Shown here in pieces: positions 1 through 64,000 of a stretch of DNA of 64,000 nt. The stretch covers positions 62,001 to 126,000 of the forward strand of contig NZ_LAHA01000011.1 of assembly GCF_002608075.1 (NCBI RefSeq). The letters are read 5' to 3'. The DNA is from Nostoc linckia z4 (GTDB lineage Bacteria; Cyanobacteriota; Cyanobacteriia; Cyanobacteriales; Nostocaceae). The position numbers and the translations under genes were made by a program. The notes below the pieces were generated by a model that was not told where the DNA came from, ran no database searches, and saw only the letters and a list, made by a program, of their open reading frames with translations. Position 1 is the stretch's first letter, and every line of letters starts with the position of its first letter.

Positions 1-395
1 CCTAAAGGATAGGCAATTTCATTCCAAAGCACGTGAATTCCAATGCTAGTTAATGCCTTTGTGATTTCTGTTTTTGCGTGTTTATAATGAATATCATGGT
101 TGCCAAGAATACCACATATTCCAAAACGGCTTTCCAGATGCTTGAGTCGAAGTATTAATTGGTGAATTGGTTCGGGATCGTCAGTTACATAGTCGCCTGT
201 CAATAAAACTAAGTCTGGTTCAGCTTCATTGCTAACTGCGATCGCCTTCTCTAGCATACCTTCCGACAGCCGCAAACCATCGTAATGAAAATCTGATAAC
301 TGCACCAACTTCTTACCCTGTAATGATGCAGGCAATCCTGCAATCTTAACCGTCAATTTCTCTGTACTCAACGGCCCAGATAACAACCAATGCAT
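1..395 (-). CDS. Metallophosphoesterase (3' part missing at window edge)
   Basis: Read on the minus strand from ATG at 395; a stop codon lies in frame just upstream (417-419), so this start is nearly forced. The 131 visible codons hold the N-terminal half of a calcineurin-like phosphoesterase: metal-binding D35-x-H37 (SDFHYDG), GD at 67-68 (LLTGDYVTD) and GNHD at 98-101. The family hydrolyses phosphoester bonds with a two-metal centre. The layout resembles YaeI/LpxG-type enzymes that act on lipid-linked phosphoesters, but the substrate cannot be told from this part. The protein runs off the left edge, so its C-terminal His ligands are not visible. Confidence 0.85.
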   Translation of the reverse strand, partial: MHWLLSGPLSTEKLTVKIAGLPASLQGKKLVQLSDFHYDGLRLSEGMLEKAIAVSNEAEPDLVLLTGDYVTDDPEPIHQLILRLKHLESRFGICGILGNHDIHYKHAKTEITKALTSIGIHVLWNEIAYPL

Positions 396-791
396 AAGAC
401 GTTCAATAAACCATAATCATAGAGCTTATAGCTTAGCTGAACATCGCCGAATTGTGTGTAGGAACCAATAGAACTTGTTGAAAATTTCATGAAAACTAGA
501 GATTGTGGCGTATTTATACTAGGACTTACGCAAGGAATATTTTGTCATTGCGACTGGAACGTAGTGTAGGGAAACAATCCCAGCGTCATACCATTTCACG
601 AAATACCTGATACAGATGGATGGGTAGGGGTGTACAGCTGTCATTGGTGTCAACTTAAGCTCAAACTCTTGTAATAAAAAATTAGCGCTACCTTCCCTTG
701 AAGATAACGCTATTATTTTGATTTAATTCAAAAATAAAATATTTAAATGACTTTGCTAAATCTTCTTGGTTGATTGGTTGCAATCTTGCTC
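396..791. other. Intergenic region, no gene seen
   Basis: About 400 bases between the phosphoesterase start and the GlsB-like gene's 3' end. I see no coding potential. It carries a short element around 525-590 (cttacgcaaggaat... ggaacgtagtgtaggg) of a kind common between genes in Nostocales, and A+T-rich DNA from 670 to 760. Confidence 0.5.
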
Positions 792-1064
792 CTATACAGC
801 ACTGCGACGAGTTAACAAGTTCCACAAGAAAACTGCTACAAGTGCGCCTAAAACTGCTACTACGACACCGGGTATGCTGAGAGTGGGAGCTGCTAGAGTT
901 AACGTTCCCGTACTAAAAAAGATACCCAAGCTACCACCAACAAAAGCACCGATAATTCCTAACAAGATTGTTCCGAGAATTCCGCCGCCTTGATGACCGG
1001 GGTAGATGGCTTTGGCGATGGCACCAGCAATTAAACCTAAAACAATCCAAGCAAGAATATTCAT
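792..1064 (-). CDS. GlsB/YeaQ/YmgE-family (transglycosylase-associated) membrane protein
   Basis: This 90-residue protein is typical of the family: three hydrophobic helices (about residues 3-19, 28-50 and 59-82) joined by glycine-rich turns such as GHQGGG and GGSLGIFFS. The family is an inner-membrane stress-response group of unknown biochemistry; the name 'transglycosylase-associated' is historical. It appears monocistronic, with no close same-strand neighbour. The opposite-strand frame over the same bases is a shadow. Confidence 0.85.
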   Translation of the reverse strand: MNILAWIVLGLIAGAIAKAIYPGHQGGGILGTILLGIIGAFVGGSLGIFFSTGTLTLAAPTLSIPGVVVAVLGALVAVFLWNLLTRRSAV

Positions 1065-1526
1065 GATTATTAATTTGGTAAAGGTTTTTTACTTACAAAT
1101 TAATATTAGCAATCTGAGTATTAGTACTCCATCCATCATCCGAATTAATTATTAATATCCACAAGTAGTACTTAAATAAGTGTTAATTGATTTCATATAT
1201 CCTCCTATTGGGGTAGATAATCCAGAAAAAAAAGCTCCTAGTTGGTCTTTAACTAGAAGCTATCAAACTATTGCTTGGTAATAACAGTATATTGATTTTC
1301 AATGGGCTATCTCCTCTACTAGAAGTGTCATTTATCATTAGTCATTGGTTATTAGTTATCAGTCATTAGCTATTTGTCTTTGAAATTTTCCTGGTAAAAA
1401 TGCTGTTGTTAGCTTGTTTACCCATAAGGGATAGCAAAGTCAAAAGCTAGCGGACTCGGCTTAACATACGCCGCACTCAGCCAACTTTGTTGTTCCCTAA
1501 TGACTAATAACCTATGATAATTACTT
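1065..1526. other. Intergenic region with tandem repeats and a minus-strand terminator
   Basis: No gene seen. It contains the terminator described at 1225-1261, a degenerate repeat of the tcattagtcattggttattag type around 1330-1375, and A+T-rich DNA upstream of the GlsB-like gene that may hold its promoter. Confidence 0.5.
1225..1261 (-). terminator. Intrinsic terminator, minus strand
   Basis: Read on the minus strand: an 11-bp stem with one mismatch (AGCTtCTAGTT and AACTAGgAGCT, arms at 1251-1261 and 1233-1243), a 7-base loop, then a run of T (the A run at 1225-1233 on the plus strand). It lies about 265 bases downstream of the small membrane-protein gene ending at 1527, and probably ends that transcript. 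Confidence 0.7.
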
Positions 1527-1787
1527 TCATTTACTACTACTAATCTTCCATCGTTCTTGATGCATAGGAACTCGTAACAAGTTACTTAAAGACCAATGGA
1601 TTATCAAGTAAATCAAACTACTCAAAGTCAATAACATTACAGTCAAAATCGTCTTATATGCGTGAATATGCCACCAAAAGACCTTGGCTTGTGTTGTACC
1701 TAACCGTACAAACTTCAGCCAATTCACTACATTAACGCTATTGGAATCGTGAAACGATGCTACTGTGTTTTCTCGCGCAATTGTCAT
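1527..1787 (-). CDS. Small single-pass membrane protein, function unknown
   Basis: 86 residues from ATG at 1787. This start is preferred over one nine codons further upstream because AAGGAG sits eight bases before it. One clear hydrophobic segment (TILTVMLLTLSSLIYLIIHW, about residues 46-65) is flanked by an amphipathic N-terminal half and a short basic tail. I recognise no family. The strong ribosome site and the downstream terminator suggest it is a real, separately transcribed gene. Confidence 0.6.
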   Translation of the reverse strand: MTIARENTVASFHDSNSVNVVNWLKFVRLGTTQAKVFWWHIHAYKTILTVMLLTLSSLIYLIIHWSLSNLLRVPMHQERWKISSSK

Positions 1788-1904
1788 TGTAATCACTCCT
1801 TGAGTCCCAAGCATTGAAGTTATTTTCTTATAACTACGATAAATCTATCGGTTTACCGTTATTTTATTATATGCAATATCTCATAGCTTGATGCAATAAG
1901 CAAG

Positions 1905-2050
1905 TGTGGGAATGGGGCATAGGGCATAGGGCATATTAGTATTGAAAATTAGGTATTAGAAAACTAGTTGAGACTGCCAAATCCTAGCTTTCAATGCCCA
2001 ATACTTCGACTACGCTCAGTACAAGTGCCCCATGCCCAATGCCCAATCCT
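1905..2050. repeat. Short tandem repeats and a dispersed repeat before eda
   Basis: Heptamer-type repeats (ggggcatagggcata at 1914-1935; atgcccaat units around 1995-2050) flank a segment (about 2003-2033, cgactacgctcagtacaagt) that recurs in inverse orientation near 11030-11053. The open frame extends into it, giving a spurious N-terminus for the following gene. Confidence 0.6.
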
Positions 2051-2683
2051 ATGCCTAATCAAATTTGGTTATCACAGTTACAAAAACATAAAGCGATCGC
2101 AGTTATTCGCGCTGCTAAAAAAGAATGGGGACGAGAAATGGCTATGGCTGTGGCGTCTGGGGGAATGCAGCTAATTGAAATTACCTGGAATAGTGATGGT
2201 GCTGAGGAATTAATCAGTGAACTACGTTCGGAATTACCAGGGTGTACTATTGGCACTGGTACGCTGTTCAATATGCAGCAGCTCAAGGAAGCCATCACTT
2301 CTGGGGCGCAATTTTTATTTACACCCCACGTTGACTTAGCAATGATTCAAGCCGCACGAGAACAACATGTGCCCATTATCCCAGGAGCGCTAACGCCCAC
2401 AGAAATTGTTACCGCTTGGAGTCATGGTGCTAGTTGTGTAAAAGTATTTCCCGTGCAAGCAGTGGGCGGGGCTGATTATATTAAAAGTTTACAAGGCCCC
2501 CTGGGTGAGATTCCCTTAATTCCCACTGGCGGTGTCAGCGTAGAAAATGCCAAAGAATTTTTACAAGCAGGGGCGATGGCCGTGGGTTTGAGCAGTGAAT
2601 TATTTCCCAAAAACCTTGTTAGCCAGGGTAATTGGGAGGCGATCGCAACTAAGGCAGCAAAACTAATGCAACATTTGAGTTAA
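2051..2683 (+). CDS. eda: 2-keto-3-deoxy-6-phosphogluconate (KDPG)/KHG aldolase
   Basis: Class I aldolase that cleaves KDPG to pyruvate and glyceraldehyde-3-phosphate, the last step of the Entner-Doudoroff route; the family may also act on 4-hydroxy-2-oxoglutarate. With the start at 2051 (MPNQIW) the protein has 210 residues, normal for the family. The Schiff-base lysine is K131 (CVKVFPVQ) and the catalytic glutamate is E43 (IEITW). Phosphate-binding glycines lie in IPTGGV and AVGLSSELF. The frame is open back to 1994, but those 19 residues come from intergenic repeat DNA. No other Entner-Doudoroff gene is adjacent. Confidence 0.9.
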   Translation: MPNQIWLSQLQKHKAIAVIRAAKKEWGREMAMAVASGGMQLIEITWNSDGAEELISELRSELPGCTIGTGTLFNMQQLKEAITSGAQFLFTPHVDLAMIQAAREQHVPIIPGALTPTEIVTAWSHGASCVKVFPVQAVGGADYIKSLQGPLGEIPLIPTGGVSVENAKEFLQAGAMAVGLSSELFPKNLVSQGNWEAIATKAAKLMQHLS

Positions 2684-2796
2684 TTTAGAATCAAATCATC
2701 AAAAATTTATGTCTATTAAACTAATAGATATGGAAAGAAAAGTGAAAACTGGTAACTTTCCTAAAACCAGATAATTTGAGTGTGAGTGTATCTAGT

Positions 2797-3312
2797 ATGA
2801 AAAGGCAGATTTATCCTAACTGGGTGCGTAATTTTAAAATCCTCCTCGCTGGTACAGCACTATCTTTAAGTGTTTTTACTACTACTGAAACCAGTGAAGT
2901 TTGGGCAAATTCTCAAAATCCAAGCTTTACCCAAACAATGCAGAAATTACAAAAATCGGATAAACGTTGGATTCAAATTAATCTTACAAAACAACGATTA
3001 ATAGCTTGGGAAGGCGACAGAGTTGTTTATGGGAGTGCCATTTCTTCTGGTAAAAAATCCACTCCCACCTTAGTTGGTACTTTTAATATTCAATCCAAGT
3101 TTAAAACTACAAGGATGAGGGGAACAGGCTACGATGTTCCTAACGTTCCCTATGCCATGTTTTACCAAGGTAACTACGGTATTCACGGTGCTTACTGGCA
3201 TAAGAGATTTGGTACTCCAGTAAGCCACGGCTGCGTAAATCTTGCACCTAAACATGCTAAATGGCTATTTGGCTGGGCATCAGTGGGGACACCAATAGTC
3301 ATCCATAAATAG
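2797..3312 (+). CDS. L,D-transpeptidase (YkuD domain), copy 1
   Basis: 171 residues from ATG at 2797; a TTG seven codons upstream is the alternative. The N-terminus (KILLAGTALSLSVFTTT) looks like an export signal, so the enzyme should act on periplasmic peptidoglycan. The YkuD domain follows (WIQINLTKQRLIAWEG), with H130 (HGAYWH) and the catalytic SHGCVN motif with C146. The family forms 3-3 cross-links or attaches proteins to peptidoglycan. It lacks a LysM or other wall-binding domain. A close paralogue lies 580 bases downstream, so the pair probably arose by tandem duplication. Confidence 0.88.
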   Translation: MKRQIYPNWVRNFKILLAGTALSLSVFTTTETSEVWANSQNPSFTQTMQKLQKSDKRWIQINLTKQRLIAWEGDRVVYGSAISSGKKSTPTLVGTFNIQSKFKTTRMRGTGYDVPNVPYAMFYQGNYGIHGAYWHKRFGTPVSHGCVNLAPKHAKWLFGWASVGTPIVIHK

Positions 3313-3378
3313 TAAGTGAAGCCACTCCAAGCTTATTTCGGTAAAAAATTTATAAATAACAGGAAATCAAGACAATTA

Positions 3379-3414
3379 GAAGATTTCCAGCAACATTTTA
3401 TGCTGGGAATCTTC
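3379..3414 (+). terminator. Strong hairpin downstream of L,D-transpeptidase 1
   Basis: 14-bp stem with one G-T pair: gaagatttccagca at 3379-3392 and tgctgggaatcttc at 3401-3414, with an 8-base loop. No T tract follows, so it is either a non-classical terminator (intrinsic terminators are often weak in cyanobacteria) or a 3'-end stabiliser. Confidence 0.5.
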
Positions 3415-3570
3415 GGAATCGGAATTATTCAACTTCAAGTAAAATGTAGGGTAAGGCATTAATACAAATGTTGGATTTTAGAGTTGAGATTTTGGATTGA
3501 GAGCGTGTTTCATAAATCTCCAAAATCCTATCTATGCCAATTTGTGATGCAAGTATTTGCCTAAAATCAA

Positions 3571-3689
3571 TAGACCTCTTGCAAAAGTGCTTTTTGCACT
3601 GTTGTGGTCAAAGGGATGCATCTTTATTGGGGAAAGAGAAAATACCAAACCTTTCCCCTTCCCCTTTTCCCACTTCTGTCAGAAGTCTA
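3571..3689 (+). repeat. MITE-like dispersed repeat, copy 1
   Basis: 119 bp starting tagacctctt and ending agaagtcta, i.e. short imperfect inverted ends (the reverse complement of the right end is tagacttct). Inside are an aaaagtgctttttgcact hairpin and a pyrimidine-rich right half. Related copies lie at 8369-8483 and 57782-57889. It contains no gene. Confidence 0.65.
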
Positions 3690-3892
3690 ATAAGCGTAAA
3701 TCCTGACAATTTATCTCTCAGAAAAAATGCAAATAATAATCCGGGGAGAGTTTGCATTTCATCTTGAAATTACAGATTTTTGCTCATTATCGATTAATTA
3801 TTCATCATTAGTTAAAACCGCTCGTTTAACTAAGGATAAATAACTAATGACTAATGACTACTGACTAATGACTAATTAGAAGGTGAGGCATA

Positions 3893-4432
3893 ATGCAATC
3901 CTGGATTCGCAGTGGTGGAATTCGTTCCTCAAAAACTTTTTGTACAGGCGTGGTGTTAACAGTGGCGACTTTATTTTCTTGGTCGCCGCCGTTAGCGGGT
4001 AATCCCAATTTTGCTACAGCTAAAGCCACGTCAGCTAATGAAAACAGCATCACTGTATCTAGTATCAGCCAAACGTCCCAACCTCGCTGGATTGAAATTG
4101 ACTTGTCAGAACAACGGTTACGTGGATGGGAAGGTAAAAAACTCGTTTACTCATATCGAATTTCCGCAGGTAAGCGATCGACTCCTACACCCATAGGTAA
4201 ATTCCGGATTAATTCTAAGTATCGCACTCACCGGATGCGAGGCAGGGGCTACAACATCCCTGATGTTCCTTACACAATGTATTTCTATAGAGGCTATGCC
4301 ATTCACGGTGCATACTGGCATAACCGTTTTGGAACTCCAGTCAGCCACGGTTGCGTGAATTTACCTGTTAAGCAAGCTCGCAATCTTTACAACTGGGCTG
4401 CAACGGGAACTTTAGTAGTGGTGCATAAATAG
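3893..4432 (+). CDS. L,D-transpeptidase (YkuD domain), copy 2
   Basis: 179 residues from ATG at 3893, preceded by AAGGTGAGG as ribosome site. The hydrophobic stretch at about residues 15-30 ([16 protein letters not shown]) acts as a signal peptide or anchor. The YkuD domain holds HGAYWH and SHGCVN with the catalytic cysteine C154. It is very similar to the gene at 2797 across the whole mature domain, including RMRGxGY, VPY and [20 protein letters not shown], and differs mainly in the signal region. Predicted role: periplasmic peptidoglycan 3-3 cross-linking. Confidence 0.88.
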
Positions 4433-4783
4433 GGCTTGCGACAGTTACCCCTCCCCTTGCCAAGTTACGGTATACACACAAATCAGCTGATTAAGCAAAG
4501 TTTTACCCCACCTTGTCAAGGGAAGGGACTGAATTTCTTTTTTCCCCCTTGACAAGGGGGGATTAAGGGAGGTAAACAGAAGTCCTCAAAAAATGATTTG
4601 CTAGGGTAATACCATTTTGGATTTTAGATTTTGGATTGTGAAACAGTTAGTAGTAATCGCTTTTGACTATACATCTGTCGCAATCATTTTTCAAATTGGT
4701 ATAAGATATTCTCTATGAAAATCAATCGCTTCAGCAAAAAAGAAAATGCAATTTCTACTTTGGTTTTTTAAGGAAGTGTTGAT
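4433..4783. repeat. Intergenic region with inverted repeat
   Basis: The segment 4511-4556 carries an inverted repeat (ccttgtcaaggg with cccttgacaagg) around a pyrimidine-rich loop, followed by a ggggggattaagggaggt tail, a common dispersed element of cyanobacterial genomes. It could also end the transpeptidase transcript. No gene seen. Confidence 0.5.
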
Positions 4784-5374
4784 ATGAGCATTCCACTTTT
4801 AGACCAGCCGATAGAAGAAAAACTCGTAACTCTTAAAGATATTTCTTGGCAGCAATTCAAAGGGATTGAAGCCCAGCTATTAGACAACCACAATGTCCGA
4901 TTGTCTTATTTGTCAGGAATGCTAGAAATTATGTCTCCGATTGGTGAAGAACATGAATTCGTGAAAAGAACTCTCGGTTATTTGCTAGAAGCTTACATGA
5001 GAGAGTTGGGTATCCGGTTTTACGGTCGTGGTGGGTATACCTTGGAAGAACCGGGGTATGCTTCTGGTACACCAGATGAGTCTTACAGCATTGGCACAAA
5101 AAAAGAAGTTCCTGACATCGTTATTGAAGTTATTGTCACCAGTGGAACTATCAATAGGAAGGAGTTATATAAACCCAAAAAAGTCCCTGAGGTCTGGTTT
5201 TGGAAATCTAACTCTATAAAAATATTTCGTCTTAATGAGGGGGGCGAATATTCAGAAATAGACCGGAGTGGATTTTTCCCTGATTTAGACCCCGCCCTAC
5301 TACTGCGTTATATTGCTATGCCTGACCAGTACGATGCTGTACAGGAATTTATTCAGGCTATCAGAAATTGCTAA
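4784..5374 (+). CDS. Uma2-family (DUF820) putative endonuclease, copy 1
   Basis: 196 residues from ATG at 4784, with AAGGAAG eleven bases upstream. It has the PD-(D/E)xK-like Uma2 fold signature: VPDIVIEV (about residues 109-116), then KELYKPKKVPEVWFW. These proteins are strongly expanded in cyanobacteria and are often near mobile DNA; no substrate is established for most. It stands alone between unrelated genes. Two further family members occur in this window at 13468 and 61723. Confidence 0.85.
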   Translation: MSIPLLDQPIEEKLVTLKDISWQQFKGIEAQLLDNHNVRLSYLSGMLEIMSPIGEEHEFVKRTLGYLLEAYMRELGIRFYGRGGYTLEEPGYASGTPDESYSIGTKKEVPDIVIEVIVTSGTINRKELYKPKKVPEVWFWKSNSIKIFRLNEGGEYSEIDRSGFFPDLDPALLLRYIAMPDQYDAVQEFIQAIRNC

Positions 5375-5445
5375 GTCTGGTTGTCCAATGGTCGTTTTGT
5401 TATGTCCCAGAGAACAGGGTTGAAAGTATATTTTCTATGTCGAAA

Positions 5446-8169
5446 TCACAACCAATTGCCAATTAACACATAGGAAGACCAAAAGCTTGGTGCTTTATAG
5501 TTAGGATGTTTCAAGAGTTTTAGCTGGGCACGGTGAACAGCTTCAGCTTTGGTGATGTTGCCACTTTTGAGTTCTTGATAAAAGCTACTAACAAACATTG
5601 CAGTTGATTTGTCATCAATTTGCCAGAGTGAGGCAATGGTGCTGCGTGCGCCAGCTCGTACAGCTGCACCTGCTAGGCCAAGGGCTGCACGAGTGTCTCC
5701 TGTTGCTGTTTGGCAAGCACTCAAAACTAATAGTTCCACTATGCTTTTATTTTGATTGCGAAAAAGAGTATCGAAATCTTTGACGTTAATCTGACCATCA
5801 AAATCCAAAATAAAAGTGTCCTCAAAACGAGAACTGAACTGGCCGTGGGTTGCCAAATGTACTATGTTGAATGAAGTTTCTGAAATTTCAGTTTCTAAAT
5901 TCTTTTTCTTAAAATCCCCATCTAACAGACGAGTTGTGGAAACTCCTGCTTTGGCAATACTGTCGAATTCAGATTTAATCCCCAGTAATGGGGCAAACTT
6001 GGGAAATCCAGGTGGGGGCTGAGTTAATCCTGCGGTGAGAGCTACTAATTTCTGTTTTAGCAGCGGTTTCGGGTCTAGGAGTTGCAGACCGACACTGAGG
6101 GCAACTGCGTATTTCTCTACTAAGTATTGCTTGCCATCGTACAGCGCGGACATTGGTATATTACGTAATACTCCGTCCAGCACAAATACTAGGGTCTTTA
6201 CCCCACTTTTTTGTAATTCTGATTCAATGGGTTGGAGCAGCCAGTTATAAACTTGTTGTGATTGGGCTTGAACAGTTTTGGTAGCAGTGGGATTAACAAG
6301 ATTTCTTCGCAGTTCTACTAAAAGTTCTTCTACTTTGGTTTGGGAAATCTTGTTACCGTAGTTTTTCAGGGGTTGGTTAGGAATTTTGACAATTACCTGG
6401 AGTTGTTCGGGAAGAATGATTGGATAGATAATGGCAGCGTCGGAACGATCTCCTTTGTCTACCACTTGGTCGAGGGTTATTCTCTGACCTTGCAGACAAG
6501 CTTCCCGAAAGAAGTCGTCTAATTCTGCTAGCTGGAGTGCTTCAATTCGCAGACGTGCTTTTTCTAATATTTTCTCGTCTGTTTTTCCATGTTGAGATTG
6601 CAGCAATAATTGTACTGACTGTCGGTAAACGGGTTCCACGCTGTCCCGAAAGTTGAATTGTACATCTTGATTAACTACGTCGTTATTTACTACTAAATCT
6701 CTGCGGAGAGATTGGAGAGTTTCCACAGCAGCATCATAAGCGGCGATCGCACCATTAATATCATTTTTTGCCCAGAGTAATCTACCTAACTGCCATTCCA
6801 ATGCATAGGTAATTTCAGGTGCATTACTGCTCTGTGCTAAACCTAATCCTTGCATAGTCAGACTTTGCGCCTCTGACAACTGTTTGGTTTGTTCGTACAA
6901 ACCACCTAAATTTTTGAAGGCGTAGGCCTCTGCTCGCTTATCTCCTAAACTCCGGGATTTCTCAATGGCACTGGCGAGTAGGAATGCTGTTTGCCGTAGC
7001 GGCGCGTTTAACTCCTGTTGAATGGGAAATAGGGAGGAAAAATTTTTAGTTAATGTTTGGGTTGGGAAATCAACATTATTCTTGACTTTTGATAAACTTT
7101 GTGAGTAGTTAACCAGAGCGTAGATACTAGCACGACTGAGTGGGAGTCGATCGAGTTGAGATTGAATCGCTGGTAAAAGAGTTTTAACTTCTGCCCATTG
7201 TTGGTCTTCAATAAGTAAACTCAGGTGATTGAGTTGAGCTTGGACTTTTGTGAGCGGTGAGGGAGATATTGCAACTGTTTGTTGATAATAGGCGATGGCT
7301 TTTAGTTTATCGTTTTGTTTGAGGGCATTATTTCCCAAGCTGAACAGACTGGCGCTAATATCTGCCTGTGATTGCAAGTTACGAGCAATTGTGAGACTTT
7401 CTTCTAAGACTTCCTGTGAGTCTTTGAAATTGCCTATTAGCATCAGGGCATCACCAAGCGATCGCAAACTCACTGTCTTTTCTATAGAATCGCGTTCAGA
7501 TTTTAGCTTTTGACGAAGTTTATCTAGAGTCTTGATTGCGCGCGGGTAAAATCCTTGAGTTTGCCAAGCTTGTGCTTGATTGATTAGCGATCGGACTACA
7601 CCATTTTTTTTATCTGCTTGCTGATAAATTTCTTCTGTCTGCTGCCAAGTTGCTAAAGCCGCCTCCGGTCGTCCCGTTGCCAATTGCAAACGACCTTGGA
7701 TGTCTAAGGATTGGGCTAATATTTGCAGATTTGGGTTTTGCTCCTCGGCTTTAAGCAAATTTAGGCTTTGTGTAATTGCCTGTTGTGCCTGACTCCATTT
7801 ACCGAGTTGCTGATAAGCTAAGGAGAGATTACTCAATGTCACTGCTAATCTGAGATTCTCCCCTTGCTGCTGATAAGCCTCCACAGCTTTTTGCAAAACT
7901 TCGGCGGCTTGAGTATAGTTGCCAGTATCATATAAAACTTTGCCTTGTTCCACGAGTGAAGCGGCGTCAGTAGTTCCAACCACAGAGGTAGTACTGTTAA
8001 CAGGCACTTGCGCTAAAGAATTGAATGAGTTAGGAACTTTTGCCAGTACAGGTGAACTGAGAATACATAACAAACCCATTAAAAAGCATAAAAACAAACA
8101 TATTGCTTTTTGCCTTTTCACTTTTAGAGAATTTCCACCACTAGGTTTAGTTGCTTGAGTTATGGGCAT
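5446..8169 (-). CDS. TPR repeat protein with C-terminal CHAT (caspase-like) domain
   Basis: 907 residues. An N-terminal signal/anchor (AICLFLCFLMGLLCILSSPVLA) suggests export. About 400 residues of TPR units follow (GNYTQAAEVLQKAVEAYQQQGENL and similar), then a CHAT domain. The CHAT caspase-fold dyad is present: H775 in HLATHGQF and C819 in LSACQTATGD, with the usual RSTIASLWQIDDKST after it, so peptidase activity is plausible. CHAT proteins in other bacteria act as proteases in defence or cell-death pathways; the cyanobacterial ones are mostly uncharacterised. The sigma-70-like gene at 8655-9308 lies upstream on the same strand, about 485 bases away across repeat DNA. Confidence 0.88.
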   Translation of the reverse strand: MPITQATKPSGGNSLKVKRQKAICLFLCFLMGLLCILSSPVLAKVPNSFNSLAQVPVNSTTSVVGTTDAASLVEQGKVLYDTGNYTQAAEVLQKAVEAYQQQGENLRLAVTLSNLSLAYQQLGKWSQAQQAITQSLNLLKAEEQNPNLQILAQSLDIQGRLQLATGRPEAALATWQQTEEIYQQADKKNGVVRSLINQAQAWQTQGFYPRAIKTLDKLRQKLKSERDSIEKTVSLRSLGDALMLIGNFKDSQEVLEESLTIARNLQSQADISASLFSLGNNALKQNDKLKAIAYYQQTVAISPSPLTKVQAQLNHLSLLIEDQQWAEVKTLLPAIQSQLDRLPLSRASIYALVNYSQSLSKVKNNVDFPTQTLTKNFSSLFPIQQELNAPLRQTAFLLASAIEKSRSLGDKRAEAYAFKNLGGLYEQTKQLSEAQSLTMQGLGLAQSSNAPEITYALEWQLGRLLWAKNDINGAIAAYDAAVETLQSLRRDLVVNNDVVNQDVQFNFRDSVEPVYRQSVQLLLQSQHGKTDEKILEKARLRIEALQLAELDDFFREACLQGQRITLDQVVDKGDRSDAAIIYPIILPEQLQVIVKIPNQPLKNYGNKISQTKVEELLVELRRNLVNPTATKTVQAQSQQVYNWLLQPIESELQKSGVKTLVFVLDGVLRNIPMSALYDGKQYLVEKYAVALSVGLQLLDPKPLLKQKLVALTAGLTQPPPGFPKFAPLLGIKSEFDSIAKAGVSTTRLLDGDFKKKNLETEISETSFNIVHLATHGQFSSRFEDTFILDFDGQINVKDFDTLFRNQNKSIVELLVLSACQTATGDTRAALGLAGAAVRAGARSTIASLWQIDDKSTAMFVSSFYQELKSGNITKAEAVHRAQLKLLKHPNYKAPSFWSSYVLIGNWL

Positions 8170-8368
8170 GGCAAATGGTAGATGATAACTGGGAATTGTA
8201 CAGGACTAACTCTAGGTGCTTGGACTACCAGGGTAATGTTACCACTTGCATCCATCAACAATCTGCGAGCTTCTACAATCTTATTTATCAGCAGTAGGAT
8301 CGGGTTTTATTCGATTTTTCCCAGTTTTCAATAAAGACAGGACTTATACAAAAATCATGTAATTTCGA

Positions 8369-8483
8369 CAAGAGTGCAATCAATTGCTTTTTGCACTCTT
8401 GTGGTCAAAGGGATGCATCTTTATTGGGGAAAGGGAAAATATCAAACATGCACCCCCTTTTCCCGACTTATCTTAGAAGTCTA
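8369..8483 (+). repeat. MITE-like dispersed repeat, copy 2
   Basis: Shares the segment tggtcaaagggatgcatctt and the ends ttagaagtcta with copy 1 at 3571. The left part differs but keeps a hairpin (aagagtgcaa with ttgcactctt). About 115 bp, no gene. Confidence 0.6.
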
Positions 8484-8538
8484 TTGATTCAAGAAGGCTG
8501 TTCACTCCTTCAAAGTGAAGCTAGGCACAGTCACTAAA

Positions 8539-8584
8539 GCCAGTCGCTCATAGGGAGAACCCCCTGTTCTGGGCGCTGGCTCAC
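8539..8584. repeat. Palindromic dispersed repeat
   Basis: gccagtcgctcat...gagaaccccctg...gcgctggctcac; its reverse complement closely matches 50292-50335. The outer arms and the central C/G runs can fold. Intergenic, no gene. Confidence 0.55.
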
Positions 8585-8654
8585 CGTTGATAGTTAACAC
8601 TCAACAACTAACAGTCAACAACTACTTTTGTTAGTTATGCTTTTTTAGCGTGCA

Positions 8655-9308
8655 TTAGCTTAACAATCCCTCCGATTCTGCGAATTTACGTAAACGCGGT
8701 AGACACTGACGTTGATAAAAACTGCTCAATGTCGGAATTGACAGCCCGAATTCCTCAGATAACTCTCTCCAACTAACTTCTGGAGGTAGGCGTTTGAGGA
8801 TTAACACCTGACAATTCACATCTGGACGCCCTTTGATATAAATACTACGGAGTTCTCCATCAAAGTCTGCCTTCGCCCAGTTTTCCAATTCCTCTAGAAT
8901 TGGAGGTGCTTCAGGAACAGCCGGTAGGTTATCTACAGGATCGATAGTTTCACTTGTTCCACCAAATTTAGACTGACGAATTTTAAGAGGGACTGTTGTG
9001 GCTTGTTCCCGGTTTTGATTCAGGTAAAAGTCTTGTAGTCTCCGTTTTAAGTAAGCATTCAGCCAGGTGATTACAGTACCATAAGCAGGGTCATATTTTT
9101 GGCCTGTCAAACCTTCACAAACATTACGACAGAAATACAACCAAGTTTGTTGTAATGCGTCTTGATAATAGGGAGTACTTTCCCTCCAGAGTCTACTTGC
9201 TGTCAAACGAATAATCTGTGTGAGCAGCTTCTGACGCTGAGGGCTTCCAGGTGGGTATCCACAGGCTTCGGTAACTAAGCGGCGTAGCTGTTCATCGAAT
9301 TGAACCAT
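8655..9308 (-). CDS. Sigma-70-like (ECF-type) RNA polymerase factor
   Basis: 217 residues from ATG at 9308; an in-frame TTG lies six codons upstream. The middle (YYQDALQQTWLYFCRN, then YGTVITWLNAYLKRRLQDFY) looks like a degenerate sigma region 2. The C-terminus (VSWRELSEEFGLSIPTLSSFYQRQCLPRLRKF) is a sigma region-4-like helix-turn-helix. The protein is larger than a minimal ECF factor because of a linker of about 60 residues. It lies upstream of the CHAT/TPR gene in the same direction. A transcriptional role for that neighbour is inference. Confidence 0.7.
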   Translation of the reverse strand: MVQFDEQLRRLVTEACGYPPGSPQRQKLLTQIIRLTASRLWRESTPYYQDALQQTWLYFCRNVCEGLTGQKYDPAYGTVITWLNAYLKRRLQDFYLNQNREQATTVPLKIRQSKFGGTSETIDPVDNLPAVPEAPPILEELENWAKADFDGELRSIYIKGRPDVNCQVLILKRLPPEVSWRELSEEFGLSIPTLSSFYQRQCLPRLRKFAESEGLLS

Positions 9309-9393
9309 GACAATCTTGAGGAACAAAGCAAGAATATCTTAGTATTGCCTATAACAACGCGTTAGAAAATTACCTTTCATCAAGAAATTGGGG

Positions 9394-9606
9394 TATGGGG
9401 AGATGGGGAGATGGGGGAGATGGGGAGATGGGGAGATGGGGAGATGGGGGAGCAGGGGAGCAGGGGAAGAATAACTCCCAACTCCTAACTCCTAACTCCC
9501 AACTCCTAACTCCTAACTCCTAACTCCTAACTCCCAACTCCTAACTCCCAATGCCCAATGCCCAATGCCCAATGCCCAATGCCCAATGCCCCATGCCCCA
9601 TGCCCA
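9394..9606. repeat. Block of short tandem repeats
   Basis: Three successive arrays: ggggagat-type units (9394-9450), cctaact-type units (9476-9548), and gcccaat heptamers (9549-9606). These are typical intergenic STRRs of Nostocales. They sit at the 3' end of the DUF2330 gene and upstream of the sigma-like gene. They are not CRISPRs: there are no spacers. Confidence 0.85.
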
Positions 9607-9613
9607 ATCCTAA

Positions 9614-10993
9614 TTAATACAATCCAAACCAAGACAGAAAGTTTTCCCACCAAGACAATCTCAAATTACTGAGACTCAGTTTCATTTTGTTACGAATGTC
9701 TTGGATATTCCAGTTGGTGAGTTTGGCTAGGGTTTGGGCTTCTTGTTCAAAACGCTTGGGTAAAGAACGTTTATATTCTCTACCTGCTTGGCACTTGAGT
9801 TCTCCTTGGAAGGGATGTTGCAAAACATAACGTCCTTGGAAAGATTCACGATTCCCTGTTTGTTGAAATATCAAGTCTTCGGGGAATTTGTCGCGGGTGT
9901 AGCGTACATGCAACCGGGAGATGAATACATCACTTCTAGGCAACGGACGACGAAAGTTGGGCGGCACTGTTACATTATTTGGAGAATTATCGTCTAGCCA
10001 AAATACGCCTGCTTGCTTGAGTTCTTCTGGGGTTAGGGGATCGGCAGAACAGGGATCGCAATTACTCATGTCCCAAGCGTATTCCAAAAAACCAACTTTC
10101 TTGTCTTCTTTGGTGTAGACAGTTTGAAACATGGATTTGTAAAATTCACCAAATTCGTTTTTCACAAATACAGGAATGTTGGCATCGGAGGGAATTTTCA
10201 CCGTGCGGTAATTAGTGATTTCTGCCTGTCCTTCGGCGGAAAGGATGTAAACAATTAAATCCTGTTCGGTGGTGGCGTTAATCATGCCCAAACGAATTGG
10301 CAACATGAATCTGGGTGACTGATAGGAAATTTGTAGCGGGCGAAGAAATTGGTAGCCAGATTTCTCGAATTTATCTAAATTGACTTTAGCAACAAAGAAT
10401 TTCATCGAGGAGCGGACGTAGGGTTTAAGTAACTGTTTTGCTCCTCTGGGAATTTTATAACCATTGCGTTGCAGCCAAGTTTCCAATCCACCTGATTCTT
10501 TAGCACTGAGAATCACGATGTCATATTCACCGACATTAAAACGTGCTTCTACAGTCACACCCAAACTAGCATCACGGCCTCTTGCACCTGCTGATTCATT
10601 GCTTGCTGCTGGTGCTGGTAATGCTAGTGGTCGGTCATACTCATAAAGCGGGGCACAAGGATCTGAATCGAAATATTCCACTAATCGCGGTGCGCTAAAA
10701 GCGTCCAAACGTTCAATAATTTTGGGTTCAGTGACGCGGACTTGCTCTTTTTGCAGTACCGTTGGCACTGGTACCACCATTGCAAAATCTTTGACTTCAC
10801 CTTGAAAATCATTTGCCATCGTGAGGACAGTGCGATCGCCATTCCGTGCTATTACCACCTGAGACGCTTTGTTATACAGCTTTGTATCAGCCTTGGCAAC
10901 ATAAAATCCACAAAATGCCCAAGCTCTCGGCGCAAAGCACAAAACAATTACAATTGCTAATAATAATGGTCTCAAAAATCGAAAAAGTTTCAT
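9614..10993 (-). CDS. DUF2330 exported protein
   Basis: 459 residues with a clear signal peptide ([17 protein letters not shown], cleavage near residue 26). The mature start [21 protein letters not shown] and the later VVPVPT are hallmarks of DUF2330. Several cysteines (CDPCSADP) suggest an oxidising periplasmic location. A hydrophobic/aromatic C-terminus ([16 protein letters not shown]) may associate with the membrane. Biochemical role unknown. It lies 90 bases downstream of the RnfD-like gene on the same strand, and the two may be co-transcribed. Confidence 0.82.
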
Positions 10994-11026
10994 TGTTATA
11001 CCTCAATATTTAATGGTGACTGGGGC

Positions 11027-11083
11027 ATGGGGCACTTGTACTGAGCGTAGTCGTTGGCGCAGCCTCTCGCAGAGAAGTATTGG
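11027..11083. repeat. Dispersed repeat between RnfD-like and DUF2330 genes
   Basis: Includes ggcacttgtactgagcgtag, the inverse of the sequence at about 2005-2033, then a gagaggctgcgccaac-type element. It has pushed into the 3' end of the RnfD-like frame. Confidence 0.55.
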
Positions 11084-12031
11084 TCATTGGACAGAAGAGG
11101 CTCCAGGGGCAGAGGGGAAAAACTCTTCTTTGCTGTTCCCTCCAAAGTTCCGATCAAAGGAAGCCTCCGCTCGGACTTCTGTGTACTCCCTTGTCTCCTC
11201 ATCTCCCCTTTGCCAAGAAAACCTTGGCGCTGACCAAAGAAAATCTATCAAGATGGTCAATGGTGCAAGGATAAACAGTGCCCAGAAAACTGCGGTGGAA
11301 AGAAAGAAATAATTTCGCAGGATAAAAGTTAATCCGGCGATGCACATTGCCCAAATTACGCGCCCGATGCGAGAATTGGGCATCGATCGCGGATCGGTAA
11401 TCATAAATAGAGCAAATAACAGTAAAGATCCGCTCATCAATCTGTGCCAGTAAACATCCCAAGTCCAACCAAGCCATAAATTACGAATCGCCTCTAGTAG
11501 GGAGTAGGCACCCAAAAAAGCTGCTGTGGTGTCCCAACGTCCAATTCGTTGCAAAACCATACCGCCAGTACCAGCAAATACTAGCCCATACCACCACTCT
11601 TCACCCCACTGTCCCGGTGATACCCAAGCGTCGCTGGTGAAAATTAAGACACAAATAATGCCAAAATTCCCAGGATTAAAGAAATGCTTCTCACCGACTC
11701 GCAAGAAAAATTTGCTGGCGATCGCACTTGCTACAGCTATTGCCATTGTTGTCCAATGGTCAGCCCGCAACAGCAAGCTCAATCCTAAAGCAGTAATTAA
11801 AGCACTGCGAAGATTTAAGCTTTGTCCTTTGTCGTTAGTCGTTTGTCCTTTGCAAATGACCAATGACCAACGACCAATGACAAATGACAATACCAATTGA
11901 GTTGAAAGACTTGTGGCGATCGCTACTGCAATCAATTCTGGCCGCAGCGTCCAGTCTCGCGTACCGATTCCCAAGACTAGGAACAAGCCGAGAAATAAAA
12001 TTTGATAGTCTCGTATATCTTTGAGCAACAT
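11084..12031 (-). CDS. RnfD/NqrB-like polytopic membrane protein
   Basis: 315 residues with about eight hydrophobic helices. FFNPGNFGI and the FMITDPRSMPNS segment resemble the RnfD/NqrB family (flavin-carrying subunits of ion-pumping electron transport), but no other rnf or nqr gene is nearby, so membership of a full Rnf complex is doubtful. Residues about 51-71 (VIGRWSLVICKGQTTNDKGQ) are encoded by intergenic-type repeat DNA inserted in frame. The last 40 or so residues also look repeat-derived. It probably forms a transcription unit with the DUF2330 gene downstream. Confidence 0.7.
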   Translation of the reverse strand: MLLKDIRDYQILFLGLFLVLGIGTRDWTLRPELIAVAIATSLSTQLVLSFVIGRWSLVICKGQTTNDKGQSLNLRSALITALGLSLLLRADHWTTMAIAVASAIASKFFLRVGEKHFFNPGNFGIICVLIFTSDAWVSPGQWGEEWWYGLVFAGTGGMVLQRIGRWDTTAAFLGAYSLLEAIRNLWLGWTWDVYWHRLMSGSLLLFALFMITDPRSMPNSRIGRVIWAMCIAGLTFILRNYFFLSTAVFWALFILAPLTILIDFLWSAPRFSWQRGDEETREYTEVRAEASFDRNFGGNSKEEFFPSAPGASSVQ

Positions 12032-12162
12032 TACCCGTTAATTCAGGGATTCCCCGTAGATTTTTCATCAATTTAGACGAGTGTTAGCTCAAATAGCATT
12101 GCTGTTACAGATTTTGTTACAAAGCATTCCTACTCTCTGCATCTTATTGGTAAAACGGAGAG

Positions 12163-12654
12163 ATGTTTAGTATAGAAGTATGTCACAAGTTCGTGAACTC
12201 AAATCAGACCAGCATCAAACACACTTGTATTGACGGTCAAAAAATTTTATTCCCCAGCCAAGAATATTGGGAAACTTTGCGATTAAACGCCTTCATTGAT
12301 AATATGCCACTGGCTATTTTAGATTTGCTTTGGCCAGCACTTGAGTTTACTCATAAATACCCTGAGCTTCACTTGGGACTTGGAAAAATATCGATGAAGA
12401 AGAAGAAATGGATGCCATATATTTTTGTTGAAATAGAATCAAACTTCCAAAGAATCCACTTGGAAACGTTAACCTGTAATTCTTGTAATTGGCGAGGAAA
12501 AACAGCTAATCCTATGGTTATCGATCCATATTTTGGAGATGGTATCAATCAAGATCATTTCACTCTTATGAAAGCTGCTGAAAGATATCCTGTACTTCCT
12601 TGCCCCTCCTGTGGCAATCGCTTACCAAGGCATCCAATTTGGGTAGAATATTGA
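12163..12654 (+). CDS. Hypothetical protein with C-terminal zinc-ribbon-like CxxC pair
   Basis: 163 residues from ATG at 12163, preceded by GGAG (acggagagATG). Two cysteine pairs, CNSCNWRG (about residues 106-113) and CPSCGNRL (about 145-152), can form a zinc ribbon around a small insert. The first 100 residues resemble no family I know. It ends 75 bases before the polysaccharide deacetylase on the same strand, but a functional link is unproven. Confidence 0.6.
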   Translation: MFSIEVCHKFVNSNQTSIKHTCIDGQKILFPSQEYWETLRLNAFIDNMPLAILDLLWPALEFTHKYPELHLGLGKISMKKKKWMPYIFVEIESNFQRIHLETLTCNSCNWRGKTANPMVIDPYFGDGINQDHFTLMKAAERYPVLPCPSCGNRLPRHPIWVEY

Positions 12655-12729
12655 GGCATTGTATTGGGGTAGGATCGCAATTTCGCCAGCAACACCTACA
12701 AAAACTTTTCAGCAGCAAAAAAACGCAAA

Positions 12730-13416
12730 ATGCAACTAGCTCCCCTGTTCCCGATTTTTTACCGCATTCTCCAGCCAAGTTTTCCCAATTGCCTTTGGAT
12801 GGGCAATCCCCATAGTAAAGCCATCGCTTTGACATTTGATGATGGCCCTCATCCGCAACATACACCGGAAGTGTTAGCAGTTTTAGACCAGTATAAAATT
12901 ACAGCGAGTTTTTTTTGGTTGGGTGTTTGTGTCAACCGTTCGCCAGACATTGCCAAAGCTGTTAGCGATCGCCGACACTGGATCGGATTGCATGGTTACG
13001 ATCATCGCTCTTTTCCCATGCTTTCCCCCAATGAACTCAAGCTGAGTTTAGAAAAAACCCAAGTTGCTATCTATGATGCTTGCAATCTGCAACCCGAACA
13101 AGTGCGGGATGTCCGTCCCCCTAATGGTTTATTTACACCTGCTACTTTAAAATTATTTCTTGAGTGGAATTATCGCCCAGTAATGTGGAGTGTTGTACCA
13201 GAAGATTGGGTGCGACCAGGAGTAAACACTGTGGTGAGGCGAGTTATGCAGCAAGTTAAAAATGGTTCTTTGATTGTTTTACATGATGGTGTCTGTGGCG
13301 GACAAGACGTTGCTGCCACAATCAAAATTCTCATTCCTCAATTGCTACAACAAGGCTATGAATTTGTAACTGTTGATGCCCTATGGCAGCGTTCAGAGCA
13401 AACAGGGAACGGTTAA
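12730..13416 (+). CDS. Polysaccharide deacetylase (NodB/CE4 family)
   Basis: 228 residues. The CE4 fold motifs are complete: TFDDGP with D37/D38 (catalytic base and metal ligand), HGYDH with metal ligands H88 and H92, RPPNG, and LHDG near the C-terminus. The family removes N-acetyl groups from chitin-like glycans, peptidoglycan or exopolysaccharide. The first 24 residues are only mildly hydrophobic, so export is uncertain; a later start at M24 (MGNPHSK) would leave a minimal cytoplasmic domain. Confidence 0.85.
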   Translation: MQLAPLFPIFYRILQPSFPNCLWMGNPHSKAIALTFDDGPHPQHTPEVLAVLDQYKITASFFWLGVCVNRSPDIAKAVSDRRHWIGLHGYDHRSFPMLSPNELKLSLEKTQVAIYDACNLQPEQVRDVRPPNGLFTPATLKLFLEWNYRPVMWSVVPEDWVRPGVNTVVRRVMQQVKNGSLIVLHDGVCGGQDVAATIKILIPQLLQQGYEFVTVDALWQRSEQTGNG

Positions 13417-13467
13417 CCGTCAACTGTCAACAATCAACAATCAACGGTTAACAACCCAACAACATTT

Positions 13468-14244
13468 CTATTCAAAACCGGGCAAATTATTGGGGTCAAT
13501 TCCTTGCGACTGTAAATAAGCAATTAATCTTTCTTTTTGTTGACGTTCTTGTTCTGCACGTTGACGTTCTTGTTCTGCACGTTGACGTTCTTGTTCAATT
13601 TTTTCCACTGCCCAAGGTAACAAGTTGCCATCTCGATCCCACCAACGTAACCAATAACCACTATGAGCTTCTTTTGTTCCTTGCCATGTTCCCAAAAATA
13701 AGTTCATTGCTTCTATGAAATGATGACCACTTTCATCTGGTAATTTCAATTCATAATGTCCATTTTCCAATTGATAACATTCCAATAATCCCCCATTAGG
13801 TTCAAAAATTATATAAATAGGAACTTGCAGTATTTGTTCGTAAAAAAACCATCTACCTGGTGGGTAAGAACGCTTAACAGAATATTCTCCACCGTCAGTA
13901 TCAGAAACAAATTCCATCACAATTAATGGGATTTCACCTTCTAAAATTGGTGTGTAACTTTTGCGATTACTAATAATTTCTTTCACTGTTGGTACATACA
14001 CCCAATCTGGTGCTTTAATTACCAGTTGTTCGTTAATAGTTGCACATAATCCCAAGTTAGAGGCGATTAACATTTGGGGTTGGATGAAGCCACTAATTTC
14101 TAAACTTTCACGCAAAGCACCAGCTAATATTGGCTGACCTGTATTCTCCACTGGCTCATCCTCTAGTTGAAAATCTTTGGGTAAGGGTTCCCAGGTTATT
14201 ATCAGTTGATTTGATGCTTTGCTTTCACTGATTTGGGCTACCAT
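13468..14244 (-). CDS. Uma2-family (DUF820) putative endonuclease with coiled-coil tail, copy 2
   Basis: 258 residues. The central region (PLIVMEFVSDTDGGEY, then VPIYIIFEPNGGLLECYQL) is the Uma2 core of the longer cyanobacterial subtype. The C-terminus carries a charged repeat, about three copies of the heptad ERQRAEQ encoded by a 21-bp DNA repeat at roughly 13542-13600, predicted to form a coiled coil. This tail is common in the subtype and varies in copy number. Adjacent genes are unrelated. Confidence 0.8.
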   Translation of the reverse strand: MVAQISESKASNQLIITWEPLPKDFQLEDEPVENTGQPILAGALRESLEISGFIQPQMLIASNLGLCATINEQLVIKAPDWVYVPTVKEIISNRKSYTPILEGEIPLIVMEFVSDTDGGEYSVKRSYPPGRWFFYEQILQVPIYIIFEPNGGLLECYQLENGHYELKLPDESGHHFIEAMNLFLGTWQGTKEAHSGYWLRWWDRDGNLLPWAVEKIEQERQRAEQERQRAEQERQQKERLIAYLQSQGIDPNNLPGFE

Positions 14245-14289
14245 AAATCAATTCCAAATTCAAATTGAAATCTATTTTCTAGCCGGGGA

Positions 14290-14540
14290 TATCAGCTTTT
14301 AGTAGCTAATATTCCCGCTAATTTTACCAAGCCCCTTCTCTAGGAGAGGCTACGCCAACGGGGCAAGAACACGCAACAGGAGAGGAACTAGCCCCAGATG
14401 TTGATTTAAAACCTCGCCCCTCTCTGGAAGACGCTACGCGAACGTGGGTGAAAAAATCTTTGTATACCGTGGAAGGTGAAAACCCCGCCCCTCGTGGGCG
14501 ACTTCTGATTCTGTTAGCCATTCCCTGTTCCCTGTTCCCT
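14290..14540. repeat. Intergenic dispersed repeats
   Basis: The stretch between the Uma2 gene and the PfkB gene contains ctaggagaggctacgccaacg and ggaagacgctacgcgaacg, variants of a repeat also found near 62475-62500, plus a cctgttcc tandem repeat (14522-14540). A 65-codon frame inside is arginine-rich noise. Confidence 0.5.
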
Positions 14541-14551
14541 TTTATTAATTC

Positions 14552-15529
14552 CTAAAGTTGATTTGTGGCTAAAAAAGCTTCGACTTCGGCAGCTGTGGGT
14601 TGAGAAGCGATCGCACCTGCTTTAATGGTAGTCAGTGCCCCAACAGCACTAGCGTAGGTAACAATCCGTTTTGCCGTTTCTGCATCCCGCAAGCTGTGGA
14701 TACCATACTGCCTCAGCTGGTGGACAAATCCTGCTAAAAAGCTATCCCCTGCACCAGTTGTGTCAACTACAGGAATGGAAAATGAAGGTAATTTGCCTTC
14801 GTTTTCACCCAAACAGTAAGTGCAACCATTTTCTCCATCTGTGACTAATACTCCCTCAATGGAAGCCAGACGGTAAGTTATGGCTCCCGGATCTGCGGTT
14901 TCAAATAGCCATTCGGCTTCTTCTTTGGAAAGTTTCAGGAAATCAACTTTATTAAATAATTCTGGAATTTTTTGATGAGCGATGTTTGGATCGTGCCAAA
15001 ATACAGGACGCCAGTTGACATCCAGCACAATCTTCAGATCGTATTGTTCTGCTAGTTCTAGGGCGCGGTAAACTGCCTGTTCGCTTTCGGGATAAGCTAA
15101 TTCCAAAGTGCCCAAAACTAGAAAATCTGCCTCTTGAAACAGTGAAGAAGGTAAGTGTTTGGCAGACAGGCGAGTATCAGCAAATTCAGAGGTATCGTAT
15201 TGACCAAATCCAGCAAAAGTGCGATCGCCAGCCAGATCCCGTGTCACATATACTTGCCGTGTTGGTGCTGTGGGATGACGCTGCACCCCTGTTGTCTCTA
15301 CACCCACATCCTCTAATAGCTTCACCAGTGCATTTCCTGGTTCATCTTCACCAACAGCACCAATAAAGGCCGTTGGCGTCCCCAACTTGACTAAAGCGCA
15401 GGCCACATTAGCTGGTGCCCCTCCTGGGTAGGGAGTCCAAGATTTCACTTCTTCCAGCTTTAGCCCCAATTGATCGGCTAAACAATCAAACAAAATTTCA
15501 CCAAGACACAAAACACGGGGATTGCTCAT
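14552..15529 (-). CDS. PfkB-family carbohydrate kinase (fructokinase-like)
   Basis: 325 residues. Both ribokinase-family signatures are present: GGAPANVACALVKLG near residues 36-50 and DTTGAGDSFLAGF with the catalytic aspartate, near residues 249-261. The N-terminal ILFDCLAD and the overall length match bacterial fructokinases, which phosphorylate fructose released from sucrose. The exact sugar is not certain from sequence. No sugar-uptake genes are adjacent. Confidence 0.85.
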   Translation of the reverse strand: MSNPRVLCLGEILFDCLADQLGLKLEEVKSWTPYPGGAPANVACALVKLGTPTAFIGAVGEDEPGNALVKLLEDVGVETTGVQRHPTAPTRQVYVTRDLAGDRTFAGFGQYDTSEFADTRLSAKHLPSSLFQEADFLVLGTLELAYPESEQAVYRALELAEQYDLKIVLDVNWRPVFWHDPNIAHQKIPELFNKVDFLKLSKEEAEWLFETADPGAITYRLASIEGVLVTDGENGCTYCLGENEGKLPSFSIPVVDTTGAGDSFLAGFVHQLRQYGIHSLRDAETAKRIVTYASAVGALTTIKAGAIASQPTAAEVEAFLATNQL

Positions 15530-15892
15530 TTCATTTTAGATTTTAGGTTTCGATTTTGGATTACGAATTTCCAGTATAAAATCTACAATAATTGTTGCTA
15601 TCTGTCGCCAGTCCTTCATAGAATTCAATAGCAATTTTTACTACTCTAATAATAAATATATGCCCCTAAGACATACTTACTTTTCTCAGTATTTAAACCA
15701 TATTGATTTAGATAAATATGTTACATGTTTTTGACAAGTTAAATTAATAGTTAAATTCCGAGCAACTTCAAATCCAAAAAAAATATTGATAATCGTATTA
15801 CTGCTAACACTTGAAACCCCTGCCAACAAAAGAATCTTCTAGAATTAGAAAGAGTGATTAAGTACATATACCAAGGGAGGAAAGAAATAGTC
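15530..15892. other. Intergenic A+T-rich region between divergent genes
   Basis: About 360 bases between the starts of the sugar kinase (minus) and the PedR-like regulator (plus). No gene seen. Both promoters should lie here. AAGGGAGG at 15873-15880 is the ribosome site of the regulator. Confidence 0.45.
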
Positions 15893-16156
15893 ATGGCTGG
15901 TGGCAAGTCTGAGACCCCTGTTAGTCTGTCAGACAGAGAGCTGCAAATTATCGACTTAGTGGCCGCTGGCTTAACTAACCAAGAGATTGCAGTGAAACTG
16001 GAAATTAGCAAGCGTACAGTTGATAACCATATCAGTAACATTCTCACCAAAACCGAGACAGAAAATCGAGTAGCTCTTGTCCGCTGGGCTTTACAGTGGG
16101 GCAAAGTCTGTTTGAATGATGTCAATTGTTGTCCTCTGCCGAATCAGATCGAATAA
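15893..16156 (+). CDS. pedR: LuxR/FixJ-type regulator, PedR-like
   Basis: 87 residues from ATG at 15893, with AAGGGAGG upstream; a GTG 13 codons earlier is less likely. It is essentially one LuxR-type helix-turn-helix (LSDRELQIIDLVAAGLTNQEIA, then ISKRTVDNHISNILTK) with no receiver domain. The C-terminal tail contains C73, C79 and C80. PedR, described in Synechocystis, is a small LuxR-type regulator of photosynthesis genes whose activity is switched by thioredoxin through Cys80; size, tail and cysteine position match. Assignment is by family resemblance. Confidence 0.7.
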   Translation: MAGGKSETPVSLSDRELQIIDLVAAGLTNQEIAVKLEISKRTVDNHISNILTKTETENRVALVRWALQWGKVCLNDVNCCPLPNQIE

Positions 16157-16499
16157 ACAATTGACTCGTGGTAACACGATTTCTCGGATGTAGTATGCTA
16201 AAACGCTGATATGGAGTTTTACTAATTATTCCTCTCCTCGCACATTAATTACAGGGGAGATGGGGAGACAAGGGAGACAAGGGAGACAAGGAGAATAAAA
16301 GTCAACAGTCAACAGTTACCACTCCCCAGTCACCAGTCACCAGTCAATACTCCCTGTTAGGCCAATCCCCCATGCCCCATGCCCCATACCCCATATCCCA
16401 TACCGGCCCAATAACAAAAATTAGCAACAATTTAATGGTGCAAGCGCTACATTTGAAAGAAATCTGTATTGCTCTATCGGCTTGGAGAGTAGTGTTCCG
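16157..16499. repeat. Intergenic region with several tandem-repeat blocks
   Basis: Contains ggggagacaagggagacaag units (16252-16290), aacagtcaacagtt units (16301-16316), ccagtcaccagtcaccagtc units (16326-16347) and catgccccatgccccata units (16368-16403). No gene. The DUF6391-like gene's promoter is probably after 16405. Confidence 0.7.
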
Positions 16500-17201
16500 A
16501 TGAATACTTCTGCTTCTTTTCAAGGTGGTTCTTTTCCCTTTGAATTTTGGAATTTTGATTTGACAACACCTCTGTCAGGAAAAGTTCCAACCTCAGAATC
16601 ACAACCTTCAGACTTTCCGTATCCTACGCAAGATACGGACTTACTTAGGCAACTGTCGTTTATTCCAGGGTTAAAAGAAATTTTAATGTTGCGGCAAGTT
16701 CACGCACTAGAACATGCCACTGTTTGGGTTCTCAGTGAATCAAATAGTGCATACCACACCACAGGAGAACCCAATAAAGTTCAACTAGATAACGAACTGT
16801 TAGGTGGTTTGTCTACGGAACAGGGATTCTACCTCTATGGTGAAGTGAACATCAGTGATTTACGGCGTGCAGTGGCACTTGCCCGACATCGCATTACCAG
16901 TGGAGAGTGGGATTTAGCTGTACATCCCCGTTGTGGCACAAATTTATCAGTAGCAATGGTCTTAACCGCCGGATTAGCTATGGGTGTACATTTATTGCTA
17001 CCATTCCGACCTGTAGAGCAAATTATAGGTTTGGGGTTAGCCGCAACAACAGCCGCTGAAATCGCACCTGATTTAGGTTCTATGGTACAGCGTTACTTAA
17101 CAACCGCTATTCCTTTTAACCTCACAATTGAAAACATTATCCGTACACGCGACCTCTGGGGACGTGAAGCGCATTTTGTCAAAGTGAAATGGCAAGAATG
17201 A
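16500..17201 (+). CDS. DUF6391-like cyanobacterial membrane protein
   Basis: 233 residues from ATG at 16500 (GGAG about 12 bases upstream; a TTG at 16482 is also in frame). The conserved block LRQVHALEHATVW is followed by a soluble region, then two hydrophobic segments (VAMVLTAGLAMGVHLLLPF and IIGLGLAATTAAEIAP, about residues 157-195). The HALEHAT histidines could bind metal. I believe this corresponds to DUF6391, an uncharacterised family restricted mainly to cyanobacteria; the label is from memory of the motif. Confidence 0.6.
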   Translation: MNTSASFQGGSFPFEFWNFDLTTPLSGKVPTSESQPSDFPYPTQDTDLLRQLSFIPGLKEILMLRQVHALEHATVWVLSESNSAYHTTGEPNKVQLDNELLGGLSTEQGFYLYGEVNISDLRRAVALARHRITSGEWDLAVHPRCGTNLSVAMVLTAGLAMGVHLLLPFRPVEQIIGLGLAATTAAEIAPDLGSMVQRYLTTAIPFNLTIENIIRTRDLWGREAHFVKVKWQE

Positions 17202-17208
17202 AGAGAGT

Positions 17209-17310
17209 GAAGGGTATGGGGCATTGGGCATTGGGCAGAGGGGCAGAGGGGAAAAACTCATCTCCCCTGCTCCCCTGCCTCCTCATCTCCTCACCTCCCC
17301 ACTTCCCTAG
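17209..17310. repeat. Tandem repeats between genes
   Basis: gggcattgggca and ctcccctgctcccc type units spanning the spacer between the DUF6391-like gene and the glycosyltransferase. An open frame here is repeat-coded. Confidence 0.6.
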
Positions 17311-17321
17311 AAAAATAAATT

Positions 17322-18323
17322 ATGAGAAAACTTTACTTCTTACTTCCTGGTACAGATGGCAAATTTGCCTGCGGTGGTCTTTGGGCAGAATTGAAAACAG
17401 TTAATTTGGTTCAGCAAATTTGTAGTGCAGATGTTGTCACTTATCGTCAACGGGAAACAGGTAAGCAATTCATTGATGATTTGCTTCAACAAAAAAATCT
17501 CAATGATGCGATTTTTGTAATCAATTGGGGATTTGATGTACCTCTACTTGTTTCTAAACTGAAGCAATACAATGTTGTTTACCACGCACATAGCCCAGGT
17601 TATCCATTTAAGCTACCCGCAAGTATTCCGATTGTTGCTGTTAGTCGCTATACAATGGGATATTGGGGAGAAAAATCACCTCATTCTTTGATTTATTATT
17701 TGCCAAATCAAATTTCTGATGAATTTAAAAATTTAGCTCAAGCACGAGATATTGATGTTTTAGTTCAGGCTCGAAAATCTTCTGAGTATTTAATCAAAGA
17801 ATTGATTCCAGAATTACAAAAGCATTGTAATGTTTTCCTTGTCGATTCCTATGTCGAAGATTTACCTGGATTATTTAACCGAGCAAAGGTTTACCTTTAT
17901 GATTCTGCTGAATACTGGGCACAGCAAGGTGTTAGTGAAGGATTTGGACTACAACCAATGGAAGCTCTTGCCTGTGGATGTCAGGTATTTTCTAGTGTGA
18001 ATGGTGGATTGTCAGATTATTTAGATCCTGGATTTAATTGCTATAAAATCGCTGGATATTCACTAGAATATGATGTGCAACGTATTCTCAAAATACTTGA
18101 TTCGTCAGTAGCAGTTACATTGAATCAAGAATTTTTTGCTGAGTATCGAAATGAAAATATTATTAAGCGTCTGCAAGTAATTTTGGATGAATTAAATGTA
18201 TTTTTTGACCACAAAATACAGCAGCCATCTAATATTAAGAGCTTGACCAAAATTCGTCTGACTAAATTACGGGCACAGAGGATATATGGTAAGCTGAAAA
18301 AACAATATTTAAAGTTTAAATAA
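17322..18323 (+). CDS. Glycosyltransferase, GT-B fold (family 4-like)
   Basis: 333 residues from ATG at 17322. The C-terminal half has the GT4-type donor-binding motif EGFGLQPMEALACGCQVFSS (near residues 206-227), where the first glutamate normally contacts the sugar nucleotide. The N-terminal half is a divergent acceptor domain with no signal peptide, so the enzyme should act at the cytoplasmic face. It lies 32 bases upstream of the dTDP-glucose dehydratase, suggesting one polysaccharide or glycolipid unit. The acceptor is unknown. Confidence 0.78.
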   Translation: MRKLYFLLPGTDGKFACGGLWAELKTVNLVQQICSADVVTYRQRETGKQFIDDLLQQKNLNDAIFVINWGFDVPLLVSKLKQYNVVYHAHSPGYPFKLPASIPIVAVSRYTMGYWGEKSPHSLIYYLPNQISDEFKNLAQARDIDVLVQARKSSEYLIKELIPELQKHCNVFLVDSYVEDLPGLFNRAKVYLYDSAEYWAQQGVSEGFGLQPMEALACGCQVFSSVNGGLSDYLDPGFNCYKIAGYSLEYDVQRILKILDSSVAVTLNQEFFAEYRNENIIKRLQVILDELNVFFDHKIQQPSNIKSLTKIRLTKLRAQRIYGKLKKQYLKFK

Positions 18324-18355
18324 GCTAACCGCAACTAAAGAAGAGAGGAAACTGG

Positions 18356-19423
18356 ATGAGTCGACGATTATTGGTGACGGGGGGTGCGGGGTTTATTGGA
18401 GCGAATTTTGTACATCATTGGTGTCAAGCTTATCCAGATGACCAAGTGGTGGTGTTGGATGCTCTAACTTATGCAGGAAATCCTTTGAATTTGAAACCTG
18501 TTGAGGGAAGGGAAAATTTTCGGTTTGTGCAGGGAGATATTTGCGATCGCCCCCTCATAGATAATTTATTATCAACGGAAAATATTGACACCATCGCTCA
18601 TTTTGCGGCTGAATCCCATGTCGATCGCTCGATTCTCGGCCCTGGTGCTTTTGTGCAAACTAATGTGGTAGGAACTTTCACTCTTCTCGAAGCTTTTCGC
18701 CAACATTGGCAAGCAAAAGCACAGCCATCAAATTATCGTTTCTTGCACGTTTCTACTGATGAAGTCTACGGTAGTTTAGGCCCAGATGATGCAGCTTTTT
18801 CTGAAACTACGCCCTACGCTCCCAACAGCCCCTATTCTGCTTCTAAAGCTGGTAGCGACCACTTAGTCCGTGCTTATTATCATACATATAAACTGCCGAC
18901 AATTATTACAAATTGTTCTAATAATTATGGTTCCTATCAATTTCCAGAAAAGCTGATTCCCTTAATGTGTATCAACACCTTAATTGGTAAACCATTACCT
19001 GTTTATGGCGATGGTAAAAATGTCAGAGATTGGCTTTATGTAGGCGATCATTGTCGGGCCTTAGATGTAGTAATAAATTCTGGTAAACCAGGGGAAACAT
19101 ACAATATTGGTGGCAATAATGAGGTGGAAAATATCACCCTCGTGGAACTTTTATGCCAAATGATGGATGAATTAGCACCCAATTTACCAGTGCATCCAGC
19201 CAAACAGTTAATTACTTTTGTGAAGGATAGACCAGGACACGATAGAAGATATGCAATTAACGCCAATAAAATTAAAACTCAACTTGGTTGGACGCCTTCA
19301 GTTACAATTGCCGAAGGTCTACGTTTAACTGTTGAGTGGTATCTCACTCATCGTGATTGGTGGGAACCTTTATTATCTGCGGAATACCAAGCTTATTATC
19401 GTAAAAATTATTCTGTAAAATGA
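18356..19423 (+). CDS. rfbB: dTDP-glucose 4,6-dehydratase
   Basis: 355 residues, full length for RfbB/RmlB. The NAD-binding motif TGGAGFIG is at residues 8-15, the catalytic STDEVYGS (T134-D135-E136) and Y160xxxK164 are present, and the RPGHDRRYAI substrate-binding signature lies near residue 296. It converts dTDP-glucose to dTDP-4-keto-6-deoxyglucose, the entry to dTDP-rhamnose and other deoxysugars. GAGAGGAA precedes the start. rfbA, rfbC and rfbD are not adjacent, so the rest of the pathway must be encoded elsewhere. Confidence 0.92.
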   Translation: MSRRLLVTGGAGFIGANFVHHWCQAYPDDQVVVLDALTYAGNPLNLKPVEGRENFRFVQGDICDRPLIDNLLSTENIDTIAHFAAESHVDRSILGPGAFVQTNVVGTFTLLEAFRQHWQAKAQPSNYRFLHVSTDEVYGSLGPDDAAFSETTPYAPNSPYSASKAGSDHLVRAYYHTYKLPTIITNCSNNYGSYQFPEKLIPLMCINTLIGKPLPVYGDGKNVRDWLYVGDHCRALDVVINSGKPGETYNIGGNNEVENITLVELLCQMMDELAPNLPVHPAKQLITFVKDRPGHDRRYAINANKIKTQLGWTPSVTIAEGLRLTVEWYLTHRDWWEPLLSAEYQAYYRKNYSVK

Positions 19424-19507
19424 CCTAAAAGTGGGTTAATTTTGACGAATAATAATCTTAAGTTTTTATCTTACCACAAGATAAAGTCGATACTTGATTG
19501 ATGTGAT

Positions 19508-19828
19508 TCACTCTGCGGGTGGATGGATAATTTTTTGTGGTGTCAGGCAATATCCGAGTGCCCTCATAATTGAATTGACGTTTTCAAGGCGAGGGTTGCC
19601 ATTGCTGGATAAGGCTTTTTGCAATCCCCAGCGTGTCATACCTATTTGTTCGGCTATCTCACTGATTCTCTGTACACGCACAATGACACGCAAGGATGCT
19701 AACAATGCGCCGGAATCATTGTCTTCTGAATATTCTTCAAATATCTCAGTCAAATAATCGTAGATTTCTTCGGGGTGATTGCCGAAATACTCTTCTTCAA
19801 ATTCATCGAGTGTTCTAAATTTTCTCAC
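19508..19828 (-). CDS. Antidote-type HTH protein (HigA-like, toxin-antitoxin family)
   Basis: 106 residues from a GTG at 19828, chosen because AAGGAG lies about nine bases upstream and the family starts with this FRTLDEFEEEYF-like sequence. The C-terminal half is an XRE-like helix-turn-helix (RISEIAEQIGMTRWGLQKALSSNGNP, about residues 54-79). It resembles the putative addiction-module antidote family (TIGR02684-like). Such genes follow a RelE/HigB-type toxin gene. Here the preceding overlapping frame is only a 48-codon remnant (19815-19961), so this may be an orphan antitoxin. Confidence 0.7.
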   Translation of the reverse strand: MRKFRTLDEFEEEYFGNHPEEIYDYLTEIFEEYSEDNDSGALLASLRVIVRVQRISEIAEQIGMTRWGLQKALSSNGNPRLENVNSIMRALGYCLTPQKIIHPPAE

Positions 19829-19961
19829 GGCTGAGGTACTCCTTCCAGTAAAGTTTTGCGTCTTCAATGTCCTGAACGGAATCTTCAAGTGCTTTCAATA
19901 AATTATCAGTTTCGCACAGTTTCTCTAGATAATGACTATCCTTGAATAGTAAGGGAAGAGA
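19815..19961 (-). pseudogene. Possible remnant of the toxin partner gene
   Basis: Minus-strand open frame of 48 codons ending in TAG at 19815-19817, overlapping the antidote GTG start by 14 bases as expected for translational coupling. Its end reads DIEDAKLYWKEYLSREKI, similar in style to the tail of killer proteins of this family. An in-frame TAA at 19962-19964 closes it upstream, there is no ATG or GTG start, and the kinase gene begins only 28 bases beyond, so a complete ~100-residue toxin does not fit. Confidence 0.4.
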
Positions 19962-19988
19962 TTAGCGTAAATTGCCAGCAGGTGTCAG

Positions 19989-21182
19989 ATGCTGCAAGTA
20001 GAACAGATATTACAAGGGCGTTATCAAATTCAACGCCAACTCGGTAACAATGGAATTCGCCAAACTTGGCAAGCATTGGATTTACAAGCTGAGACTGAAG
20101 AGAATTCCACTGTTGTGGTCAAACTTTTGGCCTTTGGTGGTACTGTGCAGTGGGATGATTTGAAACTTTTTGAGAGGGAAGCGCAAATTCTCAAACAGCT
20201 AAATCATCCGCGCATCCCTCAATATATAGATTATTTTTGTATTGACGATCGCACTCTCTGGTTTGGCTTAATACAACAGTATATCCCTGGTGAATCACTC
20301 AAGGATAAACTTGCCAGTGGTAAAAGGTTTAGTGAAAAACGAGCTAAAAAAATTGCCGTTGAAGTATTAAATATTCTTACGTATTTGCATGAGTTGAATC
20401 CAGGAGTATTGCATCGAGATATTAAACCAAGTAATTTAATTTGGGGCGAAGATAATCGAATTTATTTAGTTGATTTTGGCGCAGTTCAAGATAAAGCAGC
20501 AAAAGAAGGCGTTACTTTTACTGTTGTTGGTACTTATGGCTATGCGCCAATGGAACAATTTGGCGGACGTGCGGTAGCAGCTTCCGATCTTTATGCATTG
20601 GGGGCGACTTTAATTCATTTGCTAACTGGAATTCCCCCATCTGATTTACCCCAACAGGATTTACGATTGCAATTTGCAAATCGTGTTAACCTCAGTCCCA
20701 GTTTTATCAGTTGGCTAGAAAAATTGGTAGAACCCGCACCAGAACAACGATTTACTAGTTCTCGCCAAGCCCTAAAAGCTCTCAAATCTGGTTTGGTTGT
20801 CAAATCTGCAAACAAGTATCAGCTTTTGCCGCCAAAAGAAATTATTAACAACTCTGGATGCGGTATCAACAATCACAATGAAACAGTGCCAGAGGAAATT
20901 CTCGGTTGGAATTGGGGAGCGTTTCTCATGCCTTGGTTATGGATGTGGACTAACCAAGTGTGGTACGGATTATTCTGTTTTATACCTCACGGTTGGTGGG
21001 TAATGGCCATAGCTCTTGGTGCCAAAGGCAATGAATGGGCTTGGAAAAGTAGACAGTGGCGGAATATTGAACACTTCAAAGCGCACCAAAGAGGCTGGGC
21101 GATCGCTGGCATTTTAATTGGTGCGCCCATTAGTATTATGTTGTGGCTGAGAGCGATCGCTTTAATTAAATCTGCATTTTAG
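19989..21182 (+). CDS. Serine/threonine protein kinase with C-terminal membrane domain
   Basis: 397 residues. The Hanks-type kinase domain (about residues 11-265) is intact: catalytic lysine K45 (TVVVKLL), HRDIKPSNLI with D144, and DFG with D162, followed by the cyanobacterial YGYAPMEQF activation segment. The glycine loop is degenerate (LGNNGIRQTW). After a short linker come about 100 aromatic-rich residues (GAFLMPWLWMWTNQVWYGLF, WWVMAIALGAKG, AIAGILIGAPISIMLWL) forming three or so membrane helices, so the kinase should be membrane-tethered with its catalytic domain in the cytoplasm. Target unknown. Confidence 0.87.
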   Translation: MLQVEQILQGRYQIQRQLGNNGIRQTWQALDLQAETEENSTVVVKLLAFGGTVQWDDLKLFEREAQILKQLNHPRIPQYIDYFCIDDRTLWFGLIQQYIPGESLKDKLASGKRFSEKRAKKIAVEVLNILTYLHELNPGVLHRDIKPSNLIWGEDNRIYLVDFGAVQDKAAKEGVTFTVVGTYGYAPMEQFGGRAVAASDLYALGATLIHLLTGIPPSDLPQQDLRLQFANRVNLSPSFISWLEKLVEPAPEQRFTSSRQALKALKSGLVVKSANKYQLLPPKEIINNSGCGINNHNETVPEEILGWNWGAFLMPWLWMWTNQVWYGLFCFIPHGWWVMAIALGAKGNEWAWKSRQWRNIEHFKAHQRGWAIAGILIGAPISIMLWLRAIALIKSAF

Positions 21183-21288
21183 TGGGCATGGGGCATGGGG
21201 CATGGGGCATTGGGCATGGGGTGTAATTTCTCCCCATCTCCCCATCTCCCCATCTCCCCATCTCCCCATCTCCCCATCTCCCCAGTCT
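21183..21288. repeat. Tandem repeats (gggcatg and catctcccc units)
   Basis: Two arrays: gggcatg-type units at 21184-21222 and six or so catctcccc units at 21235-21284, separating the convergent kinase and msrA genes. Confidence 0.8.
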
Positions 21289-21291
21289 TTA

Positions 21292-21960
21292 TTAACCAGT
21301 CACTTGGGATTCAACTACACCAATGGGACAAGAAACATTTGTTCCTCCTAAACCGCAGTAGCCATTGGGATTTTTCGCTAAGTATTGCTGATGGTAGGCT
21401 TCGGCATAGTAGAATTCTGGTGCATCTAAGATTTCTGTGGTTATCTTGCCGTAGCCTGCTTTATTGAGGGCTTGCTGATAAGCTTCCAGCGATGCTTGTG
21501 CTTGCTGTTTTTGATTTTCCGAGTATACATAAATTCCCGAACGGTACTGAGTGCCAACATCGTTACCTTGGCGCATACCTTGGGTGGGATTGTGGCTTTC
21601 CCAGAAGACTTTCAGTAATTCTGAGTAACTAATTACTTTGGGATCGAATACAACCAAAACCACTTCGTTGTGACCGGTTCTTCCACTACACACTTCTTCA
21701 TAGGTGGGATTTGGTGTGAAACCGGCAGCGTAACCCACTGCGGTAGTGTAAACTCCTTTGAGTTGCCAGAATTTGCGTTCTGCGCCCCAAAAACAGCCCA
21801 AACCAAATAATGCTTTTTCTAATCCATCAGGGTAAGGAGGTTTTAGAGGATTTTTATTGACATAATGATGAGCTGGTACTGACATAGACTGCGCCCTTCC
21901 TGGTAAAGCTTCCTCAGGTGTGGGCATATTTTGTTTTTTGCCAAATCCGAATAGTGCCAT
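21292..21960 (-). CDS. msrA: Peptide-methionine (S)-S-oxide reductase
   Basis: 222 residues. The active-site motif GCFWGAE has nucleophile C56; the resolving cysteines lie in the C-terminal [19 protein letters not shown]. The enzyme reduces methionine-S-sulfoxide in oxidised proteins, using thioredoxin. The N-terminal extension of about 45 residues before the core is usual for the cyanobacterial form. It seems to be transcribed alone. Confidence 0.93.
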
Positions 21961-22064
21961 TGATTTTGACTCTGAATATATATCTTTACCTTATTTAATA
22001 TTTTAACGCTGTAAAGATTTTGGCGATCGCTTGGCATTTTCGTAGAATCCTCACCAGAGGTGTA

Positions 22065-22215
22065 GTGGTGAAGTGGGGATGAGGGAGACGCGGAGACGCG
22101 GGGACGCGGGGACACTGAGAATAATTTTTAACTCCCAAATCCTAACTCCTAACTCCTAATTCCCAACTCCCAACTCATAATCTAAAATCTAAAATCTAAA
22201 ATCTAAAATCTAAAA
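22065..22215. repeat. Tandem repeats upstream of the DUF202 gene
   Basis: acgcggggacgcgggg units (22085-22112), cctaactcctaactccta units (22139-22175), and six ctaaaat units (22181-22218) ending a few bases before the DUF202 start. Confidence 0.75.
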
Positions 22216-22229
22216 TCCCAAACGGAATT

Positions 22230-22667
22230 ATGGATAAAACACCGAAAATTGACCGACAAAGGGAGCATCAAGCCAACGAACGAACTTTTTTAGCTTGGCT
22301 ACGCACTTCTATTGCCTTAATTAGTTTTGGAATTGCTATTGCTCGATTTGGGATATTTTTGCGCCAGCTTAATGTTGCTATTACTCAACAAGAAGCTAAG
22401 GTAAATCCATTAACTAATTCCGAAAATTTGGGTTTGGCTTTGGTAATTTCTGGAATTTTGACAATTGTGTTAGCTGTGTGGCGATACAATCAAGTTTTTT
22501 GGCAAATTGAACGCGGAAATTATAAACCAAGTAGATTAATTGTTTGGATTATGACTGGAATCGTAATTGTTTTAGGGCTATTCTGTATTCCTTTGATTTT
22601 GTGGCGTAACAAAATACCTCCTCGTTCTCCTACTCCAATTCAACCACAGTCCCGAAATTTACATTAA
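22230..22667 (+). CDS. DUF202 / YidH-family membrane protein
   Basis: 145 residues. The family signature ANERTFLAWLRTSIALISFGIAI occupies residues 15-37; three hydrophobic helices follow the standard DUF202 layout (about 25-45, 70-88 and 107-127). Inner-membrane protein; biochemical role unknown in most bacteria. Two further genes for small membrane proteins lie just beyond on the opposite strand. Confidence 0.87.
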   Translation: MDKTPKIDRQREHQANERTFLAWLRTSIALISFGIAIARFGIFLRQLNVAITQQEAKVNPLTNSENLGLALVISGILTIVLAVWRYNQVFWQIERGNYKPSRLIVWIMTGIVIVLGLFCIPLILWRNKIPPRSPTPIQPQSRNLH

Positions 22668-22723
22668 GTAAAGTCAACAGTCAACAGTCAAAACCAATAT
22701 TTTTCACAACTAAAATAGAATTG

Positions 22724-23113
22724 CTATATGTATCCTCCAATCAAACTATATAACAGTCCAAACAGTACAATTAAAGTCACAATAATATAAGTAAAATCTC
22801 TTTGACGTACATAGGCGAATAACGAACAGGCTACTCTGATAACTGGAGTGGCAATTAATACTAACAATCCCAGTTGAATAATCCCACGGCGACGACCGGA
22901 TTCAACAGATTTGACTACACCTGATGGACTACGAAATTCTGGTAATTCTCCGCGAAAAAATTGATAATTGGGAGCCTCAGTACCGTGGCGAATTAAATAC
23001 AAAGTTCCACCTATTAAAACTAAAGCAGTGGCAATAATTACTCCAATTCTTAATAGGTTGCCCAAAAATTGCTCAAAACGTTGCTCTGATTTACTACGCC
23101 TACTTTTCACCAT
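22724..23113 (-). CDS. DUF1634 membrane protein
   Basis: 129 residues with three hydrophobic segments (GVIIATALVLIGGTLYLI, GLLVLIATPVIRVACSLFAY and YIIVTLIVLFGLLYSLI). DUF1634 proteins are usually encoded directly after TauE/SafE permeases, and here only two bases separate the stop of the permease from this start. It is probably an accessory subunit of that transporter. Confidence 0.87.
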   Translation of the reverse strand: MVKSRRSKSEQRFEQFLGNLLRIGVIIATALVLIGGTLYLIRHGTEAPNYQFFRGELPEFRSPSGVVKSVESGRRRGIIQLGLLVLIATPVIRVACSLFAYVRQRDFTYIIVTLIVLFGLLYSLIGGYI

Positions 23114-23115
23114 TT

Positions 23116-23952
23116 TTAAAGTCTCCCTGTTAGCCCTTTGTAAATCATTTCCACCGCTAACACTAAAATGACAACGCTGAAAATATTTCGCAAAAGCTTA
23201 ACTTTAGCTCTGACTAATATCCGCGCTCCCAGTAAAGCACCAAATAACACTCCTAACATCACAGGCATTGCTAATCCAGGATCGATGTAACCACGGTTTA
23301 GATATATGCCAGCGCTAGCCGCCGCCGTCACTCCAATCATGAAATTGCTGGTGGTGGTTGACACTTTAAAGGGAATATGCATAATTCGATCCATTGCCAG
23401 CACCTTGAGTGCTCCAGAACCAATACCAAGCAACCCTGAAAGTACGCCAGCTATAAACATTAATCCAAATCCGTAGGGCACTCCACGCACGTTATAAGAT
23501 TGTTCTCCGGTGGGAGTGGGATAAGTACCATTGAGTTGGAGACGAACTGCTAAAGAATTTGGCGGCAAATTGTTGAGGTGTTCGGGTGGATTTTGGCGGG
23601 ACAAATAGGCAGAGTAAAGTAAAACGATTCCAAACACAACAGCAAGGAAACCTGTAGAAATTTTAGCTGCTACAATTGCTCCGACTATTGCGCCAAAGGT
23701 GGTTGCGACTTCTAGAAACATTCCTAGCCGCACATTTGTGTAGCCTTCTTTAACGTAAGCGGATGCGGCTCCACTAGATGTAGCAATTACAGATACTAGT
23801 GAAGCACCGATGGCATAATGAATATCAACTCCAAATACCAATGTTAAAAAGGGGACAATTACAACTCCACCGCCTAACCCTGTTAGCGCTCCTAAAAATC
23901 CAGCCAAAAATGAGCCTAACCATACTAATAAAGAAAATTCTAGGATGTTCAA
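23116..23952 (-). CDS. TauE/SafE-family permease
   Basis: 278 residues with about eight membrane helices in two related halves; LGSFLAGFLGALTGLGGGVVIVP near the start and GVLSGLLGIGSGALKV in the second half are the paired family motifs. The family exports sulfite, sulfoacetate or related small anions. The actual substrate cannot be inferred. It forms a two-gene unit with the DUF1634 gene downstream. Confidence 0.88.
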   Translation of the reverse strand: MNILEFSLLVWLGSFLAGFLGALTGLGGGVVIVPFLTLVFGVDIHYAIGASLVSVIATSSGAASAYVKEGYTNVRLGMFLEVATTFGAIVGAIVAAKISTGFLAVVFGIVLLYSAYLSRQNPPEHLNNLPPNSLAVRLQLNGTYPTPTGEQSYNVRGVPYGFGLMFIAGVLSGLLGIGSGALKVLAMDRIMHIPFKVSTTTSNFMIGVTAAASAGIYLNRGYIDPGLAMPVMLGVLFGALLGARILVRAKVKLLRNIFSVVILVLAVEMIYKGLTGRL

Positions 23953-24230
23953 ATTGCTTCCCCCGCCACAAACTTTTTGCTTGAGACTAGAAAGCGAAAC
24001 TCAACCTCATCTGTTGCTTGGTTGATTTCACCCGCGAATATTTTAGGAAGTTTCGCTCAGAGAAACAAACACTTTTGTTTGTTAAATTAATAATTAAAAG
24101 TGATGAATAAGCCAATAAGTAACCCTGTTCCCTATTCCCTTGCCTAAATAATTTATTTTTCACGACTAATTAACTATTAACTGTCAACCGTCAACAGTCA
24201 ATAATGAACAGTCTTCTATAGAATATTTTT

Positions 24231-26546
24231 TTACGTGGAAGTCCCTAATTCTTGACTAGTTTCAGAAATCACTGTGACACAGGCATTTACTAGGGGTAAG
24301 AGCGGCCCTAGTTGCTCTTGTCCATTGACGGCTAAATCACTGTGACACAAATAAACTCTTTTGGAGACACGAGAGAGCAAATCTGCCAAAATGCGGCGCA
24401 ATCTTTGTTGTTCTGCTACTTTTTCATTTTCTGCTGTCCAAGGTTCGCCTAATCTGTCTTGAAGGAAAAACGGCGCACCAAACAATGTTGCGGCTCCACC
24501 TTTAGCCCATAGAGGCGAACCAGCGTCGAGCCAAAAATGCCAGCGATGCGATCGCCTACTAGACCGATATTGAAATATAGTTGCTAAAGTTACAGCTTTT
24601 CTGGCTCCACCAATGGGACGCACTGGGTAAGGGTTGGCGGTGATGGTACCGCGTCGCAGTAGTTGAATGAATTCGGTGATAGTGGCTGCTGACGCAGATG
24701 AAGAAGACAGGGAGAGGGGGAGACGCACTGACGCGGGGAAAGAACTCTCCGCGTCCCCGCGTCCCCATGTCCCCGCGTCCTCTTCCCCTATTCTTCCAGA
24801 AGATGTTTGTCGCAACCTTGTATCAATTTCCCAGTAGTGTTGGGCAGTTTCCAGTAATTCCCGCAGTGCTGCTAGTTGTTCGTAGGGGAGATTGCTACCA
24901 TTCCACAAAAAACGCACAATTGCTCTATCTAACAGGGAAATGGGGCTGGGAATTAAACGCTGTTCTTGTTGCGATCGCTGTTGTTCTAACCACTGTAATA
25001 TCTCGTTATAAGCTGTGCTGGCTGCATAGCCGATTCTATCCCAGCGCTCGAAGGCTGATACTGGTAACAAGTTGGGGCGGTCGGGATGGGGTACAAAGCA
25101 GTAATCTGCGATTAAACCAGCGCGTACCGGGTCAATGTCAGTAATGAGTGCTGAGTGAAGAGTTAGGAGTGAGGAGTTAGGAGTGGTGAGTGGCGAGTTT
25201 TCTGATGGTTTTTGTTTTCTGCTCAAGACAACCAACATTTCTGCTACGGCATCCCTGTCTACAAGGCGTCCCAAGCCGGGATAAACTAGTGCCAGCATGG
25301 TGAGTAATGCCCGAATTACTGGCGAACTAATTAACGGACGTTGGTCGTTGAGGGATTCTATTTGGATGTTTTGCTTGACGAGGATTTCTACTAAGGTATA
25401 ACGAGCGATGGCATCCAAACCCGGTGCTATAATTGCTACTTCTTCTGGTTCCACTTGCCTCGATTGGATGGCATTGGCAATTACTTGTGCTGTTAGCCGC
25501 AATAATTGGGCGCGGGAGGTGGTTTGAATTGAGTGGACAATTTCGGGTAAGCTCAATGGCATTATGGAATGTGTGACTAATTCCACCATTTGTGTCGCTA
25601 ATTGTTGTCCTAGTGACTCTGGAGGCGGCCCCGTTAAGGTTTCTACCCGACAACGGTCTGCTAAACCTTCAAGGTAGTTTGGATCTGCTCCCAATCCCAA
25701 TCGCACTGCACCATCGGGATTATAGCTAAAGGCCCCCACTGCACCTTGGTCTAGAAGTAACTCAAACAACAGACGCGCTACACCAGGATAATCATCGACA
25801 TCATCCGCTAGTACTGCTTGATAGCGTTTTGTTAAGTGCTTTTGGTAATTGCGATCGCTTAATAAATGCTGGCTATAAAGTTCAGTAATAATCCCATAAG
25901 TTAGTAATCCCCTCTCTAAACACCAGTTACGCCAATCTAACAGCAATGAGGCCAAAAATTCCGGCTCTAAGTTTGTACTATTTTCCCCCAGACCCCTAGC
26001 TAAAATCTGGGCGATTTCTTCACAAGGTACACCGCTATAAGCTGCTAATTGAAATAAGTCTAAGATGCGACGCACTAAACGAGACTCATTCACACCCGCA
26101 AGACGTAAAATTTCTGCGTCTAATTGGGAACGCCATAGTTTAGTCGCCAACTCTTGTTCGGTTTCCGGCCGCAATCTCACTGGAAACTGTGCCTTAAGGT
26201 TCAATGAATTAATTAGCAACGGCCAAAATAAAATAATCTCATCCTGAAAAAAACCCAACGGTGTCTTACCACGAACCGGATATTTTCCTGATGTTGATGT
26301 AACAATTTTATCTCCTAATTCTCGACGATTATCATCATTAGCAGCTAAGACTAAAACTCCTGGTTCTGTTGGCTTAAGATATAAAAATTTAGAGACATTA
26401 TCACCTTTTTCATGTCCTTGGCTTTTAGTATAAAATGAATCAATATACGTATTTTTAGGTTTTACCCAACTACAAAATTCCTCTACTAAGCGAGTTGTCT
26501 TACCACTGCGGCTAGTGCCAACAATCCAAATCGAATGAGAAATCAC
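24231..26546 (-). CDS. UvrD/RecB-like P-loop ATPase (cyanobacterial helicase-like family)
   Basis: 771 residues. Walker A is GTSRSGKTT (residues 10-18) and a Walker B-like VLADDVDDYP lies near residue 252, as in superfamily I DNA helicases and AddB/RecB-type proteins. Cyanobacterial homologues are often annotated as recombinase-family or helicase-like proteins. I see no clear C-terminal Fe-S or RecB nuclease signature. Two low-complexity inserts (DNA about 25140-25200 and 24700-24793) are in-frame intergenic-type tandem repeats. DNA repair or recombination is the likely area, but activity is inference. Confidence 0.65.
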   Translation of the reverse strand: MISHSIWIVGTSRSGKTTRLVEEFCSWVKPKNTYIDSFYTKSQGHEKGDNVSKFLYLKPTEPGVLVLAANDDNRRELGDKIVTSTSGKYPVRGKTPLGFFQDEIILFWPLLINSLNLKAQFPVRLRPETEQELATKLWRSQLDAEILRLAGVNESRLVRRILDLFQLAAYSGVPCEEIAQILARGLGENSTNLEPEFLASLLLDWRNWCLERGLLTYGIITELYSQHLLSDRNYQKHLTKRYQAVLADDVDDYPGVARLLFELLLDQGAVGAFSYNPDGAVRLGLGADPNYLEGLADRCRVETLTGPPPESLGQQLATQMVELVTHSIMPLSLPEIVHSIQTTSRAQLLRLTAQVIANAIQSRQVEPEEVAIIAPGLDAIARYTLVEILVKQNIQIESLNDQRPLISSPVIRALLTMLALVYPGLGRLVDRDAVAEMLVVLSRKQKPSENSPLTTPNSSLLTLHSALITDIDPVRAGLIADYCFVPHPDRPNLLPVSAFERWDRIGYAASTAYNEILQWLEQQRSQQEQRLIPSPISLLDRAIVRFLWNGSNLPYEQLAALRELLETAQHYWEIDTRLRQTSSGRIGEEDAGTWGRGDAESSFPASVRLPLSLSSSSASAATITEFIQLLRRGTITANPYPVRPIGGARKAVTLATIFQYRSSRRSHRWHFWLDAGSPLWAKGGAATLFGAPFFLQDRLGEPWTAENEKVAEQQRLRRILADLLSRVSKRVYLCHSDLAVNGQEQLGPLLPLVNACVTVISETSQELGTST
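24700..24793. repeat. In-frame tandem repeats inside the helicase-like gene, insert A
   Basis: gggagacgcactgacgcgg and cgcgtccccgcgtccccatg units, the same style as intergenic repeats at 22075-22112. They encode a low-complexity segment (SSGRIGEEDAGTWGRGDAES...) of about 30 residues without breaking the frame. Confidence 0.7.
25140..25200. repeat. In-frame tandem repeats inside the helicase-like gene, insert B
   Basis: gagttaggagtgaggagtta units (the reverse complement of the ctcctaact repeats seen between genes). They encode the serine/leucine-rich segment NSPLTTPNSSLLTLHSAL. The frame is preserved. Confidence 0.7.
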
Positions 26547-26633
26547 AAATTTTCTCCTTGTAGATTTGCTAGTATACCTCGTGCGTTAACTTAAGGTTAA
26601 GAATCACCAAATAATCCTGGATGATTGTCTGCA

Positions 26634-27959
26634 ATGAAAAACTTTGTTTTTAGCCAAAAAATCTATTCTTTCTTGCTTGCTGCTTATCGATGGTACTTAC
26701 AGACTCCCGAACGTTCTTTACATCAAGCGTATGATGCAGCATTAAAGATCAAGGAAATAGAAGATAAGCATTTCAATGGTAATAAAATAGACACTGGCTC
26801 AGCCATGTACAGTAACAGCGTCATGGATTATTTCGAGTCAGACTTAAACAAACTATTAAAAACTGCCAGAATGCGGCTGACAGAGTTTAGGGCCAGCCGC
26901 TGGTTTCTCAATGAAGAAAATCAAAAAGCTGCTGATAAAGCAGGTATAGAATTTCTCAGTCCTGCTTTTGTTCTAGAAAGGCTGAATTTTATCGATGGAG
27001 TGATATCGAAATACACAACTGTTACCGAAGAAATGACTTCTAAAGTTGTAGCAGTCAAATCTCCAACTCCACAAATTGACTCTCCAATTACTCCAGTGTT
27101 ACCGCCGAAGATAGCAACTAAGGATATGGAGAATAAATCGGATAAAAAGCCAAAGGGCAAAACCGATACAATGGGTGTTTTACCCCGCTCAATTTTAAGT
27201 ACTATTAGTCGGCTGCAAGTTGAATTAGACCCAAATTCCGAAGAAGAAGTAATTCAGAGTTTTCGTCAAGCTCAAAGAAGAACAATAATATCTATCAGAT
27301 TTATTTTGCTATTAATTATAGTACCACTTTTAACGCATCAAATAGCAAAAGCTTTTGTAGTCGGCCCTGCTGTTGATAGATTCAGAACCACTGAAGAAGC
27401 GCAGGTATTTCTCAACTCGGAGATGGAAGAGGAAGCTTTAGGAGAACTACAAAGATTTGAAGAAAGAATCAAGTTTGAAAATTTGGTTAGTAATGCACCG
27501 CCATTATCAGTTGAGAATATAGAACTTGAGCTAAAAGATAAAGCAACAGAAATTGCTGAAGAATTTCGTCGAGAAAGCTCTAATTCCATTAAAAATGTTT
27601 TTGCTGATATGTTTTCTGTGGTTGCTTTTATCTGGTTGATGGTGACTAGCAAGTCTTCCATTGCTGTGCTGAAAGATTTCTTCGATCATATTGTTTATGG
27701 ACTCAGCGACAGCGCTAAGGCATTCATTATCATTTTGTTTACCGATATATTTGTCGGTTTCCACTCCCCCCACGGTTGGGAAGTACTTTTAGAAGGTGTG
27801 TCTCGCCATTGGGGATTACCAGCAAATCGAGATTTTATCTTCTTATTTATTGCCACATTCCCAGTGATTTTGGATACCATTTTCAAATACTGGATATTCC
27901 GATATTTAAACAGAATATCACCTTCAGCAGTAGCTACTTACCGGAATATGAATGAATAA
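26634..27959 (+). CDS. pxcA: Proton extrusion protein PxcA (CemA homologue)
   Basis: 441 residues from ATG at 26634; an in-frame TTG lies three codons before. The N-terminus (YRWYLQTPERSLHQAYDAAL) and the C-terminal membrane part (VAFIWLMVTSKSSIAVLKDFFDHIVYGLSDSAKAFIIILFTDIFVGFHSPHGWE) match PxcA, the cyanobacterial counterpart of chloroplast envelope protein CemA/Ycf10. It is needed for light-induced, Na+-dependent proton extrusion. Expect four or so helices: one near residue 225 and three in the last 130 residues. A proline-rich linker lies near residues 140-180. Transcribed away from the helicase-like gene. Confidence 0.9.
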   Translation: MKNFVFSQKIYSFLLAAYRWYLQTPERSLHQAYDAALKIKEIEDKHFNGNKIDTGSAMYSNSVMDYFESDLNKLLKTARMRLTEFRASRWFLNEENQKAADKAGIEFLSPAFVLERLNFIDGVISKYTTVTEEMTSKVVAVKSPTPQIDSPITPVLPPKIATKDMENKSDKKPKGKTDTMGVLPRSILSTISRLQVELDPNSEEEVIQSFRQAQRRTIISIRFILLLIIVPLLTHQIAKAFVVGPAVDRFRTTEEAQVFLNSEMEEEALGELQRFEERIKFENLVSNAPPLSVENIELELKDKATEIAEEFRRESSNSIKNVFADMFSVVAFIWLMVTSKSSIAVLKDFFDHIVYGLSDSAKAFIIILFTDIFVGFHSPHGWEVLLEGVSRHWGLPANRDFIFLFIATFPVILDTIFKYWIFRYLNRISPSAVATYRNMNE

Positions 27960-27962
27960 ATA

Positions 27963-27994
27963 ATGGGCATGGGGCATGGGGCATGGGGCATTGG
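27963..27994. repeat. gggcatg tandem repeat after pxcA
   Basis: Four units of the gggcatg type just after the pxcA stop codon. Confidence 0.7.
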
Positions 27995-28114
27995 TTAATG
28001 TGGTAAATACAAAGTTTTGGAAGCTGTCAAGACTAATAATTGATGCGATTAATTTTGATGGATTATGCAGATTTTGGAATTTTAAAATGCCACTGTTAGC
28101 AAATCCTTGATGTA

Positions 28115-28137
28115 GAGACGTTGCAATGCAACGTCTC
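28115..28137. repeat. Palindromic hairpin before mltA
   Basis: gagacgttgca / tgcaacgtctc, an 11-bp perfect inverted repeat with a one-base centre, 23 bases ahead of the mltA start. This unit is dispersed in Nostocales genomes. Its position close to the start codon could affect translation of mltA, or end readthrough from pxcA. Confidence 0.6.
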
Positions 28138-28160
28138 CAGAAATAACATTTTTAATTGCG

Positions 28161-29444
28161 ATGAAAAAGATATTTTCGGAATTAGGCAAGTTTCACAACT
28201 TTATTGCTATCAGTGGGCTTGTAGTTTTATTAATTTCTTTGTTGAGGATGCAATCTTTGGCAAATCCAAAACTCAGTCCGCCAGAATGTCGGGTGAAAAA
28301 GTGGGATATACCAGTGTCGTTGACGAGTGAAAAAGAAAATGCATCTGTTCAACAACAAAAACCAATATTAATTCCCAGGACACCAGTTACTTGTTGTCAG
28401 AGTGATGCTTCTTGTTTAGATGAGGCTATTTATGGAGAAATACCAGATAAAAAGGCATTATTAACAGCTATCGATCGCAGTTTACAATACCTACAAACAA
28501 AAGCAGCTGCAAATGCTTACCAAAATTATCAAGTGAGTGGAATTAGCCGCGATCGCATCTTCAAAAGTTTACAAAGATTCCGCGAAATTCTCTTAAAAAC
28601 TAATTCCCCAACGGAGTTACATCAAGCCATAGAAAAAGAATTTATTTATTATCAATCAGTTGGTAAAGATAACAAAGGCGCTGTTTTATTCACTGCTTAT
28701 TACGAACCACTTTACGCAGCGAGTCGCGTCCCCACAGCAGAATATCGCTATCCTGTTTATCGATTACCTCCTGATATCAACTCCTGGCCTAAACCTCATC
28801 CTACACGCCTACAATTAGAAGGAGCAGACGGCTTACAAGGTGCAAAGTGTAAATTACGAGGCTTAGAATTGTTTTGGTTTCGCGATCGCCTCGAACCATA
28901 TATGATTCAAATTCAAGGTTCAGCGAAACTTAAACTAACTGATGGCACTCAAACAAGTATAGGTTATGCAGGTAATACTGCTTATAATTACCAAAGCATT
29001 GGGCGAGAATTAATTAATGATGGCAAATTACCGCAAGAAGGTGTAACTATGCCCATGATTCTCGATTATTTCCAAAAACATCCCCAAGAATTAGATATTT
29101 ATATTCCCCGCGATCGCAGCTTTGTTTTTTTTCAAGAAAACCACGGCGAACCAGCCCAAGGTTCTATCAATGTACCACTAACAGCAGAGCGTTCTATTGC
29201 TACAGATAAATCTCTCATGCCCCCCGGTGCTTTAGCATTAATTCGCGCCCCTTTTCCCTTAGTTAATTCTACTGGAAACATGGAACAACGCATTATTAGC
29301 CGCTATGTTCTCGACCAAGATACCGGCGGCGCAATTAAAGGTGCAGGTAGAGTGGATTATTTTTTAGGTACTGGTAAAATTGCAGGCGATCGTGCTGGCG
29401 TGACAGTTAGTAATGGACAATTGTTTTATCTATTACTGAAGTAG
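28161..29444 (+). CDS. mltA: Membrane-bound lytic murein transglycosylase A
   Basis: 427 residues. An N-terminal hydrophobic helix (FIAISGLVVLLISLLRMQ) serves as signal or anchor. The MltA domain follows (FTAYYEPLYAASRVPTAEYRYPVY; EGADGLQGAKCKLRGLELFWFRDRLEPYMIQIQGS), then the 3D domain with DQDTGGAIKGAGRVDYFLGTG near the C-terminus carrying the catalytic aspartates. The enzyme cleaves peptidoglycan glycan strands to 1,6-anhydro ends. No lipobox is obvious. It lies 1.7 kb upstream of the T4SS-like cluster, separated by a regulator and a gene-free stretch, so a VirB1-like role is only speculative. Confidence 0.9.
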   Translation: MKKIFSELGKFHNFIAISGLVVLLISLLRMQSLANPKLSPPECRVKKWDIPVSLTSEKENASVQQQKPILIPRTPVTCCQSDASCLDEAIYGEIPDKKALLTAIDRSLQYLQTKAAANAYQNYQVSGISRDRIFKSLQRFREILLKTNSPTELHQAIEKEFIYYQSVGKDNKGAVLFTAYYEPLYAASRVPTAEYRYPVYRLPPDINSWPKPHPTRLQLEGADGLQGAKCKLRGLELFWFRDRLEPYMIQIQGSAKLKLTDGTQTSIGYAGNTAYNYQSIGRELINDGKLPQEGVTMPMILDYFQKHPQELDIYIPRDRSFVFFQENHGEPAQGSINVPLTAERSIATDKSLMPPGALALIRAPFPLVNSTGNMEQRIISRYVLDQDTGGAIKGAGRVDYFLGTGKIAGDRAGVTVSNGQLFYLLLK

Positions 29445-29929
29445 AAGTCAGAATTCAGAATTCAGAATTCAGAAGTCAGAATTCAGAAGTCATACCAATT
29501 CACCAAAATATTGATACACATACAATAACCTGTAGGGGCGAACGGCTGTTCGCCCTGAATTCAGAATTTAAAAGTTACGGCTGATGTAAATTAAGAGGAG
29601 GTTTAAATGATTTAGTTATCTGCTTTACTCGTACCGTAACCCATTCATATTAAACATAACTTATGTTTTGTCTTTATCTATTATCTCGTTAAAATTACTA
29701 TTGGTAATCAAGCTTATACATGATTTATTTTTACTAATCACACAGTATTTTAACGAAATTAAACTACGTAATCTAAGTCTCAAACCCTTGGCACAGAGAT
29801 TATTTGATTTCTGAATTCTGACTTTTGAATTCACCAATGATAGTTAATAAAAATTTTTAGTAATTTGCCAGATAATATTTTTTTGAATGCTAGGATATAA
29901 GACTATAGATCAAAAAAAGTGCTGTACCT
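29445..29929. repeat. Intergenic region with AATTCAG tandem repeats and a hairpin
   Basis: agaattcagaattcagaagt units at 29447-29490 recur throughout the downstream T4SS-like cluster. A palindrome at 29536-29555 (gggcgaac/gttcgccc) is a common dispersed hairpin. The rest is A+T-rich, without a gene. The promoter of the XRE regulator should lie after 29840. Confidence 0.65.
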
Positions 29930-30253
29930 GTGAAACAAAAGCCAAAACCAAGGATTGCTTTGCTTCGTGAAAAAGCAGGGCTAACCCAGCTTGAGTTATC
30001 GCGTCTTGTTGGTGTGACTGAAAGCACTATTCAAAACTGGGAAAGTGGTAGAACTGGGACAGATCATATTGAAAGAATTATTCGATTTTGCAAAGCCTTG
30101 AATTGCCAAGTAGAAGAGTTGATTGAATTTGTCAACGACTCTCCACAAGAATCTACTAACCCAGATTCCTTAAGCGAGATACATCATTTATTGGGTACTA
30201 ATGAGAAATTTTCCACAAACAGTTCTGATACAACGGGAAAAGCAACAATTTAA
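29930..30253 (+). CDS. XRE-family transcriptional regulator
   Basis: 107 residues from GTG at 29930. A classic XRE helix-turn-helix spans residues about 8-62 (IALLREKAGLTQLELSRLVGVTESTIQNWESGR, ending with FCKALNCQVEELIEF). The remaining 45 residues are serine/threonine-rich and probably disordered. No ligand-binding domain is seen. It is the nearest regulator upstream of the T4SS-like cluster, on the same strand but nearly 900 bases away, so control of the cluster is conjecture. Confidence 0.82.
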   Translation: MKQKPKPRIALLREKAGLTQLELSRLVGVTESTIQNWESGRTGTDHIERIIRFCKALNCQVEELIEFVNDSPQESTNPDSLSEIHHLLGTNEKFSTNSSDTTGKATI

Positions 30254-31143
30254 GATATAGGACTCATATTTGATTTCTTTAAAAGTGAACAGGGAACGGA
30301 CAACAAAAAACAGTTCGATACACCTAATTAAATAGGGTATTTGTTAACGACGGATGTATTTTTTCTTGCACTACGTGTTCCCTTAAAAATTTTTTTACCT
30401 CTTTTCATAATTCTTCTTCAACTAAATTTACCCACTCCCAGCCCAAGTTACTATCTTTGGCTACAACTTAGTATAAATAGATAATTTTTACTATTTTTTA
30501 TCCAACATTAACCAATTTTTAAACATTTGGAATATCAGAATTGTCTTTGATTTTTGAATTTATTTACTCAGGACGCAACTGAGTACAGATGCGATGAATA
30601 GCATTTGTGTGAGAGTAGAGAATAAGGCTGGAGGCTTTGCGAGTTAAGGGCGAGTTTTTTTCTGCAATCAAATAGAAATCCTGTATTTCAAAGGCGGCCT
30701 ACTTAGTGCTAGTGACGGTAGACTGATTAACACGGGTGTAAATGGTAGTGCTAGTATAATCTCTAAAAGTATTCCCAAAAGTCTTGGCAAATGGGATACA
30801 GCAGCCGCTTGCTTGATTTGTTTGCCAAGTCTGTAGCAAGTAAGGAGGTGTAGCACTTCAGTACTCAAGTCTAAGGAGCAAAACTAGCTTTGAACAAGGA
30901 ATTCGTTGACGGTTCCCAGTTAACAGTTAACACTCAACAGTCAGCGACTTGAAGCAAAATAATTTATTTTTTGGAGTTCCCTTAATATTTTGTTAACTAA
31001 AATTAATAAAAAATCGTATTATGATGTATAACTTTGCTGAACTTTATAATTTTGGGAAAAATAAATGTTGAATCATGTAAGATTGTCTCATCTGTAAAAT
31101 TTGAAACACCAACGCCCATAGTAAACCATAGGAAAATTAGCAA
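30254..31143. other. Large gene-poor interval upstream of the T4SS-like cluster
   Basis: About 890 bases. A 66-codon minus-strand frame (30668-30868) has one hydrophobic run but no ribosome site and no recognised family; I do not call it. The sequence is A+T-rich at 30310-30560 and 30940-31060. A tandem aacagttaacactcaacagtc-type repeat lies near 30915-30945. The cluster's promoter is probably in 30950-31130. Confidence 0.45.
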
Positions 31144-31773
31144 ATGTTTAGACAAAGTTCTCACCAGAGAAACTTTTTCCAAGCTTTAACTGGTAGTGTA
31201 GCCACATTAGGTCATAAATCAAGACTGGCGTTGAAATCCAGTTTGAGTATTTTGGTTGAATCTGTACCTTTTTTGATTGCTTGTGCTGTATTTTTAACAG
31301 TTATCAGCTTCAAAAGTCCTATCCTGCTATTTTGTTTATTAGTTGGTAGTTTAATTGCAGTCATCACTCATAAAATTGGACAGCAGGTAAATTTACCAAG
31401 GCGATCGCTAATAATCATACAAATTTTAGCAGCAGCGATCGTTCTGAGTTTGTTTTGGTTAGATCAGTTTGCTAGTCCCGCACAAGCACAGTTTTTTGGC
31501 GAAGCAGAAAAGTTTTTCAAAAAAACCTTAAATGATGGTTCCACAGGAAATAATGCAGGTGGTAGCGACACCGCAGTCAGTTTAATATTTAATATATTGC
31601 GGGCACTTTTCTTGCTATATATTGCAATTTCTTTGGTTGGTGTAATTAATGCAGTTCGTAAAGATGAAGATTGGCAAAGTATCGCCAGAACTCCCCTATT
31701 AGTGGTTGTAGCTGTTACCATTGCTGATGTACTCACGCGGTTTGTAATTGGCAATAACAATAGCAGTAATTAA
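31144..31773 (+). CDS. Multi-pass protein with pilin-like C-terminus (VirB2-like candidate)
   Basis: 209 residues. The N-terminal part has hydrophobic segments at about 41-58, 60-75 and 88-105, then a signal-peptidase-I-like SPAQA|Q site at residues 111-116. Cleavage there would leave 94 residues with two membrane helices (about 144-168 and 182-202) around a short basic loop (VRKDEDW). That is the layout of VirB2/TrbC pilins, and the gene is in VirB2 position, two genes ahead of virB4. I recognise no sequence family directly, so the role is inferred from topology and order. Confidence 0.6.
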   Translation: MFRQSSHQRNFFQALTGSVATLGHKSRLALKSSLSILVESVPFLIACAVFLTVISFKSPILLFCLLVGSLIAVITHKIGQQVNLPRRSLIIIQILAAAIVLSLFWLDQFASPAQAQFFGEAEKFFKKTLNDGSTGNNAGGSDTAVSLIFNILRALFLLYIAISLVGVINAVRKDEDWQSIARTPLLVVVAVTIADVLTRFVIGNNNSSN

Positions 31774-31787
31774 TTAAGATTTGAGAA

Positions 31788-32159
31788 ATGTCTGAAGAGC
31801 GGGAACAAGAATTTCGTCCAGTTAACCAAGTTCTAGGAAGCCAACCTTCATTAGGGCCAATTCCGGCAGATCAAATTCTTCCTTGGACAGTAATCGCTTT
31901 ATCATCCTACTTAATTATTAATGGGATTTTTGGCGGGCTTTTCCAAGAAGAATTTCAAAAATGGCTGTGGACGCTATTAATGACTGGTTGGGGAATTGCC
32001 ACCTGGTGGATATTAACTGGTGGGAGAAGTTGGAGCTTTTTAAGTAAATTTATTGGCGTTCCCGCTTGGACAAGAGGCTTTGCTCGTTATCAAAGCTTAC
32101 TGGAAGTTAACCATGAAGCAAAAAATCGGAAAACAAAGCGTCGGCAGCGCCGGAAATGA
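31788..32159 (+). CDS. Small two-helix membrane protein (VirB3-like candidate)
   Basis: 123 residues starting 15 bases after the previous stop. Two hydrophobic segments (PWTVIALSSYLIINGIFGGL and LWTLLMTGWGIATWWILTGG, about residues 32-80) are followed by a conserved-looking FIGVPAWTRGFARYQSLL and a very basic tail (KNRKTKRRQRRK). VirB3/TrbD proteins are short, have one or two helices and precede virB4, sometimes fused to it. Here the frame overlaps the VirB4 start by 47 bases. Identification as VirB3-like is inference. Confidence 0.6.
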   Translation: MSEEREQEFRPVNQVLGSQPSLGPIPADQILPWTVIALSSYLIINGIFGGLFQEEFQKWLWTLLMTGWGIATWWILTGGRSWSFLSKFIGVPAWTRGFARYQSLLEVNHEAKNRKTKRRQRRK

Positions 32160-34860
32160 AACTAGATTAACACCCTTTGAAGATGCCTTGCACTTGGCGA
32201 CAATGTTGCGCGTCTCCATGAATGGACGTGATATTGGTGCTTATTTGTTAACAAAAGGCATTCAAAAGGATCGGTTCTGCTTTGTTTTTGGCTTTGATTG
32301 TAAGGGAATTCATACCACTTTAAGACCAGAACAAATAGATACACTTTTTAATAACATTGAAGCCGGGTTAAAAGATATTCCCAGCGGTGAAAGAATGACA
32401 CTGCATTTGGGGTCTTTTAGTTCAGATACAGAACGGCAAAAAGAATTAGCATCACTCATTAGAAATGCGCCATCAAAAGATATTAAATATTTGCTGATGG
32501 CCGAGAGAGCGAGAATTAAAGAACTGACTAAAGCTGGTGTACGAAAGCCGAAATTTTTACGGATTTATGTCACCTACACAGTGGAAACAACCTCAAAAAA
32601 TGCAGATGATTGGATAGAAAGGTTTTTAGTCAAAGCCGAGGCATGGTGGTTGAAATTTAAAGGCGAACTTTCAGAAGCCGAAAACCAACGCCTAGAAACG
32701 GTAATTAGCAATGCTTACAAACAAGGTTTTTCCCGTTGGGAACAAATTTTATCTAACAAAATGGGATTGGATGTTAGAGCTTTGAGTGCAGTGGAACTTT
32801 GGCAAGACATCTGGAGAAGATTTAATGATACCCAGCCTATAGATATTCCCCAACTTATTACCTTGGATGAAGAGGGACTCCACGAAGAAGTTAATTCCGA
32901 TTTAGCTAGTAGCAAATTGTTGATAGATAATATCCACGGTACAACTTTGCTCATGGAGTCTAGCGTACCCCGTGCCGATCGCCGTTGGGTACATGTGAAC
33001 AATCGTTTTACTGGCACTATGTCATTTCTGGAAAAACCCGGTGGCTGGCCAAATAAATCGGCTCAACTGCGGTATTTATGGGAACTGTTAGCCAGAGAAA
33101 CAGTAGTAGATACAGAAATTTTTTGTGAATTGACTGCGGCAAATCCAGCATTAGTGAAAACTACTCTCCAACGAGTGCTGAAGCAGTCAAATATGACCAC
33201 AATTTTAGCTCAAGAAAAAAGTAAAACCATTGATGTCAACGCCCAATTAAAGTTAAAAAAATCGGTAGCAGCACAAGAACAATTATATGAAGGGGCAGTG
33301 CCGATTTATACAAGCGTTGTCATTTTGGTACATCGGCCAACTGTGGAGAAATTAGACGAAGCCACAAGATATATTGAAAACTGTTTCCAACGTCCAGCTA
33401 GGGTAATTCGAGAAACCGAGTACGCCTGGAAAATTTGGTTGCAAACTCTCCCCATAGTTTGGGAAGGTTTATTAGCAACACCATTCAATCGTCGTCAGTT
33501 ATATTTAACCAGTGAAGTTCCGGGATTAATGCCTTTAGTTTTAACTAAAAGAGGCGATAGACAAGGCTTTGAATTGATTGCAGAAGAAGGTGGAACGCCA
33601 GTACATTTAGATTTATTTAATCAACACAAAAATTTAGCTTTATTTGCCACCACTCGTGCTGGTAAATCGGTGTTAGTATCGGGAATTTTAACTCAAGCTT
33701 TAGCCTATGGCATTCCCGTAGTGGCTCTAGATTTTCCTAAACCTGATGGTACGTCTACTTTTACCGACTATACACAGTTTATGGAGGGGAATGGAGCTTA
33801 TTTTGATATTTCCAAACAATCGAATAACTTATTTGAACAGCCAGATTTAAGAGCGTTAGATCCAGAACAACAACGCGATCGCATGGTAGATTATACCTCG
33901 TTCCTAGAATCAGCTTTAATGACAATGGTTTTAGGCTCATCTACCGAAAGTCAAATTTTATCTCAAACGGTGCGATCGATTCTCAACTTAGCCTTAGAAG
34001 TCTTCTTTGCTGATGAAGGTATCAAAGAGCGATATCGCAAAGCAATGGCGGGAGGCTTCGGTTCTCCAGCTTGGCAAAAAACCCCGACTTTAAAGGATTT
34101 TCTGTTTTTCTGTTCCCCAGAACATTTACAGCTCAGCTCCTTAAGTGGCAGAGTAGAAGATGCCCTCAGTCAAATTCAGCTACGCTTACGTTTCTGGCTT
34201 TCTAGCCGCGTTGGACAAGCCATTTCTGCACCATCCAGTTTTCCCACCGACGCCCAACTTTTAGTTTTTGCTCTCAGAAACCTTTCAGATAGTGAAGATG
34301 CGGCTGTACTATCCTTAAGTGCTTATTCAGCAGCACTCAGACGCGCATTAAGTAGCCCCGCTTCTATATTCTTTATCGATGAAGCCCCGATTTTATTTGA
34401 ATTCGAGCAAATTTCCGACTTAGTGGGTCGAATTTGTGCCAACGGAGCCAAAGCCGGTATCAGAGTTATACTATCAGCACAAGACCCTGACACCATCGCC
34501 AAATCTAAAGCCGCCTCAAAAATTCTGCAAAACTTAACAACTCGATTAATTGGACGTATTCAACCAGTTGCAGTGGATAGTTTTGCAGACATATTAAAAT
34601 ATCCCCGTAAAATTATCGCTCGTAATGCCTCAGAAAGCTTTTTCCCACGCAAAGAAGGCATTTATAGCCAATGGCTGCTAGATGATAACGGCGTTTATAC
34701 ATTCTGTCGTTACTATCCAGGTTACGAACAATTGGCAGCGGTGGCCAACAACCCCTACGAACAAACTGCACGCAGTCAAATGATGCAAATTCATAAGGAT
34801 AAATATGAAGCAATTTCCGCATTTGCACGTCAGTTAGTAGCTACACTACGTAGTAATTAA
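32113..34860 (+). CDS. VirB4/TraC-family secretion ATPase
   Basis: 915 residues from ATG at 32113 (the frame is open to 32053, inside the previous gene). Walker A is TTRAGKS at residues 513-519 (FATTRAGKSVLVSGIL), Walker B is FFIDEAP with D756/E757, and the sensor glutamine lies in ILSAQDPDT. The N-terminal 480 residues are the divergent VirB4-type region; HLDLFNQHKNLALFATTRAGKS is typical of VirB4/TraC. In conjugation systems VirB4 energises pilus assembly and substrate transfer at the inner membrane. It is the best-supported member of the cluster. Confidence 0.85.
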   Translation: MKQKIGKQSVGSAGNETRLTPFEDALHLATMLRVSMNGRDIGAYLLTKGIQKDRFCFVFGFDCKGIHTTLRPEQIDTLFNNIEAGLKDIPSGERMTLHLGSFSSDTERQKELASLIRNAPSKDIKYLLMAERARIKELTKAGVRKPKFLRIYVTYTVETTSKNADDWIERFLVKAEAWWLKFKGELSEAENQRLETVISNAYKQGFSRWEQILSNKMGLDVRALSAVELWQDIWRRFNDTQPIDIPQLITLDEEGLHEEVNSDLASSKLLIDNIHGTTLLMESSVPRADRRWVHVNNRFTGTMSFLEKPGGWPNKSAQLRYLWELLARETVVDTEIFCELTAANPALVKTTLQRVLKQSNMTTILAQEKSKTIDVNAQLKLKKSVAAQEQLYEGAVPIYTSVVILVHRPTVEKLDEATRYIENCFQRPARVIRETEYAWKIWLQTLPIVWEGLLATPFNRRQLYLTSEVPGLMPLVLTKRGDRQGFELIAEEGGTPVHLDLFNQHKNLALFATTRAGKSVLVSGILTQALAYGIPVVALDFPKPDGTSTFTDYTQFMEGNGAYFDISKQSNNLFEQPDLRALDPEQQRDRMVDYTSFLESALMTMVLGSSTESQILSQTVRSILNLALEVFFADEGIKERYRKAMAGGFGSPAWQKTPTLKDFLFFCSPEHLQLSSLSGRVEDALSQIQLRLRFWLSSRVGQAISAPSSFPTDAQLLVFALRNLSDSEDAAVLSLSAYSAALRRALSSPASIFFIDEAPILFEFEQISDLVGRICANGAKAGIRVILSAQDPDTIAKSKAASKILQNLTTRLIGRIQPVAVDSFADILKYPRKIIARNASESFFPRKEGIYSQWLLDDNGVYTFCRYYPGYEQLAAVANNPYEQTARSQMMQIHKDKYEAISAFARQLVATLRSN

Positions 34861-35101
34861 TCAGGGAGGATATCTATGACTGGTTGATAGAAATTCCAAA
34901 AATTATCTAAAACTACCAAACAAAAAAATATTGCAAAATCCACTGTGGAGTGGGCATCTTGCCCGCTGAAAAACGAAGGTGGGCAAGATGTCAACCACCA
35001 AAGAATAATAATTTAATCTTGAAAAAAACTGAATAATACTTCAGCTGAATAAATTTCTGACTAACTAGATAATTTCGTCTACCTTTTTCAGGTACAGATA
35101 T
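34861..35101. repeat. Spacer with inverted repeat after the VirB4 gene
   Basis: An inverted repeat, catcttgccc (34955-34964) with gggcaagatg (34981-34990), of a dispersed type, could form a terminator-like hairpin inside the cluster. No gene. Confidence 0.5.
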
Positions 35102-35905
35102 ATGCGAAAAACTACCATTTTGACATTGACTTTCGTATTTCTGGGAATTCTACCTGTAGCAGCCCAGTTTACCACAAACAAATCACAATTAGGCCAAGTT
35201 TGGAATGATTTTCAATCATATTCCACAGATTTACAAAACTACTTTCAATACAATTTAAACGATAACTTAAAACCTGTAGAACTCCAAAGTAGGAATGCTC
35301 TAAATAATGCCAAAGGAGAATTGAATATACCAAACCCCGTGAGTGCAGGGGATAAAGTTCGCGATGATTTAATTCTCTACTCTAGATCGGATCGCTTTGA
35401 AAATAATGCAGCTGTGAGGGGAAATTTAGTTAGTAATGAACTTAATCGTGTAATTACCCGTGGAGCCGCAGCAAGTTTACTAGGGGAAAATGGACAAATT
35501 CGCTCAAAAATCAAGTTAATCGATACAGAAAGAAGTTTACAAAATATTTCCGGCTTTGCTGAAGCAGCCGAAGAACAAACCCAAAGTTTATTAAGTAAAA
35601 TTCCTATCCCAGTTTTTGATGCAAGTAAACTCGATCCAGCAACAGCAATATTAGCGCAATTACTGAATGCCAATCAATCACAAAGCATTAAAATTCAACA
35701 GGAACAATCAAAAATTATCGGTGAAACATTTGCCCAGACAATACAAACTAATCAATCTTTGCAATACTCAAATTTAAATTTAGCCAACATTTCCGAACAA
35801 ACAGAAGAAGCAAATCGCGCTCGCAGAGTTGAAACATCAAGCGAAGCAGCGCGACTTTTACGAGCGACTTCTCAAATAGATTTATTTGGCAGAAAAGATA
35901 ATTAA
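35102..35905 (+). CDS. Exported helical protein (VirB5/TrbJ-like candidate)
   Basis: 267 residues with a textbook signal peptide (ILTLTFVFLGILPVAAQ, cleavage near residue 21). The mature part is predicted almost wholly helical, rich in Q, N, S and E, with no cysteines; coiled coils are likely around residues 140-160 and 190-250 (SQSIKIQQEQSKIIGETFAQ). VirB5/TrbJ proteins are exported, helical and encoded between virB4 and virB6, matching this position. No sequence motif proves it. Confidence 0.6.
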   Translation: MRKTTILTLTFVFLGILPVAAQFTTNKSQLGQVWNDFQSYSTDLQNYFQYNLNDNLKPVELQSRNALNNAKGELNIPNPVSAGDKVRDDLILYSRSDRFENNAAVRGNLVSNELNRVITRGAAASLLGENGQIRSKIKLIDTERSLQNISGFAEAAEEQTQSLLSKIPIPVFDASKLDPATAILAQLLNANQSQSIKIQQEQSKIIGETFAQTIQTNQSLQYSNLNLANISEQTEEANRARRVETSSEAARLLRATSQIDLFGRKDN

Positions 35906-35908
35906 GAA

Positions 35909-35946
35909 GAATTCAGAATTCAGAAATCAGGATTCAGAATTCAGAC
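35909..35946. repeat. AATTCAG tandem repeat in the T4SS-like cluster
   Basis: gaattcagaattcagaaatc-type units in the spacer between the VirB5-like and VirB6-like genes. Confidence 0.7.
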
Positions 35947-36083
35947 ATTTCTGGACATTGTAGGAGTGAGTTATCAATGAATTGAATTTGAAATTTTAAC
36001 TTTTGACGAAGCAGCGTCAAATTTTCAGTTTAGTCTGGTGTTTTAGTATAAAAATCATAAAAAATCGCCGTAAGCTCAAAATA

Positions 36084-37133
36084 ATGCAACTTGCTATTCC
36101 ACGAATTTTTGCCCAAGTAGGCATTGATGAAATTCTTGATAATGGTGTCGCCACTTCCCAAAGTATTGCCGAAGGTTGGGACAAACAATGGCTAGATTTA
36201 TTACAAAATAACACCAATAATAACCTGTATGGAACCTTGACGAATGTAGGTATTTTCTTTGCAGTGGGAACCCTATTATTTTTTATGGTACAATTCCTCA
36301 GGGATTTATTAACTTATGAATATACTCGTCCCATATCAGCATTAATTTGGCCCTTTGTAGTAGTAATACTCTTAAATAATTCAGGCAACGGCAGTATACT
36401 TTCTAATTTGACACTGGGGGTGCGTAATTTTATAGATACTGCAAATCAGCAAGTATTGACCACAGCAGATGCAGATAAAATGTACCAACAAGCTTTGAGT
36501 ATGAGTGTTGCTGAAGAGGTAGCGGGTTCTTTCCTGCGTCCTTGTCAGTCCCTAACTGGAGAACAGCAAAGTCAATGTTTTGCCAAAGCTGCGGAAAAAG
36601 TAAATATTCTCTGGCAAAAATATCGAGATTCCTACGGGAATAAAAACTGGATATCCAGACTACAAACGAAGGTAGATAATATTAGATATGGCACGGGTAT
36701 TGTATCGGAAGCCGCATTTAATTCTTTATTAGGTTCTACAGTACAAACTAGCATCAAAAACTTTTTAGTTTCCTTACAATACGCCTTTCAAAATTTAATA
36801 GAAGCAACGATGTTGCTGATAGCAGCTTTAGGGCCTGTTGCTCTGGGTGCTTCTTTATTACCTGTAGTCGGTAAACCAATTTTTGCATGGCTGACTGGAT
36901 TTTTATCCATTGGAATTGCCAAGATTTCATTTAATATTATTGCTGTGTTAACTTCGGCAGTTATTGTTAATGGCCCCGGTCAAGATGCTAATGTTGACCC
37001 AGACTTAATGTGGTTCATGATTTTTCTGGGAGTTCTAGCACCGATTTTATCCTTAGTTGTGGCTGCTGCTGGGGGGTTTGCAGTGTTCAGTGCTATCAAT
37101 AATGCAGCTTCTTTAGTCAAGGAGAGAATATAG
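36084..37133 (+). CDS. Polytopic membrane protein (VirB6/TrbL-like candidate)
   Basis: 349 residues from ATG at 36084; the frame extends to a TTG at 36003. Hydrophobic segments: about 56-73 (LTNVGIFFAVGTLLFFMVQF), 84-100, 239-264 (ATMLLIAALGPVALGASLLPVV), 269-295 and 317-340. A periplasmic-type loop with a C-x10-C pair (CQSLTGEQQSQC) lies near residues 153-164. VirB6/TrbL proteins have five or more helices plus a large loop and follow virB5, as here. Function in channel formation is inferred. Confidence 0.62.
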   Translation: MQLAIPRIFAQVGIDEILDNGVATSQSIAEGWDKQWLDLLQNNTNNNLYGTLTNVGIFFAVGTLLFFMVQFLRDLLTYEYTRPISALIWPFVVVILLNNSGNGSILSNLTLGVRNFIDTANQQVLTTADADKMYQQALSMSVAEEVAGSFLRPCQSLTGEQQSQCFAKAAEKVNILWQKYRDSYGNKNWISRLQTKVDNIRYGTGIVSEAAFNSLLGSTVQTSIKNFLVSLQYAFQNLIEATMLLIAALGPVALGASLLPVVGKPIFAWLTGFLSIGIAKISFNIIAVLTSAVIVNGPGQDANVDPDLMWFMIFLGVLAPILSLVVAAAGGFAVFSAINNAASLVKERI

Positions 37134-37135
37134 TT

Positions 37136-37180
37136 AAGAATTCAGAATTCAGAATTGAGAAGTCAGAATTTAGGAGTCAG
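37136..37180. repeat. AATTCAG tandem repeat in the T4SS-like cluster
   Basis: gaattcagaattcagaattg units immediately after the VirB6-like stop codon. Confidence 0.7.
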
Positions 37181-37304
37181 AATAATTAAAGAATCATGAT
37201 AAAAATATGACAATATATAACAATATTAAATCATTTGTTCAAAAAAATATATCGCCTATCATCATATATAACAACCAAAAATTTTTATCGCAGGAGGTGA
37301 TAGC

Positions 37305-38129
37305 ATGGTACGTTTACTAGAGAAAAGAAAAAAAACGGTCAGTGTCTTAACAATTTTTGCGATCGCCACCTTTAGTTTGCATTTATTCATCTTACTATTA
37401 TTTTTATTTCAAGGCATAACTATTCGTCAACTGAGTTTGAGAAGACCTCCAAATTTCGTCCAATTAATAGATGGGAAAAAAGTAGATGAAATTGATGATT
37501 TAAAAAGAGATCCAGAAGCAATTCGTCAATTCATCAGCAAAACCATGATTGCAATGTTTAAGTGGTCAGGAACCTTACCCCCACAAAAAATTGAAGAAGT
37601 CGCAAATCCTAAAGCAGATTTGGGAATATTAGTTAGAACACCCCAAGGCGGTAGTCAAAAAATTAGTACCACTAGTTGGATAGCTAGTTTTGCTTTATCA
37701 GAAGACTTTCGCAAAGGTTTCTTAAGCACAATTGCCGAAATCACACCACCGGAAGTGTTTTCTGAAAATCCCAAACAAGGAATGACATCAGAGTTAGTAA
37801 TTAAACGGATTTACCCGCCAAAAGAAATTGCCCCAGGTCAATGGCGAGTAGGTATGGTAGCTGATTTAGTTCAAAAAAATCGCGGTGATGATAGAAGAGT
37901 CATAACTCCTTTTAACAAAGATTTTCTCGTGCGTGCCACAGATTATTTTCCTAATCCCCAAATGGAAAGTAGCACTGACCTGCAAAAAGCAATTTATAGC
38001 GTCCGCGCTGATAGACTAGAGATTTATGAAATTCGAGATTTATGTTTGTTAGATAACTACAGTAACCTGAATGAAGCTCAATTAAAAGAATGCAAAATTC
38101 AACAAAAAACAGATAATTTTATCAGATAA
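37305..38129 (+). CDS. Bitopic membrane protein (VirB8-like candidate), copy 1
   Basis: 274 residues from ATG at 37305, with a strong ribosome site (CAGGAGGTGATAGC). A short cytoplasmic basic N-terminus, one helix (about 17-38, IFAIATFSLHLFILLLFLFQG), then a soluble domain of about 230 residues ending in DRLEIYEIRDLCLLD. One N-terminal helix plus a periplasmic NTF2-like domain is the VirB8/TraE plan, and the position after the VirB6-like gene fits. The next gene encodes a related protein of the same plan. Confidence 0.58.
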   Translation: MVRLLEKRKKTVSVLTIFAIATFSLHLFILLLFLFQGITIRQLSLRRPPNFVQLIDGKKVDEIDDLKRDPEAIRQFISKTMIAMFKWSGTLPPQKIEEVANPKADLGILVRTPQGGSQKISTTSWIASFALSEDFRKGFLSTIAEITPPEVFSENPKQGMTSELVIKRIYPPKEIAPGQWRVGMVADLVQKNRGDDRRVITPFNKDFLVRATDYFPNPQMESSTDLQKAIYSVRADRLEIYEIRDLCLLDNYSNLNEAQLKECKIQQKTDNFIR

Positions 38130-38130
38130 A

Positions 38131-38367
38131 AATTCAGAATCCAGAATTCAGAATTCAGAATCCAGAATTCAGAATTTATAAAAGGTCTAGTATACTTAGT
38201 AGTATAGTAAAATTAAAAATTATTATAGAATCTTTGTTGAGCTTCGAGAACGAAATAGTGTACTTCACTAAATTCAAATATACTGTATATCCATTGCTAA
38301 AACCTTCTCTTGACTTCTGAATTCTGACTCCTGAATTCTGACCCCTGACTCCTGACTCCTGACACAC
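38131..38367. repeat. Spacer with AATTCAG and CTCCTGA tandem repeats
   Basis: atccagaattcagaattcag units at 38140-38175 and ttctgactcctgaattctga units at 38310-38364, in inverted orientation, bracket an A+T-rich centre. A 63-codon frame there is repeat-derived. Confidence 0.65.
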
Positions 38368-38385
38368 GATAACAACAAATTATTA

Positions 38386-39078
38386 ATGCAGATATTTAAA
38401 TCAGAAAATAAAAAAAGTAACGCCTTACCACTGTTGGCAGTAGGAACATTTGGGTTACATGTATTTACCTTACTGCTATTGATATTTCACGGGTCTATGT
38501 TACAACAGTTACGTCGGCAACTCACGCCTCAAAGTTTAGTACAACTCGTTGATGGTCGCGTGATTACAGCAGACCCCCAAGAGAATTTAGAGCGACAACC
38601 AGAAACTATTCGGCGCTTTGTAGCTGAAAGTATGAATCTAATGCTTACCTGGTCGCAGCAACAACCACCAACAACAGTCTGGGAAATTAGTTCTCAATTG
38701 GTGGCTGATGATTTTAAGCAAAAAATGAAATCACAAGTAATTAACTTAAACCCAGATAGCCAATTTGAAAATGTCAATCGAGGCACTGAAAATGTATTAG
38801 TAATCCAAAAAATATCTCAACCTACAAAAATAGGTAATGGTCAATGGAAAGTCGAGATATTTGCCAATCAATTGACTTTTAGCAGTTATGATAAATTGGG
38901 AAAATCAACTTCCTTTAATAAACAAATTTTAGTTAGAGCAATAAATGAGCCAGCAACTTCACTACCAAATGCGCCGCTACCGTCGCACTTTGCGGTTTAC
39001 CGCCTTGGTGAAGCCAGACTAGAAATTTATAATGTCTGTGAAATTCAAGATAAAAATTGTTCTGGAAATTCCAACTAA
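38386..39078 (+). CDS. Bitopic membrane protein (VirB8-like candidate), copy 2
   Basis: 230 residues. Same architecture as the gene at 37305: one N-terminal helix (LLAVGTFGLHVFTLLLLIFHG), then aligned landmarks LVQLVDGR, RRFVAESMNLMLTW, VLVIQKI, NGQWKVEIFA, FNKQILVRA and RLEIYNVCEI. The two are therefore diverged tandem duplicates that may form a heteromeric complex. The stop codon lies only eight bases before the VirB10-like start, so these two genes should be co-translated. Confidence 0.58.
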   Translation: MQIFKSENKKSNALPLLAVGTFGLHVFTLLLLIFHGSMLQQLRRQLTPQSLVQLVDGRVITADPQENLERQPETIRRFVAESMNLMLTWSQQQPPTTVWEISSQLVADDFKQKMKSQVINLNPDSQFENVNRGTENVLVIQKISQPTKIGNGQWKVEIFANQLTFSSYDKLGKSTSFNKQILVRAINEPATSLPNAPLPSHFAVYRLGEARLEIYNVCEIQDKNCSGNSN

Positions 39079-39086
39079 GCTTTACC

Positions 39087-40688
39087 ATGACTCAATATTC
39101 AATTCCGACAGAAACCTCTCCACCAAATTTATTAACTTTAGACACCGACGATCGCCAACTAGAAATAGAATATGACGATTGGGAATCACGGATGGCTAGG
39201 TTGGTTGGTTTTGAAGAAGAACCTGCTAGCGATGCCTTTCATAGACAAGGTCTAGGCCAAACAACATTAGAAGAAGCTGCAATATCCGAACCGTCATCCG
39301 AACCAGAAGAACTTAAAACACAGCAGCCCCTCTCATCTAATCCTTTTGCCAAATTAGGTCTAGTAGGTGCAGCTACCTTAGCAGTAGTTTTGGTGGCTGG
39401 TGTGTTTTTGTCGCAATTGATGAGTGGTAGTAGTCAAAAGCCCAGAAATAATCTTGTCACTCCACCAGTGCGATCGCAACCCACAAATCAAACAACTTCT
39501 GAACAGCTGCAAAGCGAAATCGAAACTCTGAAAACAAAATTAGCCCTAACCGAACAAGCACAGTCAGTAAAAGCCGCCCAAGAAAAGCTGAGAACGCCAA
39601 AACCAACTTCCACAGTAGCCTTGGCACAACCATCAGTTTCTTCCACCAGGAGACAGCAAGTGATACCCACACCCCCACCAACAGCTTACGTTCCTCAGCC
39701 AGTGACCATTGAGCGCATCGTCAGAGTACCAGCTCCCCAACCTTTACTAACACCCCAACTACCAGTTCTCAGACCAAACACTCAACCCGTAGTTACCATT
39801 ACCCCACCAGCCCCACCAAACCCATTTGATGAGTGGACAAAACTAGCAAAATTAGGTAGCTACGGCCAGGTCAATGTCACCGAACAACCAAATAACATCG
39901 CAGCTGCTCCCCAACCTACAAACGAAATGCAGCAGCCTCAGCAGCCACCCCAAGAAACACCAAACCCCAATCCCAGCGAACAACCCCCAGAACAGGGGCC
40001 TGCCGTAGTTAGCCAAGCACAACCACAAGGACAGAATACTGTAGCCATCGGTACTAGTGCCAAAGCCGTATTGGCAACGGCGATATTTGGCGAAACTACC
40101 AGAGGCGGTAATAACGGAGAACAAACAGATAAAAACGTATTTGTAGTTCGATTGAAAGAACCGCTAAAAGCCGCCAATGGAGAGGTCGCTTTACCCGCCA
40201 ACACCGAATTTCTCACTGAAATTCGTTCTATTTCCGAACAAGGTCTTGTGCAGATGAACATAACCAAAGTTATCTCACAAAATGACGGTAACCTCACAGA
40301 ACGAAACTTACCCAACAATTCGATTATTATTCGCGGCAACAAAGGCAGACCTTTAATAGGTAATAAATTTCCTGGTCAAAGTTCCTCTGTAGCATCAATG
40401 GATTTGGGACTATTTGTTTTAGGAGGTATTGGCAAAGCCGCAGAGTTATTAAATCGCACCGACGGCCAAGTCGTCACCATCAATGGTGGAAGTACAGTTG
40501 TGAGCAACACCAACACTGGAGAAAATATCCCAGCTGGCATCGTTGAAGGTGGTTTGAACTCCGTAGTACCGCAAATTGCCCAACGCAATCAACAGGCCAT
40601 CGCCCAAATGTCACAACAAACAAACGTTTGGTTTTTGCCAGCAGGCACAAATGTTGAAATCTATGTCAACCAAGCAACCCAATTTTAA
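39087..40688 (+). CDS. VirB10/TrbI-family T4SS core-complex protein
   Basis: 533 residues from ATG at 39087. An acidic cytoplasmic N-terminus is followed by one inner-membrane helix (about residues 90-112), a proline/glutamine-rich linker (about 120-310, PPPTAYVPQP, QQPQQPPQETPNP) and a C-terminal TrbI-like domain: GTSAKAVLATAIF, VALPANTEFLTEI, RGNKGRPLIGNKF, and the closing FLPAGTNVEIYVNQ. VirB10 spans from inner to outer membrane and gates the channel. Length, linker and domain order all fit. Confidence 0.82.
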   Translation: MTQYSIPTETSPPNLLTLDTDDRQLEIEYDDWESRMARLVGFEEEPASDAFHRQGLGQTTLEEAAISEPSSEPEELKTQQPLSSNPFAKLGLVGAATLAVVLVAGVFLSQLMSGSSQKPRNNLVTPPVRSQPTNQTTSEQLQSEIETLKTKLALTEQAQSVKAAQEKLRTPKPTSTVALAQPSVSSTRRQQVIPTPPPTAYVPQPVTIERIVRVPAPQPLLTPQLPVLRPNTQPVVTITPPAPPNPFDEWTKLAKLGSYGQVNVTEQPNNIAAAPQPTNEMQQPQQPPQETPNPNPSEQPPEQGPAVVSQAQPQGQNTVAIGTSAKAVLATAIFGETTRGGNNGEQTDKNVFVVRLKEPLKAANGEVALPANTEFLTEIRSISEQGLVQMNITKVISQNDGNLTERNLPNNSIIIRGNKGRPLIGNKFPGQSSSVASMDLGLFVLGGIGKAAELLNRTDGQVVTINGGSTVVSNTNTGENIPAGIVEGGLNSVVPQIAQRNQQAIAQMSQQTNVWFLPAGTNVEIYVNQATQF

Positions 40689-40872
40689 AAGATAATATCT
40701 ATCCCAATTTTCGGCTCTCACTTAACACTGAATCCTGGCTTATAAGGCATAGGAATTCGCAATTTGGAATTAGGTAATAATTTAGTAATTATTTTTCTTC
40801 CCTATCTTCCAATACGGTTGGGATAAGCTTTTTAGTTCCCTGTTGTGTCTACCAATATCCCCTTGTGCAACC

Positions 40873-41451
40873 ATGAAAAATAATACTAAGTTACCAGGAA
40901 ATATCCTCAAGAATTCCTATTTCCTACCAATAGCTTCCTTAATTTTCTCGGTTACTATGCTGTTATTGGTAGGTCGTGCCGTAGCTAATAATGCCGTTCT
41001 CCGCTCCATATTTTCCTGTCAAGGACAGGGTTTAGGAGGATTGTTACCCACCCTCCATGTTTCTTATCAACAAGGAACAAACTTAAGTTTTATTCCCGCT
41101 GGGGAAGTCATTAAAAAAGTGTGGTTAAACGATCCATCGCAAGTAACTATAGATTTTGATGGCCCAGTGTGTATGCAGTTTGGTCAAAAACCAAACACCA
41201 CTACCGGAGATTGTAAAAACTCAGCAGCCAACGTAATTCAACTTAGGCGAATTCCCAGATTAAATATTCCCGGACTTCCGAAAACTAGCAATACACTTTT
41301 AACAGTTGTTACTGAAAGCCAAGGTAGAAACAAACTGTATACTTTTCGAGTATTGTATGTCGAAAATGCTCCAGACTATCACACTCTAGCTATTTATCCC
41401 GATCCGCCTTCTGCTCGACAACCCTCTTGTGCAGTAGAACCACAACAATAG
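40873..41451 (+). CDS. Exported protein with VirB9/TrbG-like N-domain (candidate)
   Basis: 192 residues from ATG at 40873 (a TTG ten codons upstream is in frame). A signal anchor (IASLIFSVTMLLLVGRAVAN) is followed by a beta-rich domain: GTNLSFIPAGEVIKKVWLNDPSQVTIDF, VIQLRRIP, GLPKTSNTLLTVVTES and KLYTFRVLYVE. This sequence of elements matches the N-terminal domain of VirB9/TrbG/CagX (use of E-V-I, then TNLxVxT, then Y-x-F). The C-terminal VirB9 domain seems absent, so the protein is shorter than standard VirB9. The last member of the cluster. Confidence 0.55.
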   Translation: MKNNTKLPGNILKNSYFLPIASLIFSVTMLLLVGRAVANNAVLRSIFSCQGQGLGGLLPTLHVSYQQGTNLSFIPAGEVIKKVWLNDPSQVTIDFDGPVCMQFGQKPNTTTGDCKNSAANVIQLRRIPRLNIPGLPKTSNTLLTVVTESQGRNKLYTFRVLYVENAPDYHTLAIYPDPPSARQPSCAVEPQQ

Positions 41452-41814
41452 AGTAGACCTATGAGCAAAAGTTACTTTTGCTCATAGGGGGAAAGGGAAA
41501 AGGTTAATGGTTCGACAAGCTCACCAACCGGGAAAAGGGTTTTTATTTGCCCTTTCCCCTTTACCCCTTACCCTGTAATTTGGAATTGGTATTATATCAA
41601 ATTGGCATAGGAAGTATTGTTTGAAGTTTTTGTAACAAAGGCTTTTAATCTAAAATCCCAAATCTAAAATCCAAAATTGGTATTATTGCCCCAATCAACC
41701 GTCAACTGTCAACTATCAACTCTTAACCTAAATCGTTACAAATATTCAGAAAAAAACCAACCATAAATTATAAATTCGTGCAAATATAAAGAAAATATTA
41801 AAAGTTACAAGCTC
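41452..41814. repeat. Spacer with perfect hairpin and repeats downstream of the T4SS-like cluster
   Basis: A perfect 12-bp inverted repeat, tatgagcaaaag/cttttgctcata, lies at 41460-41486, nine bases after the VirB9-like stop, and may end the cluster transcript although no T run follows. The flanks (tagacct before, gggggaaagggaaaagg after) resemble the MITE-like family at 3571. Tandem ctaaaatc and tcaactgtcaac units follow. No gene. Confidence 0.6.
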
Positions 41815-42054
41815 ATGATCGCTCCCAAAATGATGCAACAGCTCTGGGCTGTAATCGAGTCTACCCAGGTCAACACGCTGCTCCAGTTTGATGATGCGGC
41901 ATTAGTACAACTAATCCTCCAGCAGTTACAAGCTAAGCAAGGGCTTGATGCTCAAGTAGATAGCACACTCAATACTTACATAAAATCTAAACTGCCTCTA
42001 ATTCGCGATACGGCTGAAGGTCGATTATCGTTAGAACAAGGCGGCAATCATTAG
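41815..42054 (+). CDS. Small conserved-looking protein, function unknown
   Basis: 79 residues, start ATG at 41815. No signal peptide or hydrophobic helix; predicted mainly helical (LWAVIESTQVNTLLQF, LVQLILQQLQAKQGL). It lies 64 bases upstream of a small membrane-protein gene on the same strand, so the two may be one unit. No family recognised. Confidence 0.6.
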   Translation: MIAPKMMQQLWAVIESTQVNTLLQFDDAALVQLILQQLQAKQGLDAQVDSTLNTYIKSKLPLIRDTAEGRLSLEQGGNH

Positions 42055-42117
42055 GACAAGAAACCAAATGATTGTTTACCCCCAAGCATACGCTCACAGT
42101 TCAAATAGTCCAACAGA

Positions 42118-42375
42118 ATGAATCACTGGCTAATAATTGCCCTGGTAGCTTATCTCATTGGAGCGGCAATTGAAGGGGTGAGTACAGCCAGTCAGCTCTC
42201 TGATTCTGCGCCAGAACTAGTTAAAAGCACACAAACTCAGTCCTTGGAGTCTGAGAATTCGCCTAATTTAAATTGGCGAATTGTCGCTGTTATTACTTCA
42301 GTAAGTATCTGTGCAGCTTTTTTCTGGCCTTGCCGCCTGCTTCACCGTTTTATTAAAGGAAAAGTTCACTCATAA
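42118..42375 (+). CDS. Small two-helix membrane protein, function unknown
   Basis: 85 residues with N-terminal (about 3-20, WLIIALVAYLIGAAIEGV) and C-terminal (about 53-72, IVAVITSVSICAAFFWPC) hydrophobic segments joined by a 30-residue polar loop. Not recognised. It is downstream of the T4SS-like cluster and the 79-residue protein; whether it belongs to either is unknown. Confidence 0.55.
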   Translation: MNHWLIIALVAYLIGAAIEGVSTASQLSDSAPELVKSTQTQSLESENSPNLNWRIVAVITSVSICAAFFWPCRLLHRFIKGKVHS

Positions 42376-42691
42376 GCAAATTTTGAGATTGTAAATTTTG
42401 GTTAATTTCTCAATTGTTGCCGCATCAGTTTCGCTGTCAATAACTTATTCAAAATCACAAGTGTTATAAACTTTTGGATTAGGAATTGCTTTGTGCATCT
42501 CTATTCTGGAAATCCATCTGTAGCATTCTTTTTTCAAATTGGTATCACATCAACAGATAAAGCTTAAAAGGCTATTTATAAAGTAAAAATATTTCATAGA
42601 AGACTGTTGACAGTTGACAGTTGACGATTTACAGTCAACTGTCAACTATTTTTCCCTTATCATCGAATAATCGAGTCAACAGTGAGAAAGT
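42376..42691. other. Intergenic region with AGTTGAC repeats
   Basis: gttgacagttgacagttgac units at about 42605-42650 in both orientations. No gene. Confidence 0.55.
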
Positions 42692-43162
42692 ATGATTTTT
42701 AACCGCATTGCTCAGAAAACGCTGATAACAGGCTTAGCGATTGGTTCCATACTGAGTTTATTTTTTAACACTCCAATTACTGCCCAAGAAATTTACATTA
42801 ACGATAACTGCAAACAAAATCAGCAATTAGATGAATCTGACAGGTTTACTATTTTCTATAAATCTGAATTTAAAACCAAAGGACAAACTTATTGGTTTTA
42901 CTCAGGTAGGTATCAAGATGGAAGCACTATTATTTGTATTTCACAACCAGGATTCAAACAAGCAAAACCTTTAAACATAGAAAAAATCCAATCTGGCTAC
43001 ATTGATAAAATTACCAAAGACCCACGCAATCAAACAGCCTTTCTTGTCACCGTCCGCGAGGGGAATGGTTCCTATGTGCCAATATTCCAATATCGGCTGA
43101 ATTTGTCCACACCTTCTAAACCCCTACTAACCAAACTCAAATCTTGGACATCGGGACAGTAG
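42692..43162 (+). CDS. Exported hypothetical protein
   Basis: 156 residues from ATG at 42692. A signal peptide (TLITGLAIGSILSLFFNTPITAQ, cleavage near residue 31) is followed by a beta-rich soluble domain with two cysteines (NDNCKQ, IICISQPG) that may form a disulfide. No recognised family. It stands between repeat DNA and the map terminator. Confidence 0.6.
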   Translation: MIFNRIAQKTLITGLAIGSILSLFFNTPITAQEIYINDNCKQNQQLDESDRFTIFYKSEFKTKGQTYWFYSGRYQDGSTIICISQPGFKQAKPLNIEKIQSGYIDKITKDPRNQTAFLVTVREGNGSYVPIFQYRLNLSTPSKPLLTKLKSWTSGQ

Positions 43163-43293
43163 TGGCGATCGCTTTGTAGTTTTTTGCAGCTAAGTTAGGA
43201 CATAAACTGATGGTAAAAGCCTGACAACAAGAGACTTTCTTTCCTGTTGTCTATTGCCCATTGCCTGCTATAAAATCTCCACAAAGCTTTGCA

Positions 43294-43338
43294 TAAAAAA
43301 ATGAAGAGGCAAATCGGCTGCTTTTGACGTTTCGCCTC
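43294..43338 (-). terminator. Intrinsic terminator of map
   Basis: On the minus strand: stem GAGGCgAAA / TTTGCCTC (arms at 43330-43338 and 43306-43313), loop of 16 bases, then TTCATTTTTTT (43295-43305). It begins about 30 bases after the map stop codon. Confidence 0.6.
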
Positions 43339-43367
43339 TCTCAATCACATTTAAGTTGAACTAATAA

Positions 43368-44195
43368 TTAAACTTTAGAACGGTCAGTTAAAATCTCATA
43401 ACCAGTTTCCGTTACCAAGACAGTATGCTCGAACTGAGCAGACAAAGCATTATCCACAGTTACAGCCGTCCAACGGTCAGATAATGTCCGTGTATGTCTA
43501 GAACCCGCATTTACAATTGGCTCAATTGCCAGCGTCATCCCCGCACGAAGTTTCACATTTGGCAATTCGCGGGTACGGAAGTTAAACACAGAAGGTTCTT
43601 CATGCAAGTTACGACCGACACCGTGTCCGGTAAATTCTTCCACGATACTAAAGCCGTTAGCTTTGACATGGTCTTCAATGGGGCCAGCTAAATCAAGCAA
43701 GTACACACCAGCCTTAACTTGTTCAATGCCCTTAAATAAAGCTTCTTCTGCAACGCGAATTAACTTAGCTGCTAATGGAGTGACCTCTCCAACAGCGATC
43801 GTAATGCAAGAATCACCATGAAAGCCTTGATAATAAGCGCCTGTATCTACTTTTAAGACATCCCCAGGACGGATTACTTTCTTGGCACTAGGAATACCAT
43901 GTACTACTTCATTATTAATACTGGAGCAAATAGAACCTGGAAATCCGTGATATCCTTTGAAACTTGGTGTTGCACCCATTTCGCGGATGCGTTTTTCCGC
44001 ATAAGCATCCAAGTCAGCTGTGGTCATTCCTGGTTTTACTAACTCAGAAATTTCTTTTAGCACAGTTGCTACAATTGTCGCCGATTGCCGCATGATTTCA
44101 ATTTCACGCGGGGATTTAATTTCAATTCCTCGACGTTGTTTTTTTGCAGGTGCAGGCTGAGTTGGTTGAGAAAGTAAGTTACTGAAAATGTTCAT
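43368..44195 (-). CDS. map: Methionine aminopeptidase, type I
   Basis: 275 residues. The metal-binding residues of the pita-bread fold are in [27 protein letters not shown] and AIEPIV, and [20 protein letters not shown] is the conserved substrate pocket region. An N-terminal extension of about 22 residues rich in Q, P and K precedes the core. The enzyme removes initiator methionine from new proteins. Transcribed alone, with a clear terminator downstream. Confidence 0.94.
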
Positions 44196-44288
44196 GAGAG
44201 ATAATAATTACTGGCGCTTTACAGCTTGGGTGTCAATGCTTTTCTAGATTAATTGAGAAATAATATCTATATCTAAATTAGCTTATTT

Positions 44289-45095
44289 TTAAGCACACAC
44301 TCTGCTAATTAATTTCTGAATCTGGATTGGCGTTAATTGTTGCACATTAGACAAAACCATCGCAGCTCCGGCTCTTAGGAGTGTTTCACTGTATGCCTCA
44401 CTCCGTGTCGCTGTTTCTTGGACGTGGGGTGGTAGAACTCCTACACCAATCCAAGTGCGAGCAGAATCTAAACTCCGTGCTTTCTCCACAGTATACATAT
44501 CTGCTACGGTATCCCCCACATACACGATCGCTGATTTTTGCTCAATGCCATTTTCTATTTGACTAACTGTAGCAAAAAGTCCACTGGGGTCGGGTTTACC
44601 CGGTGCATCCTCCATCGCAATCAACACTGGAGATTGCAAACCCAAACGTTTTTCTAGGACATAGTTAGCCGAAACACGAGTAGCGCCACTGAAAAATCCC
44701 CAAGCAATCCCGGCTTGTGTAAGTTGGTCTAAGTAGCTCGGTTGTAATAATAACGGTTCATCACAGATATAACCCGTCAAATTGTTGGGGTCTGGGCCTC
44801 GATAACGCGATTGGAAAAAAGCCACTATGGCATTGTAATCTAGTTGCAATTCTTCACGGCTCTGCCCTTGAACGCTAAAGTAGCGGTAAATTAATTCTTG
44901 GGATGCTTCCCAGTCGTTATTCCATACACCTTCTGATTTTAGCTGGTCAATATCTAAGGGTGTGGGACGATATGCAGCCTTTGTGAAGTATTCTACGGTA
45001 TCTGCGATCGCTCGGCGATAGGAATTACTCACATCACGCACAACACCATCAATATCGAAAACAACGGCTGCTTTCGTGGAAATTTCTTGAGTCAT
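44289..45095 (-). CDS. HAD-superfamily IA hydrolase (TIGR01548-like)
   Basis: 268 residues. HAD motif I is FDIDGVVRD (nucleophile D14, acid/base D16), motif II is FFSGATR, and motif III/IV is around KPDPSGLF and VGDTVADM. TIGR01548 proteins, common in cyanobacteria, have this DxDGVxRDVSxSYRRA start. Substrate unknown; a phosphatase of sugar or organic phosphates is expected. Confidence 0.82.
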   Translation of the reverse strand: MTQEISTKAAVVFDIDGVVRDVSNSYRRAIADTVEYFTKAAYRPTPLDIDQLKSEGVWNNDWEASQELIYRYFSVQGQSREELQLDYNAIVAFFQSRYRGPDPNNLTGYICDEPLLLQPSYLDQLTQAGIAWGFFSGATRVSANYVLEKRLGLQSPVLIAMEDAPGKPDPSGLFATVSQIENGIEQKSAIVYVGDTVADMYTVEKARSLDSARTWIGVGVLPPHVQETATRSEAYSETLLRAGAAMVLSNVQQLTPIQIQKLISRVCA

Positions 45096-45137
45096 GGGGT
45101 AGGAAGCAAAACAGTTTTATATCATAGTAGAGCTTCC

Positions 45138-45265
45138 GATTACTACTCAGGTAAAAAATTGGGGTCGAGGTAATTCTTCCGGAAACCTACCAATGGCAAT
45201 GTCAGCAATTAGGACAACAACATGCTGGTTCAATTCGCTGGATTGACTTGTTAGCTCGCTGTTGC
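45138..45265 (-). pseudogene. Possible DUF29 tail relic and other broken sequence
   Basis: Minus-strand codons ending in TAG at 45143-45145 read YLDPNFLPE, matching the LDPDFLPE end of the intact DUF29 protein at 45987. The rest of a DUF29 gene is not there. The neighbouring 45180-45260 plus-strand frame is open and protein-like but has no start. This is most likely gene decay. Confidence 0.4.
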
Positions 45266-45266
45266 C

Positions 45267-45893
45267 TCAAGCAACTCCAACCAATATCTCCTCATTGTTT
45301 TCGGCTGCTGAAAGATACAAATTCTTCCAATGCTCTAAGCCGTTAAGACACCATCCTTCCCAACTTTGATCTCTTACAAACAGTGCTTCAGGATCGATCT
45401 GTCCAAGGATGCTGGCTCCTTGACTGACTAGCTCACGCGATATAAGTCCCAATGACTCCTCCGGTGGTAACAGAGTAGGAGCAAGAGTTCGATCTCCGAA
45501 GATGAGTTTTTGAACAATCTCATTAGCATTACTAATCTGTCTTCTCGATAGCTCCTGCGACAAACGTTCCTGGATTTCAGCAGATGATTTTTCTAGTAAT
45601 GCTGTTCTATCTTCAATTCCTGGATAAGCTTGACAAGTACGCCTTAACTCAGACTGCAATTGGGCGATTACTTGATGTGCTTCTAGCTCAGATCCAAAAG
45701 TCTGTTGGTGTGTTTCGATCGCATCTTCAAGGATTTCATTAATCTCTTCAGGCTCAATCTCAAAAAAGCGGTAAATACCGCAACCATAGGAAAAAAGAGA
45801 AACTACAAGGATGGTGAGTGCCTTTTCATGTTGAAGGCGTGCGTACAGCGTACTGCTGGGAGGAATTGCGCTATAAATTACAGAAACACCCAT
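45267..45893 (-). CDS. Hypothetical protein, possibly DUF1877-like
   Basis: 208 residues from ATG at 45893 (an in-frame TTG lies two codons earlier). The N-terminus MGVSVIYSAIPPSSTLYARL followed by FFEIEPEEINEILEDAIE resembles DUF1877 (YfbM-like) proteins found in some cyanobacteria, and a WEGWCLNGLEHW motif is near the C-terminus. Function unknown. No close operon partner. Confidence 0.55.
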   Translation of the reverse strand: MGVSVIYSAIPPSSTLYARLQHEKALTILVVSLFSYGCGIYRFFEIEPEEINEILEDAIETHQQTFGSELEAHQVIAQLQSELRRTCQAYPGIEDRTALLEKSSAEIQERLSQELSRRQISNANEIVQKLIFGDRTLAPTLLPPEESLGLISRELVSQGASILGQIDPEALFVRDQSWEGWCLNGLEHWKNLYLSAAENNEEILVGVA

Positions 45894-45986
45894 AAGCAAG
45901 CTTACCTCGTTATTAATGCTTCAGACTGCATCCCGATCTTAATCGCACCCTTCGATAATTATGCTAATGGGTCTAAATCTGACGAA

Positions 45987-46466
45987 TTATCTCGACTCAG
46001 GTAAAAAATCGGGGTCGAGAACTTGCTCTGGTGTAAAGGGAGATTGTTCAGGAAAAATAGCTACAGCTAATTCAGTTTCATCAGCAGCCAACAGTCTAGC
46101 ATGGTCATAACACTGCCGCAAAACTTCATCAAAATAGGGTTTCAAACTAGGACTTTCTTCTAGAGCTTCTTTAAGGCGTTTACGATGCTCCCGAATTGTT
46201 GCTCGCCAACTACCAGAACGTTTCTCGCTTTGATACTTATACTTTAATAGATGCATTAGCACCACTTCCAAATTGCTTCTGAGTGCTTTCTTTTCACTCC
46301 TACCCATTGTTTGAATTTCTTCAATTAAATTCTCTAAATCCAGTTGTGTGAAATTCTTTTGCTTGAGCAGTTCTGCCGTGGTTTGAATCCACAAGTAAAA
46401 ATCTTGTTCATACAAATCTGAACCAGATGTGATTGGAGAATGGGGCAGTTGAGCAGTCATAAGCAT
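45987..46466 (-). CDS. DUF29-family protein
   Basis: 159 residues from ATG at 46466 (a second ATG two codons in is equally possible). The family features are all present: SDLYEQDFYLWIQTTAELLKQ, LDLENLIEEIQTMGRSEKKALRSNLEVVLMHLLKYKYQ and the C-terminal LDPDFLPE. Very common in cyanobacteria, often in multiple copies; no known biochemical function. A decayed tail of another copy lies at 45138-45172. Confidence 0.87.
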   Translation of the reverse strand: MLMTAQLPHSPITSGSDLYEQDFYLWIQTTAELLKQKNFTQLDLENLIEEIQTMGRSEKKALRSNLEVVLMHLLKYKYQSEKRSGSWRATIREHRKRLKEALEESPSLKPYFDEVLRQCYDHARLLAADETELAVAIFPEQSPFTPEQVLDPDFLPESR

Positions 46467-46549
46467 CTGTATTTAGCGCCGACTACACTTGATGCTAGCC
46501 CATTTTCATTCATTGATTTGTCATTTGTCATTAGTTTTTCTTTGCGTCC

Positions 46550-46612
46550 CCCTCATCTCCCTCATCTCCCTCATCTCCCCCATCTCCCCCATCTCCCCAT
46601 GCCCGATGCCCG
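46550..46612. repeat. catctccc tandem repeat
   Basis: Eight or so catctccc(c) units between the DUF29 and PSRP-3 genes. Confidence 0.8.
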
Positions 46613-46707
46613 TTCCCCATTACTATTTGGTCATTGATGGGGTATTGCGTTAGAATAAGCGATCGCTATCCTAGTTAAGTAATGCCCGGAAATCAAGGGA
46701 GGTGTGA

Positions 46708-47007
46708 TTGACCAAGTTTATTTTGAAAATTCTGTGGTTAGACGAAAACGTCGCTCTAGCAGTCGATCAAGTTGTCGGTAAAGGCACAAGTCCTTTGACC
46801 AAATACTTTTTCTGGCCAAGAAATGATGCTTGGGAAGAGTTAAAGAAGGAACTCGAATCCAAACACTGGATTAGTGACCTCGATCGCGTTGAGTTGCTCA
46901 ACAAAGCAACTGAAGTGATTAACTACTGGCAAGAAGAAGGCAGAAATCGCCCAATGGCAGAAGCTCAGTTGAAATTTCCCGAAGTTGCCTTCACCGGTAG
47001 CGCTTGA
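46708..47007 (+). CDS. Small ribosomal subunit protein PSRP-3 (Ycf65)
   Basis: 99 residues. [36 protein letters not shown] and [22 protein letters not shown] are characteristic of PSRP-3/Ycf65, a protein of the 30S subunit restricted to cyanobacteria and plastids. The start is TTG at 46708: AGGGAGG lies about five bases upstream and no in-frame ATG precedes the conserved MTKFILK-like start. Monocistronic. Confidence 0.92.
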
Positions 47008-47245
47008 TATTCCAAAATTAACAAGAATAATTCAGAATCCAGAATTCACCGAATCAGAATCAATATACTGGGGATTTAAACTTGCCACTAAGAACAAAGT
47101 TTAGATGCCTACAGTAAGCCGCCCTTCAAGCATCGACACCGGAAACTGATGCTGCTAGAGCAAGCGCTGATTGTAGATGGCCAATTTTTCTTGTTTTGTA
47201 GGGTACTAAAAAGAAGTTATTCATCCACCAGTCATATATGATTGA

Positions 47246-47278
47246 TTCTGAATTGTGACTTCTGACTCCTGAATTCTT
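47246..47278. repeat. AATTCTGACT-type tandem repeat
   Basis: ctgaattgtgacttctgact and related units just after the kinase/WD40 3' end, the same family as the spacers of the T4SS-like cluster. Confidence 0.55.
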
Positions 47279-47293
47279 TCTTGTTAACCCTCG

Positions 47294-49087
47294 CTATTCT
47301 ACAAGCTGCCAGAGTTGAATAGTCTTGTCTTTGCTGCCACTTGCAATTAGTTGTGTTACTTGGTTCACAGCAATGGCAGATATTGAGTCTGTATGACCAC
47401 AAAGAGTCCCAATCTCTTGGGCTGTACTCACTGTCCAAAGTTTAACTGTTTTGTCCCAACTTGCGCTAACTAGGGTTTTGGCATCGGCAGTGAAAGCTAC
47501 ACTGATTACAGACCAGGAATGGCCTGAAAGTGTGGTAACTAGCTGACCAGTGTCCACTTCCCACAATTTAATAGTTTTATCATCGCTACCCGTGGCCAGA
47601 ATTTTGCCATCGGGACTAAAAGCGACTGTCAAAACTGCCCATGCATGACCCGAAAGGATGCACGGGCAGTTTTGAAATTCTTTTGGGTCATTTATCTGCC
47701 ACAGGCGAATTGTTCTGTCATAACTAGCGCTGGCTATCATTTTTCCTTGGGGACTGAAGGCCACTGAATTCACCTGTAATTGATGTCCAGTAAAGGTACA
47801 AATTTCGCCTCCAGTACTTACATTCCAGAGTTTGACTGTTTTATCCCAGCTACCACTAGCAAGAATCTCGCCGTCTGGACTGAAAGCAACTGATTTTACA
47901 ATGTGGGAGTGTCCCAATAAAGTACAGATTTCTTTTAATGTGTTGATATCCCACAATTTGATAGTTTTATCGTCGCTAGCACTTGCCAAGATTTTGCCAT
48001 TAGGACTGAAAGCAATAGACTTTACTGGTTGCAAATGTCCTGATAAGCTCGCTAAAACTTTTTTAGTCTTTAAATCCCATAATTTAATGTTTTTATCATC
48101 AGAAGTACTGGCTAAAATTTTACCTTCAGGACTGAATGCCAGAGCATTCACACTACTCAAAACAGTGGAATTTTCAATTAAAGTAGATGAGTAGAACCAC
48201 TGGGGCTTTGGTAATTTCAAATCTTGGGGTTTACATTCCATACCCATTGCTTGCATGACTTCCCCAGGTGATTGAAACCGCTGACTCACAAGATTTTGTA
48301 GTAATTTATCTAGGATTTTTGCTAAACGTAAATTTTTTTCGTCTTGTTGCCAAATATCACTTTTAGTAGTCAAATAATCTCGCCAAACCCAACAATCATT
48401 GGCAACATCGAATAAATCAAAGGGAGAAATTTGGGTAAGTAGATAAATGCAAGTGACACCGAGACTATAAAGATCGCTAGCAAAAACAGCTTTTCCTTTT
48501 ATTTGTTCTGGCGCAGCATATTCTGGACTACCAATATTATTTTCAGTGGTAAAGCAATCAATTTTTGTAACAATTTTGGCAGCGCTAAAATCAACTATCA
48601 CCAGATTTGCTTTATCTTTAGAGTCAGAGGGGGTTCTACGGATAATATTTTCGGGTTTAATATTGCGGTGGATGATGTGGCGATCGCTAATAAACTGCAA
48701 AACTGGTAATAGTTCTTCTAAAATTTCCCAAATCTGAGTTTCATTTAAAGCCCCTTCCTCTTCAACCACCTGAGCTAAATTTTTACCTAAAATCAACTCT
48801 TGTACTAAATAAAAGTGCTGTTTGTGCTGAAAATAAGCTAATAAAGCCGGAATCTGGGGATGCTTTCCTAATTCTTCAAGTTGACGCGCTTTTTGCTCAA
48901 AACCTGTAGATGTTTCCCACTCTAGCGATAATTCTTGAACCACGCAGGGAGTTGGCGGAAACTGACCTTCATCCACAGCCAGGAAGGTTTTGCAGAATCC
49001 CCCTTTACCAATTCGGTGAATTAAACGATAACGTCCTTCTAAAAACAAAATTTTCCCACCAGTTAAGGTGTGGGCAATCTTACCCAC
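47294..49087 (-). CDS. WD40 repeat protein with a probable pseudokinase domain
   Basis: 597 residues. Residues about 15-280 have the Hanks kinase fold (GRYRLIHRIGKGGFCKTF, YAAPEQIKG), but key residues are changed: VAIK lysine is Q51 (CVVQEL), HRD is H140-R141-N142 (HRNIKPENI), and DFG is D166-F167-S168. Loss of both the Lys and the catalytic Asp predicts no phosphotransfer. Seven or so WD40 blades follow (about 300-597, each LASGSWDKTVKLW-like), forming one propeller. It may act as a signalling scaffold. Upstream lies a repeat-bearing spacer. Confidence 0.9.
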   Translation of the reverse strand: MGKIAHTLTGGKILFLEGRYRLIHRIGKGGFCKTFLAVDEGQFPPTPCVVQELSLEWETSTGFEQKARQLEELGKHPQIPALLAYFQHKQHFYLVQELILGKNLAQVVEEEGALNETQIWEILEELLPVLQFISDRHIIHRNIKPENIIRRTPSDSKDKANLVIVDFSAAKIVTKIDCFTTENNIGSPEYAAPEQIKGKAVFASDLYSLGVTCIYLLTQISPFDLFDVANDCWVWRDYLTTKSDIWQQDEKNLRLAKILDKLLQNLVSQRFQSPGEVMQAMGMECKPQDLKLPKPQWFYSSTLIENSTVLSSVNALAFSPEGKILASTSDDKNIKLWDLKTKKVLASLSGHLQPVKSIAFSPNGKILASASDDKTIKLWDINTLKEICTLLGHSHIVKSVAFSPDGEILASGSWDKTVKLWNVSTGGEICTFTGHQLQVNSVAFSPQGKMIASASYDRTIRLWQINDPKEFQNCPCILSGHAWAVLTVAFSPDGKILATGSDDKTIKLWEVDTGQLVTTLSGHSWSVISVAFTADAKTLVSASWDKTVKLWTVSTAQEIGTLCGHTDSISAIAVNQVTQLIASGSKDKTIQLWQLVE

Positions 49088-49587
49088 CTAAGAAAAACAT
49101 CTCCATACTTTTAACTGTTGACTTTCAACAGTTAACAGTCAACAACCACCACAAGTGGTTATACTTTTTTAGCGCCTATTAGCTTACTTCATTTATCTAA
49201 GTAAATTTAACAATATTTTTAATAAATAATGTTATTAACAATACTTTATGTATGATAATGTGTTACATTAGTATTTGATAGATGCTTTGTATCTGTATCT
49301 TGCTATTGTGGAGATTATCTGTGTAATCTGAAGTTTTACAGTGTTGACAAAAAAAATTGACAATACTTAACAATTTGCAAAGATGTGTCATTGAGATTAA
49401 CTATTCCAAAGAAATTCTCTCACAATTGAGTAGAATGACAAATACAGCGACGCAACTATTTCATGAATTAGTTACCCTAGAACTGTAGACTTATGTTTTC
49501 AGTCCTGACTTATTTCAGTGTTTTGCCTCAGAGGCATACCAGTCAAAACCACACCAAATCCTTCATTCAGAGCTCCCACAAATCATA
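49088..49587. other. Intergenic region before infC
   Basis: About 500 bases between divergent genes. It contains tandem caacagttaacagtcaac units (49118-49143) and a terminator-like hairpin with six T's (49144-49170), then A+T-rich sequence holding the infC promoter. No gene seen. Confidence 0.5.
49144..49170 (+). terminator. Terminator-like hairpin, part of a repeated module
   Basis: aaccac/gtggtt six-bp stem, five-base loop, then atacTTTTTT. No plus-strand gene ends nearby. The surroundings match 8611-8657, so this is probably part of a repeat, not a dedicated terminator. Confidence 0.4.
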
Positions 49588-50121
49588 ATGCCTGTGATTG
49601 AGAAAAAAAGAACTCGCGATCTGCCCCAAATTAACGAAAGAATTCGCTTCCCGAAAATTCGGGTCATTGACACTGATGGCGGTCAATTGGGGATTATGCC
49701 CCCCCAAGAAGCACTACAACTAGCAGAGGAAAAAGAACTAGATTTAGTGCTACTAAGTGACAAAGCTGACCCGCCAGTTTGTCGGATTATGGACTACGGG
49801 AAATACAAGTTTGAACAGGAGAAAAAGGCGCGGGAAGCCCGTAAAAAACAGCACACGGCTGATGTCAAAGAAGTTAAAATGCGCTACAAAATAGAAGAAC
49901 ACGACTACAACGTCCGTGTCAAGCAAGCAGAGCGCTTTTTAAAAGATGGTGATAAAGTCAAAGCGACTGTGATGTTTCGGGGTCGAGAAATTCAACACAG
50001 TGACCTCGCTGAAGATTTACTCAAACGCATGGCAACGGACTTAGAGCCGTTTGGTGAAGTCCAGCAAGCGCCCAAAAAAGAAGGGCGAAACATGATGATG
50101 CTTCTCTCACCCAAAAAATAA
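49588..50121 (+). CDS. infC: Translation initiation factor IF-3
   Basis: 177 residues, start [32 protein letters not shown] is the N-domain, the KK-rich linker ([11 protein letters not shown]) follows, and the C-domain has [26 protein letters not shown] and RGREIQ. IF-3 binds the 30S subunit and governs start codon choice. In many bacteria infC is followed by rpmI and rplT; here a terminator comes directly after, so it is monocistronic. Confidence 0.95.
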
Positions 50122-50151
50122 TCTTCTAATTTTTTAATAAATAAGCGAACA

Positions 50152-50183
50152 AAATCCCTTGGTTAGAAGCCAGGGGATTTTTT
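50152..50183 (+). terminator. Intrinsic terminator of infC
   Basis: aaatcccttgg (50152-50162) pairs with ccaggggattt (50170-50180) around a 7-base loop, followed by a T run. 31 bases after the infC stop. Confidence 0.8.
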
Positions 50184-50188
50184 CATTT

Positions 50189-50246
50189 TGGGCATTGGGC
50201 ATTGGGCATTGGGCATTGGGCATTGGGCATTGGGCATTGGGCATTG
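50189..50246. repeat. gggcatt tandem repeat
   Basis: Eight successive gggcatt heptamers directly after the infC terminator. Confidence 0.9.
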
Positions 50247-50679
50247 GTTCGCTTTGTGCATTTTCAACTCGGAATTTGGTTTTGGGAAAAGGTGAGCCAG
50301 CGCGGTCTTGGGGGTTTCCCCCATGAGCGACTGGCGAACCCCGAAGGGGTTAAAGGGTAAAGGGTAAAGGTTTTTTCTTTCCCCTTTCCCCTTCCCCTTT
50401 TCCCGTTAACCGACAAGTATTGCATTAGGCATTAGGCATTGGTAATTTTTTGCCTATGAAATCCCAATTTTCAGTAATAAATTTATCTCAAATGGATAGT
50501 CCTGAAGACTAAGTGGGAAAGATAATACTCAGTTGCTCCAAGGGATAAGGAAGTCAGGAAGATGGGGGATGAGTGAAATGGGGTGAAACCACGCCCACCA
50601 CCCCATGTCTCCATACTTCTAATGCCCCATCCCCTTGCTCATTCCCCAATGCCCCATGCCCCATGCCCAATGCCCCAAA
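50247..50679. other. Repeat-rich spacer between infC and the MFS-HEAT gene
   Basis: Contains the palindromic repeat at 50292-50335, aagggtaaagggtaaagg units (50349-50370), and gccccatgcccc heptamer-type units (50620-50675) that run into the following reading frame. No gene. Confidence 0.6.
50292..50335. repeat. Palindromic dispersed repeat, second copy
   Basis: gtgagccagcgcggtcttgg...ccatgagcgactggc, near-identical to the inverse of 8539-8584; it can fold into a long hairpin around gggggtttccccc. Confidence 0.55.
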
Positions 50680-53676
50680 ATGAAAAATCACTGGTTGGCT
50701 GTAAATAAAGTTGCTTTACCACGATTGCTACAGTGGGTGAATCTCCGGCCAGAGGAGAGCGAACGCACTCAATTAATGTTCGTATTTTACACTGTTGTAT
50801 CTGTAGGATTGCGGTGGGCAGAGGATAGTACAGTAGCACTGTTTTTGGGCGAATATGAGACTAATCTACTACCTTGGATGTATGTTGCTAGTGCTGTTGT
50901 GAGTACGGGACTGGTTTTTTTATATTCTTGGTTGCAAAAGGTTTTTCCTTTACGTCAGGTAATTGTGGCCATTGCACCTTGTATGGTGACGCCATTAGTT
51001 TTATTGGTTTTATTACGTTGGGGAACTAATGTTTCCTACCTGGCGGTGATTTTGGTGTTTCTGTTGCGGTTGTGGGTAGACGCACTTTATGTACTCAATG
51101 ACCTCAACACGTCCATTGTTGCCAACCAAATATTTAACATTCGAGAAATTAAGCGCACTTATCCACTGGTGAGTAGCGGTCTTTTGGTAGCAGATGTCAT
51201 TAGTGGTTTTAGTTTGCCTTGGTTAGTGCAGTACGCCAGACTGAATAAGGTGATCCTCATCGCCTGTGCGGTGATTTTATTGGGATCGGCGATTTTATTT
51301 TATTTAACTCATCAGTATCGAGCAGCGTTTCCGGAAACTCCACAAATCACAATTCCTGGGGAACAAGTTTCACGACAGCGTTTCCTCAAAAGTCCTTTGA
51401 AACGGTATGTTTGGCATTTATTTGCTTTTGTGGGTTTGTTGCAGGTGATTGGGTTGTTAGTGGATTTTCAGTATTTGCGCGAACTCCAATCAAGTTTAAA
51501 CGACCAGGAACTGGCTAGCTTCTTGGGTCTGTTTGGTGGGATGTTGGGCTTGTGTGAGTTGTTAATCCAGTGGTTTATTTCTAGCCGACTGATTGAACGA
51601 ATGGGAGTATTTTTTACTGCCACGCTTTTACCAATCGCTATAGGCTTTTTACTTCCAGGAGTGTTGGTATTTTTGCATTTAATCCCAGGAATGCAATCGC
51701 AGAGTTTTTTCTGGGGTTTAGTAATTGTCAAATTCTGCGATGAACTTCTACGCTACACCTTTGTGATGAGTAGCGGCCCCATACTCTATCAACCAATTCC
51801 AGAAGCAATTCGCAGCCAGATGCAAACTTTATCTGGGGGAACTGCGGAAGCCATCGCCACAGGGTTGACAGGATTGGTAATTTTTGTCACCTTATTAATT
51901 TCTAAGCATTTTGTACCTGAGCCGCTACAAAAATGGGTGTTAGTAGCAGAAACAATGCTGATAGCCGGCACCTGTTTAAAAGTAGTTTGTCAATTGCGAT
52001 CGCGTTACGTTGATTTGTTAGTTTTAAGTGTGGCACGAGGTCAACTAAGTGCAACCAATGTCGGTCTCAAATTCTTTAAACAAGGCGTAGTCAAAGCATT
52101 GGCTGAAAAAGGCAATGAGGCAGATAAACACTCTTGCATTGAACTTTTAGCTCAAATTGATTCCCAAGGTGCTGCGGAAGTTTTAGCACCTTTATTAGTG
52201 AAGTTAACCCCGGATTTGCAGTGCCAAAGTTTGGAAGTGATGCTGATGGGGGGTGCAAATCCAGTCTATGTACCTGCTATCCGTCCTTTGTTGGAACAAT
52301 CCCAAGAAACTAACCCCGAAGTTTTTGCCCTGGCGCTGCGCTACATTTGGCTAGCTGACCCAAATCCCAATTTAAGCCTCCTGGAAGAATACCTCAATCC
52401 CCGACATAACTCACTGATCCGCGCCACCGCCGCTGCTTTAGTTTTACGCCAAGGAACTCCCATACAAAAGGTAGCAGCTACCAAAACCATGCGCCGAATG
52501 TTGACTCATAAGCAAGAACGGGAACGGATAAATGGAGTTAGGGCACTCAGAGAAGCAGTTTATTTGCAAGCGTTACGAATTCACATTCCAAATTTGTTAC
52601 AAGACGAATCTTTACGAGTGCGTTGTGCTGTCTTAGAAATGATTGGCGCAACTCACTCAGAAGAGTACTATTGTGCGCTGATTGCTGCACTTTACTACAA
52701 ATCAACCCGTAGCACCGCAATGTTAGCCCTAACGCGGCTGGAAAATGAAGCCCTAAATATGCTCTTGCAGTTGGCTACGGATATTTACAAACCAGAAGTA
52801 GTGCGGATGTATGCTTGGCGTACCATTGCTCAAATTGGTACTCAAGAAGCAATGGAGGCTTTATGGGAAAACTTAGAAACCTGTTGGGGTACTACCAGGG
52901 ATCATATTCTTCACAGCTTACTCAAAATACACAAACAACCGGGAATTACAGGTTTAGGCGATCGCTTTTATGAAAGTCGGGTAGAAAAATTAATCGAGCA
53001 GGAATTACGATTTTTAGGTGAAATTTACGGTGCTTATATAGACTTTCAAAATATAGACAAACAAGAAGATTATCAATCCAGCGAAAGGATTTTGATTGTC
53101 TGTGAATTATTGCAACGCTCTCTGAGAGAATTAGAATTAGATGTCAGAGAACGGTTGTTACTTTTACTAAGACTGCTTTATTCCCCAGAAAAGATGCAAG
53201 CAGCAGCGTTTAATTTGCGATCGCTTTCAGTGGTCAACTTAGCGCGGGGGTTAGAAATCCTAGAACACACCGTAACTTTGCCTTCCAAGTCGCTATTGTT
53301 GAATATTTTAGATCGGCGAACAGAGCCGGAAAAATTACAACATTTAGTAGAAGCAAAAATTGTGGAATATGAAAGTATGTTTGTTAGCGATCGCCTCCAC
53401 AGATTGCTACTGTTAGGTAATTTGCTCTCAGACTGGTGTCTCGCTTGCTGTTTTCATTTTGCTCAAGTTGCTCGTATCCGACTCACAAGTTCTGAGATTT
53501 TAGCTAGTTTACGCCATCCCACTGGCTTTGTTCGAGAAGCCGCCATTGCATACTTGAATATGGTTTCACAGCGCGTCCTCTTCCAAATCCTGCCCCAATT
53601 ACAAAACGATCCACATCCTCTAGTAGCCGCCCAAGTAAAGGAATTATTAGAGAAATATCGATTCAAAAGTTATTAA
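50680..53676 (+). CDS. MFS-like transporter fused to HEAT-repeat domain
   Basis: 998 residues from ATG at 50680 (MKNHWLAV). The frame is open 15 codons further back, but only through intergenic repeat. The first 450 residues form about 12 membrane helices with a pattern like MFS/ATP-ADP translocase (NTT) proteins (LWVDALYVLNDLNTSIVANQIFNIRE; GTAEAIATGLTGLVI). The C-terminal 500 residues are a soluble alpha-helical array of HEAT-type repeats (VRCAVLEMIGATHSEEYYCALIAALYY, VREAAIAYLNMVSQ). Such fusions are known in cyanobacteria; substrate and role are not established. Confidence 0.78.
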   Translation: MKNHWLAVNKVALPRLLQWVNLRPEESERTQLMFVFYTVVSVGLRWAEDSTVALFLGEYETNLLPWMYVASAVVSTGLVFLYSWLQKVFPLRQVIVAIAPCMVTPLVLLVLLRWGTNVSYLAVILVFLLRLWVDALYVLNDLNTSIVANQIFNIREIKRTYPLVSSGLLVADVISGFSLPWLVQYARLNKVILIACAVILLGSAILFYLTHQYRAAFPETPQITIPGEQVSRQRFLKSPLKRYVWHLFAFVGLLQVIGLLVDFQYLRELQSSLNDQELASFLGLFGGMLGLCELLIQWFISSRLIERMGVFFTATLLPIAIGFLLPGVLVFLHLIPGMQSQSFFWGLVIVKFCDELLRYTFVMSSGPILYQPIPEAIRSQMQTLSGGTAEAIATGLTGLVIFVTLLISKHFVPEPLQKWVLVAETMLIAGTCLKVVCQLRSRYVDLLVLSVARGQLSATNVGLKFFKQGVVKALAEKGNEADKHSCIELLAQIDSQGAAEVLAPLLVKLTPDLQCQSLEVMLMGGANPVYVPAIRPLLEQSQETNPEVFALALRYIWLADPNPNLSLLEEYLNPRHNSLIRATAAALVLRQGTPIQKVAATKTMRRMLTHKQERERINGVRALREAVYLQALRIHIPNLLQDESLRVRCAVLEMIGATHSEEYYCALIAALYYKSTRSTAMLALTRLENEALNMLLQLATDIYKPEVVRMYAWRTIAQIGTQEAMEALWENLETCWGTTRDHILHSLLKIHKQPGITGLGDRFYESRVEKLIEQELRFLGEIYGAYIDFQNIDKQEDYQSSERILIVCELLQRSLRELELDVRERLLLLLRLLYSPEKMQAAAFNLRSLSVVNLARGLEILEHTVTLPSKSLLLNILDRRTEPEKLQHLVEAKIVEYESMFVSDRLHRLLLLGNLLSDWCLACCFHFAQVARIRLTSSEILASLRHPTGFVREAAIAYLNMVSQRVLFQILPQLQNDPHPLVAAQVKELLEKYRFKSY

Positions 53677-53830
53677 ACTGTTACGCATTGAAATTGCATA
53701 TTAGACCTGTCTTACAAAGTTCTGAGCCAAGGAAGCCTTGGCTCAACGTCACTTGCTTTGCGACGCAAGGCGACAGGAACGTAGTGGTTCGACTTTGCGC
53801 TTTGTCTTTAAAAACACTAATGACCAATGA

Positions 53831-55228
53831 CTAAATTGCAAAGGATGGACGATGCCTAATCCAAGGTTTAGCTGCTTCGATTTGTGCTGCTAGGCTGATG
53901 AGTGTGGCTTCTGCTGCCGGTTTGCCAATGAGCTGTACGCTGATGGGTAAACCCTTACTATCAAATCCTACAGGAATGGCGATCGCTGGTTGTCCAGTTG
54001 CGTTGGCAGGTGGACAAGGTGCAACCCATTGAACAATATTTTGGAATGTCTCTTCTGGACTCAAATTAGCCCATTCCCCAACACGGATGGGTGAATGCAA
54101 ATAAACTGGCAATATCAGCACATCCACGCTATCGAAAAACGCCACAATTTGCCGTGCTACTACCTGCATTTGGGCGACTGCTTGTAGATACTCAGCTACG
54201 GAACCAGTGCGGGCAAATAGCCAGCGATTTAATGGCTGCAAAGCTTCCACAGGAAGTCCTGACGCTGCTACCCCAGCTTGCCAAACGATTTGAAATGGTT
54301 CAACTAAACCGCTAAAATCTGGAGATTTTTGTTCCACTTGATGGCCGAGTTCTTCTAATAACTTCACTGTTTCTCGGACACCTTGCTGACAGTTGGTGTC
54401 AGCTTCTCCCAAAGGAATAATGCTAGTGTCAAAAGCTATTCGCAAAGAACTGGGTTTTGTTTGGCTGGCGGTGAAAAAAGATGTTTCAGGATTTGGTAAC
54501 CAGTAAGGATCCCCTGTGACATACCCAGACATCACATCTAAAAGCGCAGCCGCATCAGCTACAGTCCGCGCTATTGGGCCGTTGGTGGCAATTCCAGCGA
54601 GGCGTTCGCCCACGGGTGCCTTACTCACCCTACCCCGTGATGGTTTTAGTCCCACCAAACCACAACAAGCCGCAGGCCCCCGAATGGAACCACCGCCATC
54701 AGAACCTTGGGCTACGGCACATAATCCTGCTGCTACCGCCGCCGCCGCACCACCACTAGAACCGCCAGGGGTGTATTCTAAATTCCACGGATTTCTTGCT
54801 GGGGGAAAACCCGTAGGTTCGCTGTAAGGCAATGAACCTAATTCGGATGTGGCTGTTTTACCGAGAATAATAAAACCAGCCTGTTTAATCTTGGTTACCA
54901 CTACATCATCATAGCTAGCGATATTGTTAATTAATGCCGGATTTCCATAGGTACAAGTAACGCCAGCTACAGCATTCAGGTCTTTAATGGAAATCGGCAC
55001 ACCAAAAAATGGTGGTAGTTCTGAGGTAGTTGTTAGTAATTCTGTTTTAGCTTTGGCATCTTCGATGGCCGTTTGTGCTGTGAGTGTAAAATAACTTCCT
55101 AATTGGGGATTTAACTGTCCAATACGTTCTAAATATATTTCTACCAACTCTAGCGGTGATACTTCCCGGCGACGGATTAATTGGGCTAACTCTAGTGCTG
55201 GGGTAAATGCTAAATCAACTTCATTCAT
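53831..55228 (-). CDS. Amidase (amidase signature family)
   Basis: 465 residues. The Ser-cisSer-Lys triad is visible: K82 (SIKDLNAV), S157 or S158 in GGSSGG, and the nucleophile S181 in GGGSIRGP. The family hydrolyses C-N bonds, as in GatA and indoleacetamide hydrolase. GatB and GatC genes are not adjacent, so this is probably a stand-alone amidase, not GatA. Confidence 0.88.
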   Translation of the reverse strand: MNEVDLAFTPALELAQLIRRREVSPLELVEIYLERIGQLNPQLGSYFTLTAQTAIEDAKAKTELLTTTSELPPFFGVPISIKDLNAVAGVTCTYGNPALINNIASYDDVVVTKIKQAGFIILGKTATSELGSLPYSEPTGFPPARNPWNLEYTPGGSSGGAAAAVAAGLCAVAQGSDGGGSIRGPAACCGLVGLKPSRGRVSKAPVGERLAGIATNGPIARTVADAAALLDVMSGYVTGDPYWLPNPETSFFTASQTKPSSLRIAFDTSIIPLGEADTNCQQGVRETVKLLEELGHQVEQKSPDFSGLVEPFQIVWQAGVAASGLPVEALQPLNRWLFARTGSVAEYLQAVAQMQVVARQIVAFFDSVDVLILPVYLHSPIRVGEWANLSPEETFQNIVQWVAPCPPANATGQPAIAIPVGFDSKGLPISVQLIGKPAAEATLISLAAQIEAAKPWIRHRPSFAI

Positions 55229-55437
55229 AGCTTAGTGAATAGGTAGTTTCGTCTTTATTTTGGGATTTTTAAACTCAAATTGTTACTTTAGTAGGATTTT
55301 GGGGAACTATATATTCAATAGTTCCTGAAATTTGTGATTCATTTAGGATGCTCAGAGGCAATAGAGGTGGTTATGTTCTTACTCCAGCCATTTTAATTGT
55401 TTCGCATATATTTTCGACAAATCCCTAAGGGGTATTT

Positions 55438-56904
55438 ATGGCTAACCTCGAATTACTGGTCAGTGAATTGCCAAAATTGATTCAAAGCTTGAAGCTCACC
55501 ATCGGCGATTCTCATGAAATCATGCAACAAATTATCCTAATTAATAATGCTCAGGAAGAACTCAGGAATATTCAAAAGTTAATTACTCAGGAATTAAAAT
55601 TTGGCAATATCAATAATTCCGCCATCGCCACACTTCCTCGAATTAATACATCAGCCAGTTTATTTGTATCTGATGTTGGATTAATAAATACAGTATTAGC
55701 AGCAAAATTTGGTAATAGGGAAACTAAACTTTCATTAATTGATTTAGAGAAAAAAATCGATGCCTGGATTGAATGGGGTTATTTTTTGCAGGCGTTAGCT
55801 GCTGATATTCTCAGTGATGTTCAATTGGTAAATCAATTCAATTCTGATAGTTACCATATCAGCTTACCTGTTAATTTTCAAGAAATTGCCGAAAAATTAA
55901 AAATCAATTTAATGTTTAATAACCCCAAAAAATTAGAATTTCAACTGCAACAACTCAGTAAGTATCAACATGAATTATTACAGTTAGAACAAAAATTAAA
56001 TTATATTTTTAATACTGTCAAAACTAGTCATAGTTTGCTTACTATTTTATTAGGAATTTCTGCTTTTTGTGGAAAATCTGGATTTACTTTAGAGTGGTTG
56101 GATGATGACCACGAATTAATTATCACAACTGATGGAAAAATCCAAGAACTCACAAATATTTTGAATGATTGTGATATTTTTCAAGAACAGACTGCAAGTT
56201 TAATTATTCACAGTGACTCTTTAAAAAAACAAGCAGAACAAGCTCTAAAAAAAATAGAGCAACAAAGTACTAAAAAAATAATTCATAATAATGAATTAGA
56301 AAAACCCATAAAAATTACCACATCAAAAATATTAAATTCCGCTTTTTTTATAGTCTCAACCATATTATTATTAGGTTTTTGTAGTCGGCAAATGCCAAAT
56401 CAAAACCTTCAATTAGAAAGTCGAAATTTAAATCCAGAAGAAAGAGCGATCGCTAATTTTAAATCTGCTCAAAAACTCGGTTTAGAAGCTGCTTCTCTAG
56501 TCCAAAAACCACCACATTCTTTACAAGTATGGCAACAAGCAGAAACTAAATGGCATCGAGCAATCAAGCTATTAAATAGTATTCCTCCTCAAACGTCAGT
56601 TGCTAATCAAGCCAAAAATAAATTAACTCGTTATCAAGCTAACTATGCCGCTATCAGTAAAATAGTATTAACTGAAAAAACAGCAATCAATAACTTAAAA
56701 TCAGCACAAAAGTTAGCAATAGAAGCTACCTTCTTTGTTCATAATTCGCCTCATTCAGCAATAACTCGCCAGCAAGCAAAAGATAAATGGGAACAAGCTA
56801 TTAATTTATTAGAAGCTATTCCAGAAAATAGCTCTGTTTCTGCACAAGCTAAAGAAACGCTGCCTATTTATAAAACTAACTATGCTGCTATTAGATCTAA
56901 ATAA
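55438..56904 (+). CDS. Single-pass membrane protein with tandem C-terminal repeats, unknown
   Basis: 488 residues from ATG at 55438. About 300 residues of mainly helical cytoplasmic sequence are followed by a hydrophobic helix (ILNSAFFIVSTILLLGFC, about 300-317) and a C-terminal half with two related units of about 75 residues: ERAIANFKSAQKLGLEA...YQANYAAISK and TAINNLKSAQKLAIEA...YKTNYAAIRS. These repeats, predicted helical hairpins, should face the periplasm. No family recognised; no partner genes nearby. Confidence 0.72.
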   Translation: MANLELLVSELPKLIQSLKLTIGDSHEIMQQIILINNAQEELRNIQKLITQELKFGNINNSAIATLPRINTSASLFVSDVGLINTVLAAKFGNRETKLSLIDLEKKIDAWIEWGYFLQALAADILSDVQLVNQFNSDSYHISLPVNFQEIAEKLKINLMFNNPKKLEFQLQQLSKYQHELLQLEQKLNYIFNTVKTSHSLLTILLGISAFCGKSGFTLEWLDDDHELIITTDGKIQELTNILNDCDIFQEQTASLIIHSDSLKKQAEQALKKIEQQSTKKIIHNNELEKPIKITTSKILNSAFFIVSTILLLGFCSRQMPNQNLQLESRNLNPEERAIANFKSAQKLGLEAASLVQKPPHSLQVWQQAETKWHRAIKLLNSIPPQTSVANQAKNKLTRYQANYAAISKIVLTEKTAINNLKSAQKLAIEATFFVHNSPHSAITRQQAKDKWEQAINLLEAIPENSSVSAQAKETLPIYKTNYAAIRSK

Positions 56905-57280
56905 CCCAAAACTAATATATCGCAATCCGATTTAATTAATTCCTGAACTACTCGTACAAACAGGGTTGGGGGAACGGCGAACTCTTGACAGGTAAAAAGT
57001 AATAAAAATGTACTACCCTCCACTCCCCATTACCTACCCCCTTTTTCAACTTGGTTTAAATTTCGATACTCATCAAATTACCGATAATTGGAAATTGATT
57101 ACAGTGATTATACTAAATTTAATATTTTATTTATATTCTTTGAGATTTCCGTAGCGATTGCCCAAATACTTATAAATCAAGCTTTTTTAATTAATTACTT
57201 GTCTTGCTAGTGTCACAGAATACATTAAAAATGATGTTTTGAATACTTTTCTGGTGAAATAAAAACTATATATTTTGCAC

Positions 57281-57491
57281 ATCTAGCACAGTAGGAAACG
57301 CCGAGGGGGAGACTGGGTAAAAGGTACAAGGTAAAAGCTACAAAGTAATCAAGGTAAATTCCCTTCTTCATTTTTGCCCGCTTTCTATCCTTGTGGCGCA
57401 AGCATTTCCCCTGCTCCATCTCGGCGTTTTGATTTTTCCTTCATCCGTTGCAGCAAGCTCACAACAGCTGCGACGGATTTTTGCTTTTTTT
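57281..57491 (+). ncRNA. Candidate structured non-coding RNA
   Basis: Perfect 10-bp closing arms, aaacgccgag (57296-57305) and ctcggcgttt (57420-57429), enclose nested short arms: gggga (57306-57310) with tcccc (57407-57411), and acaagg (57326-57331) with ccttgt (57389-57394), giving an irregular 134-base rod. TGATTTTT follows. A second, stronger terminator-like hairpin lies at 57443-57478. A TATATT at 57269-57274 could be the -10 box. The long irregular rod with bubbles recalls 6S RNA in shape, but no sequence identity is claimed. A decayed mobile element is the alternative. Confidence 0.4.
57443..57491 (+). terminator. Intrinsic terminator
   Basis: atccgttgcagc (57443-57454) pairs with gctgcgacggat (57467-57478), 12 bp with one G-T pair and a 12-base loop, followed by TTTTT and then TTTTTTT. 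No plus-strand gene ends here, which supports a short untranslated transcript upstream. Confidence 0.7.
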
Positions 57492-57781
57492 AGTTTCTGC
57501 CATCTAAATCCCAGAAGAATCTAGGAATTGATGTTTGACTTCACAAGACGCATGAAATCCGCTATCCGTCAGTAAACAAATCTCGCGCTCTAGCTAAACG
57601 CGATATTAAGTTGCAACTTTTGGTTTTTGTAAACCGCTGTTGGTATTTAAGTAAATAACTTTGATTTCATATTTTGTCAAGACGTTTATAACAATTTTTT
57701 ATAAACAGAGAATAAAGGTATCAAAATTTAGGGTATGGGGAGAGGGTGGAGAAAAATAGCTACCTTGTCCCCCTTGTCTAC

Positions 57782-57889
57782 TAGACCTTTTGCAAAAGTG
57801 CTTTTTACACTCTTTGTTGTGGGAAAAGGGAAAATACCAAACCTTTCCCCCTTTCCCTTCCCCTTTTCCTTACTTCTCTTAGAAGTCTA
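57782..57889 (+). repeat. MITE-like dispersed repeat, copy 3
   Basis: Starts tagaccttttgcaaaagtgc and ends ttagaagtcta, as in copy 1; 108 bp. It abuts the 3' end of the ankyrin gene. Confidence 0.65.
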
Positions 57890-57904
57890 CTGTCCCCCTC
57901 GCCC

Positions 57905-59188
57905 TTATTCCTGTGCCCCGGCTTTTTGTAAACTCCGCACTATATTTTGGTAACCATTAAATTCTGCAATCATCAAAGCAGTGTAACCGCCTCGGTTTTT
58001 CAAATTCAAATCTGCCCCGGCTTGGATTAATAACTGCACAATATTTCCATCACCTGCTGAAGCAGCCCACATCAATGCTGTTGCTTTGGCTGAGTCTTGA
58101 AAATTTACATCTGCGCCCTTTGTTAAGAGCATTTTTATTACTTGTGTATGCTGGCGTTCGGTTGCTTTAGTTAAAGCGCTTTTGCCATCATCTGCTGGAA
58201 TATTGGCGTCAGCACCATAGTCTAGCAACACTTTCACCGTTTGGGTGTGTCCTTGTAATGCAGCCAACGTCAAAGGTAATTCACCGAGGTTTTTTCCAGA
58301 AATATCTGCCCCAGAACGTAACAAAGCTTCCACAATATCGCTGTGTCCTTGTAATGCTGCCACTAGCAATGGTGTGTCACCAAGGTGGTTTCTAATTTGG
58401 ACATCTGCACCTTTGTTAAGCAACACTTCCACCACATCAACGTAGCCTTCCACAGCAGCCAGGTGTAAAGCTGTTTCACCATCTCCATCTTGGAGATTAA
58501 TTTCGGCATCTCCATCTAGTAAAGCGGATACGATCGCACTATGTCCCGCAGCCGCCGCCGCCGATAATGCACTTCCACCAGCAGCGTTTTTTGCCTTGAC
58601 ATCAGCCCCCGCCGCCAACAGTGCTTGGACAACCTCTAAATGTCCCAAATCTGCCGCTAACATCAAGGGTGTCTCACCCTCTTCATCTGGGACATTAACA
58701 TCTATACCAGTTTCCAGAATCGCTTTTATAACTTCTACGCGTCCGTGCTTAACTGCCAACTTCAAAGCCGTATCATCATCTTTATCGGTGATATCTACTC
58801 CTGCACCAGCAGCCAACAAAACTCGTACTACATCCACATAACCTTTAACTACTGCTGCCATTAAAGCTGTGCTGCCATCTTCATTGGTGGCGTTCACATC
58901 CGCACCTCTGGATATTAAAAGTTGCACAATGTCAAGTTGTTTGGCGCTAGCTGCCAACATCAAAGCCGTCAAACCATAAAGTTTTCTTTTGAGGTTGATA
59001 TTTGCCCCAGCATCCAGGAGCGATCGCACAATTTCCGTGTAGCCCAAATTAGCAGCAAACATTAACGCCGTAGTGCCTTGGCGATCGCACCCATCTACCA
59101 AAGCACCAGCAGCCAGCAGTCCACGCAGCCCCTTAATATCACCACTTTTAGCAGCCTTTAGCAGCAAAGTATCGTTGTTTTCAATCAT
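57905..59188 (-). CDS. Ankyrin repeat protein
   Basis: 427 residues, built almost entirely of about 12-13 ankyrin units of 33 residues (e.g. DGETALHLAAVEGYVDVVEVLLNKGADV, EGETPLMLAADLGHLEVVQALLAAGADV). No signal peptide or extra domain. The unit regularity suggests one continuous cytoplasmic solenoid for protein-protein binding. Partner unknown; genes beside it give no clue. Confidence 0.9.
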   Translation of the reverse strand: MIENNDTLLLKAAKSGDIKGLRGLLAAGALVDGCDRQGTTALMFAANLGYTEIVRSLLDAGANINLKRKLYGLTALMLAASAKQLDIVQLLISRGADVNATNEDGSTALMAAVVKGYVDVVRVLLAAGAGVDITDKDDDTALKLAVKHGRVEVIKAILETGIDVNVPDEEGETPLMLAADLGHLEVVQALLAAGADVKAKNAAGGSALSAAAAAGHSAIVSALLDGDAEINLQDGDGETALHLAAVEGYVDVVEVLLNKGADVQIRNHLGDTPLLVAALQGHSDIVEALLRSGADISGKNLGELPLTLAALQGHTQTVKVLLDYGADANIPADDGKSALTKATERQHTQVIKMLLTKGADVNFQDSAKATALMWAASAGDGNIVQLLIQAGADLNLKNRGGYTALMIAEFNGYQNIVRSLQKAGAQE

Positions 59189-59287
59189 CGATGAAATCCC
59201 ACACAGGGAAGTTTGATTCGTCTGGCCTCAAAATTTAGTCTGAGATTCTTTATCCACTTTGGCAAGGGGGGATGAGGAAGCTGGTAG

Positions 59288-59376
59288 GCAGGGGAAAAGG
59301 TTAAAGGGAAAAGGGAAAAGGGAAAAGGAATAAATTTAATCTTTCCCCTTACCCCCTTACCCCTTTCCCTTTCCCC
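59288..59376. repeat. Tandem repeats upstream of the ankyrin gene
   Basis: aaagggaaaagggaaaaggg units (59301-59328) and cccccttacccctttccctt units (59342-59373), typical intergenic STRRs. Confidence 0.75.
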
Positions 59377-59451
59377 ATACCCAATGCTCAATGTACAGAA
59401 AATAGAGTTATGCTAATTTTTATGAAGATTTAATACTTGGGCGAGGGCACG

Positions 59452-59922
59452 ATGAGTCTGCAACTTTCTCCGTCGGTTAAATATTGGCTGAACTTCTTTC
59501 ATCCGCTAATTATGTGGGCGCTATTAGCAGTCTCAATTTATGCTGCCTACTTGGGCTTACAAGTACAGCGTACCAGAAATGCTCAAGGCGAAGAAAAGAA
59601 AGAACTAATTAAAGGTAGATATAACGTTAGACATTATCAAATCGGGTCTATACTCCTAGCTTTGATGGTGACAGGTGCAATTGGAGGGATGGCTGTCACT
59701 TACATCAATAATGGCAAGTTATTTGTAGGGCCTCACCTGCTAGCAGGGTTGGGGATGACTGGTCTGATTGCATTTTCAGCGGCTTTGTCTCCCTACATGC
59801 AAAAAGGAGCAAATTGGGCGCGTGCAACTCACATTTTGTTGAATTTCACGCTTTTAGGACTTTTTGCTTGGCAGGCTGTAACTGGAGTACAAATTATCCA
59901 AAGAATTCTTACTAAAGCATAA
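59452..59922 (+). CDS. DUF4079 membrane protein
   Basis: 156 residues from ATG at 59452 (a TTG five codons before is in frame). Four hydrophobic helices (about 14-35, 64-83, 93-113 and 125-146); the spaced histidines (FHPLIMW, RHYQIGS, GPHLLAG, RATHILLN) resemble haem-binding pairs of cytochrome b561-type four-helix proteins, and DUF4079 is distantly of that kind. Redox function is inference. It probably stands alone. Confidence 0.77.
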   Translation: MSLQLSPSVKYWLNFFHPLIMWALLAVSIYAAYLGLQVQRTRNAQGEEKKELIKGRYNVRHYQIGSILLALMVTGAIGGMAVTYINNGKLFVGPHLLAGLGMTGLIAFSAALSPYMQKGANWARATHILLNFTLLGLFAWQAVTGVQIIQRILTKA

Positions 59923-60050
59923 TCATTTGTGATTCGTGATTTGTCATTTGTTATAAACCAATGACAAAAAACGAACAACTGTTAACAAATTGTTTGGATT
60001 TGTTTCACGCACGAGGGGTGAAACAAATCTAAAATCTAAAATCAGTTGAC

Positions 60051-60734
60051 TCACCGCTTTTTCTTGGAATTATTAGGAAAGGGTATTTGCAAAGATCGGT
60101 GAAAATCTTCTTGGACTTTGCGAGTTAAGCGGCGGGAGACTTGGCGAACAATTTGATTGAGTAAGCGATCGCCTGTAGATTGAATTAAAGATTTGGGTAA
60201 TCGCTGAATAAATCTCGGAAAGTGTATGTAAACTACCAAATCCAACTCCCATTCAACTTTGGTCACGTTAGCAATATCAGTACAAATATCACTGACCACG
60301 TTTTCTGTTAATCTAAGAGATGCGCGGTAATCTACGTCATAACCAGGCGGTTGGTAGTCAGGAATCGGAATTGTACGGATGCGGTAAATACCCTCGTCTG
60401 GAGGTAATAGTTCTAAACCAATTTTTGGTTCTACTTCATAACCAAAAGAACCAAAACGACCAATTACCAGAGCATAGCCATTTTCCCCCAACGGTTGCAC
60501 CTTCATGGGTTCAGCACAGCGCGAAAACCACGAACTGTGAGAATTCAGGTACTCAGCAACCTTGACTGCTGGAGCAAACATTTCCATACAGTCTTGATAA
60601 CGACCATGAAATTTTGTGAACGTTTCTAAATTTCCTTGTGTTAATGTCTGGTTTGCTTCTTCTTGGCTGGATGCAACTGGTAAAAGTGCTTCTGTTATTT
60701 CCAAGGATTGATATTCGCCGTCTCTTAAAAGCAT
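60051..60734 (-). CDS. DUF1997 protein
   Basis: 227 residues. Soluble, without signal peptide; the NGYALVIGRFGSFGYEVEPKIGLELLPPDEGIYRIRTI block and VYIHFPRFIQRLPKSLIQSTGDRLLNQIVRQVSRRLTRKVQEDF near the C-terminus match DUF1997, a family shared by cyanobacteria and plants (related to SRPBCC-like lipid-binding folds). Function not established. Confidence 0.8.
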   Translation of the reverse strand: MLLRDGEYQSLEITEALLPVASSQEEANQTLTQGNLETFTKFHGRYQDCMEMFAPAVKVAEYLNSHSSWFSRCAEPMKVQPLGENGYALVIGRFGSFGYEVEPKIGLELLPPDEGIYRIRTIPIPDYQPPGYDVDYRASLRLTENVVSDICTDIANVTKVEWELDLVVYIHFPRFIQRLPKSLIQSTGDRLLNQIVRQVSRRLTRKVQEDFHRSLQIPFPNNSKKKR

Positions 60735-60912
60735 AAATACGTGACTGTATACTTGGGCGTTTGTCTATATTAATAATTCCCTGTTGATTTGCGTCGTTTC
60801 GCACAAGTATCCTATTTTGACAGAAACCTCAAGAATCTGCCATCAGCTCCATAGAATCACTAAAATAAAGAACTGAACAAGCACACAATAGTTTCCCAGG
60901 ATAGCATTTCTC

Positions 60913-61569
60913 ATGAAAGCATTTGTAGCAGGGGCAACGGGTGAAACAGGTCGCCGCATCGTGCAAGAATTGGTAGCGCGGAATATTCCCGTGCGGGCTT
61001 TAGTGAGGGATATAGAAAAAGCAAAGGGTATTGTATCTCCGGAAGCTGAATTGGTGGTAGGCGATGTCTTACAACCAGAAACTCTGACTGCTGCGCTGGG
61101 AGATAGCACAGTTGTGTTGGTTGCGACTGGGGCAAAACCTAGCTTTGACCCCACTGGCCCCTATAAAGTGGATTTTGAAGGTACGAAAAATTTAGTGGAT
61201 GCTGCTAAAGCCAAGGGAATCGAGCATTTTGTCTTAGTTTCTTCTTTGTGTACATCTTTGTTGTTCCATCCACTGAACTTGTTTTGGCTGATTTTGGTGT
61301 GGAAAAAGCAAGCGGAAGAATACATTCAAAAAAGTGGTCTGACTTATACCATTGTGCGTCCTGGCGGATTAAAGAATGAAGATAATACCGACTCCATTGT
61401 GATGCAGGGTGCTGATACGCTGTTTGACGGTAGCATTCCTCGACAAAAAGTCGCTCAAGTTAGCGTCGAGGCGCTGCTGGAACCAGCTGCACGCAATAAA
61501 GTTGTGGAGATTGTAGCGAAACCTGAAGCAGCACCGAAAAGTTTTGCAGAGCTATTTCTACAGTGTTAG
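60913..61569 (+). CDS. NAD(P)-binding atypical SDR protein
   Basis: 218 residues. The glycine motif GATGETGRRI (residues 8-17) and ALVRD (about 31-35) suit NADP, as in the atypical short-chain dehydrogenase group that includes Ycf39-, Tic62- and YwnB-like proteins. A YIQKSGLTYTIVRPGGL block provides the usual C-terminal signature. The classical YxxxK is not evident, so activity may be regulatory. Located divergently from the DUF1997 gene. Confidence 0.82.
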   Translation: MKAFVAGATGETGRRIVQELVARNIPVRALVRDIEKAKGIVSPEAELVVGDVLQPETLTAALGDSTVVLVATGAKPSFDPTGPYKVDFEGTKNLVDAAKAKGIEHFVLVSSLCTSLLFHPLNLFWLILVWKKQAEEYIQKSGLTYTIVRPGGLKNEDNTDSIVMQGADTLFDGSIPRQKVAQVSVEALLEPAARNKVVEIVAKPEAAPKSFAELFLQC

Positions 61570-61722
61570 GTGGAAAGTTGACTGTTGACTGATGATAAGC
61601 GATCGCTCTTTAGTGTGAAGGCGATCGCTCTTTATATTATTCTGGTTAAAAAAAGAATTGCATCATATTATTTTCTAGTCTTTTTTTGAAGAATAATTAA
61701 ATAAGTAGTAGTTGAGGTAGCG
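61570..61722. other. Intergenic spacer with HIP1 pair
   Basis: Two GCGATCGC octamers (61599-61606 and 61621-61628) 22 bases apart. No gene. Confidence 0.5.
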
Positions 61723-62286
61723 ATGTCTGTGCAATTGCTAAGACGGAAATTCACAGTTGAGCAATATCATAAAATGGTTGATTCGGGGATTCTCAAAGAA
61801 GATGACCGAGTGGAATTGGTTCGGGGAGAAATTATTGAAATGTCGCCAATTGGGACAAAACACGCTGCTTGTGTAAATCGACTAGTTAATTTGTTGGTGC
61901 AGCTATTGGGGAAACGCGCTATAGTTGCTGCTCAAAATCCAGTTGTGTTGAACAATAACTCAGAACCTCAGCCAGATGTGGCATTAGTCAAACCCCGTGA
62001 TGATTTCTACGCCACTGCACACCCCCAACCCAAGGATATTTTTTTATTAATTGAAGTGGCTGATTCGACTATTTTGTATGACCGGGAAGCGAAAATTCCT
62101 TTATATGCAGAAGCTAACATTATTGAAGTTTGGTTAGTAGATATTAACGAGGAAATTGTCGAAGTTTATCAACAACCAACAACCGCAGGATATCATCATC
62201 TTCAAAAGTTAGCTAGCGGTCAAACTTTATCAATTCCAAGTTTCTCTGATGTCAGCATTACTGTTGATGAAATCTTTGGCAGATAA
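61723..62286 (+). CDS. Uma2-family (DUF820) putative endonuclease, copy 3
   Basis: 187 residues from ATG at 61723. The motif PQPDVALVKPRDDFY (with PD) is followed by IFLLIEVADSTILYDREAKIPLYAEANIIEVWLVDI, the catalytic core of the short Uma2 form, including the E and K of the PD-(D/E)xK-like site. No linked gene. Confidence 0.88.
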   Translation: MSVQLLRRKFTVEQYHKMVDSGILKEDDRVELVRGEIIEMSPIGTKHAACVNRLVNLLVQLLGKRAIVAAQNPVVLNNNSEPQPDVALVKPRDDFYATAHPQPKDIFLLIEVADSTILYDREAKIPLYAEANIIEVWLVDINEEIVEVYQQPTTAGYHHLQKLASGQTLSIPSFSDVSITVDEIFGR

Positions 62287-62742
62287 AATTACTTCTTTCT
62301 TTATTCCCCTGCCATTCCTTCAAAACGTAAAAAACGCACTTTACCTGAAGAATCCCCAACTACAGAAAACTAGCATGGTAGATGCTGTAACAAATGTCTT
62401 TATCTATCTTTTGTCGCTTTAAATATTCAATCCACTCATCCATAATCCCCGCGTCCCCCGTACCCTTCTCTTCTCTACGAGACGCTACGCGAACGGGAAG
62501 CAAGCTACGCCTAGCGGCGACCACAGGAGAAGTTCAGATGCCTGCGGCAACCCTTTCGGTGTACGGACTTCTCTTTGTGTCCGCGTATCCCCGTGTCAGC
62601 CTCAATCATCCCCTTGTTCAGCAATGGCTTTTTTCTAATGGGTATAACCTTGCAACCATATAGATGCTTGGATATTTAAAGATAGCCGTGTATGGTATAG
62701 AAATGTATAGAATCTTGAAAAGATATAAAATATAGTTCTTAA
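62287..62742. other. Intergenic region with dispersed repeat
   Basis: The stretch 62470-62545 contains tacgagacgctacgcgaacg and related units also seen at 14340-14440. A 90-codon frame over it is not protein-like. The promoter of the GDSL gene should be near 62650-62735. Confidence 0.5.
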
Positions 62743-63459
62743 ATGCAAACTTTTTCAGTATCTTCCTCAATGCAGCTGTCTGTACCACCAAAACACTTGC
62801 AGCCTATGAAGATTGTCGCACTGGGGGACAGCTTAATATATGGATTTGGCGACCCGGAAAAAGGGGGATGGATTGAGCAACTACGGCGATGGTGGATGTT
62901 GCCGGATAGTGCGGGTCACGTTCTCTATAATTTAGGGGTCAGGGGCGATCGCACGCAACAAGTAGCCCAAAGGCTAGAAGTTGAATTTCGCCATCGCGGT
63001 GAGCTACGAAATCGCGTTCCCGATTTGATTATTTTATCAGTAGGGGTCAATGATTCAGCTCGTTTGGCGCGTCCTGATGGACGAAGTTACACAGATTTTG
63101 CTGTATTTGAAAAAGAAATCGCTTCTCTGTTGGATTTAGCACAACAACTGTGTCCTGTGTTGTTTGTCGGCATGGTGCCAGTGGATGAAGCTAAAATGCC
63201 ATTTTTAGATTGCTTTTACTATAATCATAGCGATCAGTACCGCTACAAAGAAGCAACTCGCATTGCTTGTGAGAAACGACAAATTCCCTATTTAGATATT
63301 TTTGATATGTGGATGGAACGCAGTGAAGCTTGGCGACTCAAACGCTTGAGTGATGACGGACTTCATCCCAACACACTAGGTTATCAAGCTTTGTTAGAAG
63401 ATGTCATCAATTGGGATGCTCTTGCAAGTTATCATTCTCTAAGTTTGGTTACCACTTAA
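62743..63459 (+). CDS. GDSL/SGNH-family esterase or lipase
   Basis: 238 residues. Block I is ALGDSLIYGFG (nucleophile serine), block III is GVNDSAR, and block V is DDGLHPNTLG (catalytic Asp and His). No signal peptide; cytoplasmic. Ester substrate unknown. A later ATG (MKIVALGDS) gives a shorter but complete core. It is separated by 87 bases from a small membrane-protein gene downstream. Confidence 0.88.
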   Translation: MQTFSVSSSMQLSVPPKHLQPMKIVALGDSLIYGFGDPEKGGWIEQLRRWWMLPDSAGHVLYNLGVRGDRTQQVAQRLEVEFRHRGELRNRVPDLIILSVGVNDSARLARPDGRSYTDFAVFEKEIASLLDLAQQLCPVLFVGMVPVDEAKMPFLDCFYYNHSDQYRYKEATRIACEKRQIPYLDIFDMWMERSEAWRLKRLSDDGLHPNTLGYQALLEDVINWDALASYHSLSLVTT

Positions 63460-63477
63460 AACCATGCTAATTTTAGA

Positions 63478-63540
63478 TTTTGAATTTTGGATTTTAGCTT
63501 CAATCCAAAATCCAAAATCTAAAATCTAAAATCTAAAATT
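63478..63540. repeat. ctaaaat tandem repeat
   Basis: tccaaaatctaaaatctaaa units directly upstream of the last gene, as at 22181-22218. Confidence 0.75.
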
Positions 63541-63546
63541 ACTCTT

Positions 63547-63981
63547 ATGACACCAACTTTACTAGGTCGCTGGCAAACTCGATTATTATTACTTGCAACT
63601 GTAGGCATACTGGTATCTTTACCCTTTGCAATGGGTTTGATTGGTTCTGGTGCTAATTCAGTTTATTTTTGGATACTTGGTTACATCGCCATCTTTGGCT
63701 TGGGTTGGGATGTAGTTTATAACTATCTGCAAAAATTCCGTTGGGACAGAGATTGGCCAGCAGTATATCAACTGTTAGCTGGTATTTGGGAATTATTGTT
63801 TGTGTTTTGTGGAATCAAAGTTTTTGGCTTTTTACCAATACCTTTGCCTAAAGAAGAACTCTCACCAACAGATTTTTTATTGCACTATAGCATTGTCTGG
63901 TTAGCAGTTTTTATTACTTCCCAAAGCTTAATGCGAATCGTATTTCTTCGTTGGCGTTTCCGGGGTGGAGAGTGGTTGTAA
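63547..63981 (+). CDS. Cyanobacterial four-helix membrane protein, unknown
   Basis: 144 residues with about four membrane helices (11-31, 37-60, 73-92 and 112-131), linked by short loops with the charged segment KFRWDRDWP. It looks like a conserved hypothetical of cyanobacteria; I know no function. It ends 19 bases before the window edge. Confidence 0.68.
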   Translation: MTPTLLGRWQTRLLLLATVGILVSLPFAMGLIGSGANSVYFWILGYIAIFGLGWDVVYNYLQKFRWDRDWPAVYQLLAGIWELLFVFCGIKVFGFLPIPLPKEELSPTDFLLHYSIVWLAVFITSQSLMRIVFLRWRFRGGEWL

Positions 63982-64000
63982 TTTTTAATTGTTAATAGTT

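Follow-up and report, generated by a model that had tools for sequence, protein, structure and literature searches.

A chromosomal MPF_C-like type IV secretion gene cluster, without neighbouring coupling protein or relaxase genes, kept across much of the Nostoc family

Introduction

What is the apparatus of a conjugation machine doing on a chromosome, when neither a relaxase nor a coupling protein (T4CP) is encoded beside it? The question is raised by a gene cluster in a 64,000-nucleotide stretch of the genome of Nostoc linckia z4 (hereafter the window), for which a preliminary description, made from the sequence alone, had offered two readings: a chromosomal machine for secretion or DNA transfer, or what remains of an integrated element.

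Type IV secretion systems (T4SS) without a T4CP have precedents. Bordetella Ptl and Brucella VirB, which export proteins, resemble the present cluster in having a VirB apparatus without VirD4; they are of the MPF_T type with VirB11, and their role in infection is known. In cyanobacteria, MOBless T4SS were noted by Guglielmini et al. in 2011 (PMC3158045). The likeness lies in a relaxase-free cyanobacterial T4SS, whereas the accessible part of that paper does not describe the present lineage or how far it extends, nor the duplicated VirB8 and the absence of a T4CP. The chromosomal, T4CP-less lineage with two VirB8 proteins is probably a variant of this known kind. The literature searched, much of it available as partial text, yielded no description of the nine-gene lineage, of which an earlier description in print may exist, and no assigned function.

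Results

Nine co-directional genes with the order of a T4SS apparatus

The cluster consists of nine co-directional open reading frames (ORFs) on the + strand at 31144-41451, in the order B2-B3-B4-B5-B6-B8a-B8b-B10-B9, so that the gene order and place given in the preliminary description hold. The translations point to 32113 (B4), 36084 (B6), 39087 (B10) and 40873 (B9) as the more likely starts. In the list, omega is the median dN/dS, and plasmid A is that of Trichormus variabilis (ATCC 29413).

31144..31773, + strand: virB2-like pilin precursor, 209 aa; homology to plasmid A B2, 3e-23; alignment A8
31788..32159, + strand: virB3-like, 123 aa; homology to plasmid A B3, 8e-23; in 80 of 80 loci; omega 0.065
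32113..34860, + strand: virB4 ATPase, 915 aa; TIGR00929, E 5.1e-14; Walker A/B; plasmid A counterpart at E 0; omega 0.063
35102..35905, + strand: virB5-like, 267 aa; homology to plasmid A B5, 2e-14; omega 0.44
36084..37133, + strand: virB6-like membrane protein, 349 aa; homology to plasmid A B6, 4e-62; alignment A5
37305..38129, + strand: virB8a, 274 aa; homology to plasmid A B8, 4e-38; low-confidence model
38386..39078, + strand: virB8b, 230 aa, tandem paralogue of B8a by hhalign
39087..40688, + strand: virB10/TrbI, 533 aa; PF03743, E 2.7e-6; homology to plasmid A B10, 1e-50
40873..41451, + strand: short virB9-like, 192 aa; homology to plasmid A B9, 3e-36

The B4 matches, to VirB4_CagE (TIGR00929) and to TraC (E 2.5e-13), both lie far under the curated cut-offs. 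Among eight aligned sequences the Walker A motif TTRAGKS is invariant except for A516, and the Walker B motif FFIDE is invariant. The match of B10 to TrbI (27.8 bits) does not reach the cut-off of 35 bits. No T4SS family was matched by the other seven proteins in the Pfam and NCBIfam scan, no VirB11 family (PF00437) by any of the nine in the Pfam scan, and no T4SS in profile searches of solved structures with B4, B10, B9, B8a and B6.

Alignments A2 to A8 comprised at most 28 chosen loci and the window (A6 without L079 and L121; A8 without L103, L116, L123, L129 and L133). In the 24 sequences of A8, B2 has a conserved P-x-x-A-Q-F-F region, a candidate cleavage site, and two hydrophobic segments which, with the topology judged by eye, flank an invariant VRKDEDWQ loop. 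The N-terminus of B5 appears signal-like, also by eye. Upstream of B2 the conserved positions in 24 sequences are scattered and A/T-rich, and the surroundings of the start codon are conserved as well; an NtcA-like pattern occurs in 2 of the 24 only, and the region is not informative.

B8a and B8b align with each other with an hhalign probability of 100 (E 4.6e-40). The top PDB match of a low-confidence predicted B8a model (pLDDT 54) is VirB8 (4lso), and the next ranks hold frequent VirB8, IcmL-like and TrwG entries together with unrelated folds, none of these matches, the top one included, having an E of 0.001 or less. The AlphaFold model of B9 was unusable (pLDDT 44). The chromosomal B9 is without a C-terminal stretch that is present in six aligned plasmid-type B9s. 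The names VirB9 and VirB5 are putative, taken from homology to the plasmid set and from gene position, with no solved-structure match behind either.

Two TrbI-like heterocyst-specific orthologues appear in the accessible part of Larsson 2011 (PMC3141437), and these may include the chromosomal B10. Another lead, all3984, annotated as TrbI in a PCC 7120 proteome (PMC8147232, seen in part), was rejected because, according to the part of PMC2823733 available, it has 231 residues and also occurs outside the Nostoc family. Likewise rejected was the MltA gene at 28161-29444 as a constant VirB1 substitute, which is near the cluster in only 22 of 80 loci.

The cluster is widespread and under purifying selection

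In the best 80 of 251 named loci (L131 and L132 among them being from a single genome), all nine genes stand in order at 71, a fixed order far beyond chance; B3 is kept in all 80, B2 in 79 and B5 in 78. One of the carriers is the laboratory strain candidate Nostoc punctiforme NIES-2108 (locus L080). Of 192 genomes sampled from the family, at least 146 have a B4 of this type. These carriers are the B4 matches listed, down to about 1611 bits, with G139 (74% identity) as one more, and they include G159, which has stops in B4, and G201, with 38% contamination. At 40 of the 146 listed carriers the cluster lies more than 1 Mb into its contig.

Median omega, computed from 15 of the 80 loci and the window, ranges from 0.06 to 0.44 across the nine genes, all of which are under purifying selection. 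Decay is seen locally: one locus (L109, Nostoc sp. T09) is without B6, B8a and B9, and B4 of G159 has four stops.

Outside the family, the first search gave B4 identities of at most 62% among the matches listed, and a later one gave 81% (G393) and 65% (G422); the B4 of a Gloeothece plasmid has 75% identity. In a VirB4 tree the lineage and one Gloeothece megaplasmid form a single clade with support 100 against 24 other VirB4s, and the chromosomal lineage, with its Gloeothece member, is thus set apart from plasmid-type conjugation systems. The B4 tree shares 9 of 27 splits with the rpoB tree (permutation mean 0.24, maximum 3). Several supported nodes conflict between the two trees, and transfer between lineages is therefore likely.

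Homology to cyanobacterial conjugative plasmids

Plasmid A of T. variabilis is typed conjugative, with a MOBV relaxase. When it was searched with profiles built from the chromosomal proteins, eight component families matched in the same order, the E-values listed above referring to the ORFs of the single stretch searched. Behind an intron gene there is a further, short piece of B2, and the same gene run continues into a T4CP and then the relaxase. With B10 matching TrbI and the other components having counterparts on plasmid A, the ATPase is not the only recognisable part of the cluster.

The MPF_C plasmids (pCC7120alpha type; plasmid A and Nostoc pTCL26-01_B) carry structural homologues in the same B2-B9 order. 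They have one VirB8 where the chromosomal type has two, and a longer VirB9 where the chromosomal one is short; a T4CP follows downstream, with the relaxase next on plasmid A, whereas the chromosomal type has neither. The label MPF_C would fit the cluster through this homology; pCC7120alpha is labelled MPFc in the accessible part of PMC8600333, and the PLSDB typing of plasmid A is MPF_T.

Genomic setting, coupling protein and relaxase

The neighbours of the cluster are chromosomal in kind, among them IF-3, an M24 peptidase and CemA, in agreement with the preliminary description. Pfam searches of 43 neighbouring window proteins found no integrase, transposase, relaxase, T4CP or plasmid backbone family. 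Clustering of the genes on either side of the other loci showed that they are common to close Nostoc relatives only.

No VirD4 homologue was found among ORFs of at least 50 aa in the window and the 80 loci. As a control, 3 of 10 control loci matched (L134, the query's own locus, L042, and L043, which is on a 1.7 Mb contig); the remaining seven are cut stretches or VirD4-less, and the control stretch of contig C113, for instance, covers 40 kb, the T4CP lying at 52.8 kb. The only named plasmid records among the control loci are L134, L135 and L237, the others being plasmid-type by sequence.

Of the 146 listed carriers, 109 have a T4CP match somewhere in the genome and 37 have none; among the T4CP matches listed, those that share a contig with the cluster come no closer to it than 483 kb. 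Eighteen carriers, picked for having no VirD4 match, were searched with one T4CP model (TraG-D_C) and with Mob_Pre (PF01076) and Relaxase (PF03432), the only relaxase families searched. In seven one-contig carriers none of the three models matched and the nine-gene set is complete; such assemblies may be without resident plasmids. Three of the 18 have one type of match each: a partial T4CP in G277, Mob_Pre in G164 and Relaxase in G125. Since the 18 were chosen for the lack of a VirD4 match, they show that persistence without VirD4 is possible, not how frequent it is.

The same models were applied to the whole genome of the window, a check that the preliminary description had proposed. Both kinds of gene are present, on other contigs: the only TraG-D_C match is on C113, which carries its own T4SS, and PF03432 matches are on C84, C118 and C108, with no PF01076 match. 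The contig of the cluster, C7, has no PF03432 or PF01076 match.

Discussion

The best explanation, to which we give a probability of about 0.55, is that an MPF_C-like conjugation apparatus, carrying no T4CP or relaxase, became fixed in the chromosome at an early stage of the Nostoc family, had its VirB8 duplicated and its VirB9 shortened, and was retained from then on to serve the cell itself. The intactness of the cluster even where no partner gene for DNA transfer was found suggests that it was probably adopted for another job. The direction of change, from plasmid to chromosomal type, is the one we infer. Against this explanation count the 109 carriers with a T4CP match, the supported conflicts between the B4 and rpoB trees, the restriction of common flanking genes to close Nostoc relatives and the B4 of 81% identity outside the family (G393).

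Other readings have to be weighed. A machine for DNA uptake or release, a VirD4-less T4SS that would carry DNA through the cell envelope outside conjugation, with a role like that of Helicobacter ComB or the gonococcal island system, seems unlikely to us. The ComB operons of H. pylori, chromosomal and without VirD4 (PMC13395361, seen in part), do set a precedent for a T4CP-less chromosomal T4SS acting on DNA, and share these traits with the cluster; they are of the MPF_T type and import DNA. However, ComB has a distant VirB11 gene and is without VirB5, a component that is widely kept here, and the available text of PMC9429965 ascribes competence of a heterocystous cyanobacterium to type IV pili, no T4SS being named. 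Somewhat less probable again is a mating channel shared in trans by plasmids that supply relaxase and coupling protein themselves, for which the 109 T4CP-bearing carriers and the relaxase matches in the genome of the window would speak; against it stand the 37 carriers with no T4CP match, the seven one-contig carriers in which no T4CP or relaxase model matched, and the place of the window genome's T4CP on a contig that has its own T4SS.

It is very improbable that the cluster is left over from an integrated conjugative element and decaying. T4CP and relaxase are missing, and decay has set in at L109 and G159, but purifying selection on all nine genes and retention in so many genomes contradict this reading for the lineage as a whole, and no integrase is found among the 43 neighbours; for single strains it could still apply. 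Of the two readings in the preliminary description, the chromosomal machine is thus favoured, the cluster being intact and much of the family having conserved it, and the integrated remains are not.

If the apparatus was retained for a job of the cell, candidate jobs would be a surface filament of VirB2 and VirB5 or the export of Sec-delivered proteins. VirB4 would be anchored by VirB3, by VirB6 and by the two VirB8 proteins through their cytoplasmic tails, and would supply the energy for pulling VirB2 pilin out of the inner membrane. The arch would be a mixed one of VirB8a and VirB8b, and VirB10 and the short VirB9 would bridge the periplasm as far as the outer membrane. VirB2 could then polymerise into a filament on the cell surface, tipped by VirB5, and the near-constant presence of B2 and B5 is what filament building would need. 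Without a T4CP, any other cargo would first have to be exported by Sec and then be taken up from the periplasm, as is stated for T4CP-less systems. The more specific proposal, that an MPF_C T4SS was domesticated near the root of the family as a T4CP- and relaxase-free organelle, with mixed VirB8a/b arches, a remodelled outer part and a VirB2/VirB5 filament or export of periplasmic proteins in multicellular cyanobacteria, is tentative, and we hold it at rather less than even odds.

Protein-secretion systems are known only within MPF_I and MPF_T according to the accessible part of Abby et al. 2016 (PMC4793230), and a domesticated protein-secretion system here, if real, would be a third such class. 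The cluster would also be a naturally occurring case of a conjugation machine that persists although coupling protein and relaxase are absent, and its changes of VirB8 and VirB9, natural as well, could be studied. If our reading holds, many cyanobacteria of the Nostoc family carry a complete T4SS as a permanent part of the chromosome, and these organisms matter for nitrogen fixation, multicellularity, and symbiosis with plants and in lichens.

Recognition of the nine genes

The cluster consists of nine open reading frames, all on the same strand, in the order B2-B3-B4-B5-B6-B8a-B8b-B10-B9.

31144-41451, forward strand: the nine virB-like genes
32113-34860, forward strand: B4
29443-29492: heptanucleotide repeats (AGAATTC type) in the gap before the cluster
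35908-35945, 37137-37183, 38131-38176 and 38307-38363: repeats of the same type in gaps inside the cluster
41815-42054 and 42118-42375: a pair of small ORFs immediately 3' of the cluster
24231-26546, reverse strand: a 771-aa protein without a Pfam match

B4 matched VirB4_CagE in NCBIfam (E 5.1e-14) and B10 matched TrbI in Pfam (E 2.7e-6), both below the curated cut-offs; the remaining seven proteins matched no T4SS family in either Pfam or NCBIfam. Profiles built from the chromosomal orthologues matched eight component families, with their order preserved, on plasmid A of Trichormus variabilis, a plasmid typed as conjugative with a MOBV relaxase. The tandem genes B8a and B8b are paralogous (hhalign E 4.6e-40). 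The top PDB match of a low-confidence B8a structure model was VirB8 (4lso); IcmL-like and TrwG structures came next, with unrelated folds interspersed, and none reached E <= 0.001. B4 also matched the PADLOC defence-protein model mad8 (E 4.4e-14), probably due to the relatedness of both as ATPases.

Conservation and genomic setting

Of 251 related loci in the genome_contigs collection we examined the best 80, in all of which B4 was at least 81% identical to that of the window; the nearest named B4s, from Nostoc paludosum FACHB-159 and Nostoc sp. ATCC 43529, are 98% identical. All nine genes were present in order in 71 of these loci. Eight of the nine incomplete ones run into a contig edge and the other (Nostoc sp. 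T09) is degenerate. Two loci come from records whose titles call them nearly complete genomes: L118 (8.5 Mb) and L127 (8.4 Mb). Among the 192 sampled genomes of the Nostoc family, 168 had some VirB4 match and at least 146 a VirB4 of at least 77% identity, in 40 cases more than 1 Mb into a contig. Three genomes (G260, G241, G192) carry two chromosomal-type copies, whose B4 identities to that of the window are about 81% and 77%.

Beyond the family, all matches of the first search were at or below 62% identity, and a later search found two genomes above that level (81% and 65%, the latter in G422). The 81% match (G393, C237:2014-4767) is in a 240-contig assembly from another family of the same order, and reflects either transfer or contamination. 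The Gloeothece verrucosa megaplasmid carries a 75% identical B4 and two VirB8s. A quick tree built from 55 VirB4s placed the 30 chromosomal sequences and that of Gloeothece in one clade (support 100). Comparison of B4 with rpoB in 30 genomes gave 9 of 27 splits in common (permutation mean 0.24, maximum 3) and a distance correlation of 0.59, but several well-supported nodes were in conflict, which argues for partly vertical descent with some exchange.

The window (positions 62001-126000 of contig C7, in a genome of 8.995 Mb and 130 contigs) has CemA, MltA, an M24 peptidase and initiation factor IF-3 among the neighbours, and Pfam detected no integrase, transposase, relaxase or coupling protein (T4CP) family among 43 neighbours. 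Within the best 80 loci, the flanking genes are common only to close Nostoc relatives: MltA is near the cluster in 22, CemA in 21, and each small 3' ORF is kept in 24, those of closer relatives. What is conserved is the cassette, not its location. The 771-aa protein is near the cluster in 14 of the 80 loci and has a weak GajB-like match (E 8.8e-4). The heptanucleotide repeats are similar to the STRR repeats known from heterocystous cyanobacteria.

Median omega (dN/dS) over 16 close Nostoc sequences
B4 0.063; B3 0.065; B6 0.153; B8b 0.166; B8a 0.220
B2 0.245; B9 0.297; B10 0.416; B5 0.443

Two neighbouring genes, for comparison, gave 0.18-0.19. The fastest-evolving cluster genes are B5, with the highest pairwise omega (0.85), and B10; they may be changing as surface or linker proteins can.

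Coupling protein and relaxase

A homology search with the VirD4 of plasmid pTCL26-01_B found a homologue neither in the window nor in any of the 80 loci, while ten control loci gave two matches besides the query's own locus. VirD4 matches occurred in 130 of the 192 family genomes, and there was none in 37 of the 146 carriers of a chromosomal-type B4; among the matches listed, none that shares a contig with a chromosomal B4 lies nearer to it than 483 kb. Eighteen carriers selected for having no VirD4 match, and two controls, were tested with the TraG-D_C, Mob_Pre and Relaxase models. Each model matched in one of the 18 (G277, partially, G164 and G125, respectively), and seven one-contig carriers (G301, G145, G150, G176, G196, G217, G231) had no match to any. 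The nine-gene set was complete in 16 of the 18. The control G283 matched all three models, and the second control, the window's own genome (G000), matched TraG-D_C, on a contig bearing a plasmid-type T4SS (C113), and Relaxase, on C84, C118 and C108.

Differences from plasmid systems

In T. variabilis plasmid A, a single gene separates B9 from the T4CP, behind which comes the relaxase; in pTCL26-01_B the T4CP comes third after B9. None of the plasmid-type sets read has more than one VirB8, except that of Gloeothece, whereas the chromosomal type has the tandem pair. A C-terminal stretch of B9, helical by eye, is present in six aligned plasmid-type proteins and missing from four chromosomal ones. 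No B9 was found beside B10 in L213 and L219 (G166 and G131, the other two of the 18 carriers), L224 (one G260 copy) or the stretch read of the Gloeothece megaplasmid (L135), so a VirB9-like component may not be essential. In L223, the second copy in G260, the sequence breaks off within B10.

An orphan VirB10/TrbI gene in the window's genome (L051:3678-5177, contig C101) is 45% identical to B10, has no other T4SS genes among the ORFs listed beside it and has one relative (73% identity), in another Nostoc (G270). Genomes of the genus g73 have 3-9 B10-like matches each.

Proposed function

In descriptions of solved systems (PMC12624023), the arches consist of VirB8, VirB4 provides the energy for pilus assembly, VirB5 forms the tip and substrate recruitment falls to VirD4, and some T4SSs lacking a T4CP are described as exporting from the periplasm (PMC4793230). 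Since VirB2 and VirB5 are kept and VirD4 is absent, the best fit is that the cluster would build a surface filament or export Sec-delivered proteins. The latter source states (2016) that protein-secretion systems were known only in MPF_I and MPF_T (PMC4793230). T4SS appears in a list of cyanobacterial secretion systems (PMC11424642), and a 2011 study noted cyanobacterial T4SSs without a relaxase, suggesting protein transport, signalling or grazer defence as their role (PMC3158045). The present analysis adds to this by delimiting a single chromosomal lineage, with its extent and its contrasts with the plasmid systems, and by showing that this lineage persists in genomes without a detected T4CP or relaxase.
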